Assembly (NCBI GenBank): GCA_016200325.1
Contig: JACQEZ010000010.1
Location: 1-60,676 of the forward strand
Source: Candidatus Manganitrophaceae bacterium
Lineage (GTDB): Bacteria; Nitrospirota; Nitrospiria; SBBL01; Manganitrophaceae
Direction of reading: 5' to 3'
DNA: 60,676 nucleotides
Shown: one piece after another, positions 1-60,676 of the stretch
Position numbering within the stretch: the first letter of the stretch is position 1
Layout of the letters: each line of letters starts with the position of its first letter
The notes under the pieces: model-generated
Seen by the model: only the letters and a program-made list of their open reading frames with translations
Database searches by the model: none
Told to the model about the DNA's origin: nothing
Program-made: the position numbers and the translations under genes

Positions 1-2
1 AC

Positions 3-1154
3 AAGATCGGCGGCACCCACCATATTCCGATCCCCAGCATCCGTCTGAAGATGCTTCGAGAGGGGATCGAGGATTATGAATATCTCACCTTGGTAGCCGC
101 CAAGAAAGAGCAGGCCGGCCTCGACGGGCAAGCGTGGGTGAGAGCCAACATCCTCGACCCTTACATGGCGGCGGTCGATCCGGCCGATGGGGTCCGCAAG
201 TTCATCACCTACGTCTGGAATAAAAATCCGGGCGCTCCCACCTCCAGCACCGGACTGCTGCGCGCACGCGAAGAGCTGGCACAGATCCTCTCGCCGGAGG
301 GGCCCGACTTTGGCCTCGGCGCTGCGCCGACCTCCAAGTCAGTCGGCCCCGGAGCGGCTGCTTCCTCACAGATATCGATCGCCTCATTGGCCGCCTTCAG
401 CGGCGGGGTTGGGCTGACCTGCGCCCCATCCCATCCGGCGGTGACCTGCTCGCTTGTCCCTTCGACCGTCGCGGTTCCGAGTGACGGAAACACCACATCG
501 ACATTAACGGTCACGACGACCGCTGCAACACCGGTCGGTGCGCATTCCGTTTTGATCAGAGGTCAATCGGGGACGCTTGCGCATCAAGCGGTCTTTGGTC
601 TGACCGTCCAAGCGCCGGCGCCGGCCCTTTCTTATAGCGATACGTTTAATCGGGACAATGGAGGTTTGGGAAGCAACTGGAATGAATACCTTCCCAACTT
701 TGAAATCTTCAACGGTCAGATCCGAAATACCGATGCCAACGGCCAGGAGGCGCAGTTCGTCCGGCCGGTCGGGCCGGATCAAACCGTGGCCGCTAACTGT
801 AAGATGCTCGTCGCTGAAAACAGCTGCGGGGTGATGGCCCGCTGGTCGAATGCCAATAATTTCTATTATGCCCGGATCGATGTCGGCCAGCAAAACATCG
901 CTCTGTTCAGGCGGGTCGGCGGCGTCGTTACCCCGCTGGCGACGGCAAAGCGGCCGCTCCGCTACGACACCTATTATCGGATCCGTCTCGTGGCCAACGG
1001 TCCCTCCCTGACCGTCTATTTTGGAGACGAGACGGCGCCTGCGATCTCGCGGACCGACACCGCATTGAGCGGGGGAAATTATGCGGGGATTCGGTCGTAT
1101 GCAACCGCGGCCTCGATGACCTGGTTGAATAACTTTACTCTGACCGGTCCTTGA
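3..1154 (+). CDS. DUF4091-type secreted protein with C-terminal concanavalin-like domain (5' end outside window)
   Basis: The reading frame is open from the first bases of the window, so this is the 3' part of a longer gene. The first residues (KIGGTHHIPIPSIRLKMLRE, then GIEDYEY) match almost exactly the C-terminal end of the DUF4091 domain in the complete protein at 31499-33334. A linker and an Ig-like stretch follow. The last ~170 residues form a concanavalin/LamG-like beta-sandwich (DTFNRDNGGLGSNWNEYLP, then CGVMARWSNANNFYYARID). This same module type occurs twice in the large protein at 38215-41709. It is probably a surface or extracellular carbohydrate-related protein, and the sugar target is unknown. 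The first ATG at position 51 is internal to the domain and is not the true start. Confidence 0.85.
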   Translation, partial: KIGGTHHIPIPSIRLKMLREGIEDYEYLTLVAAKKEQAGLDGQAWVRANILDPYMAAVDPADGVRKFITYVWNKNPGAPTSSTGLLRAREELAQILSPEGPDFGLGAAPTSKSVGPGAAASSQISIASLAAFSGGVGLTCAPSHPAVTCSLVPSTVAVPSDGNTTSTLTVTTTAATPVGAHSVLIRGQSGTLAHQAVFGLTVQAPAPALSYSDTFNRDNGGLGSNWNEYLPNFEIFNGQIRNTDANGQEAQFVRPVGPDQTVAANCKMLVAENSCGVMARWSNANNFYYARIDVGQQNIALFRRVGGVVTPLATAKRPLRYDTYYRIRLVANGPSLTVYFGDETAPAISRTDTALSGGNYAGIRSYATAASMTWLNNFTLTGP

Positions 1155-1204
1155 GGCATAATAACGAATAAGGACCCGTTTGATTGTTAGAATAGGAGAA
1201 AGAG

Positions 1205-1573
1205 ATGAAGCAGCGTCACCTTGCACTCATGTTAGGAATGATGGCCATCCTGATCGGCTCCCCCCGATTCTCTGTTGCCCAGGACGGGGAGGGACAGATG
1301 GAGATCATGGATGAAAACAAAGGACAACCCGACGCCCCGCCGCCACAAGAGGATCTCCCGCCGATGGCTTCGCCGGAGGCAATGGAAGAGAGCCCTTCTT
1401 CTAACCAGTCGGATGCGGAAGCGCCGACCCCCGATGAGACCCGACAATCGGAAGAGGCGCGGCAATTGGAAGAGATGAATCGGGGAATGGCCCAGGGCGA
1501 AAGTGGTGAGGCGTATGCAGACAAATTCGGTCTTAAAGAGGATGACCGACAGGAGGCGCCGTTCAACAATTAA
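1205..1573 (+). CDS. Small secreted acidic, proline/glutamate-rich protein
   Basis: This is a 122-residue protein with a clear Sec signal peptide (residues 1-25, ending SVAQ) followed by a disordered, highly acidic mature part rich in Pro, Glu, Asp and Gln. A good ribosome binding site (AGGAGAAAGAG) sits directly before the ATG. No enzymatic motif or known domain is visible. It lies 50 bases downstream of the DUF4091 gene and could be co-transcribed with it. Function unknown. Confidence 0.7.
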   Translation: MKQRHLALMLGMMAILIGSPRFSVAQDGEGQMEIMDENKGQPDAPPPQEDLPPMASPEAMEESPSSNQSDAEAPTPDETRQSEEARQLEEMNRGMAQGESGEAYADKFGLKEDDRQEAPFNN

Positions 1574-1594
1574 AAGAGTGAAGCGGGTCTCGGT

Positions 1595-1951
1595 TCAATC
1601 CCGCTTTTTCGGCAGCGCCTCCATCGGGCCGGTCTCTTCGATCCGCACCGGATAGCCGGCGAGCTGATTGAAAATCTTTCGATCCAATTCGGGGGTTCTC
1701 TGGACGACGTAAACATTGATGCAGGGTCGGCCTTCGCAGGCGCCCAACGCGGTGCCGACGACCCCCGGAAACGACATCAATTCTTTGGTCTGCTCTTTGA
1801 GCACGTCGTTGAGTCTGCTCTCCGTCATCGATTTCTCTCCCGGAGAACCGGGGCTCCTGTCATTCGGATCGGCGGCATCCGCTGTCACGGCAAGGAGAAG
1901 GATCAGGCCGATCATCCACATCGCTGATTTCATCTTCGTAAAGAAATCCAT
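1595..1951 (-). CDS. Secreted stand-alone protease N-domain homologue
   Basis: This 118-residue protein has a Sec signal (residues 1-27, ending ADA). Its mature domain contains KELMSFPGVVGTALGACEGR and ends with VRIEETGPMEAL. It aligns with residues ~60-125 of the trypsin-like protease encoded 83 bases upstream on the same strand (RELMAIPEVVGTATGLSDNG, then PVTVKVTGEF). That region in the protease looks like a propeptide-type domain. This gene is therefore a free-standing copy of its neighbour's N-domain, and the two are probably co-transcribed (protease first). A role as a trans-acting inhibitor or chaperone is inference. Confidence 0.75.
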   Translation of the reverse strand: MDFFTKMKSAMWMIGLILLLAVTADAADPNDRSPGSPGEKSMTESRLNDVLKEQTKELMSFPGVVGTALGACEGRPCINVYVVQRTPELDRKIFNQLAGYPVRIEETGPMEALPKKRD

Positions 1952-2034
1952 TCTTGTTCTTTCCTGTTGATGAGGGGAGGGCGCCGTCCGGCCCCCTCCC
2001 CCTTCCGATCCGATTTCTACTTCTTTCCTCTGAA

Positions 2035-3177
2035 TTACTTGCCGTCGATGGTGACAGCCAGTCCGGAGAGGACATCTTGGATATGGTTGGCGATCGCCGA
2101 GGTTCCGCTGTTGTTCCCGGCGAAGAGCAACCCGACCGGATTGGCATTCACATCATCGGTCACCAGAAGCGAACCGGAATCGCCCGCTTGGATGAAGGAG
2201 GTCGAGGCGCTGACGACGATCTGGTTGACAAAGGTTGCATTCCCCGACGCACCATAGTTGACCGTCATCGTTGCATTGATTCCGGTGACCGTTCCGTGGG
2301 TGAGGGAGGTCGTCCTCCCATATTTTTGAACCGCCTGTCCGACGGCCGCCGGGACGGCGGTGGAGCTTGGCACGCCATATCCGCCGGGAGGGGTGGCGTT
2401 GTTCAGAAGCGCGGTGGTGGTGCGGGCGATCGCCGCATCGACCGTATTGGTTCCCGATCCAAAATTAATCGTCACGAACCGGGAGAGGGTACCGAGGATA
2501 TTGTTCCCATTCAAGACGCATCCGGTATCGACCAGGCCCGGCTGGACGACCTGGCTTCCGATCGGCGCCTGATTTTCCAACGCATAGACATGGTTGTTGC
2601 TGAGGGCATAGACATTCCCCGCCGCATCCTTCACCCGCGCCGCAATGGTGCCGGCCGAACACTCATTCACATTTCCGGTGGAAACGCCGATCGGAACCGG
2701 GGGAGGAAAGATCACCGTATTCGGGTTGGCGCCGCCACCGCCACCCCCACCCCCACCGCCACCCCCACCCGGCGGTTTACGGTGATGTCGTCGCAAATCG
2801 AAAAACTCTCCGGTGACTTTAACCGTCACCGGAAGGCCCTCCAGGCTGTCGGCAATCATGCCGGGGGGGACATTCTGTTTGGCGAAAACGATGACGGCCG
2901 GTTTGCCGTTATCGGAGAGGCCGGTCGCCGTTCCGACCACTTCAGGAATCGCCATCAGTTCCCGGGTATGGCGCTTGTGTACCGCGATCGCTGCTTTGAT
3001 CTGCGGATCGTTTTCGTCGAGCTCTTGATCCGTTTCCTCTTGGACAACGGTTCCCTCGCGTAATTTCGCCTCCGCCTCACTCCCTTGATGCCATGCCGGT
3101 TTTCCCAGCCATTGGCTGATGGAGAACAGGGAGAGAAGCACGAATAAGGTCAGTGCAATCTTTCCGGTCTTCTTCAT
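2035..3177 (-). CDS. Exported trypsin-like serine protease (NAL1-like fold)
   Basis: I chose the start at 3177 because GGAAAGG lies about 10 bases upstream and the protein then opens with MKKTGKIALTLFVLLS, a signal sequence/anchor; an upstream ATG at 3237 lacks such support. The 380 residues hold an N-domain (~60-125), a run of 13 glycines (137-149), then a chymotrypsin-fold domain. The apparent triad is His196 (SNNHVY), Asp247 (NTVDAAIA) and Ser334 (AGDSGSLLV). This is the pattern of the NAL1-like/S1-type peptidases often found in bacteria with a GVVGTGxG-type N-domain. It probably acts in the periplasm or outside the cell. The substrate is unknown. Confidence 0.82.
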   Translation of the reverse strand: MKKTGKIALTLFVLLSLFSISQWLGKPAWHQGSEAEAKLREGTVVQEETDQELDENDPQIKAAIAVHKRHTRELMAIPEVVGTATGLSDNGKPAVIVFAKQNVPPGMIADSLEGLPVTVKVTGEFFDLRRHHRKPPGGGGGGGGGGGGGANPNTVIFPPPVPIGVSTGNVNECSAGTIAARVKDAAGNVYALSNNHVYALENQAPIGSQVVQPGLVDTGCVLNGNNILGTLSRFVTINFGSGTNTVDAAIARTTTALLNNATPPGGYGVPSSTAVPAAVGQAVQKYGRTTSLTHGTVTGINATMTVNYGASGNATFVNQIVVSASTSFIQAGDSGSLLVTDDVNANPVGLLFAGNNSGTSAIANHIQDVLSGLAVTIDGK

Positions 3178-3421
3178 GGAATATATCCTTTCCGGGCGTC
3201 CTGCCCTTTCATGCGGGTGATACGTATCGTGACCCATTGCTGAGAGTCACTGATAAAAATGTTACACTAATTCTCCTAAGTGACGCCAGACTATTTTTCG
3301 ATATTCTTTTAAGGTTTTGATCAAGAAATTCAGGTAGAGAAGAAATGCGACCTACAGGCTTTTTTGTCGATGATATGTCAATGAGAAAGGGGAGGGATCT
3401 TAAAAAAGAGGCGGTAAGAAA

Positions 3422-3937
3422 TTACCGGATCGGTTCGCTGCCGGATGGTTTGAAGGTCAGCGCGGCGGAATTGATGCAATAACGGAGAAAGGTCGGTGCG
3501 GGGCCGTCGTTGAAGATATGTCCGAGGTGGCCGCCGCAGCGGGCGCAGTGGACCTCCGTCCGCGGCTCGGAGAGCTTCCGGTCGATCTTTGTACCGACGG
3601 CGTCGGCGAACATCGGCTGCCAGAAGCTGGGCCAGCCGGTTCCGCTGTCAAACTTTGTTTTGGAGGAGAAGAGGGTCTGATCACAGCCGGCGCAGTGGTA
3701 GGTTCCCTTCTCTTTGGAATCATGGTATTTATTTTTAAAAGGGGGCTCGGTCCATTCCTGGCGAAGCACCCGGTATTGCTCCGGGGTGAGGCTCGCCCGC
3801 CATTCGTCGTCCGATTTACTGACGGGGAAGGGCTCGCCCCCCTCCAACGCCCGGGCGACCTTCAGGCCGAGCGATTCTGTCGCGCCGAGGAGCGCCAGGC
3901 CGGCCAGCATTTTAAGACAGTGTCGTCGATCCATCAA
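3422..3937 (-). CDS. msrB: Exported peptide-methionine (R)-S-oxide reductase MsrB
   Basis: MsrB reduces the R-epimer of methionine sulfoxide in proteins. The 171-residue product carries the two zinc CxxC pairs (CAGC, CARC), the GTGWPSFW motif and the catalytic Cys154 in RYCINSAAL. The N-terminus MMDRRHCLKMLAGLALLG resembles a twin-arginine signal, so the enzyme is probably exported, possibly folded. It is divergently transcribed from the exported msrA 145 bases away; together they would repair both sulfoxide epimers in the envelope. Confidence 0.95.
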   Translation of the reverse strand: MMDRRHCLKMLAGLALLGATESLGLKVARALEGGEPFPVSKSDDEWRASLTPEQYRVLRQEWTEPPFKNKYHDSKEKGTYHCAGCDQTLFSSKTKFDSGTGWPSFWQPMFADAVGTKIDRKLSEPRTEVHCARCGGHLGHIFNDGPAPTFLRYCINSAALTFKPSGSEPIR

Positions 3938-4082
3938 AAAGGCTCCGATAAGGCTAGTTTATCGCGCTCGGTTGCCGAAGTAAAGATCCGAGCCGTTCCG
4001 ATTGAAAAAATCATTGTGTGATAAGATGGGCGGCAGACCGCGATCGCTTTATCACAGCAGAGCGCCATTTGCGAGGGAGAAG

Positions 4083-4721
4083 ATGAAAAGAGTGAGATGG
4101 AATGGAATGGGGTGGTGGATCGCGGTTTGGCTTGCTATCCTTTCCCAGATCGGCTCTGCCTCAGAGAATCCCGTACCCGGCACGCCGCCGGAGACCGCCA
4201 CCTTCGCCGGCGGCTGCTTCTGGTGTATGGTTCCCCCTTTCGATACCCTCCCGGGGGTCATCTCGGTGACCTCCGGATATACCGGCGGTCATCTTGAGAA
4301 TCCGACCTATCAGCAGGTCTCGGCCGGCGGAACGGGACATGCCGAGGCGGTGGAGGTGGTGTACGATTCGACGAAGATCGGGTATGAAAAATTGCTCGAT
4401 GTCTTCTGGCACAACATCGACCCGGTCGCGGTCAACCGCCAATTCTGCGACTTCGGGGATCAATATCGGAGCGAGATCTTCTACCATACTGAGACGCAGA
4501 AGCGCCTGGCCGAGCAGTCGAAAGCGGCGATTGAGAAATCAGGCGCTTTCAGAGAGCCGATCACGACCAAGATTACCCCCGCCTCTCCCTTCTACAAGGC
4601 GGAGGAGTATCATCAGGCGTTCTATAAGAAAAGTCCGATCCGCTACAAATTTTATCGGTATCTCTGCGGGCGAGATCAGCGTCTCGAACAGCTGTGGGGA
4701 AAGGCACAGGCGGGACATTGA
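4083..4721 (+). CDS. msrA: Exported peptide-methionine (S)-S-oxide reductase MsrA
   Basis: MsrA reduces the S-epimer of methionine sulfoxide. The GGCFWC catalytic motif lies just after the signal peptide, followed by the conserved GYTGG, GHAEAVEV and DPVAVNRQFCDFGDQYRS segments. I placed the start at 4083 (GAGGGAGAAG before ATG), which yields the signal MKRVRWNGMGWWIAVWLAIL ending at SAS; the frame stays open upstream to 4002, but that extension would bury the signal. The 212-residue length is normal for an exported MsrA. It is divergent from msrB. Confidence 0.95.
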   Translation: MKRVRWNGMGWWIAVWLAILSQIGSASENPVPGTPPETATFAGGCFWCMVPPFDTLPGVISVTSGYTGGHLENPTYQQVSAGGTGHAEAVEVVYDSTKIGYEKLLDVFWHNIDPVAVNRQFCDFGDQYRSEIFYHTETQKRLAEQSKAAIEKSGAFREPITTKITPASPFYKAEEYHQAFYKKSPIRYKFYRYLCGRDQRLEQLWGKAQAGH

Positions 4722-4783
4722 GCTGGAGCGACGGAAGGTGCGCCCCCATGCGCTTTTCCCCCGGATCGTCGCCGCAGGTTTAA

Positions 4784-5296
4784 CTAATCGTCCTGCCCGC
4801 TCTCGATCTTTCCTGCTTTGCCGCCGCCGTAGAAGGTGTAGTTAATCGTCTGCAAGAACATCTCATTCATCGAGTCGAGGTTGGCGCTCATCTTCAGGAT
4901 AATCTCCCGCAGCAGTTTATGAACCAGTCCGGGCTGCTGCTTTTCCATCTCATCGTAAAAAAACCGGTGGAGGAGCAGGAGCCGACCGTCGGCCGTCGCC
5001 TTGGCCCGGGAGGCATGCCGGCGGCTGACAAAGAAAGAGAGTTCCCCGAAGAATTGACCGGCCGAAATCGTCGCGATGACCTGTCGATGGCCGCTCGGGG
5101 TCTTCTTCGTAATCTCGACCGACCCGCGTTGAACGAGATAGATAATTCCCGGAATCTCGGTCTCTTTGTAGATCACTTCATTTTTCTTGTATTCTCGCTC
5201 TTCGAGGTTCTGGATCAGATACCGGAGTTCGTCGATCGTCAGTTCGGAAAAAAGAGGAAATTGCTTCAGCTCTTCGATGGTTGTTTTGGTGAGCAT
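4784..5296 (-). CDS. Cyclic-nucleotide-binding (CRP-like sensor) domain protein without HTH
   Basis: The 170-residue protein has a cNMP-binding beta-roll (~8-130): FPLFSELTIDELRYLIQ, then GIIYLVQRGSVEI and GQFFGELSFF with the phosphate-binding-cassette-like GELSF. It has a C-terminal helical tail but no DNA-binding helix-turn-helix, so it is a stand-alone sensor or partner protein rather than a classical Crp/Fnr regulator. A very strong ribosome binding site (GGAAGGAGGTG) precedes the ATG. The partner is not evident from the neighbours. Confidence 0.85.
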   Translation of the reverse strand: MLTKTTIEELKQFPLFSELTIDELRYLIQNLEEREYKKNEVIYKETEIPGIIYLVQRGSVEITKKTPSGHRQVIATISAGQFFGELSFFVSRRHASRAKATADGRLLLLHRFFYDEMEKQQPGLVHKLLREIILKMSANLDSMNEMFLQTINYTFYGGGKAGKIESGQDD

Positions 5297-5705
5297 TCTT
5301 TTTCACCTCCTTCCGGTCAGTGAGGACGGGATCGCGCAGTGATGTTTAGACGTATTCCACTAACTGGCACAATATATGAGAGATCATCACTCCTGTCAAT
5401 GCCCTTCGTCAATGAAAAAGAGCGGCCCTGGAGAGGGAAGGACCTTTTTCGATCGTCCTCTCCCGGCGCCGGTCGGACGTTGCAGCGATGGCGCCGGTCA
5501 GCGGCGGACGGGTCTGTTCGATCACGTCCCATTTTAAAAACAGGTGAAAAAAACGGAGAGGGGCGGTCCCGGACAGGCAGAACTCCTTGCTTTTTATTAT
5601 TGACAGACAACTAAACCTTCCACCCTTAGTATATTGACTTCCTGGGCTCCTTCGAGGTAGATTAGGGGGTTCGAGCGTTCTTAAAAAAACCATGGAGGGA
5701 TTAAA
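5297..5705. other. Intergenic region, no gene seen
   Basis: About 410 bases lie between the divergent cNMP gene and a small secreted-protein gene. Short open frames on both strands here lack ribosome binding sites and family resemblance. A TTGACA (5600-5605) and TAGTAT (5627-5632) are present upstream of the small gene, but the 21-base gap is too long for a normal sigma-70 promoter. Confidence 0.5.
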
Positions 5706-5972
5706 ATGATGAAAAAGATCTTCGGTTTGGTTGGTGCATTTTTGATCGTTGTCGCCCTCGCGGGTGTGAGCCTTGCCAATAAGGCCGTCACCGGTGAAAT
5801 CGTGAAGATCGACGGTGAGATGGTTTCGATCAAGGACAGCTCCGGAAAGGTTCAGCAGATTCATGTCGATCCCAAAGCGACCAAGAAGACCGGTGACCTG
5901 AAAGAGGGAGCCAAGGTCTCGGCCGAGGTGACCGACAAGGGTCATGCCGATTCGATTGAAGTCAAGAAATAG
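5706..5972 (+). CDS. Small secreted beta-strand protein, paralogue 1
   Basis: This 88-residue protein has a Sec signal (residues 1-25) and a short beta-rich domain with the pattern VTGEIVKIDGEMVSIKDSSG, then IHVDPKATKKTGDLKEGAKV. It resembles an OB-like/DUF5666-like small domain. It is closely related to the product at 7065-7331 (same signal and same core). A ribosome binding site (GGAGGG) precedes the start and a strong terminator follows, so it is a monocistronic unit. Function unknown; probably periplasmic. Confidence 0.8.
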   Translation: MMKKIFGLVGAFLIVVALAGVSLANKAVTGEIVKIDGEMVSIKDSSGKVQQIHVDPKATKKTGDLKEGAKVSAEVTDKGHADSIEVKK

Positions 5973-5989
5973 TCAGCGCCAGTGATCGG

Positions 5990-6037
5990 AACCTCCTCCC
6001 GGACTCAGCGAGTACGGGAGGAGGTTAACCCCCCTTT
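5990..6037 (+). terminator. Rho-independent terminator
   Basis: A perfect 12-bp stem (AACCTCCTCCCG at 5990-6001 with CGGGAGGAGGTT at 6015-6026) with a 13-base loop is followed by CCCCCCTTTTT. It ends the transcript of the small secreted-protein gene. Confidence 0.8.
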
Positions 6038-6115
6038 TTGTCACCCTTCCTTTCGGCATGATCGAGTCCACTCATCAATCGATGATCGACCGCGGCAGGC
6101 GCGCTCCGGCCCGGC

Positions 6116-6808
6116 TTAATGCGGCTTGATCACCTTTGCAAATGCGGTCGCTATGACGCGGTAGCCGGCGTTGGTCGGGTGGACGCTGTTGCGGTGAATC
6201 AGCCCTTTCTTCCCCAAAAAGGCGCTGTAGACATCGGCGACCGGGACATTGAATTCGGCGGCCACCTTCTCCAGGATCTGATTGAACAACGGGACCACCT
6301 GATCCGAGCCGGCGATCTCCGGTATGATATACAGATTATTGATATAGATCCGCGTGTTCGGCAGCGCTGTCCTCAACGCTTGGAAGATCTGCGTCAGGTT
6401 CGCCTGAAATTGACCCAGCACGGTCGTCACATCGGCGCCGTCCAAGATGGTGAAAAGATCGTTTCCTCCGACGGTGATTGTGATGTCGGTCGGCTCAAAG
6501 GCTTCAATCGCCTGCGGAACCTGATGTTCAAGGACCAGTTGACTGGTGGCGCCGGAGACCCCCGCATCGTTTAAGATCGTATTCGGAATGCTGTCGAAGA
6601 CCCCCCAGTGATAGAGGAGATAGACATATCCCCGGGTGGCGGGGAGTGCCCCCTGACCTGCAGCGAGGCTATCCCCCAGCGCCATGTAACGGGTCGGCTG
6701 ATCCAGGGGCTGGGTACTTTGCTTCGAAAGGGTTTCCGCCTGGACGGAGAGGGGCAATAGGAAAAAGGTGATTAAAATGATCGACCGACCCCATTTTTTT
6801 AAGAGCAT
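6116..6808 (-). CDS. Secreted SGNH/GDSL-family hydrolase
   Basis: I placed the start at 6808 because GAGGAGG sits just upstream and the product then begins with a signal peptide (ending VQA, residue 24). The 230-residue protein shows the SGNH blocks: GDSL with Ser47, Gly in DAGVSG, Asn116 in GGND, and His210 in HPTNAGY. The residue normally Asp three places before the catalytic His is Asn here (NSVH instead of DxxH), so the acid of the triad may be altered. It probably acts as an esterase/lipase-type hydrolase in the periplasm or medium. It lies between the two small secreted paralogues. Confidence 0.88.
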   Translation of the reverse strand: MLLKKWGRSIILITFFLLPLSVQAETLSKQSTQPLDQPTRYMALGDSLAAGQGALPATRGYVYLLYHWGVFDSIPNTILNDAGVSGATSQLVLEHQVPQAIEAFEPTDITITVGGNDLFTILDGADVTTVLGQFQANLTQIFQALRTALPNTRIYINNLYIIPEIAGSDQVVPLFNQILEKVAAEFNVPVADVYSAFLGKKGLIHRNSVHPTNAGYRVIATAFAKVIKPH

Positions 6809-6992
6809 AAGGCCTCCTCGGTTAAGCCTGTTCAACAGAACGCATTTCCATCTCCGGAACAATAAATAATGTTACCCGATTTTATTTCGAAATAAAATTT
6901 TAAAATTAGGCATAAACGGTATCGCCGATCACAGAAATAGAGGCTGTGGCTTCCAAAGAGGGGTCTATTGGCGTCGCGATTACATTCCGGGA

Positions 6993-7022
6993 TTGACTTC
7001 TTTGTTCCGGTCAGCATACGAT
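6993..7022 (+). promoter_or_regulatory. Putative sigma-70 promoter of second small secreted-protein gene
   Basis: TTGACT (6993-6998) and TACGAT (7017-7022) are separated by 18 bases, about 43 bases before the ATG at 7065. Confidence 0.4.
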
Positions 7023-7064
7023 TAATTTGTTACACCATAATCACAAAACAATGGAGGAGCCCAC

Positions 7065-7331
7065 ATGTTGAAGAAAATTTTCGGTTTCATCGGTGCCTTT
7101 GCTCTCGTGATGGCGCTTGCCGGTGTCAGTCTCGCCGGAACCATCACAGGAGAAATTGTGAAGATCGAGGGCGATATGGTCTCGGTGAAGGACAGTGGCG
7201 GAAAGATCCATCAGATTCATGTTGACCCGGCGGCCACCAAGAAGAGCGGTGAGCTGAAACAGGGTGACAAGGTGAAGGCCGAAGTGGATGAAAAAGGCCA
7301 TGCCAGCTCGGTTGAATCGCAGAAGAGCTAG
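7065..7331 (+). CDS. Small secreted beta-strand protein, paralogue 2
   Basis: This 88-residue Sec-exported protein is a close paralogue of 5706-5972, with the shared core TGEIVKIEGDMVSVKDSGGK then IHVDPAATKKSGELKQGDKV. It has its own ribosome binding site (GGAGG), an upstream promoter-like element and a strong terminator, so each copy is an independent unit. The SGNH hydrolase gene lies between them on the opposite strand. Function unknown. Confidence 0.8.
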   Translation: MLKKIFGFIGAFALVMALAGVSLAGTITGEIVKIEGDMVSVKDSGGKIHQIHVDPAATKKSGELKQGDKVKAEVDEKGHASSVESQKS

Positions 7332-7357
7332 CGCGCAGCATTCGCACGGAACATAGA

Positions 7358-7406
7358 GAGGCCCTCTCTTCCCAGTCCTGATCAAGAGAGGGCCTCAGAT
7401 TTTTTG
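7358..7406 (+). terminator. Rho-independent terminator
   Basis: A perfect 13-bp stem (GAGGCCCTCTCTT at 7358-7370 with AAGAGAGGGCCTC at 7384-7396) with a 13-base loop is followed by AGATTTTTT. It ends the small secreted-protein transcript. Confidence 0.8.
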
Positions 7407-7475
7407 CCCGCCCGAATATCGCTGCGACCGCGCCGACTTTTTTTAAAGAGAAGACCGTCAAAACAAAAAGCCGAT

Positions 7476-8652
7476 CTATTCTTTTTCCAACTCTTTTTCC
7501 AACCGATAGGGGAGAGAGACGGTGAAGGTCGCGCCTTTTCCATACTCGCTTCGGATGGAGACCCTCCCTTTAAGCAGCGTCACCAACTCTTTCACGATCG
7601 TGAGGCCCAGACCGCTTCCTCCCGACGTTCGGCTCTCCTCCGCCTGGTAGAAACTTTCGAAGACCCGCGACAGCGCCTCCGGCGCGATCCCGACGCCGGT
7701 GTCGGAGACCGCCATTTCGATCTCCTCCGTCGCCGGAAGATCCCGGGCGGAAATCACGATCACCCCCTGCTCGGTAAATTTAATGGCGTTGGTCAAGAGG
7801 TTTACGACGATCTGCTTTACCCGCAAGGGGTCGGAAACAATCGACGGGAGGGCGGAGGCCAGACCGTCACGGCGGATCGACAACCCTTTCCGGTCGGCCA
7901 AAGGCTTCATCTCTAGAGAGAGATCTTCCAGCAGCGGCGCAATCGCGATCGGCGCCAGATCCAGAGGCAACTTCCCCGACTCCATCCGGGCGAGGTCGAG
8001 GATGTTGTTGACCGGCTGGAGGAGGTCGTCGGCATTCCGCTGAATTCGCTCCAGCGCCGGCTTCTCTTCTTCTCCGATGGGGCCATCGGTCCCGTCGCGC
8101 AGCAGCGCGGTATAGCCGATGATGGCGTTGAGCGGGGTGCGGAGGTCGTGAAAGATCTGAGAGACGAATTCCGATTTAAACCGGTTGGCCCGCTCCGCCT
8201 CGGCGCGCAGCCTCTGTTCATTTTGCAACGCTTCGCGGCGCAGGCGGGCCAGTTCCAGGTGTGCGCCGACCCGCGCCATCAACTCCCGGGCCGAAAAAGG
8301 TTTAACGAGATAGTCGTCGGCGCCCGGCGGCTCCGTCCGCCACGGTTTCGACCCTCCAGCGGGCGCTCAGCAGGCGTCGAACATACTCGCGCATGTCGGT
8401 ATTGTCATCCGCCAACAGGATGCGGGATCCGAGCGTCCGAACATCGGTTGGCGAGAGGTGAGCATGATCCGGACGGCGGTTTTGAGGCTCCGGGGGGCCG
8501 AGCGGATTGGCGGACCAATTGAAATTTCGAATCAGATAGCCTAATTCGCCGCCGCTGACGAGCCAATTTTCGAGGTGGGGATATTTTTCTGTCCGGACAT
8601 AAAACGCTGAGCGACTCTCCTGAACAAAGCGAACCAAAATACTTCTCTGCAA
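7476..8652 (-). pseudogene. Decayed hybrid histidine kinase (PAS remnant, REC remnant, intact HisKA-HATPase)
   Basis: The 3' part (7476-8282, 268 residues) is a complete kinase core: HisKA with FHDLRTPLNA and HATPase with NLLTNAIKFTE, DTGVGI and SGLGLTIVKE. Upstream (8302-8652) the frame starts like the PAS module of large hybrid kinases (GGELGYLIRNFNWSANPLGP), but near 8485-8493 it shifts so that SLKTAVRIMLTSRQPMF is read in another frame. It then jumps (~8425-8440) to a receiver start, RILLADDNTDMREYV. After VADG (~8325-8335) about 50 residues of the receiver are missing, including the phospho-acceptor Asp, before GADDYLVKPF resumes in a different frame. At least three internal losses thus broke an ancestral sensor. 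The kinase part could still be made from an internal start. Confidence 0.75.
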
Positions 8653-8665
8653 GCATCGGATCGCT

Positions 8666-9148
8666 TTATTCTTCGCTGAAGAAAAAAGTCGCTTTCACCC
8701 GCTCCACCTCCATCAGGCGAACGATCTTTAGAAGCGCCTCGTGCATCTCCAAGACCTCTTTTTCGGAGAGATACTGTAAGCTGTGGAGCAGCTTCCCCTG
8801 AGACGGCTCCGGCGCTTGATCGACGATCCGCTTTCCGATAGCGGTGAGGTGAACCATGACGACGCGGCGATCGGGCGCGTCTCTTTTTCGGACCACATAT
8901 CCCTTTGTTTCGAGGCGATCAATGATCCCAGAGACGGTCGAGATATGAAGGTACATCTTCTGGGTCAGCTCGCTGACCGACGTCCCGCCGTCGTGCCGGA
9001 GCGTTTTAAGGAGCCAGAGCTGGGGTCCCGTCACGCCGAACTCTTTTAACACCTCCTCGGAGTATTGCTGGATCGCTTTGAAGATTCTCCGGAACGATTG
9101 GACGATCTCCGCGATCGCCGTCTTTCTTGTAACTTTCTTTTTCGGCAT
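8666..9148 (-). CDS. MarR-family transcriptional regulator
   Basis: This is a winged-helix repressor/activator of 160 residues. The order of elements is typical: dimer helix (IVQSFRRIFKAIQQYSEEVL), TGPQLWLLKTL, recognition helix region HISTVSGIIDRLETKGYVVR, wing DAPDRRVVMVHLT. I chose the start at 9148 because AGAGGA lies about 9 bases upstream; the frame extends 15 residues further without better support. It sits between the decayed kinase and the ClC gene. Its target is unknown. The palindrome at 11709-11726 is one possible operator, but this is speculative. Confidence 0.85.
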   Translation of the reverse strand: MPKKKVTRKTAIAEIVQSFRRIFKAIQQYSEEVLKEFGVTGPQLWLLKTLRHDGGTSVSELTQKMYLHISTVSGIIDRLETKGYVVRKRDAPDRRVVMVHLTAIGKRIVDQAPEPSQGKLLHSLQYLSEKEVLEMHEALLKIVRLMEVERVKATFFFSEE

Positions 9149-9280
9149 TGGGTCTGTCCTCTTTATCGGTTGGGCCATTTTGACGAGGGACATCTCTTTG
9201 AGCGGCCTTTGTCGATGATCGCCGATCGGATCAGGACAAAAGCAAAGAAGCGGATCGGAGAGCGATCACTTAGCGCTTAA

Positions 9281-10639
9281 TCACGATCTGCTCCGGCGGA
9301 GGCGGTGATAGAGATCAACAAGGATGAAAGAGAGCTTTTTGGGACGCGCGATCCGTTGAATCTGGATGACCTCGCCGATCTCCGATTGCAGATCGATCTG
9401 AAACGATTCGCTCTTGGCCACGCCGATGATCTGGCTCGGATAGACGCTCCGATGTCCGGTGATCAGAAAGCTCGTGACACAGGCGACGGCGGCATAGGAG
9501 GCGAGGAGCGGGCCGAAGAGCTCGATTGCCATCACCGAGGCGGCGATGGGGGTGTTCGTCGCCCCGGCCAAGACCGCCATCATGCCGATGGCGGCGAAGG
9601 TCCCCCGGTCCATCGACGTCATCTGCCCCCAGAGATCTCCCGCGGCGGCGCCGATAAAAAAAACCGGTGTGAGAATTCCGCCGCTCCCGCCCGATCCGAG
9701 CGTCACCGCCGTCGTGATCGTTTTCCAGAAAAACGCGCCGGAAGGAAGACCCTTCCCTTGCACCGCCTCTTCTATGCCGGAGATTCCGAGACCGAGATAG
9801 CTGTTTCCGACCGAGAGGGTCAATAGGATCAAAAGTATCCCGCCGGCCACCCCTTTCCAGGGCTTCCAGATGGGCCATCGTTTAAAGCCGCGCTCGACCC
9901 CTTCTAGGATCAAAATGAGCACCAACGCGATCAAGCCGAAAAAGAGGCCGGCGAGAAAGACTTTGAAAAAGGTCCACTCATCGATCGCAGGCACCAGGGT
10001 AACGGTGTGATGGAAGTAGGTCATGCCGAGGCGGGTGGCGACATGGTAGGCGATGATTCCGGAGACGAAGGAGGGGTAGAGGACATCATAAAGGAGCTGT
10101 CCCAAAAAGAGGACCTCGACGGCAAAGAGGGCGCCGGCGATCGGGGTGCCGAAGACCCCCGCGAAGCCTCCCGCGATGCCGCAGATCACCAGTTTTTTCC
10201 GATCATACGGAGAGAGACGAATCAGATTGGCGAAGGCCGAGGCGAGGCCGGCCCCGATTTGGGCGCACGGTCCTTCCTTCCCGGCGGAGCCGCCGGAGGC
10301 GATCGTGAGGATCGTCGCCAACAACTTGATCGGCACGACGCGGGGATCGATCCGGCCTTCCCGTTTGTGGATCGCCCAGATGACTTTCTCCGTTCCGTGT
10401 CCTTCCGCTTCCGGCGCGAAAACCCGGACCAATAGGCTGCTTAAAAAGAGGGTGATCGGCAGGAGAAGAAAGAAGTAAGGATAGGGTGCCGTCCGTTCGA
10501 TGCCGCGCCGAAGGAGAATGAGAAAAAGCGCGGTCGACGCGCCGACGACCACGCCGACGAAGGCGGCCAGCGCGGTCCACTTCAACAGACTCAGCAGCAG
10601 GGTTCCTTGCTCGACAAAGATTCGGCGGTGGAGCGACAT
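9281..10639 (-). CDS. ClC-family chloride channel/transporter
   Basis: This 452-residue membrane protein has about 10-12 hydrophobic helices and the ClC signatures: GGSAGKEGP (with the gating Glu), FGTPIAGALFAVE, and GSGGSGGILTP. The cytoplasmic proton glutamate of the E. coli exchanger (second Glu in FIIEEM) aligns with Val here (FAVEV), as in ClC channels, which hints at channel-like behaviour. I prefer the ATG at 10639 (GGAGGAG upstream, MSLHRR) over the TTG at 10708. No C-terminal CBS domains are present. It transports anions across the inner membrane. Confidence 0.9.
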   Translation of the reverse strand: MSLHRRIFVEQGTLLLSLLKWTALAAFVGVVVGASTALFLILLRRGIERTAPYPYFFLLLPITLFLSSLLVRVFAPEAEGHGTEKVIWAIHKREGRIDPRVVPIKLLATILTIASGGSAGKEGPCAQIGAGLASAFANLIRLSPYDRKKLVICGIAGGFAGVFGTPIAGALFAVEVLFLGQLLYDVLYPSFVSGIIAYHVATRLGMTYFHHTVTLVPAIDEWTFFKVFLAGLFFGLIALVLILILEGVERGFKRWPIWKPWKGVAGGILLILLTLSVGNSYLGLGISGIEEAVQGKGLPSGAFFWKTITTAVTLGSGGSGGILTPVFFIGAAAGDLWGQMTSMDRGTFAAIGMMAVLAGATNTPIAASVMAIELFGPLLASYAAVACVTSFLITGHRSVYPSQIIGVAKSESFQIDLQSEIGEVIQIQRIARPKKLSFILVDLYHRLRRSRS

Positions 10640-10803
10640 CCTTTTAATCGTCTCCTCCCGCAGAGGGGGATCGGTCGCTCCGGAAATTTTGGGATTTTCA
10701 GGAGACAAGTTTAACCTACTGTCGAGAGAAGTGGAGAGATATACCGTCCCGCCTTACCGAGCTTGAAGCTGTCTACCCTATCACACATCGGTTCGGCTGT
10801 CCA

Positions 10804-11652
10804 TCATGGATCGGCGGTGCGATCTTCGCGGAGGCGGGCGCCCAATCCGATCCGTCCCTGCTCCTGCTTTTCATATTCCGGCCGTTCCACTTGGCTGGCA
10901 TCGAACTCAAAGCGGACCGGGGAGGTGTTCCGTGCCGTGACGGTGACCGTTTGCGAAGCGATTTTCATGTGGGGATGCCAGGCGGTAATCTTGTAGGTTC
11001 CCGGGGGCAGCCCCTCGATGGAAAAGCGGCCGTCGGCGCCGGTGATCGCATAATAGGGGTTGTCGACCACAAAGGCCCAGTTCTGCATGAACTCATGCAT
11101 GCCGCAGATCGTCTCAGTGATTTTGGTCGACGGTTTCAGTCGGATTGTCCCGGTCTGAGTCGATTTTACCGGGAGCGGCTGGTTCAGGACAATGTTGCCT
11201 CCCTCACTTTGATAGATCTGAATGTTGTGGATGACCGGGTCGTCATTGATGACATTGATTTTCTGATGCTGCTCCATTACGGAGACGAACGGCTCGAAGG
11301 TGCATTGGACCACGTGGAACTCTCCCGTCGGATGGCGAAACGGCTTTCCTTTTTGGACCGCTTGCACGGCGATGACCACATCCTGAAGCCCTCCTTCTTG
11401 GGAGCGCTTAAACTCCTGGAGGACCCGGTTCCCCTTGCCGTCCGAATCCCGCTTCTCGCAGAACGGACCGAAGGGGTAGAGGACGAGGTGAAAAAGACGG
11501 GGCGGGGGGACCTCTCCTTTGAGGGTGACCGTTCCAGTCACGGTGCCGCCGTTGCCGACGTTGATTTCCTCATAACCGAAGGCAGCCGGACCGGCCGACA
11601 TTAAAACGATTCCGGCTAAAAATAGGGCTCCAAAGGCATTTCTCATCTTCAT
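10804..11652 (-). CDS. Exported cupredoxin-like protein with carboxypeptidase-regulatory-like domain
   Basis: The 282-residue protein has a signal peptide (1-26) and a beta-sandwich region with possible copper ligands: a His in DDPVIHNIQIYQ and the cluster CGMHEFM. It then has a carboxypeptidase-regulatory-like/transthyretin-like fold (YAITGADGRFSIEGLPPGTY, WHPHMK). Such plastocyanin-like proteins are common in the periplasm of chemolithotrophic bacteria and may carry electrons or bind metal. The charged tail (RLREDRTADP) is unexplained. Its promoter is overlapped by an 18-bp palindrome (11709-11726), so its transcription is probably repressor-controlled. Confidence 0.75.
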   Translation of the reverse strand: MKMRNAFGALFLAGIVLMSAGPAAFGYEEINVGNGGTVTGTVTLKGEVPPPRLFHLVLYPFGPFCEKRDSDGKGNRVLQEFKRSQEGGLQDVVIAVQAVQKGKPFRHPTGEFHVVQCTFEPFVSVMEQHQKINVINDDPVIHNIQIYQSEGGNIVLNQPLPVKSTQTGTIRLKPSTKITETICGMHEFMQNWAFVVDNPYYAITGADGRFSIEGLPPGTYKITAWHPHMKIASQTVTVTARNTSPVRFEFDASQVERPEYEKQEQGRIGLGARLREDRTADP

Positions 11653-11708
11653 AAGGCCTCGCTGTGATCGAAAGGGGTTCCAATTGTCTGACTGACTTCC
11701 GCTTCTAC

Positions 11709-11740
11709 TATTTTGTATACAAAATAATGGTCCATGTCAA
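11709..11740 (-). promoter_or_regulatory. Promoter overlapped by perfect 18-bp palindromic operator
   Basis: On the minus strand TTGACA (11735-11740) is followed 17 bases later by TACAAA (11712-11717), driving the cupredoxin-like gene. The perfect palindrome TATTTTGTATACAAAATA (11709-11726) covers the -10 region. The core TTGTATACAA resembles GntR- or MarR-type operators. A repressor bound here would block the polymerase; its identity is unknown. Confidence 0.6.
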
Positions 11741-11960
11741 GTAGTATAAAGGATAACCGGCAGGTAATGGGTCTTACAAAGATGACCGGGCGCATATCGG
11801 TAAAACGGCCTCGATAGCGCTATTTTACATCGATGTGCTCTCTTCGAAGAAATCCCAAGATTGACTTTCCCTCTATGGGACAGTGCGATGCGGGTGTTTT
11901 CCTGGGGAGCGCTACGGGCAGTGTCTGTTGAACCGAGCGCCTATTCAAAGAGGGAAGGGA

Positions 11961-12134
11961 ATGATCAATCGACTGTGGCTCTTTGGCTTGGTTCTTTGTA
12001 TCCCGTTGCTGGAGTTATTATCGGAGCGGTCGGCCTCGGCGCGCTCCAGCCGCAGCAGATTGTCGTTAAGACTGGATCTCCATGCTTTTTATCAATCCGT
12101 CGCGAATAAGATAGACATGCCGCGGGGGGCATGA
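11961..12134 (+). CDS. Possible small secreted protein (57 aa)
   Basis: An ATG with a good upstream AGGGAAGGGA opens a 57-residue frame that begins with a signal-like hydrophobic stretch (MINRLWLFGLVLCIPLLELL, then SERSASA) and continues with a basic tail rich in Arg and Ser. No family is recognised. It could be a genuine small exported protein or the remnant of a longer one. The stretch before it (11741-11960) holds nothing else that I can support. Confidence 0.35.
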   Translation: MINRLWLFGLVLCIPLLELLSERSASARSSRSRLSLRLDLHAFYQSVANKIDMPRGA

Positions 12135-12168
12135 TCTCTTTCACCTGCATTTATTTCTTCCTTTGTTA

Positions 12169-12183
12169 AACGGTTAAACCGTT
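12169..12183. promoter_or_regulatory. Short inverted repeat, possible operator
   Basis: AACGGTT-A-AACCGTT forms a perfect 7-1-7 inverted repeat in the intergenic region before the metallophosphoesterase gene. TetR-type operators often look like this, but no regulator gene adjoins it. Confidence 0.35.
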
Positions 12184-12367
12184 CAAATACAACCTATTAT
12201 AAAATCGTAGCGTTCTTTTTCCGGGTCTGTCTATGATACAGAAGGAGTAGTGTCAATTTTGTGAAGCGAATTCCTCTTTTCTCGGCTAAATTCTTTATAA
12301 TAAGATCATCGGGACGGGATCGTTGTTTTCAATTCTGACCGGTTGATCAATCACGAAAGGAAACGGG

Positions 12368-13246
12368 GTGGGGAGGGGGAGACTTCCGAAAGGGTGGTTC
12401 CGTGCGACCGAGTCGTTTGAAGCGGCCCTGTTTCACGGCGGATGGGGGGCGCGCCTGGCCTATCGGCTGGGGCTTCAGGGCGCGGTCGAGACCCGCTTGC
12501 ACGCGCTCTCCCTTCCGACCGCGGCCCCTTCCATGCCGCCATTGCGCATCGGCTTTGCATCCGATTTTCACGCGGGGCCGCTGACCGATCCAAGGCTCCT
12601 CGCCCGCGCTTTCGAGTCGCTCGCCGCGGCCTCACCCCATCTTGTTCTGCTGGGAGGGGACTTCATCTCCTTCCGAACCGATGAAATCGATCTCTTTTGT
12701 GAGCAGGTGAGACGGCTCAATCCGCCCCACGGCATTTATGCCGTCTTGGGCAACCATGACCTCTGGGCCGATGATGCGATGATCGTAAAGCGGCTTGAAT
12801 CGGCCGGGGTCCGCGTGTTGGTCAATGAGAATGTCCGGCTGGGAGGGCCGTTTGAAGCGCTCTTCGTCTGCGGGATCGATGATCCGGTCGCCGGAGATCC
12901 GGATCCGGCCGATACGTTCAGAGGGGCGGAGGGGACCCGGATTCTTCTGATGCATTCGCCGGGCGGTCTGCCGCTGCTGCGGGGGTATCGTTTCGACGTG
13001 GCATTCACCGGGCACACCCATGGTGGACAGATCGCTTTACCGGGAGGGATCCCGATCGTCCTGCCGCCGGGAAATGCCGGCCGCCGGTATGCACATGGAG
13101 AGTTTAAAGGTTCAAACGGTCAGGGCGTGTTGATCGTTAGCAAAGGGGTCGGACTGAGCGGCCTGCCGATCCGACTTTTTGCAAGGTCTGAAGTGCATCT
13201 CTGCACGATTCAGTGGCGAAGCCAGAAGAAGGAAGGAATGCTCTGA
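12368..13246 (+). CDS. Calcineurin-like metallophosphoesterase (YaeI/YkuE type)
   Basis: The 292-residue enzyme has the five metal-binding blocks in order: ASDFHAG, LGGDFI, GNHDLW, LLMHSP and GHTHGGQ. These bind the dinuclear metal centre that hydrolyses phosphomono- or diesters. The start is a GTG preceded by GAAAGGA. The N-terminal ~55 residues resemble the membrane-proximal lead segment of this group, but no clear transmembrane helix is seen. Possible substrates include phospholipid or nucleotide diesters; the exact one is unknown. It is convergent with ppc. Confidence 0.85.
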   Translation: MGRGRLPKGWFRATESFEAALFHGGWGARLAYRLGLQGAVETRLHALSLPTAAPSMPPLRIGFASDFHAGPLTDPRLLARAFESLAAASPHLVLLGGDFISFRTDEIDLFCEQVRRLNPPHGIYAVLGNHDLWADDAMIVKRLESAGVRVLVNENVRLGGPFEALFVCGIDDPVAGDPDPADTFRGAEGTRILLMHSPGGLPLLRGYRFDVAFTGHTHGGQIALPGGIPIVLPPGNAGRRYAHGEFKGSNGQGVLIVSKGVGLSGLPIRLFARSEVHLCTIQWRSQKKEGML

Positions 13247-13296
13247 TATCGGCAGATCCAAGCGCCGATGGGTCTCACCCGCACTCCGCGCTCGCT

Positions 13297-16116
13297 TTAC
13301 CCCGTATTCCGCATTCCGGTTGCGATACAATTGATCGTCAATAAGATGGCGTGAATCAGCTCTTCGCGCTCTTTCTTTCCGAGCTTCTGGGAGCGGAGCT
13401 TTCGAATGAGGTTGACCTGGATGTAGTTGATCGGATCGATGAAAGGGTTGCGCAGCCGGATCGACTGCTGGAGGGTCGGATCGTTGGCGAGGATCTCCTC
13501 GGTTTCGGTGATCTTGCCGACGAGGTCGATCGTCAGCTCGAATTCGGATTGAATCCGTCCGAAGATCCGTTTTCTCAGCTCGGCGTCGCGGACGAGCCCC
13601 GCATAATGATGCGCGATGTGGATGTCGGCTTTGGCGAGGGTCATCTGAATATTGTCGATGAAGTTGTTGAAGAACGGCCAGGCGCGGTACATCTCCTGGA
13701 GGAGCGGGCCGTGCTCCGTCGGGTTTTTGTCGTAAAAGGTCTTGAAGGCGGACCCCACCGGAAACCAACCGCCGACCAGCTGGCGGCTCTGCGTCCAGGA
13801 GAAAATCCACGGGATGGCGCGCATATCTTGCATTGTCTTCCCTCCCCGCCGAAAAGCCGGTCGGGAGCCCATCTTGAGATGGCCGATCTCGGAGATCGGC
13901 GTCGCCTCCTGAAAATAACGATAGAGGTCGGAATCGCCGACCAGCTCTCCATAGAGCCTGTAGGCGATCTGAGAAATTTCCTCAAACGCCGCTTCATACC
14001 GGGCGATCCGCCGCGAGGCGGTCGTCGACGGCTCTTCATTCAAAGTCGCTTTGAGCACCCCGCTGATCAATAATTCCAAATTGTGGGTCGCCGTCCCCTG
14101 GTTGGCATATTTCGAGGAGATCACCTCACCCTGCTCCGTAATTTTAATCCGTCCCATCACCGTGTCGGGGGGTTGGGCGAGGATGGCGCGGTGGGTCGGT
14201 CCCCCGCCGCGGCCGACGCTGCCGCCGCGCCCGTGAAAGAGGGTGAGATGCACCTGATGCGCCTGCGCGACATCTCGGAGGATCTTCTGGGTTTTGTAAA
14301 GCTCCCAGCTCGAGGTCAAGACGCCGGAGTCTTTGCTGCTGTCGGAGTAGCCGAGCATGATCTCCTGCTGTCGTCCGCGGGCCAAGAGATTTTTCTGATA
14401 TGCCTGATTTTTAAAGAGGCCATCCATGATATCGGGGGCCGACCGCAGGTCGTTGATCCGCTCGAAGAGGGGAGCGATGTCGAGCCCGCTCTCATAGCCG
14501 GCATCTTGCGTCGGGCCGCAGAGTCCTGCCTCCTTTGCGAGGAGCTGAACGATCAACACATCGCTCCGTTGCGCGGCAAGGCTGATGATGTAGCTGCCGA
14601 TCGCTTCGGGGTCGATCGCTTCTTTGATCTTACGGATGCTTTTAAAGGTCTCGAGGACCTCCTGGTTTTCGGGAGAGAGGGTCAAGAAGGAAGGGATCAG
14701 GGGGCGAAGGGTGAGGAGCTCTTGGGTCAGGATCTCCACTTTCTTATTCTCATCGGCGGCGGCGTAGTCGGGATAGAGTTGCAGGCGCTCGAAGATCTCC
14801 TGGACGACCTTTCGATGCCGCTCGGCCTCTTGCCGGACGTCGAGGCGAGCGAGGTAAAAATCGAAGACCTGGACCCGCGTTAAAAGGGCATCGACCGCCA
14901 TCTCGGCGGGGCGTTTCCCGGCATCCCCGACGAGGCTTCGCCGGAGGATTTCCAGATCGTCGATGAATTCGGAGGCGGAGCGATAGCCGCGGGCCGGCGC
15001 TTTATCCCTGGAGAGACTAAATCCCATCCGATGATCGATTTCGCTCCGGGTTGCTTCGAGCTTGAGTTTGATGAAGCCGAGCTTCTGCCGATACGGCTCG
15101 TACGGGTTTCGGCCGAGGAGGGGAGCGGCCTGCTCCGGAAAGCGCCCGGCGTCGTCCTGGATCGACATCAATAGCGCTTTGGAGACATCGACGAGGTATT
15201 TCGACTGGCTCAGCTCAATCGTCAGCTGATGGATCGACTCAAGGTAGAGATGAAAGATCAGCTCCTTCTGCCGGAGGACGGTCCACTCGGTGTCTTTGGC
15301 CGTGACGGATGGATTCCCGTCGCGATCGCCGCCGATCCAGGAGCCGAACCGCAAAAACGGCGGGATGATCATGTCGGTCTCTGGATACTGTCCTCGGATA
15401 TGATCCCGAATATCGGCGTAGATCCGAGGGATGATCGGATAAAAGGTCTCCCGAAAATAGAAGAGGCCGTTGCTCACCTCTTCGCGCACCGTCGGGCGGT
15501 CGAGATGGATGTCGCCGGTCTGCCAGAGAAGGGTGATCTGGTTGAGGAGGTCTTGCTTGATCGCTTCGGTCTCCCGCGGTGTCCAGATCGGGCTCTCCCG
15601 CTTGAACATCAAGAGGTAGATCGTCCGGTATTTTTCCAAGATCGTCTGGCGCTTCGCCTCGGTCGGGTGGGCGGTGATCACCGGCATGATCCGCATCTGC
15701 GTCAGCTGCTCGTGCCAGGCGGCCGGATTTTTCCGATTCGCTTCGGCAAAATAATCGTCAAGCGATCCGTCGACCTGCCGGCCCCGCCGCTCCATCTCAC
15801 GCCGCGCCTGCATCCCGAAATTTTCCTCCGCGACGTTCAGGAGATTGAACGAGAGATCGAAAGCGGAGACGAGCTGGGTGCAGGTGGGAAGGTCGAGCCG
15901 GTCGATCATTTGGAGGAGCTTTCGCTCGAGCGCCGGATTGTACCGGTCGCGCAGCTCGCGGCAGATCTTCCGGAATTGCTCGATCAGATTCACGAGCGGC
16001 TCCCCCCCCTGTTCCAGCAGGACCTGGCGGAGGAGCCCGTCGAGATAATCGATATCCCCCTGGAGCGGACGGAGCGGGTGCGGTCGGTTCGATTTGTTTG
16101 AATCTCCTTTGGCCAT
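13297..16116 (-). CDS. ppc: Phosphoenolpyruvate carboxylase
   Basis: This enzyme carboxylates PEP to oxaloacetate, an anaplerotic step. The 939-residue length is typical. Visible signatures are the first active-site block VITAHPTEAKR, GGDRDGNPSVT, the GYSDSSKDSG block, FHGRGGSVGRGGGP, and the conserved C-terminus MRNTG. The start ATG at 16116 (MAKGDSNKS) fits the family. It has no close operon partner: the metallophosphoesterase is convergent downstream and a lipoprotein gene lies upstream on the same strand with its own terminator. Confidence 0.97.
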   Translation of the reverse strand: MAKGDSNKSNRPHPLRPLQGDIDYLDGLLRQVLLEQGGEPLVNLIEQFRKICRELRDRYNPALERKLLQMIDRLDLPTCTQLVSAFDLSFNLLNVAEENFGMQARREMERRGRQVDGSLDDYFAEANRKNPAAWHEQLTQMRIMPVITAHPTEAKRQTILEKYRTIYLLMFKRESPIWTPRETEAIKQDLLNQITLLWQTGDIHLDRPTVREEVSNGLFYFRETFYPIIPRIYADIRDHIRGQYPETDMIIPPFLRFGSWIGGDRDGNPSVTAKDTEWTVLRQKELIFHLYLESIHQLTIELSQSKYLVDVSKALLMSIQDDAGRFPEQAAPLLGRNPYEPYRQKLGFIKLKLEATRSEIDHRMGFSLSRDKAPARGYRSASEFIDDLEILRRSLVGDAGKRPAEMAVDALLTRVQVFDFYLARLDVRQEAERHRKVVQEIFERLQLYPDYAAADENKKVEILTQELLTLRPLIPSFLTLSPENQEVLETFKSIRKIKEAIDPEAIGSYIISLAAQRSDVLIVQLLAKEAGLCGPTQDAGYESGLDIAPLFERINDLRSAPDIMDGLFKNQAYQKNLLARGRQQEIMLGYSDSSKDSGVLTSSWELYKTQKILRDVAQAHQVHLTLFHGRGGSVGRGGGPTHRAILAQPPDTVMGRIKITEQGEVISSKYANQGTATHNLELLISGVLKATLNEEPSTTASRRIARYEAAFEEISQIAYRLYGELVGDSDLYRYFQEATPISEIGHLKMGSRPAFRRGGKTMQDMRAIPWIFSWTQSRQLVGGWFPVGSAFKTFYDKNPTEHGPLLQEMYRAWPFFNNFIDNIQMTLAKADIHIAHHYAGLVRDAELRKRIFGRIQSEFELTIDLVGKITETEEILANDPTLQQSIRLRNPFIDPINYIQVNLIRKLRSQKLGKKEREELIHAILLTINCIATGMRNTG

Positions 16117-16310
16117 GCGGCTAATCTAACAGTCTTCACGCACGGAATCAAGAAATCTGTTTCTGCGGAGGGGGTGGATCGATCCTTTTTGGTGCCCCTT
16201 TTTGCGAACATTTTGTCGTTATTTCCGCCGCTGCCGAGCGGTTTCATCCGGATACGCAAATGGCAATCGAGGGGTAGAATCTTTCAGCTCGCCGTTTTTC
16301 GGACGCTGAA

Positions 16311-16345
16311 ATAAAAAGGGCGCCCCGGTGTAGACCGGGGCGCCC
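16311..16345 (-). terminator. Rho-independent terminator of the lipoprotein gene
   Basis: On the minus strand a perfect 12-bp GC stem (16334-16345 pairing with 16318-16329) with a 4-base loop is followed by TTTTTATTTC. It lies directly after the stop of the gene at 16367. Confidence 0.85.
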
Positions 16346-16366
16346 CTGAAATGTGCGAGGGTCGGC

Positions 16367-17578
16367 TTAACTGCAGAGGCCGGCCTCTTTGCAGCTGGTG
16401 AAGGTGGTGTCGATCGAGCCGTTGTTCCCCTCGTCGACCTGGACCCCGCCGGTCGGCGTGTAGATCACGGCCAGGAGGCTGCTGCCGTGGGCGATGAGGA
16501 ATCTGCCGGAGACCGGGCAGCTCTTTCCCTTCGGAACGAACGGCTCTTCTCCTTCCGGTGTGCTGATCGTGAAGGTCGTTGCAGCGCTGCCGGTGCAGCC
16601 GGACGAGATGGCGATTGCCCCATTGAGGGAGAGGGTCTCGCCCTTCGTGTCGACGTTGTTGATCGTTCTGGTCGTCGGCGTCAGGACCATCTTGAAATCG
16701 GTGAAGGTGACCTCCTGATTTGCCGCCGCGCTGCTGCTGGTGATCCTGGTTCCGCCGTTGAGGTCGACGGTGGTCGCTCCCGGCGTGCAGGCCGGCGCCG
16801 CATCGTGTGCCTCGGTTATGGTCATCGTCAGATTGACGGCGAGGGCGGTGTTCACCTCGAACGTCCCATCTCCGGTCTGGTCGACCTTAGAGGTCAGGGT
16901 CAGGTTATCGGTGAAGCTGCTCCCTTCAAAGCCGCAGGTTCCTGTGGTGGAATGAAAGGTGAGTCCTCCGGTGATGGCGGTTTCAGAAATGGAGCCTGAG
17001 AAGGTGGAATGGATCACGTAATTGCTATAAGTAAAAGTGAGGCCGAGCCCATTGTCTAAGAAAGTCGTTGCCAACGAGCCGTTGGTGACCGTGCCGCTTT
17101 CCGTGCAATTATCGTAAGTCGAGGTTGTGGTGTCGTCAAGAAAGTTCGAGGGGGTGTTGTTGTCGTCGGTCGTAACGGTGATTGTTCCCCCGCCGGAACA
17201 CTGTGTCGAAGGGAGTGCCGTAACCTTCTCCCGTGCGGCGATGGCCGTCTTGACGGCGTCCAGCGCCTGACGGACCTGAACGGTCTCGCTTAACTCCGTT
17301 GATGTCCCCGGCTTCAATAAAGCGCCCAAGGAAGGGGGAGCGCCGCTGCCGCTTGCTGCGGAGGAGATGCTCGACGCCGCCAGGTTCAACGCGGTGGCAA
17401 CCGCCTTCGAGGCGGTTCCGCCGACCTTGGCCGAAGCGCTCGGTGGGGGAGTCGGTGTCGGATTGTTGTTTGTCCCGCCGCCCCCGCCGCCACTGCCGCA
17501 AGCGTGCAGAAGGAGGAGAATCGAGAGAGACAAGCCTGAAAGAAGCATTTTTTGGGATCGTTTGAATGATGACATCAT
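16367..17578 (-). CDS. Predicted outer-membrane/secreted lipoprotein, unknown function
   Basis: This is a 403-residue lipoprotein precursor with a signal peptide and lipobox (LLHAC, Cys27), immediately followed by a glycine run and a Thr/Pro/Asn linker (GSGGGGGGTNNNPTPTPPP). The rest is Ser/Thr-rich beta-strand sequence with paired cysteines (STQCSG, TYDNCTE, TGTCGF, SSGCTG, TSCKEAGLCS), which suggests an extracellular disulfide-bonded beta structure. No known domain is recognised. The start may be the first or second of two adjacent ATGs (17578 or 17575). A promoter lies at 17650-17679 and a strong terminator follows. Confidence 0.8.
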   Translation of the reverse strand: MMSSFKRSQKMLLSGLSLSILLLLHACGSGGGGGGTNNNPTPTPPPSASAKVGGTASKAVATALNLAASSISSAASGSGAPPSLGALLKPGTSTELSETVQVRQALDAVKTAIAAREKVTALPSTQCSGGGTITVTTDDNNTPSNFLDDTTTSTYDNCTESGTVTNGSLATTFLDNGLGLTFTYSNYVIHSTFSGSISETAITGGLTFHSTTGTCGFEGSSFTDNLTLTSKVDQTGDGTFEVNTALAVNLTMTITEAHDAAPACTPGATTVDLNGGTRITSSSAAANQEVTFTDFKMVLTPTTRTINNVDTKGETLSLNGAIAISSGCTGSAATTFTISTPEGEEPFVPKGKSCPVSGRFLIAHGSSLLAVIYTPTGGVQVDEGNNGSIDTTFTSCKEAGLCS

Positions 17579-17649
17579 TTCCTCTGGTTGGGGTTTATTA
17601 ATGTGTTGGTTTATGTTTAAAGTTGATGAGGATGAGCTTGGTGCGCCGA

Positions 17650-17679
17650 TTTATAGCATAGCTCCAATAAAATAGTCAA
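17650..17679 (-). promoter_or_regulatory. Sigma-70 promoter of the lipoprotein gene
   Basis: On the minus strand TTGACT (17674-17679) and TATAAA (17650-17655) are separated by 18 bases. The expected start lies near 17643, giving a leader of about 65 bases. Confidence 0.6.
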
Positions 17680-17979
17680 TAAAATTTGGTAGTAATTACT
17701 ATTGGTACGAACCTTTCATTTATAGCAACCCAACAGGTTGAAACAGTCCCTATTCTGCGGATCAATGAGGCGGGAGAAACTGAATCCATTCCTTTAGCTT
17801 TGTTTATTCGTTGGTTCCGGCAATCATTCGAATCGAAGGACATGAAGCCGTCGAAGCGGGATTCCTTCACACCCTAAGAGAAGAGACCGGTGCTCGGTTC
17901 CAGAGGTTGACTTGGTTCCTGGTTCGGGCATACCATGTTTTAGCTGATTCAAACTTAATCGAGATGGAGATCATCATAA
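17680..17979. other. Intergenic region without a supported gene
   Basis: Overlapping short open frames on both strands lack ribosome binding sites. One plus-strand frame (from 17811) contains GHEAVEAGFLHTLREETG, which faintly recalls a Nudix box but lacks its spacing, so at most a degraded remnant is present. The stretch is AT-richer than its neighbours. Confidence 0.4.
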
Positions 17980-18609
17980 ATGAGCAACCCTCCAATGAAA
18001 GTGGATGCCGGACGGCCGACCGCCTGGACCTACTTCGCCCAAGTCGGTTTCTTGCTTGCCCTTCTCGCGCTGTTTACGGCGATCGGGGCGGGATTCGGAG
18101 CGCGCTTTGAGCGATGGCATTTCCGGACCGGTTTCTCGCTCCTGCAATATGGCGCGCTCGGCGGGGCCGCGGCGGCGGTCATCTCTCTGATCGCCCTGGT
18201 CGGGCTTCGTCGTCGCGGAACCCGGGGGGAGATGACGATCGCGCTCCTCGGCTTTGCCATCGGCATCACCATCTTTGCGATTCCGTTGCAGTGGATGATG
18301 ACGGCGCGACAGGTTCCACCGATTCACGACATCACCACCGATCCGCCCGATCAGGCGTTCGATAAAGCGCTTGCAGCGGCGCGGTCGTCCGGTTGGAAGT
18401 TGGTCGATGCGCGGAAAGAAGAGGGGAGGATCGAGGCGACCGACACCACTTTTTGGTTCGGTTTCAAAGATGACATCGTCGTCCGGATCACGCCGGCCGA
18501 TCCGGGAAGCCGAATCGATGTCCGCTCCGTCTCGCGGGTCGGGAAGAGCGATGTCGGGACCAACGCGCGGCGGATTCAAAAATATCTCAGGAAGCTGGAA
18601 AAATCGTAA
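17980..18609 (+). CDS. DUF1499 family membrane protein
   Basis: The 209-residue protein has three hydrophobic helices in its first ~110 residues, followed by a DUF1499 domain (PPIHDITTDPPDQAFDKAL, FWFGFKDDIVVRITP, then DVRSVSRVGKSDVGTNA). DUF1499 proteins are widespread and their function is not established. The soluble domain probably faces the periplasm. It lies upstream of the promoter of the next gene, so it is probably transcribed separately. Confidence 0.85.
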   Translation: MSNPPMKVDAGRPTAWTYFAQVGFLLALLALFTAIGAGFGARFERWHFRTGFSLLQYGALGGAAAAVISLIALVGLRRRGTRGEMTIALLGFAIGITIFAIPLQWMMTARQVPPIHDITTDPPDQAFDKALAAARSSGWKLVDARKEEGRIEATDTTFWFGFKDDIVVRITPADPGSRIDVRSVSRVGKSDVGTNARRIQKYLRKLEKS

Positions 18610-18627
18610 GAGAAGATCGATGCAATA

Positions 18628-18656
18628 TTGACAGCGCGCCCTTCCTCCGGTATACC
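18628..18656 (+). promoter_or_regulatory. Sigma-70 promoter of the secreted toxin-like gene pair
   Basis: TTGACA (18628-18633) and TATACC (18651-18656) with a 17-base spacer lie 36 bases before the ATG at 18692. Confidence 0.6.
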
Positions 18657-18691
18657 GAGATGAGATCCACGGAACACTTTTGGAGGGTCTC

Positions 18692-19237
18692 ATGTTAAGA
18701 CGGCGCCGCCGATCGGCCAGGGTTGTTTTTCTTCCCCTTCTTTTTATTCTCCTGCTTCTCTCCGGCCCCGCCGGCAGGGTGCAGGCTGCTTTCTCTCCGC
18801 ATCCGGGCTTCTCCCGTCCCCTCTCGTCTTCTTTGCAAGAAGACCTCCGGATTCGGGGGGTTCCCCCGGCGTCGACGCAACGCCCGGAGACGGCGGAAGA
18901 GGCCGCCGTTCGAAAGCGGGCGCGCCTCGCCGCCGACCACTATCTCCTTTCGAACAAGGTCCTCTTCGGACATATCTTGGCCCGGCATGGCGCCGATGCA
19001 ACGGTTCCGGGCAAGAGCCGATTTTTGAGGGGATATGATGTCCGCGCCGGGATTGATTACGTGTTAAAGAGTCCCGATGCACGAATTCAGGAGAACACCG
19101 AAGGCCGCCGCGGCTATCTCTTCGAGTTCTCCTATCGAACGCCGATCGGAATCAGTCCGGAGAAAAAAAAGTTGAGAACGATGCGGGTGGTGATCGATGC
19201 GCAGGGGCGGGTGATCACCGCTTTTCCGGTGAAATAA
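18692..19237 (+). CDS. Secreted protein with BECR/EndoU-like nuclease-toxin-like C-terminal domain (hypothesis)
   Basis: I chose the ATG at 18692 because GGAGGG sits directly upstream. The 181-residue product opens with a basic N-region and strong hydrophobic signal peptide (cut near VQA). Its C-terminal ~105 residues show FGHILARHGADATVPGKSRF, IDYVLKSPDARIQ and MRVVIDAQGRVITAFPVK. A His-x3-Arg-His start and a VVID-G-VITAFP end recall the BECR group of RNase-type toxins (Barnase/EndoU/Colicin/RelE) found at the ends of polymorphic toxins. This is pattern recognition, not a proven match. It overlaps almost directly with the next gene, as toxin and immunity genes do. Confidence 0.6.
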   Translation: MLRRRRRSARVVFLPLLFILLLLSGPAGRVQAAFSPHPGFSRPLSSSLQEDLRIRGVPPASTQRPETAEEAAVRKRARLAADHYLLSNKVLFGHILARHGADATVPGKSRFLRGYDVRAGIDYVLKSPDARIQENTEGRRGYLFEFSYRTPIGISPEKKKLRTMRVVIDAQGRVITAFPVK

Positions 19238-19238
19238 G

Positions 19239-19646
19239 ATGGCGATTATCTTTTCGATCGGGGTCTCTGCAGACCGGACCGACCGACGACAGATCTTGCC
19301 TTTCGAGTCGGAGCTGCGCGGATACTTTCGGGGTCTTTCTTCTTTAAAAGGAATTTTGCCGACCGGCCTGACCGATCTCGATCCGTACGGCGACACCCGC
19401 TTCGAGGGAGAGCGACTCCTCCAATTGGAACAACAGGTCGAGGGGCTTCTCTCGATCTTGGAGCCGCTTTATCGGCAAGAGCGTTTGTCGGCGGAGCTGG
19501 AGCCGCCGAGGGTCGTCGGGTTGGAGCGCGATCCCGCCGGCGCGCCGTGCGGCCGCGCCGGCGCTCTCCACTTTCTGACTTCATTGAAAGATCTCTCCCG
19601 GCAGGCCCGGGAGAAAAACCTTCCCCTTCTGGCCCTCGGCGACTGA
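19239..19646 (+). CDS. Small cytoplasmic protein, candidate immunity protein of the preceding gene
   Basis: The ATG lies one base after the stop codon of the preceding gene, so the two are translationally coupled. The 135-residue protein has no signal peptide and is predicted to be mostly helical (GERLLQLEQQVEGLLSILEP) with an N-terminal strand (MAIIFSIGVSADRTDRRQIL) and a DLDPYGDTRFE motif. No named family is recognised. A small cytoplasmic partner directly after an exported toxin-like protein is the usual layout of effector-immunity pairs; that role is inference. Confidence 0.65.
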   Translation: MAIIFSIGVSADRTDRRQILPFESELRGYFRGLSSLKGILPTGLTDLDPYGDTRFEGERLLQLEQQVEGLLSILEPLYRQERLSAELEPPRVVGLERDPAGAPCGRAGALHFLTSLKDLSRQAREKNLPLLALGD

Positions 19647-19676
19647 GGGCGATTCTCTGATCAAGAAAAAATAAGA

Positions 19677-22001
19677 TTAAAAAGAGGTCGAGGAGATATT
19701 CCCGTGCATTCGGGAGAAGAGCTCCCAATCGAACGGCTTCGCTGCGATGCTATGGAGCGGGATCGCCTCGATTGCGCCTTCGCCCCGGGCGGCGAGAAGA
19801 CAGCCGACGGCCCGCTCCGGACTCTCGATCAGCCGCTGTACCGTCTCATAAGCAAAATGCTGGGCGAGCGCCTTGTCTTGCGGCACCGGCGGCGCCCCGC
19901 GGAGGGTGTGGCCGAGGATCGTCGCCTTCGTCGCCACCGTTAATTGATAGCGGTCCTGTCCCCGCTGGACCGGCGGCCATTGGGCGATCGATTGGGCGAT
20001 GTAGTCGACCAGCCCATGAACCCCGCCGAGCGGATGATGCCGATGCGGCGTCTTCTCCGCAACGACAAAGAGATGGCTCTTGTTCGGCACCCCCATCGAC
20101 CGCTTGAGCGTTCCCAAGATCACCTGATCGATGTAAGCATCGGGGTCGGGGTGCTCGTTCACCAAGATTCCCTCCGCGCGGGCCTGGTGGGCGCAGGAGA
20201 GCGCAAGGTGTCCGGCGCCGGCCCCCATCACCTCGACGAAGAAGATGCTCCCCATCGCGGCACTGGTCGCTTTGAGCGACTGAAGAGAATGGTCGGCGAG
20301 TGCGACGGCGGAGTGGTAGCCGAGAGAGGTCGTCCCGGCGAGGTTGTCGTCGATCGTTCCGGGGAGGCCGACCACCTGGACGCCGAACTTCTCAAAGAGG
20401 GCGCGGGCGCCGCGAAGACTCCCATCTCCGCCGATGACGACGAGCGCGCCGTTTTCCAAATAAGGGGAGAGATTCCGCAGCGCGAGGGCTTGCACCTCTT
20501 CTTCTTTGAAATCTTCAAATCGGCTGCTTCCGATCGGGCTGCTGGAGAATCCGGCCATCCCGCGCATCTCCCGGTCGGTGAACCGCTCAATCCAATTGTT
20601 CGCCAATCCTAAAAAGCCGTGCCGAACGAAATGGACCGTGATCCCTTGACGGTCGCCGGCCGCGCGGAGCTCTTTGAGTGCGGCCCCCGCGCCGGCGAAG
20701 TCGCCGCCGGAGACGAGCGCCACGATCTGCCGGATCTGACGCGGCTTTAGTGTCACCCGTCCGATCCGCTCCCGCTCCACGGTCACCCACGCCTCGCGCG
20801 CCGTCCGCTCCCGCTCGGAGAGACCGACCGCCGTCGAGTAACCCGACAGCCGTCCGTTTTCATAGGCAAGAAGAACGACATTGTCCTGACCTTCTTTATA
20901 TTCGCCGAACTCGGAGAAGGCTTCGTGGAACGGCCGCGGGTCGAGGTAGGTGATCAGCGCCCGCAGCGTCGAGCTGTGGGTGTAGAGGGAGACGACTCCC
21001 CCCTGGTGGGCTTGGGCGATCCGGTGAAATCCGTCGACGACATCGGCATAGAGGTCGAAGAAGGAGTTTCCGCCGGGATAACAATAGAGGGGGTGTTTGA
21101 TCAGGCGCTTGGCTGTCTTCGCGTCGACGCCGAAGGCGCGGGCCGCCTCTTCGACCTCCGCGGTTTTCTCAAGGCCGGTCACCCAACCGAAATCTTGAGA
21201 TTCCAGCGCGGGATCGACCGTCGCCTCGGGGAGGCCGCCGTCGTTCCGGGTCATCGCCGCGGTGACCCGCTCGAACAGTTGTCGGGTATTGGGGCTGCTG
21301 CTGATCTGGTGTCGGAACGTCTTGGGGTCGAGGTAGTTTTCGAGGTGGAGGAAATCGAGCTGCTGGCCGACGGCCCCGACCATTCGGGCGAGTGCCGCCC
21401 CGACCGCATCGGCTTTCGGAAGCCCCCGTCCCGGCTCCAGCGTGTTCGCCAGGCGCTGGCCGACCCGATGGGTCTTGCTCTCGACGCGGGAGACGCCGTG
21501 GCGCATGGTAAAGAGAAGGGCCCGTCCGGTGAGGTCGCGCGGCAGGAGCCAGAAGCGGTCGTCGCCGAGATCGAGGACGATCCGACCTTCCGACAACTGC
21601 GGCGTCAGCTGAGCGCGCGGAACGATCGCCACCGGCCGGCGTCCGAGCGGTTTCTGAATCGAGCGGATCGGACCGTGGAGCAGCGGTGCGAGTCGTCCTT
21701 CGGCCAAGAGCCGGTTCCAGGCGACATAAAAGACCAGCGGGTCGCCGCCGCAGCCGTCGTCGATTAATTTCCGTCGCGCGGCGCGGTAGCTCGCTGCGTT
21801 GTCGAATCCCTGTACGGCCCGATCGACGAAGGCCTGGAGCCGCGGGATCGCCTCGGCGGCCCGGCGGGCACGGTCGGCGGTGGGGGGGGGCGGTTCCGGG
21901 AAAGTCACCCCGTCGGGAGGCGAGCGTCTGGCCATCGCCTCGGCATAGTTCATTAATCCTTCGACGGAAATTAAAGGAAGCCCTGCAGGATTTGCATCCA
22001 T
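19677..22001 (-). CDS. Fusion of histidine-phosphatase-like domain with ATP-type 6-phosphofructokinase
   Basis: The 774-residue protein has an unrecognised N-region (1-160), a histidine-phosphatase (PGM/FBPase-2-like) domain (~160-395) and a PFK-1 domain (~420-760). In the phosphatase part MRHG gives the nucleophile His168, YPGGNSFFDLY (307-317) matches the GESYEDL block of FBPase-2 with Asn312 replacing the catalytic Glu, and THSSTLRAL holds the second His342. In the PFK part are SGGDFAGAGA (431-440), GSSR (Arg494), GGDGS (524-528), PGTIDDN (547-553, Asp551) and VEVMGAGAGH (589-598). GGDGS and PGTI suggest ATP use. The normal TIDND order is DDN and the MGR arginine is Ala. GAGGTGAGAA precedes the start. 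Confidence 0.88.
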   Translation of the reverse strand: MDANPAGLPLISVEGLMNYAEAMARRSPPDGVTFPEPPPPTADRARRAAEAIPRLQAFVDRAVQGFDNAASYRAARRKLIDDGCGGDPLVFYVAWNRLLAEGRLAPLLHGPIRSIQKPLGRRPVAIVPRAQLTPQLSEGRIVLDLGDDRFWLLPRDLTGRALLFTMRHGVSRVESKTHRVGQRLANTLEPGRGLPKADAVGAALARMVGAVGQQLDFLHLENYLDPKTFRHQISSSPNTRQLFERVTAAMTRNDGGLPEATVDPALESQDFGWVTGLEKTAEVEEAARAFGVDAKTAKRLIKHPLYCYPGGNSFFDLYADVVDGFHRIAQAHQGGVVSLYTHSSTLRALITYLDPRPFHEAFSEFGEYKEGQDNVVLLAYENGRLSGYSTAVGLSERERTAREAWVTVERERIGRVTLKPRQIRQIVALVSGGDFAGAGAALKELRAAGDRQGITVHFVRHGFLGLANNWIERFTDREMRGMAGFSSSPIGSSRFEDFKEEEVQALALRNLSPYLENGALVVIGGDGSLRGARALFEKFGVQVVGLPGTIDDNLAGTTSLGYHSAVALADHSLQSLKATSAAMGSIFFVEVMGAGAGHLALSCAHQARAEGILVNEHPDPDAYIDQVILGTLKRSMGVPNKSHLFVVAEKTPHRHHPLGGVHGLVDYIAQSIAQWPPVQRGQDRYQLTVATKATILGHTLRGAPPVPQDKALAQHFAYETVQRLIESPERAVGCLLAARGEGAIEAIPLHSIAAKPFDWELFSRMHGNISSTSF

Positions 22002-22291
22002 TTCTCACCTCGCCTTGGGGGCCTCGTTAATAAAAGGATCCCAGTGAACCCAGTCTATAATATCAATTAGAATGAATCAAGATTTGTATGGAAGTGGGTT
22101 TGGATTATTTTATTTAGTCAACATCGATTGCATGCATCTGTGGGTGGCCCGCCTTCTTACCCTTATTCCGGATGCGCGTGGCGCCCTCGGCTCTAATTGT
22201 TGCGGGACAGGATTTGTTATCCCTCTCGTAGTAAGGAGGGAAGATAGAATCTAGAAGATAGAAGACAGAAGGCGGATCTAAAGAACATTGG

Positions 22292-22853
22292 AGCGGGGTT
22301 TCACCCCACCCCCCACCGTGGGGCCGTCTTGCCACGGCCCCTCCGGCTTCCCCAGGCAGCGGGTGGGGCTTCCCCCCCTGCTCCCCCCCACGGCCGAACT
22401 CGGCGCGACCGCACAAAGAGGTGCGGACTGCGCCTCAGACAGGCGCCCTGTAAAGGTAGATAGAACGATTCATTTATAGCGGTGGCGCACTGCGTCCTCG
22501 CTCCACCCATCCCCCCGTGGGGCCCTTTCTCTCCGACACAGCACGCCACCGAGGGGATAAACCCAAATCTAGTACTGTTTGTGTTTGAATTAAAAAAGAT
22601 CGTAAGCGCCTGCGCGGCAAGGGCGTACTACGCCCCCCCCCTCTGCTGCGTTTTATATCAGACGTCTCACCGACCGAATCAGGTCACCTGTCGAAGCCCC
22701 ATCCGCGGTGCCCTTCCGCGCGTGGTGCAAGTTGTGACCGTAAGGGGGGAGCGGGGGGGATCTCTCACCGGCTGCACGGGGGGGCCGGAGGGGGCCGGGC
22801 AGTCGGCCCCCACGTTGGGGGGTGGGTTAAAACCCCACGACCTTCGGCAGGCA
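22292..22853. mobile_element. MITE-like noncoding element, copy A
   Basis: About 560 bases share long near-identical blocks with the element at 60234 to the window end (for example GATCGTAAGCGCCTGCGCGG and CCGAATCAGGTCACCTGTCG). The two ends are inverted copies of each other: the right end reads AAAACCCCACGACCTTCGGC and its reverse complement matches the left end of copy B, with similarity running over roughly 100 bases inward. No coding gene is evident. Copy A lacks the outermost ~14 bases on the left and carries ~107 extra bases (about 22435-22542) relative to copy B. The remaining sequence from 22002 to 22291 and from 22854 to 23001 holds nothing I can support. Confidence 0.7.
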
Positions 22854-23001
22854 ATCCGCACACACAAGAACCGACCTCGCCGCGGCAACCCTTTTTTGAA
22901 TTTCTGCAACGGGTCCTTTCTCCTCTCCCTCCGCGAGAGCGACACTAAAATATCTCTCCCTTCTATTCTAAATGAAGTCACCGCCCGGTGAATGATCCCC
23001 C

Positions 23002-23030
23002 TTGTCCTCCACAAAATAAATCGATATAAT
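23002..23030 (+). promoter_or_regulatory. Sigma-70 promoter of the REC-PAS-kinase gene
   Basis: TTGTCC (23002-23007) and a perfect TATAAT (23025-23030) are separated by 17 bases, 55 bases before the start codon. Confidence 0.6.
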
Positions 23031-23085
23031 CGGCTGGCGTCTTTCTTCGGTTGAACGGAAAGAGATCGGATCGGTGGGGGGATGG

Positions 23086-24681
23086 ATGGCATATCGCAAG
23101 GACTCGCGGGCCAACATTCTGTTGGTGGATGATCACCCGGAAAATTTGTTGGCGTTGGAAGCGGTGCTGGGGCTGCCGAATTATAATCTGGTTCGGGCCC
23201 GCTCCGGGATGGAGGCGCTCCGCTTTCTGCTCAAGGATGATTTCAGCTTGATCCTACTGGACGTCGCCATGCCGGGCCTCAACGGATTTGAGACCGCCGC
23301 GTTGATTCGGGAGCGGCCGAAGTGCCGGAATATCCCGATTATTTTCATTACGGCGGTCAACCGAACCGAGGCCGATGCGGCAAGAGGGTATGCCGTCGGC
23401 GCGCTCGATTACATCATCAAGCCGTTTGAGCCCGACATGTTGCGGTCGAAAGTCGCAGCGCTGGTCGGGACCCATCCGGTGCGACGGCGGACCGACCGCG
23501 CAGGGAGCGAGTCGAAAGAGCGGGCGAGGGAGCTGGAGACGCTGGAGCGGATCAGCGGGCAGCGCTATAAGAACCTGGCCAACGCCGTTCCCCACATCAT
23601 CTCGATTGCACGCCCGGATGGATCGATCGATTTCTTCAATGAACGGTGGACCACGTATACCGGTTTGACATTTAAAGAGAGCGGAGGGTGGGGATGGAAG
23701 AAAGCGATCTGTCCGGACGATCTCGCCCCTTTCCTCGACGGCTGGAAAACGGCGGTGGAGAGCCGGGCGAATTATCAGACGGAGTGTCGTCTCCGGCAGC
23801 AGGGGGGGGCGTACCGGTGGCATCTGCTCATGGCCCTTCCGGAGAAAGACGAGAAGGGGAATGTGATGGCCTGGCTTTGGACCGCAACCGATATCGATGA
23901 TCAGAAGAGATTGGAAGGGTCGTTGCGAAGCTTGGTGGCCGAGCTGGAGGAGAAGAAGAGCGAAGCGGAGGCGGCCAATCGGGTTAAATCGCGCTTTGTC
24001 TCGAATGTGTCTCATGAGCTTCGGACCCCCTTGAATGCGATCCTCGGCTACACCGCCTTGCTGCTCGACCAGCACTTCGGCGAGGTCAGCCCGCAGCAGG
24101 AGGAGGTGCTCGTCTCACTGAGGCGGAACGCCCGCGATCTGACCAATTTAATAGAAAATTTACTCGACCTCTCTCGGATCGAAGCGGGGAAAATCGAAAT
24201 TCGGTCCGAGCCGGCCGATCTTCAGCAGATTATCTCGGAGGTCTTTGAAGGCCTCAAGCATATGCTCTCGCAAAAAAAGGTTGTCGTCCGATGGAAAATC
24301 GACTCGGGACTTCCGATCATCCGAAGCGATCCGTTCCGGATTCGCCAGATCCTCTCCAACCTTCTTTCCAACGCCTTCAAGTTTACGGAGAAGGGCTCGG
24401 TCACCTTCTCCGCCGAGGGGACAGCCGCTCCCCGGGGAATTCTGATCTCGGTGAAGGACAGCGGGATCGGCATGCCGAAAGAGGCCCTTCCGACCCTCTT
24501 TGAGCCGTTCAAGCGGGTCGCCCGCCGCGGCGGTTTTCACGCCGACGGGGTCGGCATCGGTTTGACGATCGTGAAGGAGTCGATCGAGCTGCTCGGAGGA
24601 ACGATCAAGGTTCAGAGTCAACAGGGGAAGGGGACGACCTTCACCCTCTTCTTGCCCGATCGGACTGAAAAGGGCAATTGA
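23086..24681 (+). CDS. Response-regulator/PAS/histidine-kinase hybrid
   Basis: This soluble two-component protein of 531 residues has an N-terminal receiver (NILLVDDHPENLLALE, phospho-acceptor Asp in LILLDVAMPG, Lys in YIIKPF), a linker, a PAS domain (~165-290, DGSIDFFNERWTTYTG, then a PAC-like YRWHLLMALPEKDEKGN), and HisKA (FVSNVSHELRTPLNAILGY) plus HATPase (NLLSNAFKFTEKG, DSGIGM, GVGIGLTIVKE). It has no membrane helix, so it senses a cytoplasmic signal and is itself controlled by phosphorylation of the receiver. The ATG at 23086 has GGGGGGA upstream; a GTG at 23074 is possible. No cognate regulator adjoins it. Confidence 0.9.
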   Translation: MAYRKDSRANILLVDDHPENLLALEAVLGLPNYNLVRARSGMEALRFLLKDDFSLILLDVAMPGLNGFETAALIRERPKCRNIPIIFITAVNRTEADAARGYAVGALDYIIKPFEPDMLRSKVAALVGTHPVRRRTDRAGSESKERARELETLERISGQRYKNLANAVPHIISIARPDGSIDFFNERWTTYTGLTFKESGGWGWKKAICPDDLAPFLDGWKTAVESRANYQTECRLRQQGGAYRWHLLMALPEKDEKGNVMAWLWTATDIDDQKRLEGSLRSLVAELEEKKSEAEAANRVKSRFVSNVSHELRTPLNAILGYTALLLDQHFGEVSPQQEEVLVSLRRNARDLTNLIENLLDLSRIEAGKIEIRSEPADLQQIISEVFEGLKHMLSQKKVVVRWKIDSGLPIIRSDPFRIRQILSNLLSNAFKFTEKGSVTFSAEGTAAPRGILISVKDSGIGMPKEALPTLFEPFKRVARRGGFHADGVGIGLTIVKESIELLGGTIKVQSQQGKGTTFTLFLPDRTEKGN

Positions 24682-24746
24682 CCCTGTTGCAGAGAGCGTC
24701 CGTTTATCCGTTTAAATGACCATTCCATTTATCCTCAAAGGAGATC

Positions 24747-24989
24747 ATGATGGCAGATCCAATCATCGCGCAACGGGGCCCCTATATTCTCGAGATCGAG
24801 CCGGGAACTTATTATTGGTGCCGCTGCGGAAAATCGAAGGCGCAGCCTTTTTGCGACAGCTCCCACAAGGGTGGGGAGTTCAGCCCGCTGGAAGTGACGA
24901 TCGAGCAGAAGAAAAAGGTGGCCTTTTGCGGTTGTAAGCGGACCGGGAATCCTCCTTTCTGTGACGGCAGTCATTCCAAAATAAAATAA
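24747..24989 (+). CDS. CDGSH-type iron-sulfur protein (two motifs)
   Basis: The 80-residue protein contains two CDGSH-like motifs: CRCGKSKAQPFCDSSH and CGCKRTGNPPFCDGSH. Each binds a [2Fe-2S] cluster through three Cys and one His, as in mitoNEET-like proteins. A strong AAGGAG precedes the start and a terminator follows. A role in redox sensing, cluster transfer or electron transfer is possible. Confidence 0.9.
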   Translation: MMADPIIAQRGPYILEIEPGTYYWCRCGKSKAQPFCDSSHKGGEFSPLEVTIEQKKKVAFCGCKRTGNPPFCDGSHSKIK

Positions 24990-25005
24990 TTTGAATTCAT
25001 CGAGG

Positions 25006-25042
25006 AAGGGAGAGGGTTCTCAAGGGGCCTTCTCCCTTTTTA
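25006..25042 (+). terminator. Rho-independent terminator
   Basis: AAGGGAGA (25006-25013) pairs with TCTCCCTT (25031-25038), followed by a T run. It ends the CDGSH gene transcript. Confidence 0.6.
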
Positions 25043-25075
25043 TTTGCGTTTTATTTTCGGGCAGGGGAGGGAGAG

Positions 25076-25495
25076 ATGAAAACGACGGCACGGTCACTCT
25101 GGACGGCGATGGCGGCGGGGCTGGCGGGAGGGCTCCTCTCGGTGTGGCTTCTCACCGGCGAGGAGGTGTCGGCCCAGAAAACGAAGGAACATAAGAAGGT
25201 TGTCACGGCGGAAGATTTCCATCTGGTCGATCGGGACGGAAAGCTCCGGGGGGCGCTCTTCGTCTCCGCCAAAGGGGAGCCGGGCTTCGCCTTGTTCGAT
25301 AAAGACGAAAAGAGCCGGGTTCTCTTGATGCTAAATGCGGATGGGAGTTCATTGGTTGAGCTTTTAGATGAGGCCGGGAAATCCCGTGCAAGGATGGCGC
25401 TCTCAAAAGAAGGACGCCCGGACCTGATGCTGGCCGGAGAGCCGACGCTCCTTCTTCTCGACACCGAACAGAGACCGCTTTGGAAAGCACCCTGA
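25076..25495 (+). CDS. Exported or membrane-anchored protein with short D-x-DGK repeats
   Basis: The 139-residue protein has an N-terminal hydrophobic segment (AMAAGLAGGLLSVWLLTG) and then about three repeats of the form FHLVDRDGKLRGALF, FALFDKDEKSRVLLML, VELLDEAGKSRARMAL. These look like stacked beta-hairpins. The type is often annotated only as hypothetical. GGGAGGGAGAG precedes the start. Function unknown. Confidence 0.75.
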   Translation: MKTTARSLWTAMAAGLAGGLLSVWLLTGEEVSAQKTKEHKKVVTAEDFHLVDRDGKLRGALFVSAKGEPGFALFDKDEKSRVLLMLNADGSSLVELLDEAGKSRARMALSKEGRPDLMLAGEPTLLLLDTEQRPLWKAP

Positions 25496-25844
25496 CACTT
25501 TAATCTCTCGGCTGCGCTTCCGTTTCAGTCAGTGACCCTTGTGTCCCGGATCTGCAGTTCAATCGGTTCCGGTCGGTTCACCTTCTTTTATCATTCTCTT
25601 TTATTATCCCTCCGTTTTCCGGTATTGGGAAAATAATTCCAATTTACTTCCTTTTCTCTTTGTTGCTCATGTTACAACCGATCGAAAAGCGCGAATGAGA
25701 AAGATCTGCGGAGATGAGGTCCAGCTCTGATCCTCCCGGCATCCAAGTTGCTGTGTATAAGGTGTCTTCTAAAAACCAAAGAGAATCGACAGCTGATCCT
25801 CTTCCGAATCTGCGGGGCACGACAAACAGAATTGATAATGAGCA
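25496..25844. other. Intergenic region, no gene seen
   Basis: About 350 bases of lower GC content lie between two plus-strand genes. The short frames on either strand have no ribosome binding site or family resemblance. No hairpin or promoter stands out. Confidence 0.4.
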
Positions 25845-27473
25845 ATGAGCAGCAAACAGGGTAAGCGCGCGTCGCAATGTTGGCAATATTGGATTGTCCA
25901 CCTTCTCATCCTCATCCTCGCCGCCTGTGGCGGGGGCGGAGGGGCTTCGGCGCCTTTGGGACCCTCTCCCGCGCCGGAATTGCCGATCGCCCCTCAAGCG
26001 ATTCCGCCGGTGTCCACCCCTTCAGTGATTGCGCCTCCCCCTTCGTTGATGCCGGTATCGCGGGCGCCATCACCGCCGACCCTTCCCCCCTTCCGGCCGC
26101 TGCCGGAGAGCCGGGTGCCGAGCGTCGCCGCCGTCAGCCCGGGAAATGGGGCGACGGGGGTCGATCTACAGACGCAGATCCGAGTGACCTTTGATAAACC
26201 GATCGACCTCACCACCCTCACGACCGCGACGCTGATCGTCGCGGGACCCGATCAGATCGGCGTGCCCGGATCGATCTCTTATGATCCATCAAGTCAAACG
26301 GCCCTTTTTACTCCGAGTCGTCCACTCTCTCCCGGAACGGTCTATCAGGGGACCCTGACCCGGGGGATAAAAGATGTTTTTAAAAATTATTTCACGATCG
26401 GATATGATTGGCGCTTTACCACGTTGGATAATGAGAAAGACCCTCCCGCGCCGATCTGCCCGGAGAGAACGCGCCCTCCCTATCTTGCTTTCGTCACGCC
26501 GACGTCGGCGACGGTGGCATGGGAGTGTACCCCGGAAGGGACGATCGAGTGGGGCGCGGCTCCGAACGTGGCCTACCGTTTCGACGATCTCGTCGGCTGG
26601 AGAAAACATTTCGTCACCCTTCCCGGTCTTCTTCCCAACACCCGTTATGTTTACCGTGTGAGCGTCGGCGGGAGAGTGCTCGGTGAAGGGAGCTTTCAGA
26701 CGGCGAAGGGGGCGGGGGACAATCAGTTTAATTTTGTCGCTTTTGCAGACAGCGGCGTCAAATCGTCCGATCAACTGGCCTTGGCGGCGCTGGTGAAAAA
26801 GCTCGACCCCTCCTTCGTGATTGTCCCGGGCGATGTCGTCTATGAAGATGGATACGATCCGGAATACGATCCGCGCTATTTCTTCCCGTATCAAGATCTG
26901 ATCCGACAGATCCCCTTTTTCCCCGTCGCGGGAGATCACGATGTCGTCGCCGATGACGGGGCGACCTTTCTAGCGAATTTCTTTCATCCGACCGGAAAGC
27001 TCTATTACGAATTCCATTGGGGAGAGACCGACTTCTTCGCGCTCGACTCCACCCTGACCCGGTATCACAAGTACGATCCAGGCCAGCTGGCCTGGTTTCA
27101 GGAGGCGATCTCCCAAAGTGCGGCCCGATGGAAGATCGTCTATTTCCACCATCCTCCCTATAGCAGCGGCCTCTTCGGGAACCTTCCCAATATGAAAGAT
27201 TTTGTTCCGCTCTTCGAGAAATACCATGTCGATGTTGTTTTCACGGGACATGCCCACGACTACGAGCGGACCGTTCCAATCAACGGGGTGACCTATTTCG
27301 TGACCGGCGGCGGAGGGGCGTATCTCACCCAATCGCCGGGGATCAGCCCTTTCACGGCCCACTCCCAATCGGTTCATCATTTGATTTCGGCGTCGATGAC
27401 CTCCGATGCGCTGACCCTGCAAGCGCTCGACGAAAACGGGGTCTCGTTCGATTCGGTGGTGATCCAAAAATAG
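25845..27473 (+). CDS. Lipoprotein purple-acid-phosphatase-like metallophosphoesterase
   Basis: The 542-residue precursor has a lipobox (LILAAC) followed by a glycine run and a Pro-rich stalk. A Big_5-type Ig-like domain follows (VSPGNGATGVDLQTQIRVTF, then YQGTLTRGIKDVF), then an FN3-like PAP N-domain and the metallophosphoesterase core: FVAFADSG, VPGDVVYEDG, VAGDHDVV (GDHD where GNHE is usual), YFHHPPYS and FTGHAHDYER. It is tethered to the outer membrane and probably dephosphorylates external substrates. The ribosome binding site is weak. A similar Gly-rich start follows the lipidated Cys in the lipoprotein at 16367. Confidence 0.85.
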   Translation: MSSKQGKRASQCWQYWIVHLLILILAACGGGGGASAPLGPSPAPELPIAPQAIPPVSTPSVIAPPPSLMPVSRAPSPPTLPPFRPLPESRVPSVAAVSPGNGATGVDLQTQIRVTFDKPIDLTTLTTATLIVAGPDQIGVPGSISYDPSSQTALFTPSRPLSPGTVYQGTLTRGIKDVFKNYFTIGYDWRFTTLDNEKDPPAPICPERTRPPYLAFVTPTSATVAWECTPEGTIEWGAAPNVAYRFDDLVGWRKHFVTLPGLLPNTRYVYRVSVGGRVLGEGSFQTAKGAGDNQFNFVAFADSGVKSSDQLALAALVKKLDPSFVIVPGDVVYEDGYDPEYDPRYFFPYQDLIRQIPFFPVAGDHDVVADDGATFLANFFHPTGKLYYEFHWGETDFFALDSTLTRYHKYDPGQLAWFQEAISQSAARWKIVYFHHPPYSSGLFGNLPNMKDFVPLFEKYHVDVVFTGHAHDYERTVPINGVTYFVTGGGGAYLTQSPGISPFTAHSQSVHHLISASMTSDALTLQALDENGVSFDSVVIQK

Positions 27474-27508
27474 AGACCGCCGTCGCGGCCGCCGGACAAC
27501 CGTTTGCA

Positions 27509-27537
27509 TTGTCAACCCGTTCCGACGCTGCTATAAT
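27509..27537 (+). promoter_or_regulatory. Strong sigma-70 promoter directing an apparently leaderless mRNA
   Basis: TTGTCA (27509-27514), a 17-base spacer and a perfect TATAAT (27532-27537) lie so that transcription should begin at or within a base of the ATG at 27544. There is no Shine-Dalgarno sequence between them (CAACCC). Confidence 0.65.
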
Positions 27538-27543
27538 CAACCC

Positions 27544-30288
27544 ATGTCTTTCGATCTGAAGCAACTCGAGGCGGTCTTGGGGAAAGAGAAGGTCCTCTCC
27601 GATGCCCCGTCGATCACCGCCTACTCCATTGATGCCAGCATCTATAAGGTCACTCCGGAGGCGATTGCGATCATCGAATCGGCGACCGACCTGGAACAGG
27701 CCCTTCGGTATGCCCGGCAGCATCAGGTCCCCCTCACCGCTCGAAGCGGCGGGACCAATCTCACCGGAAATGCGGTAGGGGAGGGGATCATCCTTGAATT
27801 CTCCCGCCTCAACCAAATCGTAGAGGTCGACGATCCGGCCCGCTGGGCGCGGGTACAGCCGGGAATCGTCTTCGCCGAGTTGAACCGGCGGCTGGCGCGT
27901 CGGGGCTGGATGTTTGCCCCCGATCCGTCGAGCGGCGACATGTGCAAGCTCGGCGGAATGCTCGGGAACAACGCCGCCGGACCGCACACCCTGAAATATG
28001 GCGCGACACGGAACAATGTCCTGGAGCTCCGGGTCCTCCTCGCCAACGGGAACTGGATCGATGCGAAGGAGTACCGGCTCGACGATCCGGCCCTCCAACG
28101 GCTCCTTCAAGAGAATCCCTTTCTCCAAGCGCTCATCGATTTGGTCCGGCGAAACAGTGAATTGATCCAGTCGAAGCGCCCGAAGGTGTCGAAGAATTCG
28201 AGCGGTTATGATCTCTTCAGCTTGGCCGATGGATTGGCGCGCGGCGTTTTCCCGCTTCATCAACTTTTGATCGGAAGCGAGGGGACGCTCGGGTTGATGT
28301 TGGAAGCGAAGATCAAGCTCGTTCCGAGGCCCGCCGAGACGGCGACGGCGCTCGTCTACTTTGATCGCCTTTCCGAAATCGGGGATGCGGTCAACGCCCT
28401 CTTGCCGCTGGCGCCGAGCGCGCTCGAAATGATGGATGCCAACTCGCTGAACCTCGTCGGACGGGAGCGCTTTGGAATTCCGAAGGCCGCGGCGGCGATG
28501 CTCCTGGTGGAATTTGATGCGTCGCCCCGGGACAAGATGAAGGCGGTCCGGGAGCAGATCGGAGCATTTCGGTTGAGCGCTCCGATGACCGAGGCGTTCG
28601 ATTCGGAGCGCCAGGCCGAGCTCTGGCGGATTCGTAAGGCGATGTATCCGACCCTCTACCGGTATGACGCCGAGAAGAAGCCGGTGAATTTTGCCGACGA
28701 CGTCGTCGTCGCCGCCGCGCAGATCCCGGCGCTGATCGCCTACCTCGATCGGCTCTTCGCCGAGAAGGGGGTGGCGGTGGCGATCTACGGTCATATCGGC
28801 GACGGCAATGCCCACATCAATCCACTTTTAAATCTCAACGATCCGGCCGATTTCCAGAAGATGGTGACCCTTTCCCATGAGATTCATACCACGGTGATCG
28901 AACGGTTCGGCGGCTCGCTCTGCGGGGAGCATGGCGACGGACGGGTTCGAGCCGAGTTCGTGAAAGACCTTTATGGACCGGAGCTGTATGCCCTCTTCAA
29001 AGAGGTAAAGCGGCTCTTCGATCCGGAACATCTCCTCAACCCCGGCGTCAAGATCGTCGAGACGCCGTTTACGGAGGGGATCGACCTTGCGCGGCTCGCG
29101 AAGCCGTGCGCCACCTGCGGAAAGTGCAACTCGGTTTGTCCGGTCTACGATGTCGTCGGGGAAGAGTCCAATGCCGCACGGGGATGGTTCCACATCCTCA
29201 CGTCGCCCGATTACACGTATGAAAAATCAGCCCGGGTGGTGGAGGCCTGTCTGAACTGTAAGTCCTGCCGGACCGTCTGTCCCGCCGGGATCGATGTCTC
29301 AGAGCTGATCTTGAAGAAACGGGAGGAGCATCCGAATCGGACGGCCGGAGCGATCTTTGCGTTTCAATCCAAACGCCGTTTCTTCGAGCCGCTGTTGAAG
29401 CTCGCCGCCTGGACGCAACCGCTATGGGATCATTCGGTCGGCCGATTTCTGATCGAGCATCTGACCCGGCCGATTTTGAAAGGGCTCGCTCCGACGGCGC
29501 GCATCCCGGCCGAGATGACCTTGCCGCGGCTGGCGCGCCGGCACCTGCGAGACCGTTATCCCGATCTCACCCGCTCCGACAGCCCGGTCGCCTATTTCCA
29601 CGGCTGCGCGGCGAACTACTTCGACGACGGGGTCGGCGATGCCGTGATCGAGTTCTTAAAGAAGAAAGGGATTGCGGTCGCCCTGCCCCCCCAGCGCTGC
29701 TCCGGAACGCCGATCCAGACCTATGGCTGGATTGACCGCGTCCGCGAGAACGCCCGGTTTAATATCGCCTCATTGGAAAAGTTTGAGAAAGTGGTCACCG
29801 GCTGTGCCTCTTGTACGCTGATGCTGAAAGACTATCCGACGCTGCTGACCGATCCCGAGGAACAGGCGAGCGCACGGCGGCTGGCGGCCAAGGTGGTCCA
29901 TATCTCTGAGATCGGAGCGAGCGATCTTCAGGCGGATCGCTCTTTTTCCCCTCAGAAGAAAACCCGGGTGACCTATCACTCCTCCTGTCACCTTCGCGCC
30001 GCGGGGGTGACCAAGCCGCCCCGAGAGCTGCTTCGTCGCCATCCGAATTATGAATTCGTCGAGATGGCCGATGCCGATCGCTGCGCCGGCGGCGCGGGGA
30101 CCTTCTGCATCAAGAACCCCGACCAGTCGGCCGCCGTCTTCGAGCGGAAGCGCCGCGCGATCGAGGAGAGCGGCGCCGAGATCGTCGCCACCTCCTGTCC
30201 CGCCTGCATGATCCAGCTCAAGAACGGCCTGAAAGGAAAGGTCGAGGTGAAGCATATCGCCGAAATTATGAATGAGGGGGCTGAGTGA
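27544..30288 (+). CDS. GlcD-GlcF-type FAD and iron-sulfur 2-hydroxyacid dehydrogenase (D-lactate/D-2-hydroxyglutarate/glycolate type)
   Basis: The 914-residue flavoprotein has an FAD_binding_4 domain (~35-220, PLTARSGGTNLTGNAVGEG), a FAD-oxidase C domain (~220-510, YGHIGDGNAHINP and EHGDGR) and two 4Fe-4S motifs: CATCGKCNSVCP and CLNCKSCRTVCP. Two CCG-type domains close the protein (HGCAANYFDDG, then SSCHLRAAG and CAGGAGTFC). This is the YdiJ/Dld-like one-chain form of the glycolate/lactate oxidase system. It oxidises a 2-hydroxyacid and passes electrons to the quinone pool or a cytochrome. The exact substrate is uncertain. The next gene overlaps its stop codon. Confidence 0.9.
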   Translation: MSFDLKQLEAVLGKEKVLSDAPSITAYSIDASIYKVTPEAIAIIESATDLEQALRYARQHQVPLTARSGGTNLTGNAVGEGIILEFSRLNQIVEVDDPARWARVQPGIVFAELNRRLARRGWMFAPDPSSGDMCKLGGMLGNNAAGPHTLKYGATRNNVLELRVLLANGNWIDAKEYRLDDPALQRLLQENPFLQALIDLVRRNSELIQSKRPKVSKNSSGYDLFSLADGLARGVFPLHQLLIGSEGTLGLMLEAKIKLVPRPAETATALVYFDRLSEIGDAVNALLPLAPSALEMMDANSLNLVGRERFGIPKAAAAMLLVEFDASPRDKMKAVREQIGAFRLSAPMTEAFDSERQAELWRIRKAMYPTLYRYDAEKKPVNFADDVVVAAAQIPALIAYLDRLFAEKGVAVAIYGHIGDGNAHINPLLNLNDPADFQKMVTLSHEIHTTVIERFGGSLCGEHGDGRVRAEFVKDLYGPELYALFKEVKRLFDPEHLLNPGVKIVETPFTEGIDLARLAKPCATCGKCNSVCPVYDVVGEESNAARGWFHILTSPDYTYEKSARVVEACLNCKSCRTVCPAGIDVSELILKKREEHPNRTAGAIFAFQSKRRFFEPLLKLAAWTQPLWDHSVGRFLIEHLTRPILKGLAPTARIPAEMTLPRLARRHLRDRYPDLTRSDSPVAYFHGCAANYFDDGVGDAVIEFLKKKGIAVALPPQRCSGTPIQTYGWIDRVRENARFNIASLEKFEKVVTGCASCTLMLKDYPTLLTDPEEQASARRLAAKVVHISEIGASDLQADRSFSPQKKTRVTYHSSCHLRAAGVTKPPRELLRRHPNYEFVEMADADRCAGGAGTFCIKNPDQSAAVFERKRRAIEESGAEIVATSCPACMIQLKNGLKGKVEVKHIAEIMNEGAE

Positions 30289-30650
30289 TGGCGCGATTGA
30301 GGCCGACTTTGATTTACGATGCCGAATGCCGGCTCTGTGTCTCGTCGAAGGAATGGGTCGAGCGGTGGGACCGGCGTCACCAGATTCGATTTCTTCCGTT
30401 CCAAAACCTGGAGGCAAAGGAGCAGGTGCCTGATTTGGCCGGAATGGCCTGCATGGATGCGATGCGCTTTGTCGATGCAGAAGGGAAGGTGACCGCCGGG
30501 GTCGACGCTTTTAGGAAAATGCTCCCTCTTCTTCCCTTCGGACCGCTCTTCTCCCTTCTTTTTTATCTTCCGGGTGTCCCTTGGCTCGCCGGGAAAATCT
30601 ACCGCCACGTCGCTGCCAACCGCTACCGATGGTTCGGCGCGAAATCTTGA
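30288..30650 (+). CDS. DCC-family thiol-disulfide oxidoreductase-like protein (DUF393)
   Basis: The ATG overlaps the TGA stop of the dehydrogenase gene by one base, so it is translationally coupled to it. The 120-residue product begins LIYDAECRLCVSSKEWV, the DxxCxxC motif of the DCC family, and has the usual central FVDAEGKVTAGVDAF and hydrophobic C-terminal part. These small thioredoxin-like proteins are of uncertain function. The coupling suggests a redox accessory role for the neighbour. Confidence 0.88.
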   Translation: MARLRPTLIYDAECRLCVSSKEWVERWDRRHQIRFLPFQNLEAKEQVPDLAGMACMDAMRFVDAEGKVTAGVDAFRKMLPLLPFGPLFSLLFYLPGVPWLAGKIYRHVAANRYRWFGAKS

Positions 30651-30848
30651 GATCTTCTGACCGATAATGAATTACCCCGCAGCAAGCTACGGGTATCAAA
30701 ACAAAAACCCCACAGCAAAATTACGAAGCAATCTTCGGGGAATTGGACCCGATAGAAGATTAAAAGGGTCTCTCTTGATCTGAAGAGTGAGGTGTCCAGC
30801 CGTATCAACGCCGCTTATCTTCCCGTCTATCATTGAAAATGATCCAAC

Positions 30849-30889
30849 AAAAAGCGGGTATCCCCATTAGAAAGGGATACCCGCTTTTT
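30849..30889. terminator. Bidirectional rho-independent terminator
   Basis: A perfect 16-bp stem (30849-30864 with 30874-30889) around a 9-base loop ends in A5 on the left and T5 on the right, so it can work on both strands. It lies between the DCC gene and the minus-strand Lys/Ala-rich gene. The 200 bases before it (30651-30848) show no gene. Confidence 0.85.
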
Positions 30890-30908
30890 AAAACGGCTGG
30901 TTGCGGTG

Positions 30909-31166
30909 TTATTTCGCCGGCTCAGCTGCCTTTTCTTCCTTCGGCTTTGCGTCTTTGGCGGCTGCTTTTTTGGCCGATTTGGCTTTCTTTTTGGCTGCCT
31001 TCTTTTCGGTCTTATCTGCTGCTGGCTTGTCCATCGACTTCTCCGCCGCGGGAGGGGTGGCGGGTGCCGCAGGTGCAGGGGTCATCGCCTTGTCGTCTGC
31101 CAAGCTGACAGTGACAAATGCCAGGGCAACAACGAACGAGAGCATAACGGTTGTAAATCGCTTCAT
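30909..31166 (-). CDS. Small secreted Ala/Lys/Pro-rich low-complexity protein
   Basis: This 85-residue protein has a Sec signal (MKRFTTVMLSFVVALAFVTV, ending SLA). Its mature region is almost entirely Ala, Lys, Pro, Glu and Asp, resembling a histone H1-like tail (KKAAKKKAKSAKKAAAKD). A good AAGGAGATC precedes the ATG and a bidirectional terminator follows. No catalytic function is apparent; it could bind polyanions in the envelope. Confidence 0.7.
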   Translation of the reverse strand: MKRFTTVMLSFVVALAFVTVSLADDKAMTPAPAAPATPPAAEKSMDKPAADKTEKKAAKKKAKSAKKAAAKDAKPKEEKAAEPAK

Positions 31167-31498
31167 TATTTGATCTCCTTGGTTGTGATGGGATAGTGTA
31201 ATTTTCGAAACACTTCTCTATTAATAGCAAAGGGCATGCCAGAAGGAAAAGGAGCCGATCGTCCTAAAAGCGAGCAATTTTAAGGGGTTTTCAGCTGATT
31301 TTTAAAAGCGAGTGATCGGGTTTCCGAATTGAATTTCCCATTTGGTATGGTGACCACACCAAATGGGGTAGTCATCTTACGGTATATCTTCATCGGGTCA
31401 ATCATTCCTCGCAACGGTTCTCCTGGAACCGCTCGGGGACTTCTCAACGTTTCCAAACCAAAGTCTTGAAGCGACCGGTCGGACCGGCGCAAAATCTC
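31167..31498. other. Intergenic region with a perfect 10-bp hairpin
   Basis: CCCATTTGGT (31337-31346) pairs with ACCAAATGGG (31358-31367) around an 11-base loop that itself contains GGTGACC. There is no T run, so it does not look like a terminator. It lies downstream of the DUF4091 gene on the minus strand. A 70-codon frame across it reads in phase after the DUF4091 stop but resembles nothing known. Confidence 0.4.
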
Positions 31499-33334
31499 TC
31501 AATGAATCTGAACATTGGCCGGGGCCGACGGCCGATTTGGTTTTTGATCGGAGAGGATTTTCAAGGCGATTTTCTCCCGGGCATCATAGAGATCCAGCGG
31601 CTCTTTGTCGAAGGTGTAGGTGTTGGTGACGATCCGGGAGAGCTGTTGCTGGGCGAAAGCGTCATCCCCGAGGCTCTGCAAAAGCGACAGGTACTCGTAG
31701 TCTTCCATCCCCTCCCGAATCAGCTTCAATCGGATTGATTCGATCGGAATATGATGGGTGCCGCCGATCTTGTCCGGCGATCCGGGATAATAAAGGGTGC
31801 CGTCCCCATTGCCGCCGAAGTAGTATTGCGTGACCCATGCATCTCCCTGGTCATAGGCAAAGACCAAGTCATAATAGAGCTCGCCTTGGATGTCATATTT
31901 AAAGCTCATCCATTGCATCACCCGGTTGAACATCGCCGGCAGGTCAATCATATAAGTGGGCCAGCCGGTATGATATCCTGCCCGGTCGGGGGCGGTCCCC
32001 CCGATCATATTGCAGCCGTGGCTGCCGCACGCCTGGTACCACCAAACTTCCGGGCCGTATCTTGCTCTCTGGTTACCGACCGTGCTCGGCTGCCCCGCCA
32101 CATCCCCAGGGGGCTCGGTGGTGCCGATCGCAAAGCCGTCCGGTTTGTTGTCCATGAATCGGATCGTTGGGGCAAACAGATCGATGAATCCGGCCACGCC
32201 GTTCGCGGTCGCGGCCTGAACGCTGGTGGTGACCAGCGAGCGGAGTTTCGGATCAGCCTGATGCAGCGCCGTCGCGCGCGTTTGGATGAAGGTCCAGTCG
32301 TCGGCGGTTTTCGGTTCGTCGACGGTATATTCGAAGAGGCGGTCGAACCATCCCTTGTCTTTAAAGTGCTGGGCAATATCTTGCAAGAAGGGGATATTCA
32401 GCTCATCGCCCCAGATCGACATCCGATAGCTCGTCATTCTCGCGCCGGGGAGTTTTCCGCTCGGAAGGCTTTCAGTGCCGTTCAACAGCGGTCCATAGGC
32501 GGCATCATAGGCAGCCCAATTGATCTTCCCGTTTGAAAGAAAGCCGCCGAGGACCTCGGGTGCCGGAAGATAATCGGTGGTCAGGCGGTGCAGGAGATTG
32601 GCTTTTGCGTAGAGCTTGATCAGCTGAAGATGTTCCGGTTTGGCCGGGTTGATAAACGCCCCGAGGCCGTGGCCGATCGGAACAAGGTGGTAGTCGATGG
32701 AGTAGGCCGACTTCAGGGTCGCGGTCGAAGGGAGCGCGAAATTCCAGATGGTCAGCTGAATGGGAACGGTCACTGCGTTTTGGCCGGACGCCGTGACAGT
32801 CAGCTTTCCGGAGTAGACCCCTGCAATCGCGGTCGGAGGGATATAAAATTCAATCCAAACCGGTTGGTTGTTCCCCTTGGTCACCGAAAAAGGAAAGGCA
32901 TTGCGGACTTCGCCGACATAGTCATCCTTCTTTGGTATAAGCGCATCAGGCCACAGCCCGGTCGCCCCTTGAATGTCGGAAGGGGTGGTCACCGCGATAT
33001 AGACCTCTTTGTAGAGCATCACCGATCGCCCGGAGAGGGTATTCCCATGTCCGTCGGTCAAATCGCTCACCGTTACATCGACATTGGACAAATCGGCCTG
33101 ATCGGCGGTGACGATCAATTGAAACGATTCGAACTCATTCTTTGCCGCTTTGAGGACCGCCGATGTCTGGGTCGGTTTCGGCGGGGTGAGGAGGGCGGTG
33201 TCCCGGATCTTGGCGGTGGCATGCTCGGTCCAAACCACCATGGCATCGGCGCCGGTCGGCGCCCCGTGAAGAATAAAGAAAATCATGAAGGCCGCATAGG
33301 TCGCTTTTGTGAGGTTCGCATCTTTCTTTTTCAT
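31499..33334 (-). CDS. Secreted DUF4091 glycoside-hydrolase-like protein
   Basis: The 611-residue protein has a signal peptide (1-30), an N-terminal beta-sandwich (~30-200, KAAKNEFESFQLIV, GVYSGKLTVTA) and a DUF4091-type alpha/beta-barrel region (~205-600) with YTVDEPKTADDW, PEVWWYQACG, and the C-terminal GGTHHIPIESIRLKLIREG. DUF4091 proteins resemble glycoside hydrolases and usually act on polysaccharides, though their chemistry is poorly known. It is a paralogue of the truncated protein at the left window edge but lacks the concanavalin module. It ends abruptly with APANVQIH, which looks like the start of an FN3 module. Confidence 0.88.
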   Translation of the reverse strand: MKKKDANLTKATYAAFMIFFILHGAPTGADAMVVWTEHATAKIRDTALLTPPKPTQTSAVLKAAKNEFESFQLIVTADQADLSNVDVTVSDLTDGHGNTLSGRSVMLYKEVYIAVTTPSDIQGATGLWPDALIPKKDDYVGEVRNAFPFSVTKGNNQPVWIEFYIPPTAIAGVYSGKLTVTASGQNAVTVPIQLTIWNFALPSTATLKSAYSIDYHLVPIGHGLGAFINPAKPEHLQLIKLYAKANLLHRLTTDYLPAPEVLGGFLSNGKINWAAYDAAYGPLLNGTESLPSGKLPGARMTSYRMSIWGDELNIPFLQDIAQHFKDKGWFDRLFEYTVDEPKTADDWTFIQTRATALHQADPKLRSLVTTSVQAATANGVAGFIDLFAPTIRFMDNKPDGFAIGTTEPPGDVAGQPSTVGNQRARYGPEVWWYQACGSHGCNMIGGTAPDRAGYHTGWPTYMIDLPAMFNRVMQWMSFKYDIQGELYYDLVFAYDQGDAWVTQYYFGGNGDGTLYYPGSPDKIGGTHHIPIESIRLKLIREGMEDYEYLSLLQSLGDDAFAQQQLSRIVTNTYTFDKEPLDLYDAREKIALKILSDQKPNRPSAPANVQIH

Positions 33335-33665
33335 TTTCCCCTCTTGCCGGGTTAATCGTCGATAAACGCATCCGATACCTTCACTTCAGATCTCATCGGC
33401 AAATTCAGCATCACCCAGAAGCGACGTTTTTCTCTTCACAATTATGTGCGGATTCGGCAAATTCGATTGTCTAAAAGATCCTGGTGGAATCCCAAATAAA
33501 GATACCAAAGAATCTCAATTTAGACTGGTGAAAAAAGGAATAAAGCGGGGAGGGAATCCCTGTTTGGGATTCTCCCTTTACGGATAAATCGTGACGGTGT
33601 TCGGACATCTACTTAGGAAGCGGGGTCTGCACGAAAGGAAAGGAACGAGGAAAAGCGGTCGGTTC
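33335..33665. other. Intergenic region with a probable minus-strand terminator
   Basis: A hairpin at 33550-33580 (GGGAATCCC and GGGATTCTCCC, one bulged base) lies downstream of the minus-strand gene at 33666. On that strand it is followed by GCTTTATTCC, a weak T tract. Nothing else is supported. Confidence 0.45.
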
Positions 33666-34331
33666 TCAGCGAGAGGGGGGTGGAGCAATGGGGGCGTTTG
33701 GCGCAGGGGGAGAGGTGGGGGCCTTCGGCGGCTCGGCAGGTGCGGCGAGTTTTTTATATCCGGAGGGGATTTCGAAGAGATCGGTGTCGAGACGGCGAAC
33801 TTCGATGTTAACGAGCTGAACGAGGATCTGCTCGTCTTTGCCGTAGAATTCTTGCCGGATCGGCGCGTTGTTGAGGTCGATCGCTTCCCAGGCGAATCCG
33901 ATCCGTTTTTTCCCCTCTTTGTCCCGCCAGGTCAGCTTGAATTTGTTGGTGGGATGTCCGGCGACCGGCTCTTTGACGATGAAGACCTTTTCCATCTTCA
34001 CATCCGATTTGGGTGAAAAAGGATCGACCGGATCGTCTCCGCCGACCTTCTCCATATACATCTTCTCGTTCGGCATCAGCATCCAGAAGACGGGGGGCCG
34101 CTTGTCGCCGCGGGTGATGTGGATGACCTTTCTTCCGGCCTGGTTCATCTCAACCCGAAGCTGCCTTTCCTTCGAATAGACTTTGGCCTCGATGATCTGG
34201 GGGTTCTCTCCAAGCTCGCCTTGGCTGATCGTGACATATTGATCGGCGATGAAGTCGGCTCGGACGGCGGAGGCCGAGATGAAAAGAAAGAAAAAAGTCC
34301 ATCCAATCAGTGTTGATCCGATGCGCATCAT
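33666..34331 (-). CDS. Exported DUF4412-like / LolA-fold-like protein with proline-rich tail
   Basis: The 221-residue protein has a signal peptide (cleaved near VRA, residue 24). A beta-rich core follows with ISQGELGENPQIIEAKVY, LRVEMNQAGRKVIHI, WMLMPNEKMYMEK, FAWEAIDLNNAPIRQEF and FEIPSGYKKL. This half-barrel-like pattern is shared by DUF4412 and related outer-membrane lipoprotein-handling folds. The tail (PPKAPTSPPAPNAPIAPPPS) is disordered. GGGAGAG precedes the first of two adjacent ATGs. Function unknown. Confidence 0.7.
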   Translation of the reverse strand: MMRIGSTLIGWTFFFLFISASAVRADFIADQYVTISQGELGENPQIIEAKVYSKERQLRVEMNQAGRKVIHITRGDKRPPVFWMLMPNEKMYMEKVGGDDPVDPFSPKSDVKMEKVFIVKEPVAGHPTNKFKLTWRDKEGKKRIGFAWEAIDLNNAPIRQEFYGKDEQILVQLVNIEVRRLDTDLFEIPSGYKKLAAPAEPPKAPTSPPAPNAPIAPPPSR

Positions 34332-34558
34332 ACTCTCCCGGGCGGGAACCTAACATTTTTTTGTTTAAAAGGCAAGGAAGCGAGGACCCTGGTTCGCGGG
34401 GGCCGACGTCACACCCGTCACGGGGAGTGACGGACTGCATCGGCTGACCTCATAAAATATGGAAGGTCTGACGATACCAGAAACAGACACAGGAGCGACG
34501 CAACCGAGGGTGTTTTGGTATAAAAGCTTTTACTCCGCAATCCGAATTTCGCAATTGA

Positions 34559-34587
34559 TTGATTCCGACCCTTGATTTTAGTATGAT
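34559..34587 (+). promoter_or_regulatory. Sigma-70 promoter of the aldehyde dehydrogenase gene
   Basis: TTGATT (34559-34564) and TATGAT (34582-34587) with a 17-base spacer lie 26 bases before the TTG start; AGGAGGG follows at 34600-34606. Confidence 0.55.
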
Positions 34588-34613
34588 CGGAAAAACAGTG
34601 AGGAGGGATCGGT

Positions 34614-36032
34614 TTGGATCATCCGTTTTGGATCGGGGGGAAGTGGCGGCGCTCGGCGGAGAAGGTCGAGGTCATCAATCCTTACGACGGTCGGCCGGTC
34701 GGGACGACCTACGCCGCCTCGGCGGAGGATGTTGAGGCGGCGCTGTCGGCGGCGGCGGCCGCTTTTCAGGAGATGCGGCGGATGCCGGCCTTTCGGCGGG
34801 GGGAGATCCTCTATCAGATTTCCGAAGGGCTGAAGGGGCGGCGGGAGGAGGTTGCTCGGACGATCACGCTGGAGTCGGGCAAGCCGATCGCCGATGCGCG
34901 CGGCGAGGTGGGCCGCGCGATCAATACTTTCCAGATCGCCTCGGAAGAGGCGAAGCGGATTGAGGGAGAGGTCATCCCGCTCGATCTGATGCCGGGGTCG
35001 GAGGGACGGATGGGGATCACGCGGCGATTTCCGATCGGTCCGATCGTCGGGATCGCGCCGTTTAACTTCCCGTTGAATCTCGTTGCCCACAAGGTGGCGC
35101 CGGCGCTGGCCGCCGGGAACTCGATTATTTTAAAACCGGCGCCGAAGACGCCGCTGACGGCGCTGTTGCTGGCCGAGATCATCGCCTCGGTCGGTATTCC
35201 CGACGGGGCGGTCAATGTCTTTCTCTGCGCGAATGCATTGGCGGAGAAGATGATCCTCGATCCGCGAATCAAGATGCTCAGCTTCACCGGCAGCGCCCCG
35301 GTCGGATGGCATTTGAAAGAGAGCGCGAACAAGAAGCGGGTCGTGCTCGAGCTGGGTGGAAACGCCGGGGTGATCATTCAGCCCGATGCCGATCTGGAAT
35401 ATGCGGTCAAGCGCTGCGCGGTCGGCGGCTTCTCGTATGCCGGACAGGTCTGCATCTCGGTCCAGCGGATTTATGCGCAGGAGGCGATCTATGACCGCTT
35501 CTCCAGCGAGCTCGTCCGGCAGGTGAAATCGCTTCAGGTCGGCGACCCGCTCGATGAAAAAACGGCGATGGGGCCGATGGTCGACCTCAAGGCGGCGGAG
35601 CGGGTGGAGAAATGGATTCAAGAGGCGGTCGCGCAGGGAGCGAAGCTCCTCACCGGCGGGACGCGGTCGGGGACGTTGATCGCGCCAACGGTGCTTACCG
35701 AGACGACCCCCGAGATGCAGGTGAACTGTCAGGAGGTTTTTGCACCGATCGTCACCCTCACCCCCTATCGAACGCTGGACGAAGCAATCGCGGCGGTGAA
35801 CCGTTCTTCCTACGGCCTGCAGGCCGGCCTCTTTGCGCAGGACATTCGGGAGATCTTCCGAGCCTTTGAAGAGATCGAAGTCGGCGGGCTGATCGTCAAT
35901 GATGTCCCGACCTACCGGGTCGACCACATGCCGTACGGCGGAATCAAAGAGTCCGGGGTCGGTCGGGAAGGGGTCCGATATGCCATGGAAGACATGACCG
36001 AACTGAAGTTCATGGCGCTCCATTTAAAATGA
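34614..36032 (+). CDS. Aldehyde dehydrogenase family protein (NAD(P)-dependent)
   Basis: The 472-residue enzyme oxidises an aldehyde to its acid. Key blocks are VVxPFNFPLNLVAHK-like (GIAPFNFPLNLVAHKVAPAL), FTGSAPVGWHLK, LELGGNAGVI with the general-base Glu, and the nucleophile in YAGQVCISVQR. It starts with TTG, supported by AGGAGGG 7 bases upstream. Its group includes lactaldehyde, non-phosphorylating glyceraldehyde-3-phosphate and related dehydrogenases. The pyruvate kinase gene 43 bases downstream makes a glycolytic substrate plausible but not shown. Confidence 0.92.
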   Translation: MDHPFWIGGKWRRSAEKVEVINPYDGRPVGTTYAASAEDVEAALSAAAAAFQEMRRMPAFRRGEILYQISEGLKGRREEVARTITLESGKPIADARGEVGRAINTFQIASEEAKRIEGEVIPLDLMPGSEGRMGITRRFPIGPIVGIAPFNFPLNLVAHKVAPALAAGNSIILKPAPKTPLTALLLAEIIASVGIPDGAVNVFLCANALAEKMILDPRIKMLSFTGSAPVGWHLKESANKKRVVLELGGNAGVIIQPDADLEYAVKRCAVGGFSYAGQVCISVQRIYAQEAIYDRFSSELVRQVKSLQVGDPLDEKTAMGPMVDLKAAERVEKWIQEAVAQGAKLLTGGTRSGTLIAPTVLTETTPEMQVNCQEVFAPIVTLTPYRTLDEAIAAVNRSSYGLQAGLFAQDIREIFRAFEEIEVGGLIVNDVPTYRVDHMPYGGIKESGVGREGVRYAMEDMTELKFMALHLK

Positions 36033-36075
36033 GAGTGCGAATGCCGCAACAGAGCCGCCTAAAGAAAGGACCGTT

Positions 36076-37494
<1,419 letters not shown>

Positions 37495-37537
37495 CGGCTC
37501 TATCAATCCGATCGACGTTCAGAAAAAGTTAAACCAG

Positions 37538-37861
37538 TTGACCTGCCCGGCCTGCGGAGAAGCCGAGTTCAAAATCGAACGGGTGGAGGGGAATCCGGAC
37601 GAGGCGCATTTTGAGGCGGTCTGCCAACGGTGTCTATTGAAAATGCGGGCGGTCATGATCCCGCCGGCGGTCATCGAGGCGCTGGAATCGATGGAGCCGC
37701 ATGAAGGACGTCCGGTTCTCGAAGCCCGCTGTCCCCACTGCGGCGGGGTGGGGGCCGCCTTTGATTTCCGCTGTCATCTAGAAAATGCGATCGATTACGA
37801 TGTGGTCACCTGCCGTCATTGCCGCCGGGTTTATAAGGAAAAGGTGACCCCCGGCCGCTGA
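37538..37861 (+). CDS. Small zinc-ribbon protein (four CxxC motifs), start uncertain
   Basis: The 107-residue product contains CPAC, CQRC, CPHC and CRHC, so it probably binds two zinc ions. I used a TTG start because no ATG or GTG is available. The frame continues upstream with sensible sequence (INPIDVQKKLNQ) back toward the end of pyk at 37494, so the real start could be an unusual codon such as ATC/ATT or lie in that stretch. It follows pyk by only 43 bases. Function unknown; it may bind nucleic acid or protein. Confidence 0.65.
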   Translation: MTCPACGEAEFKIERVEGNPDEAHFEAVCQRCLLKMRAVMIPPAVIEALESMEPHEGRPVLEARCPHCGGVGAAFDFRCHLENAIDYDVVTCRHCRRVYKEKVTPGR

Positions 37862-38214
37862 TTGTACTGTTTATCCTTCTGATAAAGTTCAACGTCTTTC
37901 TTCCAAGCCGTCTCTGTATTTCAGCAAGAGGAAACTCCGTTTCTGGATTGCAGACTGGAGTCATTTCCCCTTGCTGGCATTTCTCTTGCTTATTTAAACA
38001 TACATCGAACTTTTTCAATCCGTCGAACTCCTTTGAGGTAGACCGACAGGGTTGCCTCTTCTGTTCTAAAAGGTTTTGTTTATCTTCTCTTTTTAAGGGA
38101 TAGAAGAAGACGGTATCTCCTTTTTCTACTCCCATTTCGTCTGAACCGTTTTGCAACTAAATTGCACACCCGATCCACGGCCCGTGATCGTTCACCCCAT
38201 ACCAGGAGATCCCC
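37862..38214. other. Intergenic region, no gene seen
   Basis: About 350 bases with lower GC than the neighbours lie before the large modular surface protein. No promoter, hairpin or open frame stands out. Confidence 0.4.
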
Positions 38215-41200
38215 ATGCGTCTGCTTCGTCCGCTTTCTCTGTTCGGTATTGCGCTCTTGTTCTTGATCGGCGGACGGTCCGCTGCAGACGCCGCCGTTCT
38301 CTTCAACGACGATTTCAATCGAACCACCGGATTGGGGGCGAATTGGAAAATCGCCGCCGGGAATTATACGACCGACGGCGCCCGCGCGGTCTCGTCGGGG
38401 ACAGCCAACTATGCGGGGGTGGTCCCCAGCGTGGGAACCAATGACTACACCGTTGAATCGGTCGTCATCATTCCGGCCGGATCGCTCTATTCCGGCATTA
38501 TCGGCAGAGGGAATCCAAACAACTTCAGCGCCGACCTCTATGCGGCGCAGATCGCCACCAATGGAACGGTGAACCTTTATCGGAGGAACGCCTCGGTCTG
38601 GATGCTGCTGAAGTCGGCGCCGGCGGGGATCGCCGCCAACACGGCCTACACTCTCCAACTCAAGATCTCCGGAAGCAATCCGGTCATCTTGGCGGTCTCA
38701 CTTAACGGCGGCTTGCTCTTCTCCTATTCCGACGCTTCCACCTCTCGGCTGACCGCAGGCCTCCCGGGGATTGAAAATTATAACAGCGCAGTCAAATATG
38801 ACCGGTTCACCGTTTCGTCGTTGACCGCCGCCAATCAACCCCCCGTGGCGCGGCTCTACGCTCAGCCGCCCTCCGGCCCGCCGCCGCTGACGGTTCATTT
38901 CAATGGATCGGCCTCCTCCGATCCGGATGGGACGATCGCCTCATACAGCTGGAACTTCGGCGATGGGAGTCCGGTCGGCAGCGGGGCCCAGATCGACCAT
39001 CTCTATTCCGTCGCAGGAGATTACACCGTCACCCTGACTGTCACGGACAATCAAGGGGCTCACGGCTCGGCGGTGACCCACATTGTCGTGAACAGCGGCG
39101 CGGCTTTTAATGATGATTTCAATCGCGGCAATTCGACCGCCGTCGGGCCGAATTGGAACGAATACCTTCCCGATTTGGAGATCTTCGGCGGCGCGCTTCG
39201 GAACGTTTCCGGGAAGAGCCTGCCGACCGCGGCGGTCGCCAACCCGGCGATCGGAGCCGATCAAGAGGTGTCGGTCGATTGCAAAATCGTGTTGCCGGGG
39301 GGCGCGGCCGACAATGGAAACAGCTGCGCCGTGATGGCCCGCTGGTCGTCCGATAGCAATTTCTACCGAGGCTTGCTCGATGTCGGGCGGCAGAGTCTTG
39401 CCCTCTTTAAGACGGTCAACGGCGTCACCACGCGGCTTGGGTTGGTCAATCGACCGTTGCAATACGGCACTTTCTATCGGATTCGTCTTGTCGTTACGGG
39501 GAGCGCGCTCCAGCTCTTCTTCGGCGACAGCGCCGTGATCTCCCTTTCCGATGCCTCTTTGACCGCGGGGAATTTTGCCGGCCTTCGAACCTTTAACGGC
39601 CTAGCCCAATCGGTCTATTTCGATAACTTCTCCGCTTCGATTGCCTCCGGACCGCCGGCCAATGCCTCTCCGATCGCCAAAATCGTCGCCAACATGACCT
39701 CCGGAACGGCGCCGCTGGCGGTCCATTTCGACGGAAGCGGCTCGTCCGATCCGGACGGGACGATCGCGTCGTATCAATGGGATTTCGGAGACGGATCGAC
39801 GGCGACCGGCGCCGTGATCGATCACACCTACGCCGCCGCGGCGACACCCGCGGCGCATCCGAGCTTCGTAGAGCGGGTCAGCGTCAGTCCCAGCGCGGAG
39901 GCCAACGGCGGCAGCGGCCGCGCATCCCTCAGCCGAGACGGACGTTACGTGGCGTTCGAGTCGGCCGCCGACAACCTGGTGCCGGGCGATACGAACGGCG
40001 CGGTCGATATTTTCGTCTATGATCGAGAGACGAAACAGATGACCCGCGTGAGCGTGAGCTCCACGGGGGTTCAAGCGAACGGGCCGAGTCAGGGGGCAAA
40101 GCTCAGCGGCAACGGCCGCTATGTTGCCTTTGAATCGACCGCCTCCAACCTGGTCGCCGGGGACACCAACAATGCCGTCGATATTTTTGTCCATGACCTC
40201 CAGACCCATACCACCGTGCGGGCCAGCGTCGACTCCGCCGGCAATCAGGCAAATGCACGAAGCAGCTATTCGATCATGAACGGCGACGGCCGCTTTGTCG
40301 CCTTTTTCTCCTATGCGACGAACCTCGTGCCGAACGATACCAACAACGGGAACGATGTCTTCGTTCATGATCTAATCACCGGGGAGACGGCGCGGGTGAA
40401 CCTCGATTCCGCCGGCAATCAGGCGAGCGTCAACAGCGACAACTACTGTCCTTCGCTCAGTGACGACGGCCGATATGTCTTCTTTCTCTCCAACGCGACG
40501 AACCTCGTGCCGGGCGACACCAATGCGGCTTACGACGGCTTCGTCCGCGACCGGCAGACCGGTACGACCGTTCGAGTCAGCGTAGACTCGAGCGGACTTC
40601 AAGCGAATGGAGGCACGGTCGATGGAAAGCTCAGCGCCGATGGGCGGACCGTCCTCTTCCAATCGTATGCGTCTAATCTGGTTTCCGGTGATACGAACGG
40701 CATATCGGACGTCTTTTTCCACGACATGCAGACCGGCGTGACGACGCGCGCCAGCGTCGGTCCGGCCGGGGCCGAAGGAAACGGCGGCAGCATCGATGCC
40801 CGGATCAGCGATGATGGACGGTTCGGGGCTTTTGAATCGGACGCAACCAACCTTGTTTCGAGCGATACCAACTTGCTGCGGGATGTCTTCGTCCGCGATC
40901 GGATTGCGGGAGCAACCGTTCGTGCCAGCGTCAATTCCGACGGATTCGAAGCGGACGGCCGAAGCCAAGATCCGCGGATCAGCGGCGACGGGCGCTTTGT
41001 CGCCTTCAACTCGGAGGGGACGAACCTCGTCTCCGGCGACGGCAACCGTGTGGCCGATCTCTTTGTGGTTCCGGGCCCGGGGACCTATACCGCCACGTTG
41101 ACCGTCACCGACCATGGCGGGGCGACCGCCCGCGCGCATTTTGTGATCCGCGTCGATCCGGCGGCGACGAAGGTGGTCCTGGTCGATTCATTCGATCGGC

Positions 41201-41709
41201 CCGATTCGACGAATCTCGGGGCCGCCTGGAACGAGTATCTCCCCCAGTTCGAGATCGCCGGCAATGCGCTGAGAAATGCGAGCGGGAACAGCCTTCCGGT
41301 GGCGGCGGTGTTCAATCAAGCGGTGGGGCCGGATCAAGAGATCGGCGTCGACTGCACGATCGTCGCGTCGGGAAACAGCTGTGGGATCATGGCGAGGTGG
41401 TCTTCCGAGAACAATTTCTATCGCGTTCGCCTGGGGATAGAGCAGGGGAACTTGGCGGTGTTTAAAACGGTCAATGGAACGACGACCCTCCTTGGATCGG
41501 CCAGCCGGCCGCTCTCCTTCAACACCTCCTATCATCTCCGCATGGTGGTAAAGGGAAATGCGCTGTCGATCTATTTCAACAATGAGACAGCGCCGGCCCT
41601 CACGCTGACCGATCTCTCCCTGTCGTCGGGAAGTTACGCCGGACTCCGCTCCTTTGCCGCTGCGGTCGGGACGTCCACCTACGACAATTTTTCCGTCTCC
41701 GTCCCGTAA
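38215..41709 (+). CDS. Large secreted modular protein: concanavalin-like, PKD and seven-repeat beta-propeller
   Basis: The 1164-residue protein has a signal peptide (1-23) followed by modules: concanavalin-like 1 (~25-200, type with GTNDYTVESVV), PKD (~205-295), concanavalin-like 2 (~298-480, type with NWNEYLPDLEIF), a second PKD starting at ~485, then a seven-repeat beta-propeller (~543-953; repeats of ~57 residues with GRYVAF, NLVxGDTN, DIFVYD), then the rest of that PKD (GTYTATLTVTDHGG), and a third concanavalin-like module (~970-1163). The propeller thus lies inside the second PKD domain between IDHTYAAA and PGTYTATLT. It is probably a cell-surface or secreted adhesin/binding protein. A strong terminator follows. 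Confidence 0.9.
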   Translation: MRLLRPLSLFGIALLFLIGGRSAADAAVLFNDDFNRTTGLGANWKIAAGNYTTDGARAVSSGTANYAGVVPSVGTNDYTVESVVIIPAGSLYSGIIGRGNPNNFSADLYAAQIATNGTVNLYRRNASVWMLLKSAPAGIAANTAYTLQLKISGSNPVILAVSLNGGLLFSYSDASTSRLTAGLPGIENYNSAVKYDRFTVSSLTAANQPPVARLYAQPPSGPPPLTVHFNGSASSDPDGTIASYSWNFGDGSPVGSGAQIDHLYSVAGDYTVTLTVTDNQGAHGSAVTHIVVNSGAAFNDDFNRGNSTAVGPNWNEYLPDLEIFGGALRNVSGKSLPTAAVANPAIGADQEVSVDCKIVLPGGAADNGNSCAVMARWSSDSNFYRGLLDVGRQSLALFKTVNGVTTRLGLVNRPLQYGTFYRIRLVVTGSALQLFFGDSAVISLSDASLTAGNFAGLRTFNGLAQSVYFDNFSASIASGPPANASPIAKIVANMTSGTAPLAVHFDGSGSSDPDGTIASYQWDFGDGSTATGAVIDHTYAAAATPAAHPSFVERVSVSPSAEANGGSGRASLSRDGRYVAFESAADNLVPGDTNGAVDIFVYDRETKQMTRVSVSSTGVQANGPSQGAKLSGNGRYVAFESTASNLVAGDTNNAVDIFVHDLQTHTTVRASVDSAGNQANARSSYSIMNGDGRFVAFFSYATNLVPNDTNNGNDVFVHDLITGETARVNLDSAGNQASVNSDNYCPSLSDDGRYVFFLSNATNLVPGDTNAAYDGFVRDRQTGTTVRVSVDSSGLQANGGTVDGKLSADGRTVLFQSYASNLVSGDTNGISDVFFHDMQTGVTTRASVGPAGAEGNGGSIDARISDDGRFGAFESDATNLVSSDTNLLRDVFVRDRIAGATVRASVNSDGFEADGRSQDPRISGDGRFVAFNSEGTNLVSGDGNRVADLFVVPGPGTYTATLTVTDHGGATARAHFVIRVDPAATKVVLVDSFDRPDSTNLGAAWNEYLPQFEIAGNALRNASGNSLPVAAVFNQAVGPDQEIGVDCTIVASGNSCGIMARWSSENNFYRVRLGIEQGNLAVFKTVNGTTTLLGSASRPLSFNTSYHLRMVVKGNALSIYFNNETAPALTLTDLSLSSGSYAGLRSFAAAVGTSTYDNFSVSVP

Positions 41710-41750
41710 GCGGATGCGGTCCGCCCCGCCGCAGGCGGAACCGGCCGAAC

Positions 41751-41790
41751 AAAAAAAGCGCCCCAGGAGATCCTTCCCCTGGGGCGCTTT
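41751..41790. terminator. Bidirectional terminator
   Basis: AAAGCGCCCCAGG (41755-41767) pairs with CCTGGGGCGCTTT (41778-41790). An A-run on the left and T's at the right let it stop both the surface-protein transcript and the converging cold-shock transcript. Confidence 0.8.
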
Positions 41791-41807
41791 GAATTCCGAT
41801 CGGTGAA

Positions 41808-42008
41808 TTACAGCTTCACCACGTTCGCCGCTTGTGGTCCCTTCGCGCCGGTTGTCACCTCGAACTGCACTTCCTGCCCTTCCTCGAGAGACTTAAATCC
41901 TTCTCCCTGGATGGCGGTAAAGTGCACGAAGATGTCGTTTCCATCTTCCTGGGTGATAAATCCATAACCTTTGCTTGCATTGAACCACTTCACACGACCT
42001 TTTGCCAT
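41808..42008 (-). CDS. Cold-shock domain protein (CspA family)
   Basis: This 66-residue RNA/ssDNA-binding protein has RNP1 (KGYGFITQ) and RNP2 (DIFVHFTAI) motifs. I chose the ATG at 42008 (MAKGRVKWF) because GGAGGAG lies just upstream; the longer frame to 42140 is the leader read as protein. A promoter at 42141-42168 implies a leader of about 125 bases, as in temperature-regulated cspA mRNAs. Confidence 0.95.
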
Positions 42009-42140
42009 TTTACTAACTCCTCCATGATTTGGTGATGTCGGGGAATGCTCCCCGTTGTTAAGCAAATAATTTGCTCGAGCAATAAACCCACGCGGTGTCG
42101 GATCATCGCGGCCTTGCAAAATCATTTGCGTTGGCGGCAT

Positions 42141-42168
42141 TCTATAATAAGCCCAAAAACCGTGTCAA
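42141..42168 (-). promoter_or_regulatory. Promoter and long leader of the cold-shock gene
   Basis: On the minus strand TTGACA (42163-42168) and TATAGA (42141-42146) are 16 bases apart. Transcription should begin near 42134, leaving ~125 untranslated bases before the ATG at 42008. Such a leader could act as a temperature-responsive RNA structure; I did not derive a structure. Confidence 0.6.
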
Positions 42169-42247
42169 GCATTATTTTGGTGTTTATTGGAAGCCGGTCT
42201 ATCCCCCTCTTCTTCTCACAATATTGGGATTTATCGGTCCCTCTCTT

Positions 42248-42276
42248 TTGACAAGACGGTATTGGTCAGGTATCTT
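42248..42276 (+). promoter_or_regulatory. Sigma-70 promoter of the CBS-domain gene
   Basis: TTGACA (42248-42253) and TATCTT (42271-42276) are 17 bases apart, about 38 bases before the ATG at 42314. Confidence 0.65.
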
Positions 42277-42313
42277 TTATACCATTTCCGAGTTCAAATG
42301 TAAGGAGGATTAC

Positions 42314-42703
42314 ATGGTGCCGGTCAAATTGGTGATGACGAAGAAAGTACTCAAGGTAAAACCTGGAACGAAGGTTAAAAAAGTGGCGGAGATGATGGAG
42401 AGCAAAGGGGTCGGGAGTGTGCTGATCGCCGATGAAGAAGGATATGCCGGAATTATCACCGACGCCGATATCGTTCGGCGGGTGGTGGCCGAAGGATTGG
42501 ATCCGGAGACGACCCCGGTGGAGAAAGTAATGACGACCCCGCTTCTCGCCATCGAGGCCGATCGCTCAGTGGTCGATGCCAACGACATCATGGATCAGGA
42601 GCGGATCCGCCACCTCGGCGTCATCGAGCATGGAAAGATCATCGGCGTCATCTCAGTGAGAGACCTCCTCCGCCACGTCTATGGAGGATGGGGATTTGTG
42701 TAA
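42314..42703 (+). CDS. Two-CBS-domain protein
   Basis: This 129-residue protein consists of a CBS pair (VMTKKVLKVKPGTKVKKVAE, GYAGIITDADIVRRVV; VMTTPLLAIEADRSVVDAND, HLGVIEHGKIIGVISVRDLL). Such modules bind adenosyl compounds such as AMP, ATP or SAM and regulate partners. The start is fixed by a strong TAAGGAGGA directly before ATG, although an open frame begins upstream. A weak GC hairpin (42707-42726, stem GACCGGC/GCCGGTC) follows the stop. It is divergent from the cold-shock gene. Confidence 0.92.
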   Translation: MVPVKLVMTKKVLKVKPGTKVKKVAEMMESKGVGSVLIADEEGYAGIITDADIVRRVVAEGLDPETTPVEKVMTTPLLAIEADRSVVDANDIMDQERIRHLGVIEHGKIIGVISVRDLLRHVYGGWGFV

Positions 42704-43222
42704 TTCGACCGGCTCCGCCGCCGGTCGTTTCGGCGGTGTCGGAGGTCGTCGCTTTGCCGCTACCGCCCATGTATTGATGGTAAGTCGCATCCCCCCCATT
42801 TAAGCGCTATTGAATCAGCGAAGGACCCCGCCCAGGGGCCCTTCGTTTTTCTCCTCTCCCACCCTTCCGTCCCTCTCTGCAGATCGGGTCAATTTTATCC
42901 TCATTGTCGCTCGTCTTTCTTATCCTCCTTTTTATCTCCTCATCTCCGAGGTTATTCTCGCGCCCCCTCCGATGATTCGGTGCGGAATTGATAATGTCTA
43001 TCGATTTGGAGATCTAAGCCACCGATGTCCGCCGCCGCTTCCCATGGCTCTGTATGAGGTATAAAACTTGCTTTTTTTCCAGACCGGAAGATCGGTCCGA
43101 GGGCCTACGCTGCCTTAATGAGGCTGAAAAAGTAAATGTGCATAAAAACGCCTCCTCTCCGATCGGTAATGATTTGCAACTTCTGATACAGTTCCTTCAA
43201 ACTTTCATGTAAGGGGAATAAC
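42704..43222. other. Intergenic region, no gene seen
   Basis: About 520 bases lie between the CBS gene and the second surface-protein gene. Besides the weak hairpin at 42707-42726, only short open frames without start signals are present. An AAGGGGAA ribosome binding site sits at its end. Confidence 0.4.
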
Positions 43223-46075
43223 ATGTGCGAGCAGCAGAAAAGAGGTCTGTGGAGCGGGGTGATGTCGGTTTTTTTTATCCTACTTTGGGTCACGGCTGCC
43301 CGAGGGGCAACCCTCTTTTCGGATGAATTTAATCGGACCGGTCCAAACCTCGGCGCCGATTGGGGGGTGGTCGCCGGGAGCTATTCGACCAATGGGACGC
43401 AGGCGGTCTCGGGCTCGGGCGGAACGAGCAACTGGGCGCGGGTCAATGCATCGCTCGGCACCAACGATTACCAGGTGGAGGCGGTCATCACCCCTCCAGC
43501 CAGCAGCGCCTATTCGGGACTGGTCGCCCGCGGAGATGCCGCAACCTTCTACAGCACCCTCTACGCTCTGCAGATCGACGCGGCGGCTCAAAAAGTAAAC
43601 CTTTATCGCCGCAACGCCGGAAGTTGGACGCTGCTCCAGGGGGTCGCCGCACCGGGAGGGGTGGCCGCAGGGAGCCCCTACAAATTAAAATTGGAAGTGA
43701 CCGGATCGAACCCGGTCGCCCTGAAAGTTTTTTTCAAAGATGCGCTTCTCTTCAGCTACAGCGATTCTTCTGCGAATCGGGTCCTCTCCGGCCCTCCCGG
43801 CTTGGAGAACTTCAACAGCGGGGTGGCTTATGACCACTTTTTTGTCTATTCAATAGACACGACCGGCAACCAACCTCCCCAGGCGAAATTCTCCGCCACG
43901 CCGACCTCCGGCACGGCGCCGTTGAAGGTGGCTTTCGATGCGTCGACCTCCACCGACCCCGACGGGTCGATCACGAGCTATGCCTGGGATTTCGGCGATG
44001 GGACGGCGGGAACCGACCAGATCATCGATCATACCTATACGTCCGCGGGAAGCTATACCGCGGCGCTTACGGTGACCGACAACGACCATGCCCAGGCGAG
44101 CCTCTCGCGGGTCATTTCAGTTCAGTCGAACGGCGGCCAGACGATTCTTTTCCAAGACAATTTCAACCGGGTCGGGAGCACGCTCGGCACCGGATGGCGA
44201 TTGGACGCCGGCAGCTTCAGCACCGACGGGGCCAACGCCGTCTCGGGAGGAACGGCGAATTGGGCGGCGGTCACCGCCCCTTCGTCGACCTCCGACTATG
44301 CGGTAGAGGCGACCTTGACCGTGCCGTCGGGAAGCCTCTACTCTGGGATTGTCGCCCGTGGAAACAGCAAAGCGATCAACACCGACAATTACTCTCTTCA
44401 GATCAGCACTGCCGGAACGGTCAACCTGTACCGGCGGAACGGCAGCGTTTGGACCTTGCTCAGGTCGGCCTCGGCGCCCGGCGGCATCGCGGTAGGAACG
44501 CCTTACAAGATCAAGCTGCAGGTCAAAGGGGCCAGTCCGACCGAGCTGCAGGTCTCATTCCAGGATGCCCTTCTCTTCGCCTATACCGACAGCAGCGCCA
44601 GCCAACTCTTCTCCGGGCTGCCCGGCATCGAAAATTACGACGCGGGGGTGAAATATAATCTGTTGACGGTTTATGGGCTTTCGAGCAACGGCAACGTGAA
44701 GCCGACCGCCAAGTTCAGCTGCACGCCGACGACCGGCCCTGCGCCGCTGACGGTCTCCTGCGACGCGTCGGCCTCCTCCGATCCGGACGGGACGATCGCC
44801 TCCTATACCTGGAACTTCGGCGACGGCACGACCGGAACCGGCGTCACGGCGGGACACACCTATTCCAATTCGGGAAACGTCACCGTCACCTTGGTGGTGA
44901 CCGACAACGGCGGGGCGCAAGGGACAGCGAGCACCCTCATTACCGTGACCAGCTCGGGTGGCGGGGGAGGGACCGGCTCGGGATGGACCCTCCTCCATGT
45001 GCCGGCCGATCTGAAGGGGGTCCACTTCGTCGATCAGAACATCGGCTGGGTCGTCGGCCTCGACATGGCGATCTACAAAACGACCGATGGGGGAAAAACC
45101 TGGACCAAGCAGACGAACATTGTCTGGAAGGGGAGCGCTCCGGCCGTGCTTCCTTGGATCTTTGATGTCTTCTTCATCGATCAGAATCGGGGCTGGGCGA
45201 CCGGCTGGCCCGAGTTGATCCTGCAGACGACCGACGGAGGGAAAACCTGGGTCGAACAACATCGAAACCCGATCTCCCCCAAAGACAACCAGCCGTTTAA
45301 CAGCACCAACTTCTGCCAAGATTTTGATGCCGATGGAAATTGCGTTCATGTCTACGGGGTTTATCTCCGGAAGATCCAGTTCACCCCCGACGGCCTGACC
45401 GGCTTCTCGGTCGGCCGTTATCGTTACATTTTCAAAACAACCAACGGCGGCCAGCAATGGAGCTTGCTGCCGTTCGACTGGAAGAGTCCGAACTTTAATC
45501 CCGATCCGACCTGCTCCAACCCGGACAATCCGAGCGGGCCGCCGGTCCATCCCCATTTCACCGCCTATAATCCGCATCTCTTCAGCGTCGTCCTTCTTTC
45601 CGCCACCGAGCTCTTCATCGTCGGCGGGGCGGCCGGAACCTACGATTGTCCCGATTGGTTCAACACGATCGCCCACAGCGCCGACGGCGGCAAGACCTGG
45701 GACTTCAAGGTCGATTTGGATCGGAAGCAGCGCTTTTTCGACGTTCGCTTTATCGGAGATGTCGGCTGGATCGTCGGGGGCGGAGGGACGATTCTTCGGA
45801 CCACCGACCATGGGAAGAACTGGACGGTGATGAACCCGACCCGGTCGATCGCCTCGACCGATCTCTTAGGGGTCGCCTTCCCCGCACCCAATCAGGTCTG
45901 GGCGGTCGGACAAGGGGGGGTGACGGTTCATACCCCCGATGGAGGGAGCACCTGGGAGAAGCAAGATAGTAAAACGACGCTCCGGTTGGAGCGGGTCTGG
46001 TTTATCGACGCGCTGCGCGGCTGGGCCGCCGGGCACCTCGGGGCGGTCACAAAGACGACCAGCGGGGGAGACTGA
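43223..46075 (+). CDS. Large secreted protein: two concanavalin-like modules, two PKD domains, BNR/Ycf48-like propeller
   Basis: The 950-residue protein has a signal peptide (1-28), concanavalin-like 1 (~30-210), PKD (~215-300), concanavalin-like 2 (~305-485) and PKD (~490-580). After a Gly-rich linker (SSGGGGGTGSG) it has a BNR/Ycf48-type propeller (~590-950) with repeated DGGKTW motifs: KTTDGGKTWTKQTN, QTTDGGKTWVEQH, KTTNGGQQWSLLP, HSADGGKTWDFKV, RTTDHGKNWTVM and DGGSTWEKQ. The two concanavalin modules match the first module of the 38215 protein, so the two genes share building blocks. Probably cell-surface or secreted, with binding functions. Good AAGGGGAA precedes the start. Confidence 0.9.
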   Translation: MCEQQKRGLWSGVMSVFFILLWVTAARGATLFSDEFNRTGPNLGADWGVVAGSYSTNGTQAVSGSGGTSNWARVNASLGTNDYQVEAVITPPASSAYSGLVARGDAATFYSTLYALQIDAAAQKVNLYRRNAGSWTLLQGVAAPGGVAAGSPYKLKLEVTGSNPVALKVFFKDALLFSYSDSSANRVLSGPPGLENFNSGVAYDHFFVYSIDTTGNQPPQAKFSATPTSGTAPLKVAFDASTSTDPDGSITSYAWDFGDGTAGTDQIIDHTYTSAGSYTAALTVTDNDHAQASLSRVISVQSNGGQTILFQDNFNRVGSTLGTGWRLDAGSFSTDGANAVSGGTANWAAVTAPSSTSDYAVEATLTVPSGSLYSGIVARGNSKAINTDNYSLQISTAGTVNLYRRNGSVWTLLRSASAPGGIAVGTPYKIKLQVKGASPTELQVSFQDALLFAYTDSSASQLFSGLPGIENYDAGVKYNLLTVYGLSSNGNVKPTAKFSCTPTTGPAPLTVSCDASASSDPDGTIASYTWNFGDGTTGTGVTAGHTYSNSGNVTVTLVVTDNGGAQGTASTLITVTSSGGGGGTGSGWTLLHVPADLKGVHFVDQNIGWVVGLDMAIYKTTDGGKTWTKQTNIVWKGSAPAVLPWIFDVFFIDQNRGWATGWPELILQTTDGGKTWVEQHRNPISPKDNQPFNSTNFCQDFDADGNCVHVYGVYLRKIQFTPDGLTGFSVGRYRYIFKTTNGGQQWSLLPFDWKSPNFNPDPTCSNPDNPSGPPVHPHFTAYNPHLFSVVLLSATELFIVGGAAGTYDCPDWFNTIAHSADGGKTWDFKVDLDRKQRFFDVRFIGDVGWIVGGGGTILRTTDHGKNWTVMNPTRSIASTDLLGVAFPAPNQVWAVGQGGVTVHTPDGGSTWEKQDSKTTLRLERVWFIDALRGWAAGHLGAVTKTTSGGD

Positions 46076-46102
46076 TCCGAGCGGGTCATCCGTTCGATAT
46101 TA

Positions 46103-47215
46103 TTATTGGCCGAACGGCTGGTCATAGCCGGTCAGCTCGACATATCCTTTGCCGGTGACCGGTCTGCCTTGGCGTGTCCCGCTGAAACGGCTTGCCCCTT
46201 CCCAGTAGGCGACCCGCGTGCTCTTCGACGTAATCAGCTCTTGCGCGTCGAGGATCGGATCGGAGGTGAGAGAGAGCCCCTCGGAGGGGACCTCGATCTT
46301 CCAGCCGACCGGATAGCTCGTGCTGTTCGCCGGGCTCTTCCAATACCGGGCCGGGGTAAGGGTGAATGCGTCGGCGGTGAGGTGCCGAGAGGTTCCATCC
46401 GGGTGGACGACCGTTCCGCTCGAGAAGGGATCTCGCTTTCCGTCGATCGTCCGGATCTGGTAAAGCATCAGCTCCCCCCCTTCCTTCAATTGAATCGAAA
46501 ACCAATCCCATCCGACCTGATTTTTATTCAGCATGCTGCTGCTGAACTCATGGTCCATCCAGGTGAGACCCGCCACCGCCTGCCCCTTTCCGCCGATCGA
46601 AACGGTCCCTTCTGTCTGAAGCCGGGTGTAAGAAATATAGTGCGATGCCTGTCCCGGCTCGCCTCCTTTGCGGCTGATCCCATCGCTCCCCTGAATCACG
46701 GGCGGTTTCTCCGGGGTCAGGAGAAGGTCGATCTTCCAGCCCGGTCGGTCGGTTTCTCCTTCCGCCTCCGCCTGAAGATGGATCGTTCCGTCTGTTTCTT
46801 GAACGGCGCGCCATCGATCGATCCAGACCTCCAATCGGTCTCGCTGCGCCCCAGCCTTGCCGATCGCTTCACGGCTGATCTTGTCGGTATAGAAAAACCG
46901 TTTCCCGACGCCGTCGGTGAGGGCGAAGTGGGCGAAGTAAAGATCTTTAACGGCCCAGCGGGAGGGATTCTCCTCTCCTTTCGGAGGATCGATTCCACGA
47001 CGGAAGAAGGTCAGCTCATAGCCGATCTCGTTTCCCGCCGACGACAGGTTCCCGGTGAAGTACCACCATTCGATCTTGAAATTCGGGTGGGTGCCATGGT
47101 CTCTCGGGAAGGAGAAGCGATAGCCCGGCTGCGCCCTCTCAAACCGCTCCGCCGCGCCGGGGAGGGGCGGCCAGAGAATTAAAAGGAGCAAGAGAATCCG
47201 AATCGGCTTATTCAT
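46103..47215 (-). CDS. Secreted CrtC/AttH-like lipocalin-fold hydrolase
   Basis: The 370-residue exported protein (signal peptide 1-21) belongs to the AttH/CrtC-N-like double-lipocalin family, with FPRDHGTHPNFKIEWWYFTG, FAHFALTD, WMDHEFSSSMLN, GWDWFSIQLKEGGELMLYQIR and GYVELTGYD. It overlaps the end of the ABC permease gene by 8 bases. The triplet ATPase-permease-AttH is a recurring operon in Gram-negative bacteria. It probably handles a lipophilic substrate in the envelope in cooperation with the transporter; the substrate is unknown. Confidence 0.87.
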   Translation of the reverse strand: MNKPIRILLLLLILWPPLPGAAERFERAQPGYRFSFPRDHGTHPNFKIEWWYFTGNLSSAGNEIGYELTFFRRGIDPPKGEENPSRWAVKDLYFAHFALTDGVGKRFFYTDKISREAIGKAGAQRDRLEVWIDRWRAVQETDGTIHLQAEAEGETDRPGWKIDLLLTPEKPPVIQGSDGISRKGGEPGQASHYISYTRLQTEGTVSIGGKGQAVAGLTWMDHEFSSSMLNKNQVGWDWFSIQLKEGGELMLYQIRTIDGKRDPFSSGTVVHPDGTSRHLTADAFTLTPARYWKSPANSTSYPVGWKIEVPSEGLSLTSDPILDAQELITSKSTRVAYWEGASRFSGTRQGRPVTGKGYVELTGYDQPFGQ

Positions 47216-49762
47216 AGGAGATCGCCTCGGTCACCTCGAGTTGCGCCGCTTTGCGCGCCGGAAAGTAGCCGGCGAGGAGCGCCGTCACCGTCGCCAGAAG
47301 AAAAGAGTGGAGAATCACCGACGGCGGATAATGATAGAGCAAGGTCCAGCCGAACGACTGCTTGTTGATCACGAAGATCAGGAGGAGCGAGAGGAAGAGG
47401 CCGCAGAAAAGGGAGAGGATGTTTCCGATCACCCCCATGTAGAACGCTTCGATCAACACCACCTGAACCACCTGCCGCCGGGAGGCGCCGATCGCCCGGA
47501 GTATTCCGATTTCCCGCTGGCGTTCCAGAATCGAGACGAAAAGGGTGTTGGTGATCCCGAGCAACGCCACCACGACGGCGATCCACTCCAGCGCATAGGT
47601 GACGAGAAAGGTCTGATCGAAGATCCGCAAGATCTCCTTCTTGAAGTTCACCTGCGTGATGAAGGTCAGGCCCCGTTCCGCCCCCCAATGCTGAACGAGC
47701 TGTTGGCGAACGGCATTGGGAGCGAATCCGTTCTTCAAGTAAATGGCGATTACGTTGAGCCGGTCATCCTTCCAGATCCGCTGCAGGAGAGAGCGGTCGA
47801 TCACCATTTTGCCGCCGTCGGTGCTGTATTCGTAAAAGATCCCGGCGATCTCCAGCGGGATTTTTCCTTCGGGCGAGGGAAGGTCGACGATCTCTCCCTC
47901 GCGCAGTCCGAACCGGTTGGCAAAGACCTCGGAGACGAGCATCTTCCCTTCGCGGGTCGCCTTTTGGAGGATCGCGTTCGAATCGCCCGACCGGAAGAGA
48001 TAGCGGCTGCGGGCGGCGTGGACCGCGAGATCCCGTCCGACCAGCAGCGCCGGCTCTTCCCGATAGAGAAGTTGCAGCGACCGGTAGCCGTCGACCGCAT
48101 CGACCCCCTCAGTTTGACGCACCTCGGAGAGCAGGCCGTTCGGCAGGGTCTCCTCCGACCCTTTCGAGAGAAGCGAGGCCGGCGCCCCGACGATGTCGGC
48201 TTTGATCGTCTGATCGATCCAGAGGACGACGGTGTCTCGGAAGCTCTCGATCATGATCACGACGCTGATCATCATCGCCAATGCCCCCATGAAGGCGGCG
48301 ATCGTCGGCCCGTTCCGCCGCATCGCCTGCTCCAGATGTCCCTGCGCCAACCGCCAGGCGGGGGGAAGGTGTCCTAAGAGCGGACCGATCAGCCTGGAGA
48401 AGAGAAGCAAGCCGGGCGGGACGAGCATGGAGAAGGTGATCAATAGAAACGCGGCGGAGAGATATCCGGCGAAGGGGAGGTTCCAGTGGAGCGGAACTTG
48501 CGAGAGAAGATAGGCGATCCCGCCGAATGCCGCCGCGGCGATTAAAAATCGACCGACCGATGGACGCTGCGGGGAGGCATAAATCCCCTCCATCGCCTCG
48601 CGCGGCCGGAGGAGTCCCGCCTGCAGCGCCGGAAAGAGGGAGGAGAGCGCCGCGACGACAATACCGATGCCGATCCCTTCCCAGAAGACCGACGGAGGAA
48701 GCGAGAAGGGGGAGGGGGGGATCGGAACATAGAGGGCACTGACGGTTCGGGCGACCAGCCGCAAGATGGCTCGGGCCAGGAGGGAGCCGAGGACCACCCC
48801 GCCGATCCCGCCGATCGTTCCGAGGAGCATCCCCTCGAGGAGAAAGAGCGAGAAGATCCGAAGCCGGGTTACCCCGAGCGAGCGAAGGATGCCGATCTCT
48901 TTCCGCCGGTGAACGACCGAGACGAGGAGGGTATTGTAGATCAGGAAGATCCCGACGAAAAGGGAGATGGCGGAGAGGGCTGTTAGATTGAGCTGAAAGG
49001 CGAAGAGCATCTTCTCCACCTGCTCGCTCCGCTGTTCGGGCCGTCGGAGGGAGAAGGCCGGTCCGAGCTGCGCCGACAAGCGCTGTATCATCGGGCCGAG
49101 CGGGGTTTGCGCGTCGGTGATCAGATCGATCCGGTCGAGTCGGCCGAGCTTTCCGAGGCGCCACTGCGCCGAGGCGATGTCGACGATTCCGATATTTCCC
49201 CCCTCCGCCTCGGAGAGTCCCCGGCCTTTCAGAAAACCGGCGACGCGGAAGGGGAGGAGGCGATCTCCCTCGCGGACCGAGATCGTCCCGCCGATTTCGA
49301 TCCGGTGGCGCCGTGCGAACGGCTCGGTCAGGAGGACCGCGTCGGGCTCCATCAACGCCGTGAAGATTTTTTGAGGCTCCCCCCCGCCGATCTCATACTG
49401 GCGAAAGGCCCCTTCCTGAAGGAGATCGACCCCCATCAAAAAGAGGATCTCCCCCTGGGTCGACGGGGGGGAGGTCATCGGAAGGGCGGCGTGGACGATC
49501 GGCGCCACCGAGCGGACGCCGGGGGTCTCCCGAATCGGCGCAATGATCGTTTCGTCAAACGGACCGGCGCGGCCGACGACCTCCAGGGTGGTGTTCCCCG
49601 CAACCGTGTTGACCGAATGACGATAGGTGCTCAGGACGCTCTGATTGGCGATTCGAATCGAAATGAAGACCGAGATGCCGAGGGCGACCCCGATTAACGT
49701 CAGCCAGGCGCGCCGTTCCCGGAAGAGATGGCGGAAGGAGATCCACCGGAGGAGAACGCCCA

Positions 49763-49763
<1 letters not shown>
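47208..49763 (-). CDS. ABC transporter permease, FtsX/MacB-like, two FtsX domains
   Basis: The 851-residue membrane protein has an N-terminal anchor helix, a large periplasmic domain, and two FtsX-type transmembrane blocks (~265-400 and ~720-850) with VSVVHRRKEIGILRSLGVTR and VSILERQREIGILRAIGASR, the coupling-helix motif repeated in each half. It overlaps the ATPase stop region by one base and the AttH-like gene by 8 bases, so the three genes form one operon. Mechanotransmission-type transporters of this kind move lipoproteins or lipophilic molecules out of or across the envelope. Confidence 0.92.
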
Positions 49764-50476
<713 letters not shown>

Positions 50477-50549
50477 AATTCCTCATTGCCCTTCGTATTT
50501 TGCCTCGGTCAGGGAGAGGTTAACACAAGGGATAAAGAGGGTAAAGAGC

Positions 50550-50589
50550 ACGCCGCGCATGAAGCAATCAAGGTTCATGCGCGAGGCGT
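50550..50589 (-). terminator. Hairpin after the HtrA-like gene, probable terminator
   Basis: A 14-bp stem with a 2-base bulge (ACGCC/GGCGT plus GCGCATGAA/TTCATGCGC) lies directly downstream of the stop on the minus strand. The T tract after it is imperfect (CTCTTTACCCTCTTT). Confidence 0.5.
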
Positions 50590-50592
50590 CGG

Positions 50593-51795
50593 CTATTTCT
50601 CGTATCGGGTGACGGGAAGACGGGGAAGCCCTTTTTTCACGGAGGGGAGGGTCATGGCGCGGTGGGTCGCAAGGTCGCCGGAGAGGGCCGGCCGCTCTGG
50701 GAGGAGGTAACTCACCTCCTGCTGTTTTCCCTCCCGGAAGAGGTTCAGGTGCAGCGTGGTGCCGACCTTGATCTCCTGAAGCGCCTGAATGAACTTTTCT
50801 TCAGAGGTCATCGAGGTGCCGTTGATTTTCGTGATGATGTCTCCTCCCATCAGAAAGCTCCGCTCGGCGATGGAGAACTCCAGATCGCCTCCTTGCAGGC
50901 CGGCCTGCTCTGCGGGACTGCCCGGCTCGATGACCTCGACCAGGACGCCGACGACGAGGGGAATCTTGAGGAGATCGAGCAGGGGCGGCTCGATGAATTG
51001 GCCCTGGAACCCGATCCAGGGACGGATCACCCGCCCGTCTCTGACGAGAGAGGGGATGATCCGCTTCGCCAGGTTTGAGGGGATGGCGAAGCCGATGTTT
51101 TGGGCCTCTTGCAGAATCGCGGTGGTGATCCCGATGACCTCTCCCTTTCGATTCAAGAGCGGGCCGCCGGAGTTGCCCGGATTGATCGCCGTGTCGGTTT
51201 GAAGCAGTGGTTCCTGAGAGGAGTAGGTCGTCTCCGGGAGGATTCGATTGATGCCGGAGATGATCCCGCGGGTCATCGTCTGATCGAGCCCCATCGGGTT
51301 TCCGATCGCCACCACCTCTTCGCCGACCCGAACCCGGTCGGAGTCTCCGAAGGCGGCCGCCGGGAGCCGTCCCTCCGGCGGGGAGACCTGGATAACGGCA
51401 AGATCGAAAATCGGATCGGCTCCGACCAGCTTGGCGGGGAGAACCGTTCCATCGTCGAGGGTGACGGTGATCGATTGCCGTCCGTAGGCGACATGGGCGT
51501 TCGTGAGGATCAGGCCCGACGGATCGATAATCAAGCCGGAGCCGACGACATGGGTGACCCGATCGGAGAGATGAAAGGAGTCGATCGAGGTTGCGGTGAC
51601 GAAAACCACCGTCGGGGAGAGCCGGTCGAACAGGTCTGGGATTGATTCCAACCGCTCTTCTTTAGCATGACCTTCTTGAGGAGAAGTCTTCTTCTTTTCG
51701 ACGGGAGGCGCCTGCGGCCCCCGTGCCTCACTATCAGAAAGGGGCCAAATGCCGCCGGCCAGCGTCAGAATGAAAATAAGCACGATCAATCTCAT
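50593..51795 (-). CDS. HtrA/DegP-like periplasmic serine protease with one PDZ domain
   Basis: The 400-residue exported protease has a signal peptide (1-24) and a trypsin-like domain with the triad His101 (LTNAHV), Asp131 (FDLAVI) and Ser209 (PGNSGGP). One PDZ domain (~270-370, PGSPAEQAGLQGGD and GGDIITKINGTSM) follows. It is a single-PDZ DegS/DegQ-like protein for envelope quality control or signalling. It ends before the ABC operon on the same strand, separated by a hairpin, and is probably transcribed on its own. Confidence 0.93.
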   Translation of the reverse strand: MRLIVLIFILTLAGGIWPLSDSEARGPQAPPVEKKKTSPQEGHAKEERLESIPDLFDRLSPTVVFVTATSIDSFHLSDRVTHVVGSGLIIDPSGLILTNAHVAYGRQSITVTLDDGTVLPAKLVGADPIFDLAVIQVSPPEGRLPAAAFGDSDRVRVGEEVVAIGNPMGLDQTMTRGIISGINRILPETTYSSQEPLLQTDTAINPGNSGGPLLNRKGEVIGITTAILQEAQNIGFAIPSNLAKRIIPSLVRDGRVIRPWIGFQGQFIEPPLLDLLKIPLVVGVLVEVIEPGSPAEQAGLQGGDLEFSIAERSFLMGGDIITKINGTSMTSEEKFIQALQEIKVGTTLHLNLFREGKQQEVSYLLPERPALSGDLATHRAMTLPSVKKGLPRLPVTRYEK

Positions 51796-51939
51796 CAGCC
51801 ACCTTATTCGTCAGCAGATCGAATCATCGCGAGAGAGAGTCGGTGTCAACAGAGGTGTTCAACGTCGACCTAAAACGAGATGAGTTTAAACGAGATGAGG
51901 TTAACATAGCAGAGACACGGGAACAAGAGCGGGCGTCAG

Positions 51940-51986
51940 AATAATAAAACAAATGGGCCTGAAGGGGAACACCCTCTCAGGCCCAT
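51940..51986 (-). terminator. Rho-independent terminator of the subtilase gene
   Basis: ATGGGCCTGA (51953-51962) pairs with TCAGGCCCAT (51977-51986). On the minus strand it is followed by TTTGTTTTATTATT. Confidence 0.75.
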
Positions 51987-52008
51987 CCGATCGACTGGAT
52001 CGATGAAG

Positions 52009-53406
52009 CTAGAAACCGGTCACATGCACCAGGGGCTCGGTGATTCCATCCGGATCGTTCGGCCAGCGTGTTTTGCAGCCGGTTGTCCCGAAGGCGCTTC
52101 CGTCGGGGCATTGCCCCGTTGTGCGAAGAGAGTCGCGGACGGCCGCGACCTGCGTTCCGTTGACCGGCTTCGGATGTTTGGCAAGATAGAGCGCCACCGC
52201 GCCGGCGACATGCGGCGCGGCCATGCTTGTTCCGGAGAGGGTCTGGCAGTAGCCGCCGGGGCTGGCGGCATCGCCGGGCCAGGTCGACAGGATGTTGACC
52301 CCGGGCGCGATGAGGTCGACCCCAGCCCCGAAATTCGAGAACGTGGCGAAAGTGTCATCCCCTCCCGCCGAAGTGGCCGGTCCTGTGCCGCCGCGCCGTC
52401 CGTCGGTGTCGACCAGCGCCGAGACGGTGATCACCTCGGGATAGGCGGCGGGGGCGAATCCGGCCGCATTTTTAAATTCATTGCCGGCGGCGACGGTGTA
52501 AACCACACCGCGATTGATCGAATTGCAAATCGCCCGGTGGAAGGGATCGATCACCTGTCCGGAAGTGTTCACCCCGCAGTTGGCGGTGTTGCTCCCCGGT
52601 CCTCCTAAGCTGAGGTTGGCCACCTCGATGCTCGCTGCGTTGCGGGTGACGAAGTCGATTCCAGCGATGACGTTCGAGAGGGCGCCGGAGCCGTCGGCAT
52701 TGAGAACGCGGACCGACCAGATCCGGGCGCCGGGCGCCACCCCGACGACATAACGGGTATTGTCGATCGCGGCGGCGATTCCGGCGACATGGGTTCCATG
52801 TCCATTCGGGTCGCTCGGCGCGACGCCGGGGCATCCCGAGAGGGTACAGTCCACCGCGGAGACGATGTTGAGGTCGGCGTGGCGATAGACACCGCTGTCG
52901 ATAATGGCGATATCGGCATTGACCCGATTGTCGACATTATTGATATTCGCGGTCGGGGAGAGATCGGCATCGATCCGATTGACGCCGGTCGGAAGCTGCT
53001 GCGGTCCGGTATGGCAGAACGCTTCCACGAGGGTGTCGGCGAGGATCTGATTGATCCCCGGCTCTTCCTGCATCCGTTTGAGCTGGCCGGGAGGGATCTT
53101 CGCGGAGAATCCCTTGAGGGCGGCGTTGTACCGGTGTTCTACCTGAATGCCGTGCCGTATCACGAGTTCGTCGGTCATCCGGCTTGCTTCTTCAGCGGTC
53201 ATTAAATCGTCGAGAACCACGACATACCGATCTTTTAAGCTCACAGAGGAATGAACCGGCTTTATTTTCTTCTGAGAGGCGTTTTCTTCCAGCGGGCCGG
53301 GATTTCCCTTTTCATGATCGGGATCCGAGAATGCCGTGATCGGCGTGATTGACGTGATTGAATAGATCGCAATCACGAAAAGCAAAAGCCAGATTAAACG
53401 TTTCAT
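52009..53406 (-). CDS. Secreted subtilisin-like serine protease (S8) with propeptide
   Basis: The 465-residue precursor has a signal peptide (1-26), an inhibitor-I9-type propeptide (~58-130, YVVVLDDLMTAEEASRMTDE, then HRYNAALKGFSAKIPPGQL) and a subtilase domain. The triad is Asp170 (IIDSG), His203 (GHGTHVAG) and Ser394 (SGTSMAAPHVAG), with oxyanion Asn309 (AAGNE). Six or more cysteines (CTLSGC, NCGVN, AICN, GYCQT, QCPDG, TGCKT) suggest disulfides, as expected outside the cell. A terminator follows the stop. Confidence 0.95.
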   Translation of the reverse strand: MKRLIWLLLFVIAIYSITSITPITAFSDPDHEKGNPGPLEENASQKKIKPVHSSVSLKDRYVVVLDDLMTAEEASRMTDELVIRHGIQVEHRYNAALKGFSAKIPPGQLKRMQEEPGINQILADTLVEAFCHTGPQQLPTGVNRIDADLSPTANINNVDNRVNADIAIIDSGVYRHADLNIVSAVDCTLSGCPGVAPSDPNGHGTHVAGIAAAIDNTRYVVGVAPGARIWSVRVLNADGSGALSNVIAGIDFVTRNAASIEVANLSLGGPGSNTANCGVNTSGQVIDPFHRAICNSINRGVVYTVAAGNEFKNAAGFAPAAYPEVITVSALVDTDGRRGGTGPATSAGGDDTFATFSNFGAGVDLIAPGVNILSTWPGDAASPGGYCQTLSGTSMAAPHVAGAVALYLAKHPKPVNGTQVAAVRDSLRTTGQCPDGSAFGTTGCKTRWPNDPDGITEPLVHVTGF

Positions 53407-53556
53407 GAGTTCCTCCTGTCGTCATAATCGATGACCTAAATCTTTCTTCCATCATAGAAAATTCCAGGAAGGTGAATCAACATGGGATAAATGGCAATAC
53501 AGGAAAGGGGTATTCACACAGAGAGGGAGGTGAACTAGCGTTTGGACTTTCGGGAT

Positions 53557-54273
53557 TTATTCGATGAATGTAATCTGACCCACATATTTCGGGAGATCTG
53601 CCCTCAATCGGGCGGCGTATGATTCCGGTAGGATAATCCGCCGGATATGGTCGACGGTAAACTGGAGATTGCCAAGAATGCGCCACTCCCGCTCCATATA
53701 AAAGTTCTCGGGGGCGTCGTCCGGTTTGGACTCGTCAAAAAATTTCAGGAAGCTGAAAATATGGTAGTCGAGAAATTCCTTGATCGAGAGGAGCTGCTTC
53801 AGATGATGGGCGTCCTCCGATTTTTCTCCAGACGCCTGAAGCTCTTTGAAGAGAAGATGGTATTCATGGACGACGCGGTCGAAGCGCTCGCCGAGGGTGA
53901 TCCGCTGTGTTCGTCCCTTGTCGCGTGAAGAGGCATTCTTACAGATATAAAAGACCGGATTGGCCCCCTGCTCGACCAGAAAAGATTTTAGGAAAGAGAG
54001 GCCGAACCGGCTGTATTTTCGGATGTGGATATCGAGCTCGCCGATCGGGATATCGGAGAAGGAGATGATCTGCGGGAAATACATCTCATTTTCGCTCATT
54101 CGTGCATTGGTGTTGACGGTGAGCTGGCCGGAGATGGCGGGGTTATGCGGTGCGTGGGTCAGCCAGCCGGAGGCGATGATCTCGATCAGGAGCTGGTACT
54201 GATCGGCTTCAGGGAGGTTCCTCCCGACGAAGTGGGTCATTTCACTTGAGACGTAACGTTGTTGCGCGGACAT
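53557..54273 (-). CDS. AbiGi-family (abortive infection antitoxin-type) protein
   Basis: I chose the ATG at 54273 because GAGGAAAG lies just upstream; the long upstream frame lacks support. The 238-residue protein carries the features of the family annotated as abortive infection system antitoxin AbiGi: SSEMTHFVGRNLP, the His/Asn region WLTHAPHNPAISG, FSDIPIGELDIHIRKYSRFGLSF, ANPVFYICKNAS and, near the end, EREWRILGNLQF and ARLRADLPKYVGQITF. No AbiGii-like toxin gene adjoins it, so the link to phage defence rests on family naming alone. It could be a solitary member with another role. Confidence 0.65.
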   Translation of the reverse strand: MSAQQRYVSSEMTHFVGRNLPEADQYQLLIEIIASGWLTHAPHNPAISGQLTVNTNARMSENEMYFPQIISFSDIPIGELDIHIRKYSRFGLSFLKSFLVEQGANPVFYICKNASSRDKGRTQRITLGERFDRVVHEYHLLFKELQASGEKSEDAHHLKQLLSIKEFLDYHIFSFLKFFDESKPDDAPENFYMEREWRILGNLQFTVDHIRRIILPESYAARLRADLPKYVGQITFIE

Positions 54274-54445
54274 CGGTCTTTCCTCTCGTCGCCGGGAACG
54301 AGGGCCCTCCTTTCTGCTAATCTTATCTAAAATATATCCAAAATAACCTGGGTGCGCAAGAATCGGACAGACGGCGCTCCTATTGACAGCGGCCTCCTTC
54401 TCATTGTTCAATGGCGCGGTCAAAGTTGCGGAGGAGAACGAGGTG

Positions 54446-54832
54446 ATGAAACGATTGATGGTTGGAGCCGTTTTTTTTTTATTGTCGATCCGGCCGGGGT
54501 CGGCCAAGACATTGGCGTTGAGCGGCATTCCCGATATTCAGACGAAGAGTACGATGGATGAGACGATCCGCATCGAAGTCGACAGCGTGAAGAAAAAGGG
54601 GCTTCGGGTGGTGATCGTCAAAGAAGGAGATCAGTATTATTGGGAGACGCGGGATCGGAGAAAGCTGACCCGAACGACGCAAGGGAACATGATCCTCTTC
54701 CTCGACCCGACCGGTGGGGGCTATATCAAGGTGGCGCCGACCCCCGACGGGAAGGCCATTTATATGGAGCACCTGAGCCAGGGGCTGGAGACGTTTACGT
54801 ATTGGGGGGTGGTGGAGCATTTGGAGCCCTAG
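54446..54832 (+). CDS. Small secreted protein, unknown function
   Basis: The ATG at 54446 follows GAGGAGAACGAGGTG, and the product then starts with a signal peptide (MKRLMVGAVFFLLSI, ending near GSAK). The 128 residues include a beta-rich core (IRIEVDSVKKKGLRVVIVKE, YYWETRDRRKLTRTT, GGGYIKVAPTPDGKAIYMEH). No family is recognised. It lies divergent from the AbiGi-family gene and shortly before DUF169. Confidence 0.7.
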   Translation: MKRLMVGAVFFLLSIRPGSAKTLALSGIPDIQTKSTMDETIRIEVDSVKKKGLRVVIVKEGDQYYWETRDRRKLTRTTQGNMILFLDPTGGGYIKVAPTPDGKAIYMEHLSQGLETFTYWGVVEHLEP

Positions 54833-54849
54833 GAAATTAATGTCTTCAC

Positions 54850-54879
54850 TGGACAGTCCTCTTTGGGTCGTCCTATAAT
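54850..54879 (+). promoter_or_regulatory. Sigma-70 promoter of the DUF169 gene
   Basis: TGGACA (54850-54855) and a perfect TATAAT (54874-54879) are 18 bases apart, 54 bases before the ATG. Confidence 0.6.
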
Positions 54880-54933
54880 ACCAATACTGAGTTGGGCATG
54901 ACCCATCAACCTTATCATAAAAGGAGCGTTCCT

Positions 54934-55656
54934 ATGCCAAGCTATGTTTCGTTGTCTCAGACGTTGATCTCTCTTCTGGGGTTGGATCGGCCGCCGGTAG
55001 GGGTGGCGCCGGTGGAAAGCGCTCCGCAGGGGGTGCCGGTTTTTAGAGGGGTCTCCCCCTCGGCGTGTAGTTTTTGGCGACAGGCGGAGAAGGAGCTCTT
55101 TGCCGCGTCTGCCGCCGAGCATATGAATTGTCCGATCGGGGCGATGGTGATGGGGTTTGAGCTGACGCCGCAGGCGGAGCGAGGGCTGAACCAGGCGCTG
55201 ACGATGATGTGTCAGGTCGGGTATGTAAAGCCGGAAGAGGCATCGCAGATTCCGAGCCTCGCACGTCAGGGGAAGATGATGCTCTATGGTCCGCTCTCCA
55301 ATTTTCCGATTGCGCCGGAAGTGGTGGTGCTCTGGCTGCAGCCGTCGCAGGCGATGTTGCTGCGGGAGGCGACGGGGGATGCGGAGTGGAAGAGCGATGT
55401 CTCCTCCAAAATTTTCGGGCGCCCGGCCTGTGCCGCATTGGCGGTCGCCTCACAGGGGGCGGCGGTCTCTCTCTCCTTCGGTTGCAGTGGAATGCGGACC
55501 TTTACCGGCGTAGAGCCCTCATATATGCTGGCGGCGCTCTCGGGCCGGCAGCTCGATCTTCTGGAGCCGGGATTGCAGAGAATGCACCAGGCCAATTGCG
55601 ACATGCAAGCCTTCTACAACCAGCAGAAGAATGCATTTCCATTTAAAAAGGGATAG
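54934..55656 (+). CDS. DUF169 family protein
   Basis: The 240-residue soluble protein shows DUF169 features: LGLDRPPVGVAPV, the Cys-containing SPSACSFWRQAEK, CPIGAMVMGFEL, GPLSNFPIAPEVVVLWLQPSQAMLL and SFGCSGMRTFTGV. Conserved cysteines suggest metal or cofactor binding, but the function of DUF169 is not established. The start is fixed by AAAAGGAGCG directly upstream, and its own promoter is at 54850-54879. It converges on the GGDEF-EAL gene. Confidence 0.88.
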   Translation: MPSYVSLSQTLISLLGLDRPPVGVAPVESAPQGVPVFRGVSPSACSFWRQAEKELFAASAAEHMNCPIGAMVMGFELTPQAERGLNQALTMMCQVGYVKPEEASQIPSLARQGKMMLYGPLSNFPIAPEVVVLWLQPSQAMLLREATGDAEWKSDVSSKIFGRPACAALAVASQGAAVSLSFGCSGMRTFTGVEPSYMLAALSGRQLDLLEPGLQRMHQANCDMQAFYNQQKNAFPFKKG

Positions 55657-55682
55657 AAAGCCGGGCGGTTTTCCGAGGTTGC

Positions 55683-57239
55683 TTATTTGGGAAGGCGGGG
55701 TCGGGGTGGTTGGGTTTTAAATGCTTTAGGTTTTCCGAGAAGATAGCCTTGGGCCAGGTGGACGCCGAGCTCGCCGACGATTTCTAATTCCTCATCGGTC
55801 TCGATTCCTTCCGCGACCATGCCGACGGCCACATATTCTTGGAGGGCGGTGATCAGATTCTTCAGGAAATTTCTGAACTTCTTCGAGGAGACCGCCTGAA
55901 GCGTCGTCAGCCGGTCGATCTTGATGTAGTCGGGCATCAGTTGTGCGACAAAAGGGAGTGAGATAAACCCGGCGCCAAAATCATCGATCGCGAATTTAAA
56001 TCCCTTTTCCCGCCACCTTTCGGCCATTCGAAGATGTCGCTCGACATTGTGTAGCGCCTCTGCTTCCGAGATCTCTAAAATAACGTCGACGCCGGCCGGT
56101 TTTGGAATCGAATCCATTCGGCTGAGAATTTCCGAATCGATATTGATAAACAATCGATCGAGTCGGTGTTCCTCCGCCGCCTTGATCTGTGAGCTGAAGC
56201 AGATCTGCTTCAGCTCGTTGAGTTGGCCGATGGTGTGATATCTTCGGAACAGATCAAAGACGTTCAGCTTCCCTTTCGGGTCCCGCGTGAGCGCCTCATA
56301 GCCGATGATCTCTTTCGATCGCAGATCGATAATCGGCTGAAAGACCACCTTGACCGCGGTCTCATTCAGCGGATAGCCTTCATCGCCGATATGAATCTTT
56401 TCCCCACCCCGCCTCGCGATATAGAGGGCCCGGTCGGCGAGATGGATCAACTTGTCGAGATTGTCACCATGGTCAGGATAAAGGGAGACCCCGATGCTTA
56501 AATCGAGCGGGACGCGGGCTTTTTTCCCGATCTTGCGAATTCCCTTGCGGATTCGGTCGGCGGCGATGAAAACCCCTTCGCGGGTCGCTTTTGCCAGGAC
56601 GACGACGATCTCATCCCCTCCCCAACGGAAGATCAAATCCGATCCCCGCGTCAGCTGCTTGATCTCCAGAGCGACCGCCTTTAAGATCTCATCCCCCAAT
56701 TGGCGGCCCTTCGTTTCATTCAGGCTCTTAAAATTGTCGAGGTCGCAGAGCAAAAAAGCGAGGCCATGTTTGTTCCGGTCGGCCCGGATGATCTCCTCTT
56801 CGGCCCGGTGGTCAAAATAGCGGCGGTTGTAAAGCCCGGTGAGGGTATCGCGCATCGCCTCCGATCGGATCTGGTCCATCAGCGATCGAATCTGTCGATT
56901 CTGTCGAAGCATGTTTTGCACGAGCTGCCAGAGGAGCCGTGCCTCCGTTCCACTGAATAACTCAGCCGACTTCCTTTTGTGCTCCAAAATATACGCAGGC
57001 ATATCGGGGTCGCTCGTCACATCTAAAATGAGGTCGGCCTCGTCTCGCGTGATCAGCTCCAGCAGAGAGGTGGTGCTCGGAATGCCGAGACGGGCCGCCT
57101 CTTGCATGCCGACGGCCTCTTTATTGATATCGGTGATCCCGACGAGTTGAATGTCGGGAATTTCGGCAAAACACTGGAGCAGGGCGAGTCCCCCCTTTCC
57201 ACCCCCGACGATCGCAATCCGGATGAGCATCTCAGACAT
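55683..57239 (-). CDS. Rossmann-domain GGDEF-EAL protein (c-di-GMP turnover)
   Basis: The 518-residue protein has an N-terminal Rossmann-like domain (1-95) with the dinucleotide motif VGGGKGGLALL and GITDINKEAVGM, resembling GFO/IDH-type dehydrogenase NAD-binding domains. After a helical linker it has a GGDEF domain (~125-290: RDTLTGLYNRR, WGGDEI at 206-211, with an I-site RxxD at 198-201 five residues before) and an EAL domain (~295-505). The EAL residues are present: EAL 315-317, Asn366, Glu389, AIDD 417-420, Lys440 and AEG with Glu477. It may therefore both make and degrade c-di-GMP, with the Rossmann domain as a possible redox or metabolite sensor. Confidence 0.88.
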   Translation of the reverse strand: MSEMLIRIAIVGGGKGGLALLQCFAEIPDIQLVGITDINKEAVGMQEAARLGIPSTTSLLELITRDEADLILDVTSDPDMPAYILEHKRKSAELFSGTEARLLWQLVQNMLRQNRQIRSLMDQIRSEAMRDTLTGLYNRRYFDHRAEEEIIRADRNKHGLAFLLCDLDNFKSLNETKGRQLGDEILKAVALEIKQLTRGSDLIFRWGGDEIVVVLAKATREGVFIAADRIRKGIRKIGKKARVPLDLSIGVSLYPDHGDNLDKLIHLADRALYIARRGGEKIHIGDEGYPLNETAVKVVFQPIIDLRSKEIIGYEALTRDPKGKLNVFDLFRRYHTIGQLNELKQICFSSQIKAAEEHRLDRLFINIDSEILSRMDSIPKPAGVDVILEISEAEALHNVERHLRMAERWREKGFKFAIDDFGAGFISLPFVAQLMPDYIKIDRLTTLQAVSSKKFRNFLKNLITALQEYVAVGMVAEGIETDEELEIVGELGVHLAQGYLLGKPKAFKTQPPRPRLPK

Positions 57240-57420
57240 GTGAACTAATATACCATTACGGCGGAATTTGACAAGAGAACAGAGGAAGCAAGTGCGCCGT
57301 ATCCCGGTTCAAAGGTCCATTGCCCAATTGCATAGACCGCTGGAAAACTTTATAATGCAGGTTGCAACGCAATGTCTCTCCTGCGTTGGAAGGGGTCTCT
57401 GGGTCAAAGAAAGAGGTGTG

Positions 57421-58887
57421 ATGAGGCAACCGGGCGACATTCTCCTGATCTCCTGCTATGAATTGGGGCACCAGCCGATCGGGATCGCCATGCCGATGGG
57501 ATTTCTCAAGCGGGCCGGCTATGCGCCGGAAGGAATCGATCTTTCCGTCGAAAAGCTCGATTTGGAAAAGGTCCGGCGCGCCGTATGGATCGGCATCGCC
57601 GTCCCGATGCACACGGCGCTTCGGATCGGCGCGCGGGTGCTGGCGCGGGTGCGGGAGATCAACCCCCGCTGCCATGTCGCTTTTTTCGGCCTGTATGCCT
57701 CGCTCAACGAAGGATTTCTCTTAGCACAGGGGGCCGATTCGGTGATCGGCGGGGAGTACGAGGGGCCGTTGCTGACCTTGATTGAGCGGCTTTCCGCCGG
57801 CCCGGCCGGCGCGGTCGATGCGGACGATTCAATCGAAGGGGTCAGCCGGAAAAAGGGGAGGCGTTCGCCGCTGCTCGACCATCTTCCGTTCGCAGTGCCC
57901 GACCGGCAGGCGCTTCCTCCGCTCGCTCAATATGCACAGCTCGAGGAGAACGGCGTTCGTCGGACCGCCGGGTATGTCGAGGCGAGCCGCGGCTGCCGTC
58001 ACCTCTGCCGCCATTGTCCGATCCCGCCGGTGTATGACGGCCGTTTTTTCCTGATCCCCTACGAGACGGTCCTGGAAGATATCCGCAATCTGGTCCGACT
58101 CGGAGCGACCCATATTACCTTCGGCGATCCCGATTTTCTCAACGGCCCGAATCATTCGTTCCGGATCGTCCGCGCGATGCACGATGCTTTTCCGGAGCTC
58201 ACGTTCGATTTTACCGCCAAGGTCGAGCATCTCTTAAAGCATCGCACGCTGATTCCGGCGTTTGCCTCACTCGGCGGCCGGTTTATCATCTCGGCGGTTG
58301 AGTCTTTGAGCGAGACCGTTCTGCTGCATCTTGCAAAGAACCACACCCGGGCCGACATTCTCGAAGCGCTGAAAACCGTCCGAGAAGCGGGGATGGCGCT
58401 CCGGCCGTCGCTCGTTCCATTTACCCCCTGGACGACACTCGATGACATGGCCGATCTGTTCCACTTTGTCGAACGGGAAGGGTTGATCGATGCCATCGAC
58501 CCGGTCCAATATTCGATCCGTCTTCTCGTTCCGCCGGGATCGCTTTTTTTGACGGAAGCGAGCATGGCGCCGCATCTCGGCCCGCTCGCCCAGGAGCGCT
58601 TTACCTATCAATGGCGTCATCCCGATCCACGGATGGATGCGCTGCAAAAGGAGATCAGCCGGTGGGTAGAGCAGGGGACCGCCGCGGAGGAAGATCCGGC
58701 GATTCTCTTCTATCGGTTGAAAGAACGGGTGGCGGCCCTGCAGGAAGGGCGGCCACCCCGGCCGGTCGATGTGACGGTCGATCCGAACCGCGCCAAGCCG
58801 CCCCGGCTGACGGAGCCTTGGTTTTGTTGCGCGGAGCCGACTGAAAATCAGTTTGCCATCCTTGAGGCGTCCGACAAGATCCTCTAG
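57421..58887 (+). CDS. CCAEP-tail radical SAM protein with B12-binding-like domain
   Basis: I placed the start at 57421 (ATG just after AAGAAAGAGGTGTG). The 488-residue protein begins with a cobalamin-binding-like alpha/beta region (~1-140) and has the radical SAM cluster motif Cys192-x3-Cys196-x2-Cys199 (CRHLCRHCP). It ends with PWFCCAEPTENQF, the tail that defines the CUAEP/CCAEP-tail radical SAM family, in which the second position is selenocysteine in some members and Cys470 here. The chemistry is unknown; a tail Cys might serve as a second cluster or redox ligand. No obvious partner gene adjoins it. Confidence 0.9.
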   Translation: MRQPGDILLISCYELGHQPIGIAMPMGFLKRAGYAPEGIDLSVEKLDLEKVRRAVWIGIAVPMHTALRIGARVLARVREINPRCHVAFFGLYASLNEGFLLAQGADSVIGGEYEGPLLTLIERLSAGPAGAVDADDSIEGVSRKKGRRSPLLDHLPFAVPDRQALPPLAQYAQLEENGVRRTAGYVEASRGCRHLCRHCPIPPVYDGRFFLIPYETVLEDIRNLVRLGATHITFGDPDFLNGPNHSFRIVRAMHDAFPELTFDFTAKVEHLLKHRTLIPAFASLGGRFIISAVESLSETVLLHLAKNHTRADILEALKTVREAGMALRPSLVPFTPWTTLDDMADLFHFVEREGLIDAIDPVQYSIRLLVPPGSLFLTEASMAPHLGPLAQERFTYQWRHPDPRMDALQKEISRWVEQGTAAEEDPAILFYRLKERVAALQEGRPPRPVDVTVDPNRAKPPRLTEPWFCCAEPTENQFAILEASDKIL

Positions 58888-59099
58888 GCTGTGTTTTTTA
58901 GCCCTCTTCAATCATCTCACCTTCTCATCAATTTAATTGTATTAACCTCCTTTCTTAGAGGCTGGTTTCCTCTGGCCTTCTCCCGATTGCGCCGAGAAAT
59001 AAGATTGTTCTATGCTTGAATGATCCAAGCCGATTATGCGTTTGGCCCCTTACCATTCATGGCGCATTCATAACGACCCCAGTCAACGGAAGGACGGTC

Positions 59100-60212
59100 A
59101 TGGGTATCCCGAAGCGGTTCTTTTTTATTGCACTCCTCCTCGTTCTTTTCGGTTGTCGCAATTCCGACGAATCCTCTCCTCCGGCGGTCTCCGAGCCTCC
59201 TATCGTGCAGGAGATTCGGGCGACCGGCATTGATCGGTTTCTCGGTCAGACCGAGTCCCGAACGGAGCAGCAGGCCGAGTGGGAGGTTCATTTCTTCAAT
59301 CCGGCGGAGGGGCGTGCGATCTGCCTTTTCGGCGCCGAGTATCAAATCAGCATTCGACGGGGCGCTTCCAACAATGTCCTTTTTTATCTTCAAGGAGGAG
59401 GGGCCTGTTGGAGCAAGCTGACCTGCATCGATTTGAAAGATGTCACCGTCCGAGAGACCGCCGAGCGCTCGGCTCCCACCGGAATCTTGGACCCGACGCG
59501 GCCAGACAATCCATTTAAGGATTGGAATGTCGTCTTTGTTCCCTACTGCGACGGATCGGTCTTCAGCGGCGACAACACCCTCCAATATGGGGATCAGACC
59601 GCCTATCATCATGGTCTTGCGAATCTGGGAGCGGCGATCACCGCTTTGCAGCGGACCTTTCCCGCTCCGGATAAAGTCTTGGTCGCCGGCTCCAGCGCCG
59701 GCGGCTATGGGACCGTTTATGGGATGATGATGGCAAAGCTGGTCCTCCCCAATCAGAGCAACTGGGTCTTGAACGATTCCGGTCCCGGCCTCCAGAACCC
59801 GAATGACACCCTTGAGCAGCCTCAGCGGAATCAGAACTGGCCCTTTCCCCATTTCCTTCCGGAAAGCTGTACTTCCTGTCCGGCACAGCCGGCCTACATT
59901 TATGAGTGGGCGATCAGCCGCGATCCGAATCTGCGCGTCGGGATGTTCTCCTCGCTTCAGGATGTCGTCATCCGATCGTTTCTCCTGCTCGATGCGTCGG
60001 GGTTCGAAGCCCTTCTGCGACAGGTCACGGACGACATGGTGAGCCGGGTCGGTGCGCGGCTGCACCGTTTCTTCATCTCCGGGGAGATGCATACGATTCT
60101 GCTCGATCCGGGTTTTTATGATTTGCCTCTCAACGGCGTCTCGATGGCGCAGTGGGCTGGGGCGATGGTGAACAATGATGATGCCGCCTGGCCGGATATG
60201 GTGGCGCCGTAG
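59100..60212 (+). CDS. Pectinacetylesterase-family lipoprotein
   Basis: The 370-residue precursor has a signal peptide with lipobox (LLVLFGC), so it is anchored to a membrane. The esterase core shows LQGGGACWSK, VPYCDGSVFSGD, AGSSAGGYGT with the nucleophilic Ser, VLNDSGPG and GEMHTILLDP with the probable catalytic His. This is the pectin acetylesterase/Notum-like family, which deacetylates or deacylates sugars or lipids; the bacterial substrates are mostly unknown. I chose the ATG at 59100 (GGAAGGACGGTC upstream) over the upstream ATG at 59016. Confidence 0.85.
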   Translation: MGIPKRFFFIALLLVLFGCRNSDESSPPAVSEPPIVQEIRATGIDRFLGQTESRTEQQAEWEVHFFNPAEGRAICLFGAEYQISIRRGASNNVLFYLQGGGACWSKLTCIDLKDVTVRETAERSAPTGILDPTRPDNPFKDWNVVFVPYCDGSVFSGDNTLQYGDQTAYHHGLANLGAAITALQRTFPAPDKVLVAGSSAGGYGTVYGMMMAKLVLPNQSNWVLNDSGPGLQNPNDTLEQPQRNQNWPFPHFLPESCTSCPAQPAYIYEWAISRDPNLRVGMFSSLQDVVIRSFLLLDASGFEALLRQVTDDMVSRVGARLHRFFISGEMHTILLDPGFYDLPLNGVSMAQWAGAMVNNDDAAWPDMVAP

Positions 60213-60233
60213 AGACAGCCGTAACGCTTTTTG

Positions 60234-60676
60234 TGCCTGCCGAAGGCCGTGGGGTTTCACCCCGCCCCCCACCGTGGGGGCGCCTCGTCGCGCCCCCTCC
60301 GGCTTCCCCAGACGCCGGGGGTGGAACCCCCTGGCCCCCCTGCGGCCGAACTCGGCGCGACCGCACAAGAGCAGTGCGGACTGCACGCCACCGAGCAGAT
60401 AAACCTAATTCCGGGGCTTTTGAAATAAAGATCGTAAGCGCCTGCGCGGCAAGGGCGCACTCCGCCCCCCCACGCTGCTGCGTTTTATATCAGACGTTCT
60501 ATCGACCGAATCAGGTCACCTGTCGAAGTACCATCCGCGGTGCTCTCCCGCGCGTGGTACAAGTTGTGACCGTAAGGGGGGAGCGGGGGGGATCTCCCCC
60601 CGGCTGCACGGGGAGGCCGGAGGGGGCCGGGCAGTCGGCCCCCACGGTGGGGGGTGGGGTAAAACCCCACGACCTT
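60234..60676. mobile_element. MITE-like noncoding element, copy B (runs to window end)
   Basis: The left end TGCCTGCCGAAGGCCGTGGG is the inverse of the right end of copy A (22853 side). Shared internal blocks with copy A include CCGAACTCGGCGCGACCGCA and GTTTTATATCAGACG. The right end AAAACCCCACGACCTT reaches the window edge; only about a dozen bases of the expected end are missing. No coding gene is evident. It sits just after the esterase gene. Confidence 0.7.

Follow-up and report, generated by a model that had tools for sequence, protein, structure and literature searches.

A protein joining a histidine-phosphatase fold to a phosphofructokinase-1 fold, with fixed active-site changes, in one class of Nitrospirota

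The window analyzed here, a stretch of 60,676 nucleotides from a Candidatus Manganitrophaceae bacterium, contains on its minus strand a single open reading frame of 774 codons (positions 19677 to 22001), in front of which a Shine-Dalgarno sequence, AGGTGAG, was read directly at positions 22004 to 22010 of the same strand. The 774-residue product (P0001) comprises an N-terminal, mostly helical domain of no known family (residues 1 to 157; positions 21531 to 22001), a histidine-phosphatase domain (residues 158 to 391; positions 20829 to 21530), and a domain with the phosphofructokinase-1 (PFK-1) fold (residues 424 to 752; positions 19746 to 20732), all on the minus strand. The original prediction had placed a histidine phosphatase and a PFK-1 in one protein. 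In a Pfam search, the PFK family (PF00365) matched residues 426 to 722 (E = 3.6e-54; 184.5 bits, passing the cutoff of 30.9) and His_Phos_1 matched residues 234 to 360 (E = 2.4e-7, above the cutoff), and comparisons of structure models agreed with both assignments. The motifs that had been quoted were likewise present, namely, MRHG (residues 166 to 169), YPGGNSF (residues 308 to 314, including Asn312), THSST (residues 341 to 345), IDDN, and MGA. A full-length AlphaFold model had a pLDDT of 76.9 and a pTM of 0.54, and the relative placement of the domains in it is not trustworthy; a model of residues 1 to 416 (mean pLDDT of 83.6; pTM of 0.84) showed helices at the N terminus followed by a fold of the histidine-phosphatase type. 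Since the same architecture was found in 75 genomes, an assembly or frameshift artifact was ruled out as the source of the fusion. There is no doubt about the existence of the fusion or about the alteration of its sites.

Pyruvate kinase adjoins the fusion gene in 55 of 66 loci (some of them from one and the same species), with gaps of 89 to 738 bp and in three orientations; divergent pairs are the most numerous, in many loci pyruvate kinase follows downstream in the same direction, and two pairs are convergent. The neighbor has been kept although the orientation has changed, which suggests that the two genes are linked in function. In the window, the pyruvate kinase gene (positions 36076 to 37494, plus strand) is also divergent from the fusion gene and lies 14 kb from it, and in three other genomes of the genus the distance is 18 to 20 kb. 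A gene of the aldehyde dehydrogenase family (positions 34614 to 36032, plus strand) ends 43 bp before pyruvate kinase; its NCBIfam matches, the lactaldehyde and archaeal nonphosphorylating GAPDH models among them, were all below the cutoffs. On the side opposite pyruvate kinase, a phosphoenolpyruvate carboxylase gene (positions 13297 to 16116, minus strand) is found 3.6 kb downstream of the fusion. The window also encodes a response regulator, PAS domain, and histidine kinase in one protein (positions 23074 to 24681), divergent from the fusion and about 1 kb off, and a match to the AbiGi abortive-infection antitoxin family (positions 53557 to 54528). In many Nitrospira loci (as at L005:4726-5744), the fusion gene is flanked on its opposite side by a barnase-like ribonuclease (PF00545)/barstar pair, after which come genes for a YidB-like protein and a class III aminotransferase.

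Of 296 Nitrospirota genomes sampled, 75 encode full-length orthologues (incomplete or in two pieces in two cases). All 75 belong to the window's own class, Candidatus Nitrospira defluvii among them, and the more distant Nitrospirota in the sample had none. A pattern scan of 84,980 species genomes recovered full-length relatives only from Nitrospirota, although such a scan does not exclude distant ones, and residues 1 to 416 had no relatives among viral contigs and plasmids. Orthologues were 65 to 73% identical across families and 82 to 83% identical within the genus, with one further relative at 57%. In a PFK tree, the fusions formed one clade on a very long branch, without a firm sister group, and 39% of the columns were invariant in the PFK domain, above the values for the other domains of the fusion. 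The family thus appears, from these sequences, to have changed greatly at its origin and to have been strongly conserved thereafter. No paper describing the fusion was found among open-licence papers, and a 2025 review of the PFK superfamily does not mention the combination of a histidine phosphatase with a PFK; both folds are already known, and it is their combination that appears to be new. In one genome of the window's genus (G314:C1:3677953-3680243), the coding sequence of the fusion is interrupted near residue 440 and continues in a second, overlapping frame, so that either a frameshift error has occurred or the two halves have been separated.

The N-terminal region was modeled with helices at residues 13 to 25, 44 to 62, 69 to 83, and 88 to 100 (pLDDT of about 90). 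It gave no Pfam match beyond chance when 25 members were searched and no match to PDB sequences, and it was seen only within the fusion among 246 Nitrospirota genomes searched; it is a novel domain. The original prediction had not included this domain, nor the losses at Arg62, Asn17, Arg162, and Arg243 that are described below, the second PFK of the genome, or the linkage to pyruvate kinase.

Sequence profiles of the phosphatase half gave only weak matches to the PDB, and structure comparison was needed to place it. The model of residues 159 to 391 matched histidine phosphatases with a VIA-align Z score of 16.6 and an rmsd of 2.9, and its neighbors by Foldseek and VIA-align were the branch-1 enzymes PhoE (1h2e/1ebb), dPGM, and TIGAR (Z of about 15 to 16.6), with PFKFB3 lower in the list. 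Along with the fold, the RHG motif and the second histidine are common to the fusion and these enzymes, Arg167, His168, Gly169, Ser171, and His342 being invariant in an alignment of 59 family members. In contrast, the position of the catalytic acid, which we take to be the glutamate of LNERHYG/LNEIDAG (dPGM Glu89; FBPase-2 Glu327), is occupied by Ser268, a serine in 58 of the 59 members. The lost acid had previously been assigned to Asn312; that residue (His or Asn in the family) instead replaces the glutamate of the GES motif, which is indeed lost as well. The position of dPGM Asn17 is Glu or Asp (residue 174). The profile alignment has gaps around the position of Arg62, which was therefore assigned by motif and secondary structure to residue 240; Arg is found there in the window and in 33 of 59 members, and the others have Glu, Lys, Thr, or Ser. 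An acidic residue 267 (Glu or Asp) and Asp270, both invariant, flank the lost acid and could be stand-ins for it, but judging from the residues of this pocket, phosphatase activity is doubtful. The phosphatase half is unlikely to be the phosphoglycerate mutase of the cell, since the genome encodes its own 526-residue candidate of the metalloenzyme type and the pocket of the fusion is altered. It is also unlikely to supply a missing fructose bisphosphatase (FBPase); a class I FBPase was present in 48 of 50 genomes, compared to none found of the GlpX type, and the fusion is therefore not needed in that role.

The PFK domain did not reach the NCBI cutoffs for ATP-dependent PFK (184.6 bits versus 253, and 167.6 versus 371.35 for the TIGR02482 equivalog), yet the model of the fusion matched bacterial PFK structures with a Foldseek E value of 4e-19, the TM score against E. 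coli PfkA (1pfk/2pfk) being 0.83 to 0.84 by target. Residues are compared below in the literature numbering of E. coli PfkA, which is the count from Met-1 minus one; the reference sequence agrees with the PDB alignment. In all 25 members so aligned, Gly11, Arg72, Phe76, Asp103, Gly104, Ser105, Gly108, Gly124 (the ATP-type residue), Asp127, Glu222, His249, and Arg252 were kept, and the ATP site, with Asp103 and the base Asp127 (Asp551 in the window), was unchanged in 59 of 59 members; position 125 is Thr or Ser. In contrast to E. coli PfkA, Asp129 is replaced by Asn (Asn553), Arg171 by Ala (Ala594), Arg243 by Lys (Lys692), and Arg162 by Ser or, in a few members, Thr (Ser585), each without exception in the 59 members. 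The effector-site residues Arg21, Arg25, Arg54, Arg154, Arg211, and Lys213 have also been replaced, and the fusion carries about 420 additional N-terminal residues. The alanine in place of the usual arginine of MGR, which had been pointed out in the original prediction, is thus fixed in the family, and the changes at Arg162 and Arg243, which had gone unremarked, are equally fixed. The reading of DDN for DND stands only in part; IDDN is present in the window but is a lineage variant, with IDNN in 51 of 59 members and only the final Asn, at the Asp129 position, invariant.

From structures and mutants of the E. coli and Geobacillus enzymes, Asp129, Arg162, Arg171, and Arg243 of E. coli PFK are known to function in fructose-6-phosphate (F6P) binding or phosphoryl transfer. 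For Asp127 and Arg162, the roles are given in PMC12203962. By its residues, the site in the fusion is ATP-type with a rebuilt acceptor pocket, and since the four changes fall on F6P or phosphoryl-transfer residues, the protein may have little or no activity as an F6P kinase. Nevertheless, we lean toward an active PFK half on two grounds: the ATP site and the base have been preserved, and 11 genomes contain the fusion without any other PFK. Altered activity of both halves, as had been proposed, is likely, since both active sites have changed and the changes are fixed across the family.

Within the window's genome, a second PFK (L079) has its residues intact and lies beside a glycogen-synthase-like gene, so named by eye from its sequence; Nitrospira-type genomes instead contain a PFK of 430 residues whose GGDDT and PKTIDND motifs follow the pattern of PPi-dependent enzymes. 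Among 106 genomes of the class with completeness of at least 90%, counted by hand, 57 had both the fusion and another PFK, 11 had the fusion only, 20 had another PFK only, and 18 had neither. The association between the two was positive across these genomes, but they are akin to one another, and its p value is therefore unreliable. The fusion is dispensable, given the 20 genomes that possess a PFK without it and the 18 that possess neither. Pyruvate kinase was encoded by 23 of the 24 fusion carriers surveyed versus 18 of 26 other genomes, while the presence of glycogen phosphorylase did not separate carriers from others. Stand-alone PFKs of several families in the class (L109, L110, and L112) have GGNGS or GGEGS for GGDGS, and some have MGH in place of MGR; active-site drift is therefore common in the class.

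The parallel drawn at the outset with PFK-2/FBPase-2 (PFKFB; 2axn) holds insofar as a sugar-phosphate kinase is paired with a branch-1 histidine phosphatase and the order is reversed, the Pfam matches placing the PFK-1 domain after the phosphatase. It is an analogy only, however, since the kinase has the PFK-1 rather than the P-loop fold (no Pfam match to a P-loop 6PF2K domain was found ahead of the phosphatase) and FBPase-2 is not the closest structural match. The fusion differs from PFK-2/FBPase-2 also in the loss of the phosphatase acid and second arginine. Yeast PFK, which has an extra glyoxalase I-like N-terminal domain, resembles the fusion in that a PFK is preceded by a domain unrelated to it, which probably serves regulation, but differs in the nature of that domain and in being eukaryotic and duplicated (PMC12203962).

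Our preferred reading, held tentatively, is that the fusion is a class-specific protein of the glycolysis node in which an ATP-binding, PFK-derived kinase domain with a remodeled sugar-phosphate site is joined to a phosphatase-like, ligand-sensing domain. The kinase domain would phosphorylate F6P or a close sugar phosphate by means of a remodeled phosphate clamp; such an activity is the most likely one because the Mg-ATP-binding residues and the general base are retained, and an E. coli-type ADP/PEP effector site would be absent. The phosphatase domain, with its nucleophile pocket kept and its usual acid and second arginine lost, would bind a phosphorylated metabolite and set the activity of the kinase domain; it is in this form that we infer the sensor role first suggested for it. 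Expressed near or together with pyruvate kinase, the fusion would be a switch for glycolytic direction in autotrophs running mainly gluconeogenesis. A role in the control of glycolysis is supported by gene linkage: because the gene usually lies beside that of pyruvate kinase, the fusion probably takes part in the regulation of sugar breakdown, in bacteria whose sugar is mostly made from CO2.

In animal PFK, the C-terminal half has been turned into a regulatory site, and by analogy the PFK fold of the fusion might be a noncatalytic sensor of ATP and sugar phosphate, with the separate PFK or pyruvate kinase, for example, as the protein that it acts upon. We consider this rather unlikely, although the fixed replacement of four catalytic or F6P residues, the loss of Asp129 and Arg171 also in the regulatory C-terminal half of muscle PFK (SNN and MGG), the very long branch ahead of the family's radiation, and the presence of another PFK in most fusion-bearing genomes (57 of 68) would all be consistent with it. 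Unlike in the animal C-terminal half, the base Asp127, the Mg residue Asp103, and the whole ATP site are invariant, and 11 genomes have the fusion as their sole PFK. Less probable still is that the domain phosphorylates some other sugar phosphate, such as sedoheptulose 7-phosphate, the changes at Arg162 and Arg243 having opened the 6-phosphate clamp. In favor of this, the changes are concentrated in the acceptor site, the altered residues are invariant, and the ATP site is kept; against it, the pyruvate kinase linkage indicates a place in glycolysis itself, and nothing in the genomes hinted at any one alternative substrate. Least probable is a true bifunctional kinase and phosphatase resembling PFK-2/FBPase-2 but working with fructose-1,6-bisphosphate, both halves being active, for which the invariant Arg167, His168, and His342 and the acidic residues 267 and 270 beside the lost acid might speak but against which stand the serine at the Glu89 position, the substitutions at the Arg62 and Asn17 positions, and the dedicated class I FBPase.

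Nitrospira and its relatives are major nitrite oxidizers that fix CO2 by the reductive tricarboxylic acid cycle and hold stores of glycogen. In such nitrifying autotrophs, the fusion might, although this more far-reaching proposal is possible rather than probable, be an undescribed device for the control of carbon metabolism that evolved independently of PFK-2/FBPase-2. A single chain would unite a sensor of the phosphatase fold with an effector of the PFK fold and would choose between breaking down glycogen and gluconeogenesis, perhaps using a sugar phosphate as a novel substrate or signal. If the fusion is a control protein, PFK-type kinases and histidine phosphatases would have been paired a second time, independently, and the way in which these autotrophs gate glycolysis would be explained. 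Glycolysis has been stated to be complete in the Nitrospira group (PMC8115632, PMC7078480). In 11 genomes, the altered fusion was the sole PFK homologue found, and there the claim would rest on an enzyme without four canonical residues; should the fusion be something other than a PFK, the pathways reconstructed for those 11 genomes would have to be revised.

Follow-up and report, generated by a model that had tools for sequence, protein, structure and literature searches.

A probable BIME/REPIN-like mosaic of palindromes, moved in trans, in the genus Manganitrophus

The repeat that we call copy A is probably one member of a genus-specific, non-coding and non-autonomous family, a very large BIME/REPIN-like mosaic of palindromes that an enzyme would move in trans; we put the probability of this reading at about two in three. 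It lies in a window (the whole stretch of DNA analysed, 60,676 nucleotides) that makes up all of contig C10; the genome comprises 4.21 Mb in 20 contigs. The host is very probably a manganese-oxidising member of the genus Manganitrophus, phylum Nitrospirota. Under the mechanism we favour, the palindromic units would be recognised and moved as folded single strands, on the lagging strand or as cruciforms, by an enzyme supplied in trans and without target duplication, and the units would grow as hairpins insert into the loops of existing hairpins.

Copies and their insertion sites

The first-pass annotation had reported two non-coding, MITE-like copies in the window, A at 22292-22853 and B at 60234-60676. 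Both are real and have common blocks: BLAST of A against B aligned 22295-22431 with 60251-60384 (83%) and 22538-22844 with 60380-60676 (88%). The 107-base segment said to be present only in copy A was recovered as ~107-111 bases, at about 22432-22542, without a counterpart in B. Because the window is the entire contig, the contig end truncates copy B. As had been stated, the copies hold no coding gene; the three open reading frames of ≥90 aa that overlap copy A contain no Pfam domain, and we rejected coding potential.

The count of two was too low. With copy A as query, BLAST returned 71 matching pieces from the genome, which made up 31 places once neighbouring stretches were added. Ten of the 40 contig ends, copy B included, are copies, which partly explains the breaks in the assembly. 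All five other congeneric genomes carry the family; G005, a sister genome in a single contig, has seven full copies (~560 bp) and about six shorter ones. None of the 12 other genomes of the order that were searched contained a match to the element, and a class-level search matched only a central piece of 35-44 bases. Neither the plasmid nor the phage collection yielded a match, and carriage by phages or plasmids was rejected on this basis.

With a simple codon-usage gene caller written for this analysis, a single copy of 33 overlapped a gene call and the remainder were intergenic. Three of the 33 were left unclassified by gap; the other 30 lay between tandem (14), convergent (8) or divergent (8) genes, as compared with 24, 10 and 10 for the gene pairs of the window.

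To find orthologous sites in the five sister genomes, we used 13 flanking stretches. Both flanks aligned with no element between them in 27 locus-genome pairs, representing eight of the 13 loci (L002, L010, L011, L020, L022, L023, L024 and L025), and the site was occupied in five pairs. The best empty gaps measured 8-16 bases, versus about 340-720 in this genome (L010, L002, L022). Left out of the count were L021, which had a gap of the same size with no element match, L026, with one weak hit, and L022 in G001, where a 22-nt element match is present, as well as L006 and copy A, with one-sided alignments; at the site of copy A, only the left flank is syntenic in the two relatives compared. Because empty sites with both flanks occur at eight of 13 loci, the copies are real insertions. 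The outcome that the first-pass annotation had set against its own proposal, just two copies and no empty sites in relatives, did not materialise. No junction was seen at base resolution between species because the intergenic flanks are too diverged. At one orthologous site (L044, L053, L065), the element measures 610 and 590 bp in two species and 378 bp in a third; therefore, elements change internally while staying in place.

Hairpin architecture and the central core

A full copy (~560 bp) consists of two inverted homologous halves, both matched by one profile, around a central hairpin. Each half comprises about five hairpins, with D outermost, followed by C, B, A and the inner module F. The features of the two copies are as follows, with strand given where assigned; the limits of copy A extend the earlier 22292-22853 by a few bases at the ends.

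22280..22857: copy A, complete mosaic palindromic element (genome search with 22280-22870, ends compared across copies)
22293..22309: left half, end hairpin D, GCGGGG TTTC ACCCC AC (consensus fold of 72 halves; pattern search)
22316..22346: left half, hairpin C, CCG-GGGGCCGT-loop-ACGGCCCC-CGG, with strong covariation (alignment columns 30-60)
22356..22386: left half, hairpin B, G/C-rich, aligns poorly (fold and half alignment)
22392..22447: left half, hairpin A, GGCCGAAC...GGCGCC, with a conserved internal loop (alignment columns 122-187)
22432..22542: segment missing in copy B, the end of hairpin A and most of central module E (BLAST comparison of the two copies)
22479..22551, plus strand: central module E, a variable stem (GCGGTGGCG/CGCCACCG) around a conserved core (22 own and congeneric sequences)
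22497..22527, plus strand: 31-nt core, CTCGCTCCACCC.TCCCCC.GTGGGGCCCTT, common to other phyla (pattern scan; model R1)
22597..22666, minus strand: right half, module F, inner hairpin region (alignment of solo and full halves)
22682..22739, minus strand: right half, hairpin A, GGTCAC...GTGACC (half alignment, covariation)
22742..22777, minus strand: right half, hairpin B (fold and half alignment)
22785..22814, minus strand: right half, hairpin C, GGGGGCCG-GGCAGT-CGGCCCCC (half alignment, covariation)
22821..22853, minus strand: right half, end hairpin D with outer arm CGACCTTCGGCAGGCA (pattern search; same arm in a ~40-bp palindrome found alone elsewhere)
60234..60676: copy B, without the central core, cut by the contig end (sequence, BLAST of A against B)

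The ends had been described as inverted copies of each other. An inverted match does exist, but it pairs CGACCTTCGGCAGGCA (22838-22853), at the right of copy A, with GCCTGCCGAAGG... at the left of copy B. The left end of A reads ACATTGGAGCGGGG and is of a different type from its right end. Instead of short terminal inverted repeats, copy A has inverted arms of ~99 nt, 74% complementary, which belong to the two homologous halves, each about 190-235 nt long. The aligned ends have the sequence CTGCCTnAGGTCGTGGGG or AAGAGCGTTGGAATGGGG, and the pattern search for end hairpin D found 31 such ends in the genome and none in the control.

Besides full elements, there are solo halves of ~250 bp. The basic units are ~40-bp palindromes, TGCCTnAGGTCGTGGGG...CCCCACGACCTnAGGCA and TTGGAATGGGGC...GCCCCATTCCAA, and sister genomes carry elements bounded by the latter. 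With additional hairpins placed between the two arms of such a palindrome, the ~250-bp halves and the ~560-bp full elements result. Eight of the 34 end-palindrome places in this genome are bare ~40-bp palindromes with the same arms, outside the 31 catalogued places; solo palindromes were seen at L311, L312 and L313. One and the same type of extra hairpin is nested within hairpin C at six places in two species (seven rows, with L014 and L310 representing one place).

Module E (22479-22551) lies mostly within the segment absent from copy B. Across 22 sequences from this and sister genomes, its stem varies with compensation around a constant heart, CTCGCTCCACCCATCCCCCAGTGGGNCCCTT. A scan with a degenerate 31-base pattern returned 75 stretches in named genomes, which by their titles belong to Nitrospirota (44, Nitrospira among them), Methylomirabilota (11), Rokubacteria (8) and Aminicenantes (4), with two more in one gammaproteobacterial MAG and six in one unplaced bacterium. 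Since most core-bearing genomes are MAGs, single odd placements could be binning errors. The pattern did not occur in viral contigs.

Across phyla, the 31-nt heart is nearly identical. Outside Manganitrophus it usually sits within a structured frame of ~115 nt with compensating stems, and sometimes inside other MITEs. The frame reads GCGGG-TCCTGTC-[stem]-AGCCC-[stem]-CGTSCTCRC...CCGYTGCGSGC-[stem]-GGGCGCCC-[stem]-GCCA-CCCGC, in which the GGGCGCCC slot can also be summarised as GGGC. Model R1 matched the apical part in the genome's own copies (best E 5e-8) and placed the element in at least 46 of 295 Nitrospirota genomes and at least 15 of 135 genera, a genome often having several; this survey is a lower bound, with stricter filters and scoring of 12 candidates per genome. 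In divergent members, the frame is retained but the apex is a different one or a hypervariable one of ~50 nt, and the outermost stem is near perfect and specific to the locus. At L216, L217, L218 and L221, a constant frame surrounds a hypervariable apical insert of about 50 nt that differs in every copy read.

In Nitrospira (loci L233-L262 for this gap), the cross-phylum element lies directly behind the nuoA stop codon and before nuoB (gene names resting on translations), in one orientation in many Nitrospira. The interior of this gap was not alignable and gave no base-level junction. In other Nitrospira, the gap is either short and bare (39 bases in L250) or holds different palindromes, namely a second type, TTGAAGGGCGGTGGG...CCCACCGCCCTTCA, and TTAACG-rich hairpins. 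Between tandem genes overall, the element was in the same orientation in 25 cases, several of them orthologous, and in the opposite orientation in 10.

Related genomes contain seven MITE-like elements, 150-230 bp long, with the terminal inverted repeat CCCTAATCCGAAA (L136, L166, L192 and others); the core frame occurs in six of them, and three of the seven have an exact 4-bp duplication. A third kind of carrier, seen in two phyla, holds the core between the ends (C)TAATACAAACG...CGTTTGTATTA(G) at L152, L159, L178 and L180 (Methylomirabilota) and at L230 (same order as the window). Separately, a small and very similar insert of the AAGCCGCGTCTTGGCGCGGC...GGGTGAGAA type lies within two different Nitrospira palindrome families (L048, L049, L058, L136, L251-L253).

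The central core of copy A is probably a decayed representative of a second hairpin element, one that spans phyla and was inserted into or captured by the mosaic. We suggest, tentatively and with less than even confidence, that it represents an undescribed class of structured DNA elements found across phyla; this class would be mobile through hairpin-recognising machinery common to distant phyla and would ride in, or power, several unrelated MITE-like and mosaic repeats.

Stem covariation

The RNA folding proposed in the first-pass annotation gave z = -8.65 and -9.14 for the two strands of copy A, and none of 100 shuffles folded as well. Hairpin pairing is conserved in the halves. At the 13 pairs that vary within hairpins D, C and A of 72 aligned halves (three overlapping halves had been removed), we counted 869 Watson-Crick cells versus a shuffled mean of 576, and none of 500 shuffles, which leave the kinship of the copies in place, reached this value. 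Several columns contain three Watson-Crick types, e.g., C-G 27, T-A 21 and G-C 16. For the cross-phylum element, 18 variable pairs in 48 sequences gave 662 Watson-Crick cells versus 431 after shuffling (0 of 500). Rows with both frame anchors but long inserts, as well as duplicates, were removed before this alignment. Most of the 48 elements were found by the exact pattern, and conservation within the 31 nt is thus partly forced; the frame motifs outside it were not in the search pattern.

A strong fold and compensatory changes are also what a structured RNA family, or transcribed regulatory hairpins selected for RNA structure, would show, and the relative found in one orientation between nuoA and nuoB in many Nitrospira would fit such a role. 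For an RNA structure, an excess of G.U on one strand is expected. However, the variable pairs of the 72 halves contain no such excess (G.T 19, A.C 15), and Watson-Crick compensation with G.T no commoner than A.C points to DNA hairpins rather than RNA. In the cross-phylum element G.T numbered 64, 43 of them at one nearly constant T.G position, and A.C 45. Furthermore, the copies are distributed over tandem, convergent and divergent gaps much as other gaps are (14/8/8 versus 24/10/10), the cross-phylum element occurs in both orientations between tandem genes, and most tested sites are empty in sister species. Rfam 15 gave no match in the window, with only chance-level hits in copy A, and no match to the elements of 16 loci, with nothing beyond chance-level hits in one core element; a described RNA family was therefore rejected. 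We regard selection for RNA structure as a very unlikely explanation of the family.

From their alignments, the stems look like DNA palindromes maintained by hairpin selection or by template-switch correction. The Watson-Crick-only covariation could come from such correction and not from selection. This same pattern would also fit the absence of any dedicated mobility, with intergenic palindromes made and perfected by replication slippage and template switching and duplicated by recombination. The near-perfect, locus-specific outer stems of the cross-phylum element and the filling of one nuoA-nuoB gap by different palindrome families in different Nitrospira also agree with that proposal. Yet the core is nearly identical across phyla, and copies at unrelated loci are 88-93% identical over 400-560 bp, which requires a step of copying or moving. 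We consider an origin without mobility highly improbable.

Mobilisation and relation to known systems

The search for a mobilising enzyme, which covered the Y1 transposase family, found none. The genome has a single Y1 transposase gene, RAYT-like and 224 aa long (L059, contig C16, 1195-1869, minus strand), and it is flanked on both sides by AATAGGGACAGACACTATTTT repeats (AATAGGGACAGACACTATTT) unrelated to the element. L059, L264 and L282 contained no element match, and four of the five congeneric genomes had no Y1 match. Because the gene has other repeats at its flanks and four of five congeners lack Y1, transposition of the REP type by a RAYT is not supported in these cells, and RAYT/Y1 was rejected as the mobiliser. 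Nor do Y1 transposase genes border the cross-phylum core as a rule: among 31 Y1 loci, model R1 had one clear match (L274, E 2e-5) and one at chance level (L270, E 0.28).

An autonomous partner was sought between the paired elements of L060, whose open reading frames, read by eye, included no recognisable transposase; L061-L066 were mapped for elements only. The stretch between the L060 elements (8184-11457, Manganitrophus GAC4) holds likely defence genes, judged from translations: a DNA cytosine methylase, a Vsr-like endonuclease and an ATPase-like gene. The genome's 31 end-hairpin matches all fall in catalogued non-coding copies, and 10 contig ends are broken in copies.

The first-pass annotation had proposed a non-autonomous transposon or a structured intergenic repeat. 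Both descriptions are right, given 31 places, many empty orthologous sites and hairpins with compensatory changes. A strict MITE with terminal inverted repeats is a different matter. Such an element would have arisen from a DDE transposon by internal deletion, would keep long terminal inverted repeats and would be moved by that transposase. Like the element here, it would be non-coding and dispersed, with inverted ends (the 99-nt arms, 74% complementary) and empty sites in relatives; and the CCCTAATCCGAAA elements of related genomes, most of which carry the core frame, have a 4-bp duplication in three of seven. However, the target-site duplication that the annotation had asked for was absent at clean ends: by eye, six palindromes with clean ends, at four independent sites, have no direct repeat of 4 bp or more beside them. 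Rather than terminal inverted repeats around an internal gene, the arms are entire chains of hairpins, i.e., homologous halves, and solo halves and bare palindromes are unexpected for a MITE. The autonomous transposase that was also to be looked for did not appear among the end-hairpin matches, the L060 reading frames and the Y1 family: the end hairpins match only in catalogued non-coding copies of an assembly with 10 contig ends broken in copies, no coding partner was recognised at L060 and the only Y1 gene has a different repeat. We think an ordinary MITE unlikely.

BIMEs and REPINs are inverted pairs of repetitive extragenic palindromes (PMC6006769). The family resembles them in being multi-copy, intergenic and non-coding, in its palindromic units, solitary or in inverted pairs, in its mosaic of modules and in the lack of a visible target duplication; a short (20-40 bp) palindrome indeed occurs both alone and in inverted pairs. 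It differs in size, about 560 bp with ten or so hairpins against two short ones. The GTAG-type tag at the hairpin base is absent from aligned ends, no RAYT gene flanked by the element's own unit was found, and the preference for sites downstream of genes, rarely between divergent ones, was not seen, with eight of 30 classified copies between divergent genes, which speaks against a REP likeness. For these three reasons, we do not class the element as REP-type, though it would work alike.

CGTC-tagged REPs are cross-phylum palindromes without an associated transposase, with a CGTC or TGTC tag, a stem and a CCA tail (Di Nocera et al. 2013, PMC3733652). The cross-phylum frame is similar in reading ...CC-TGTC-[stem]...[stem]-G-CCA-CCC. 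It differs from the 8-9 bp stem and 4-5 nt loop given there in its length of ~115 nt, its three stems, its 31-nt apex and its outer locus-specific stem. Although the frame has TGTC and CCA, its three stems and its long conserved apex led us to reject identity with CGTC-tagged REPs, and the likeness of 4+3 nt may be chance.

Non-autonomous elements of the IS200/IS605 type have hairpins recognised as single strands and make no target duplication (PMC6006769). Hairpins without target duplication are common to both, the single-strand form being conjectural here. In the family, neither a conserved left/right end asymmetry nor a guide sequence was identified, and no TnpA relative with these ends was found.

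Integron attC sites have the core sites RYYYAAC and GTTRRRY. By eye, neither was seen in hairpin A or in the core consensus, and attC identity was rejected.

We found no description of the Manganitrophus repeats or of the core sequence in the open-licence literature, and the consulted part of PMC9040806 does not mention such repeats. As far as the literature searched shows, Manganitrophus thus gains its first described mosaic repeat family. The core, with its near-constant 31-nt apex and freely compensating stems in several phyla and with no Rfam family, offers a concrete handle on an old question, how palindromic repeats without a transposase spread across bacterial phyla.
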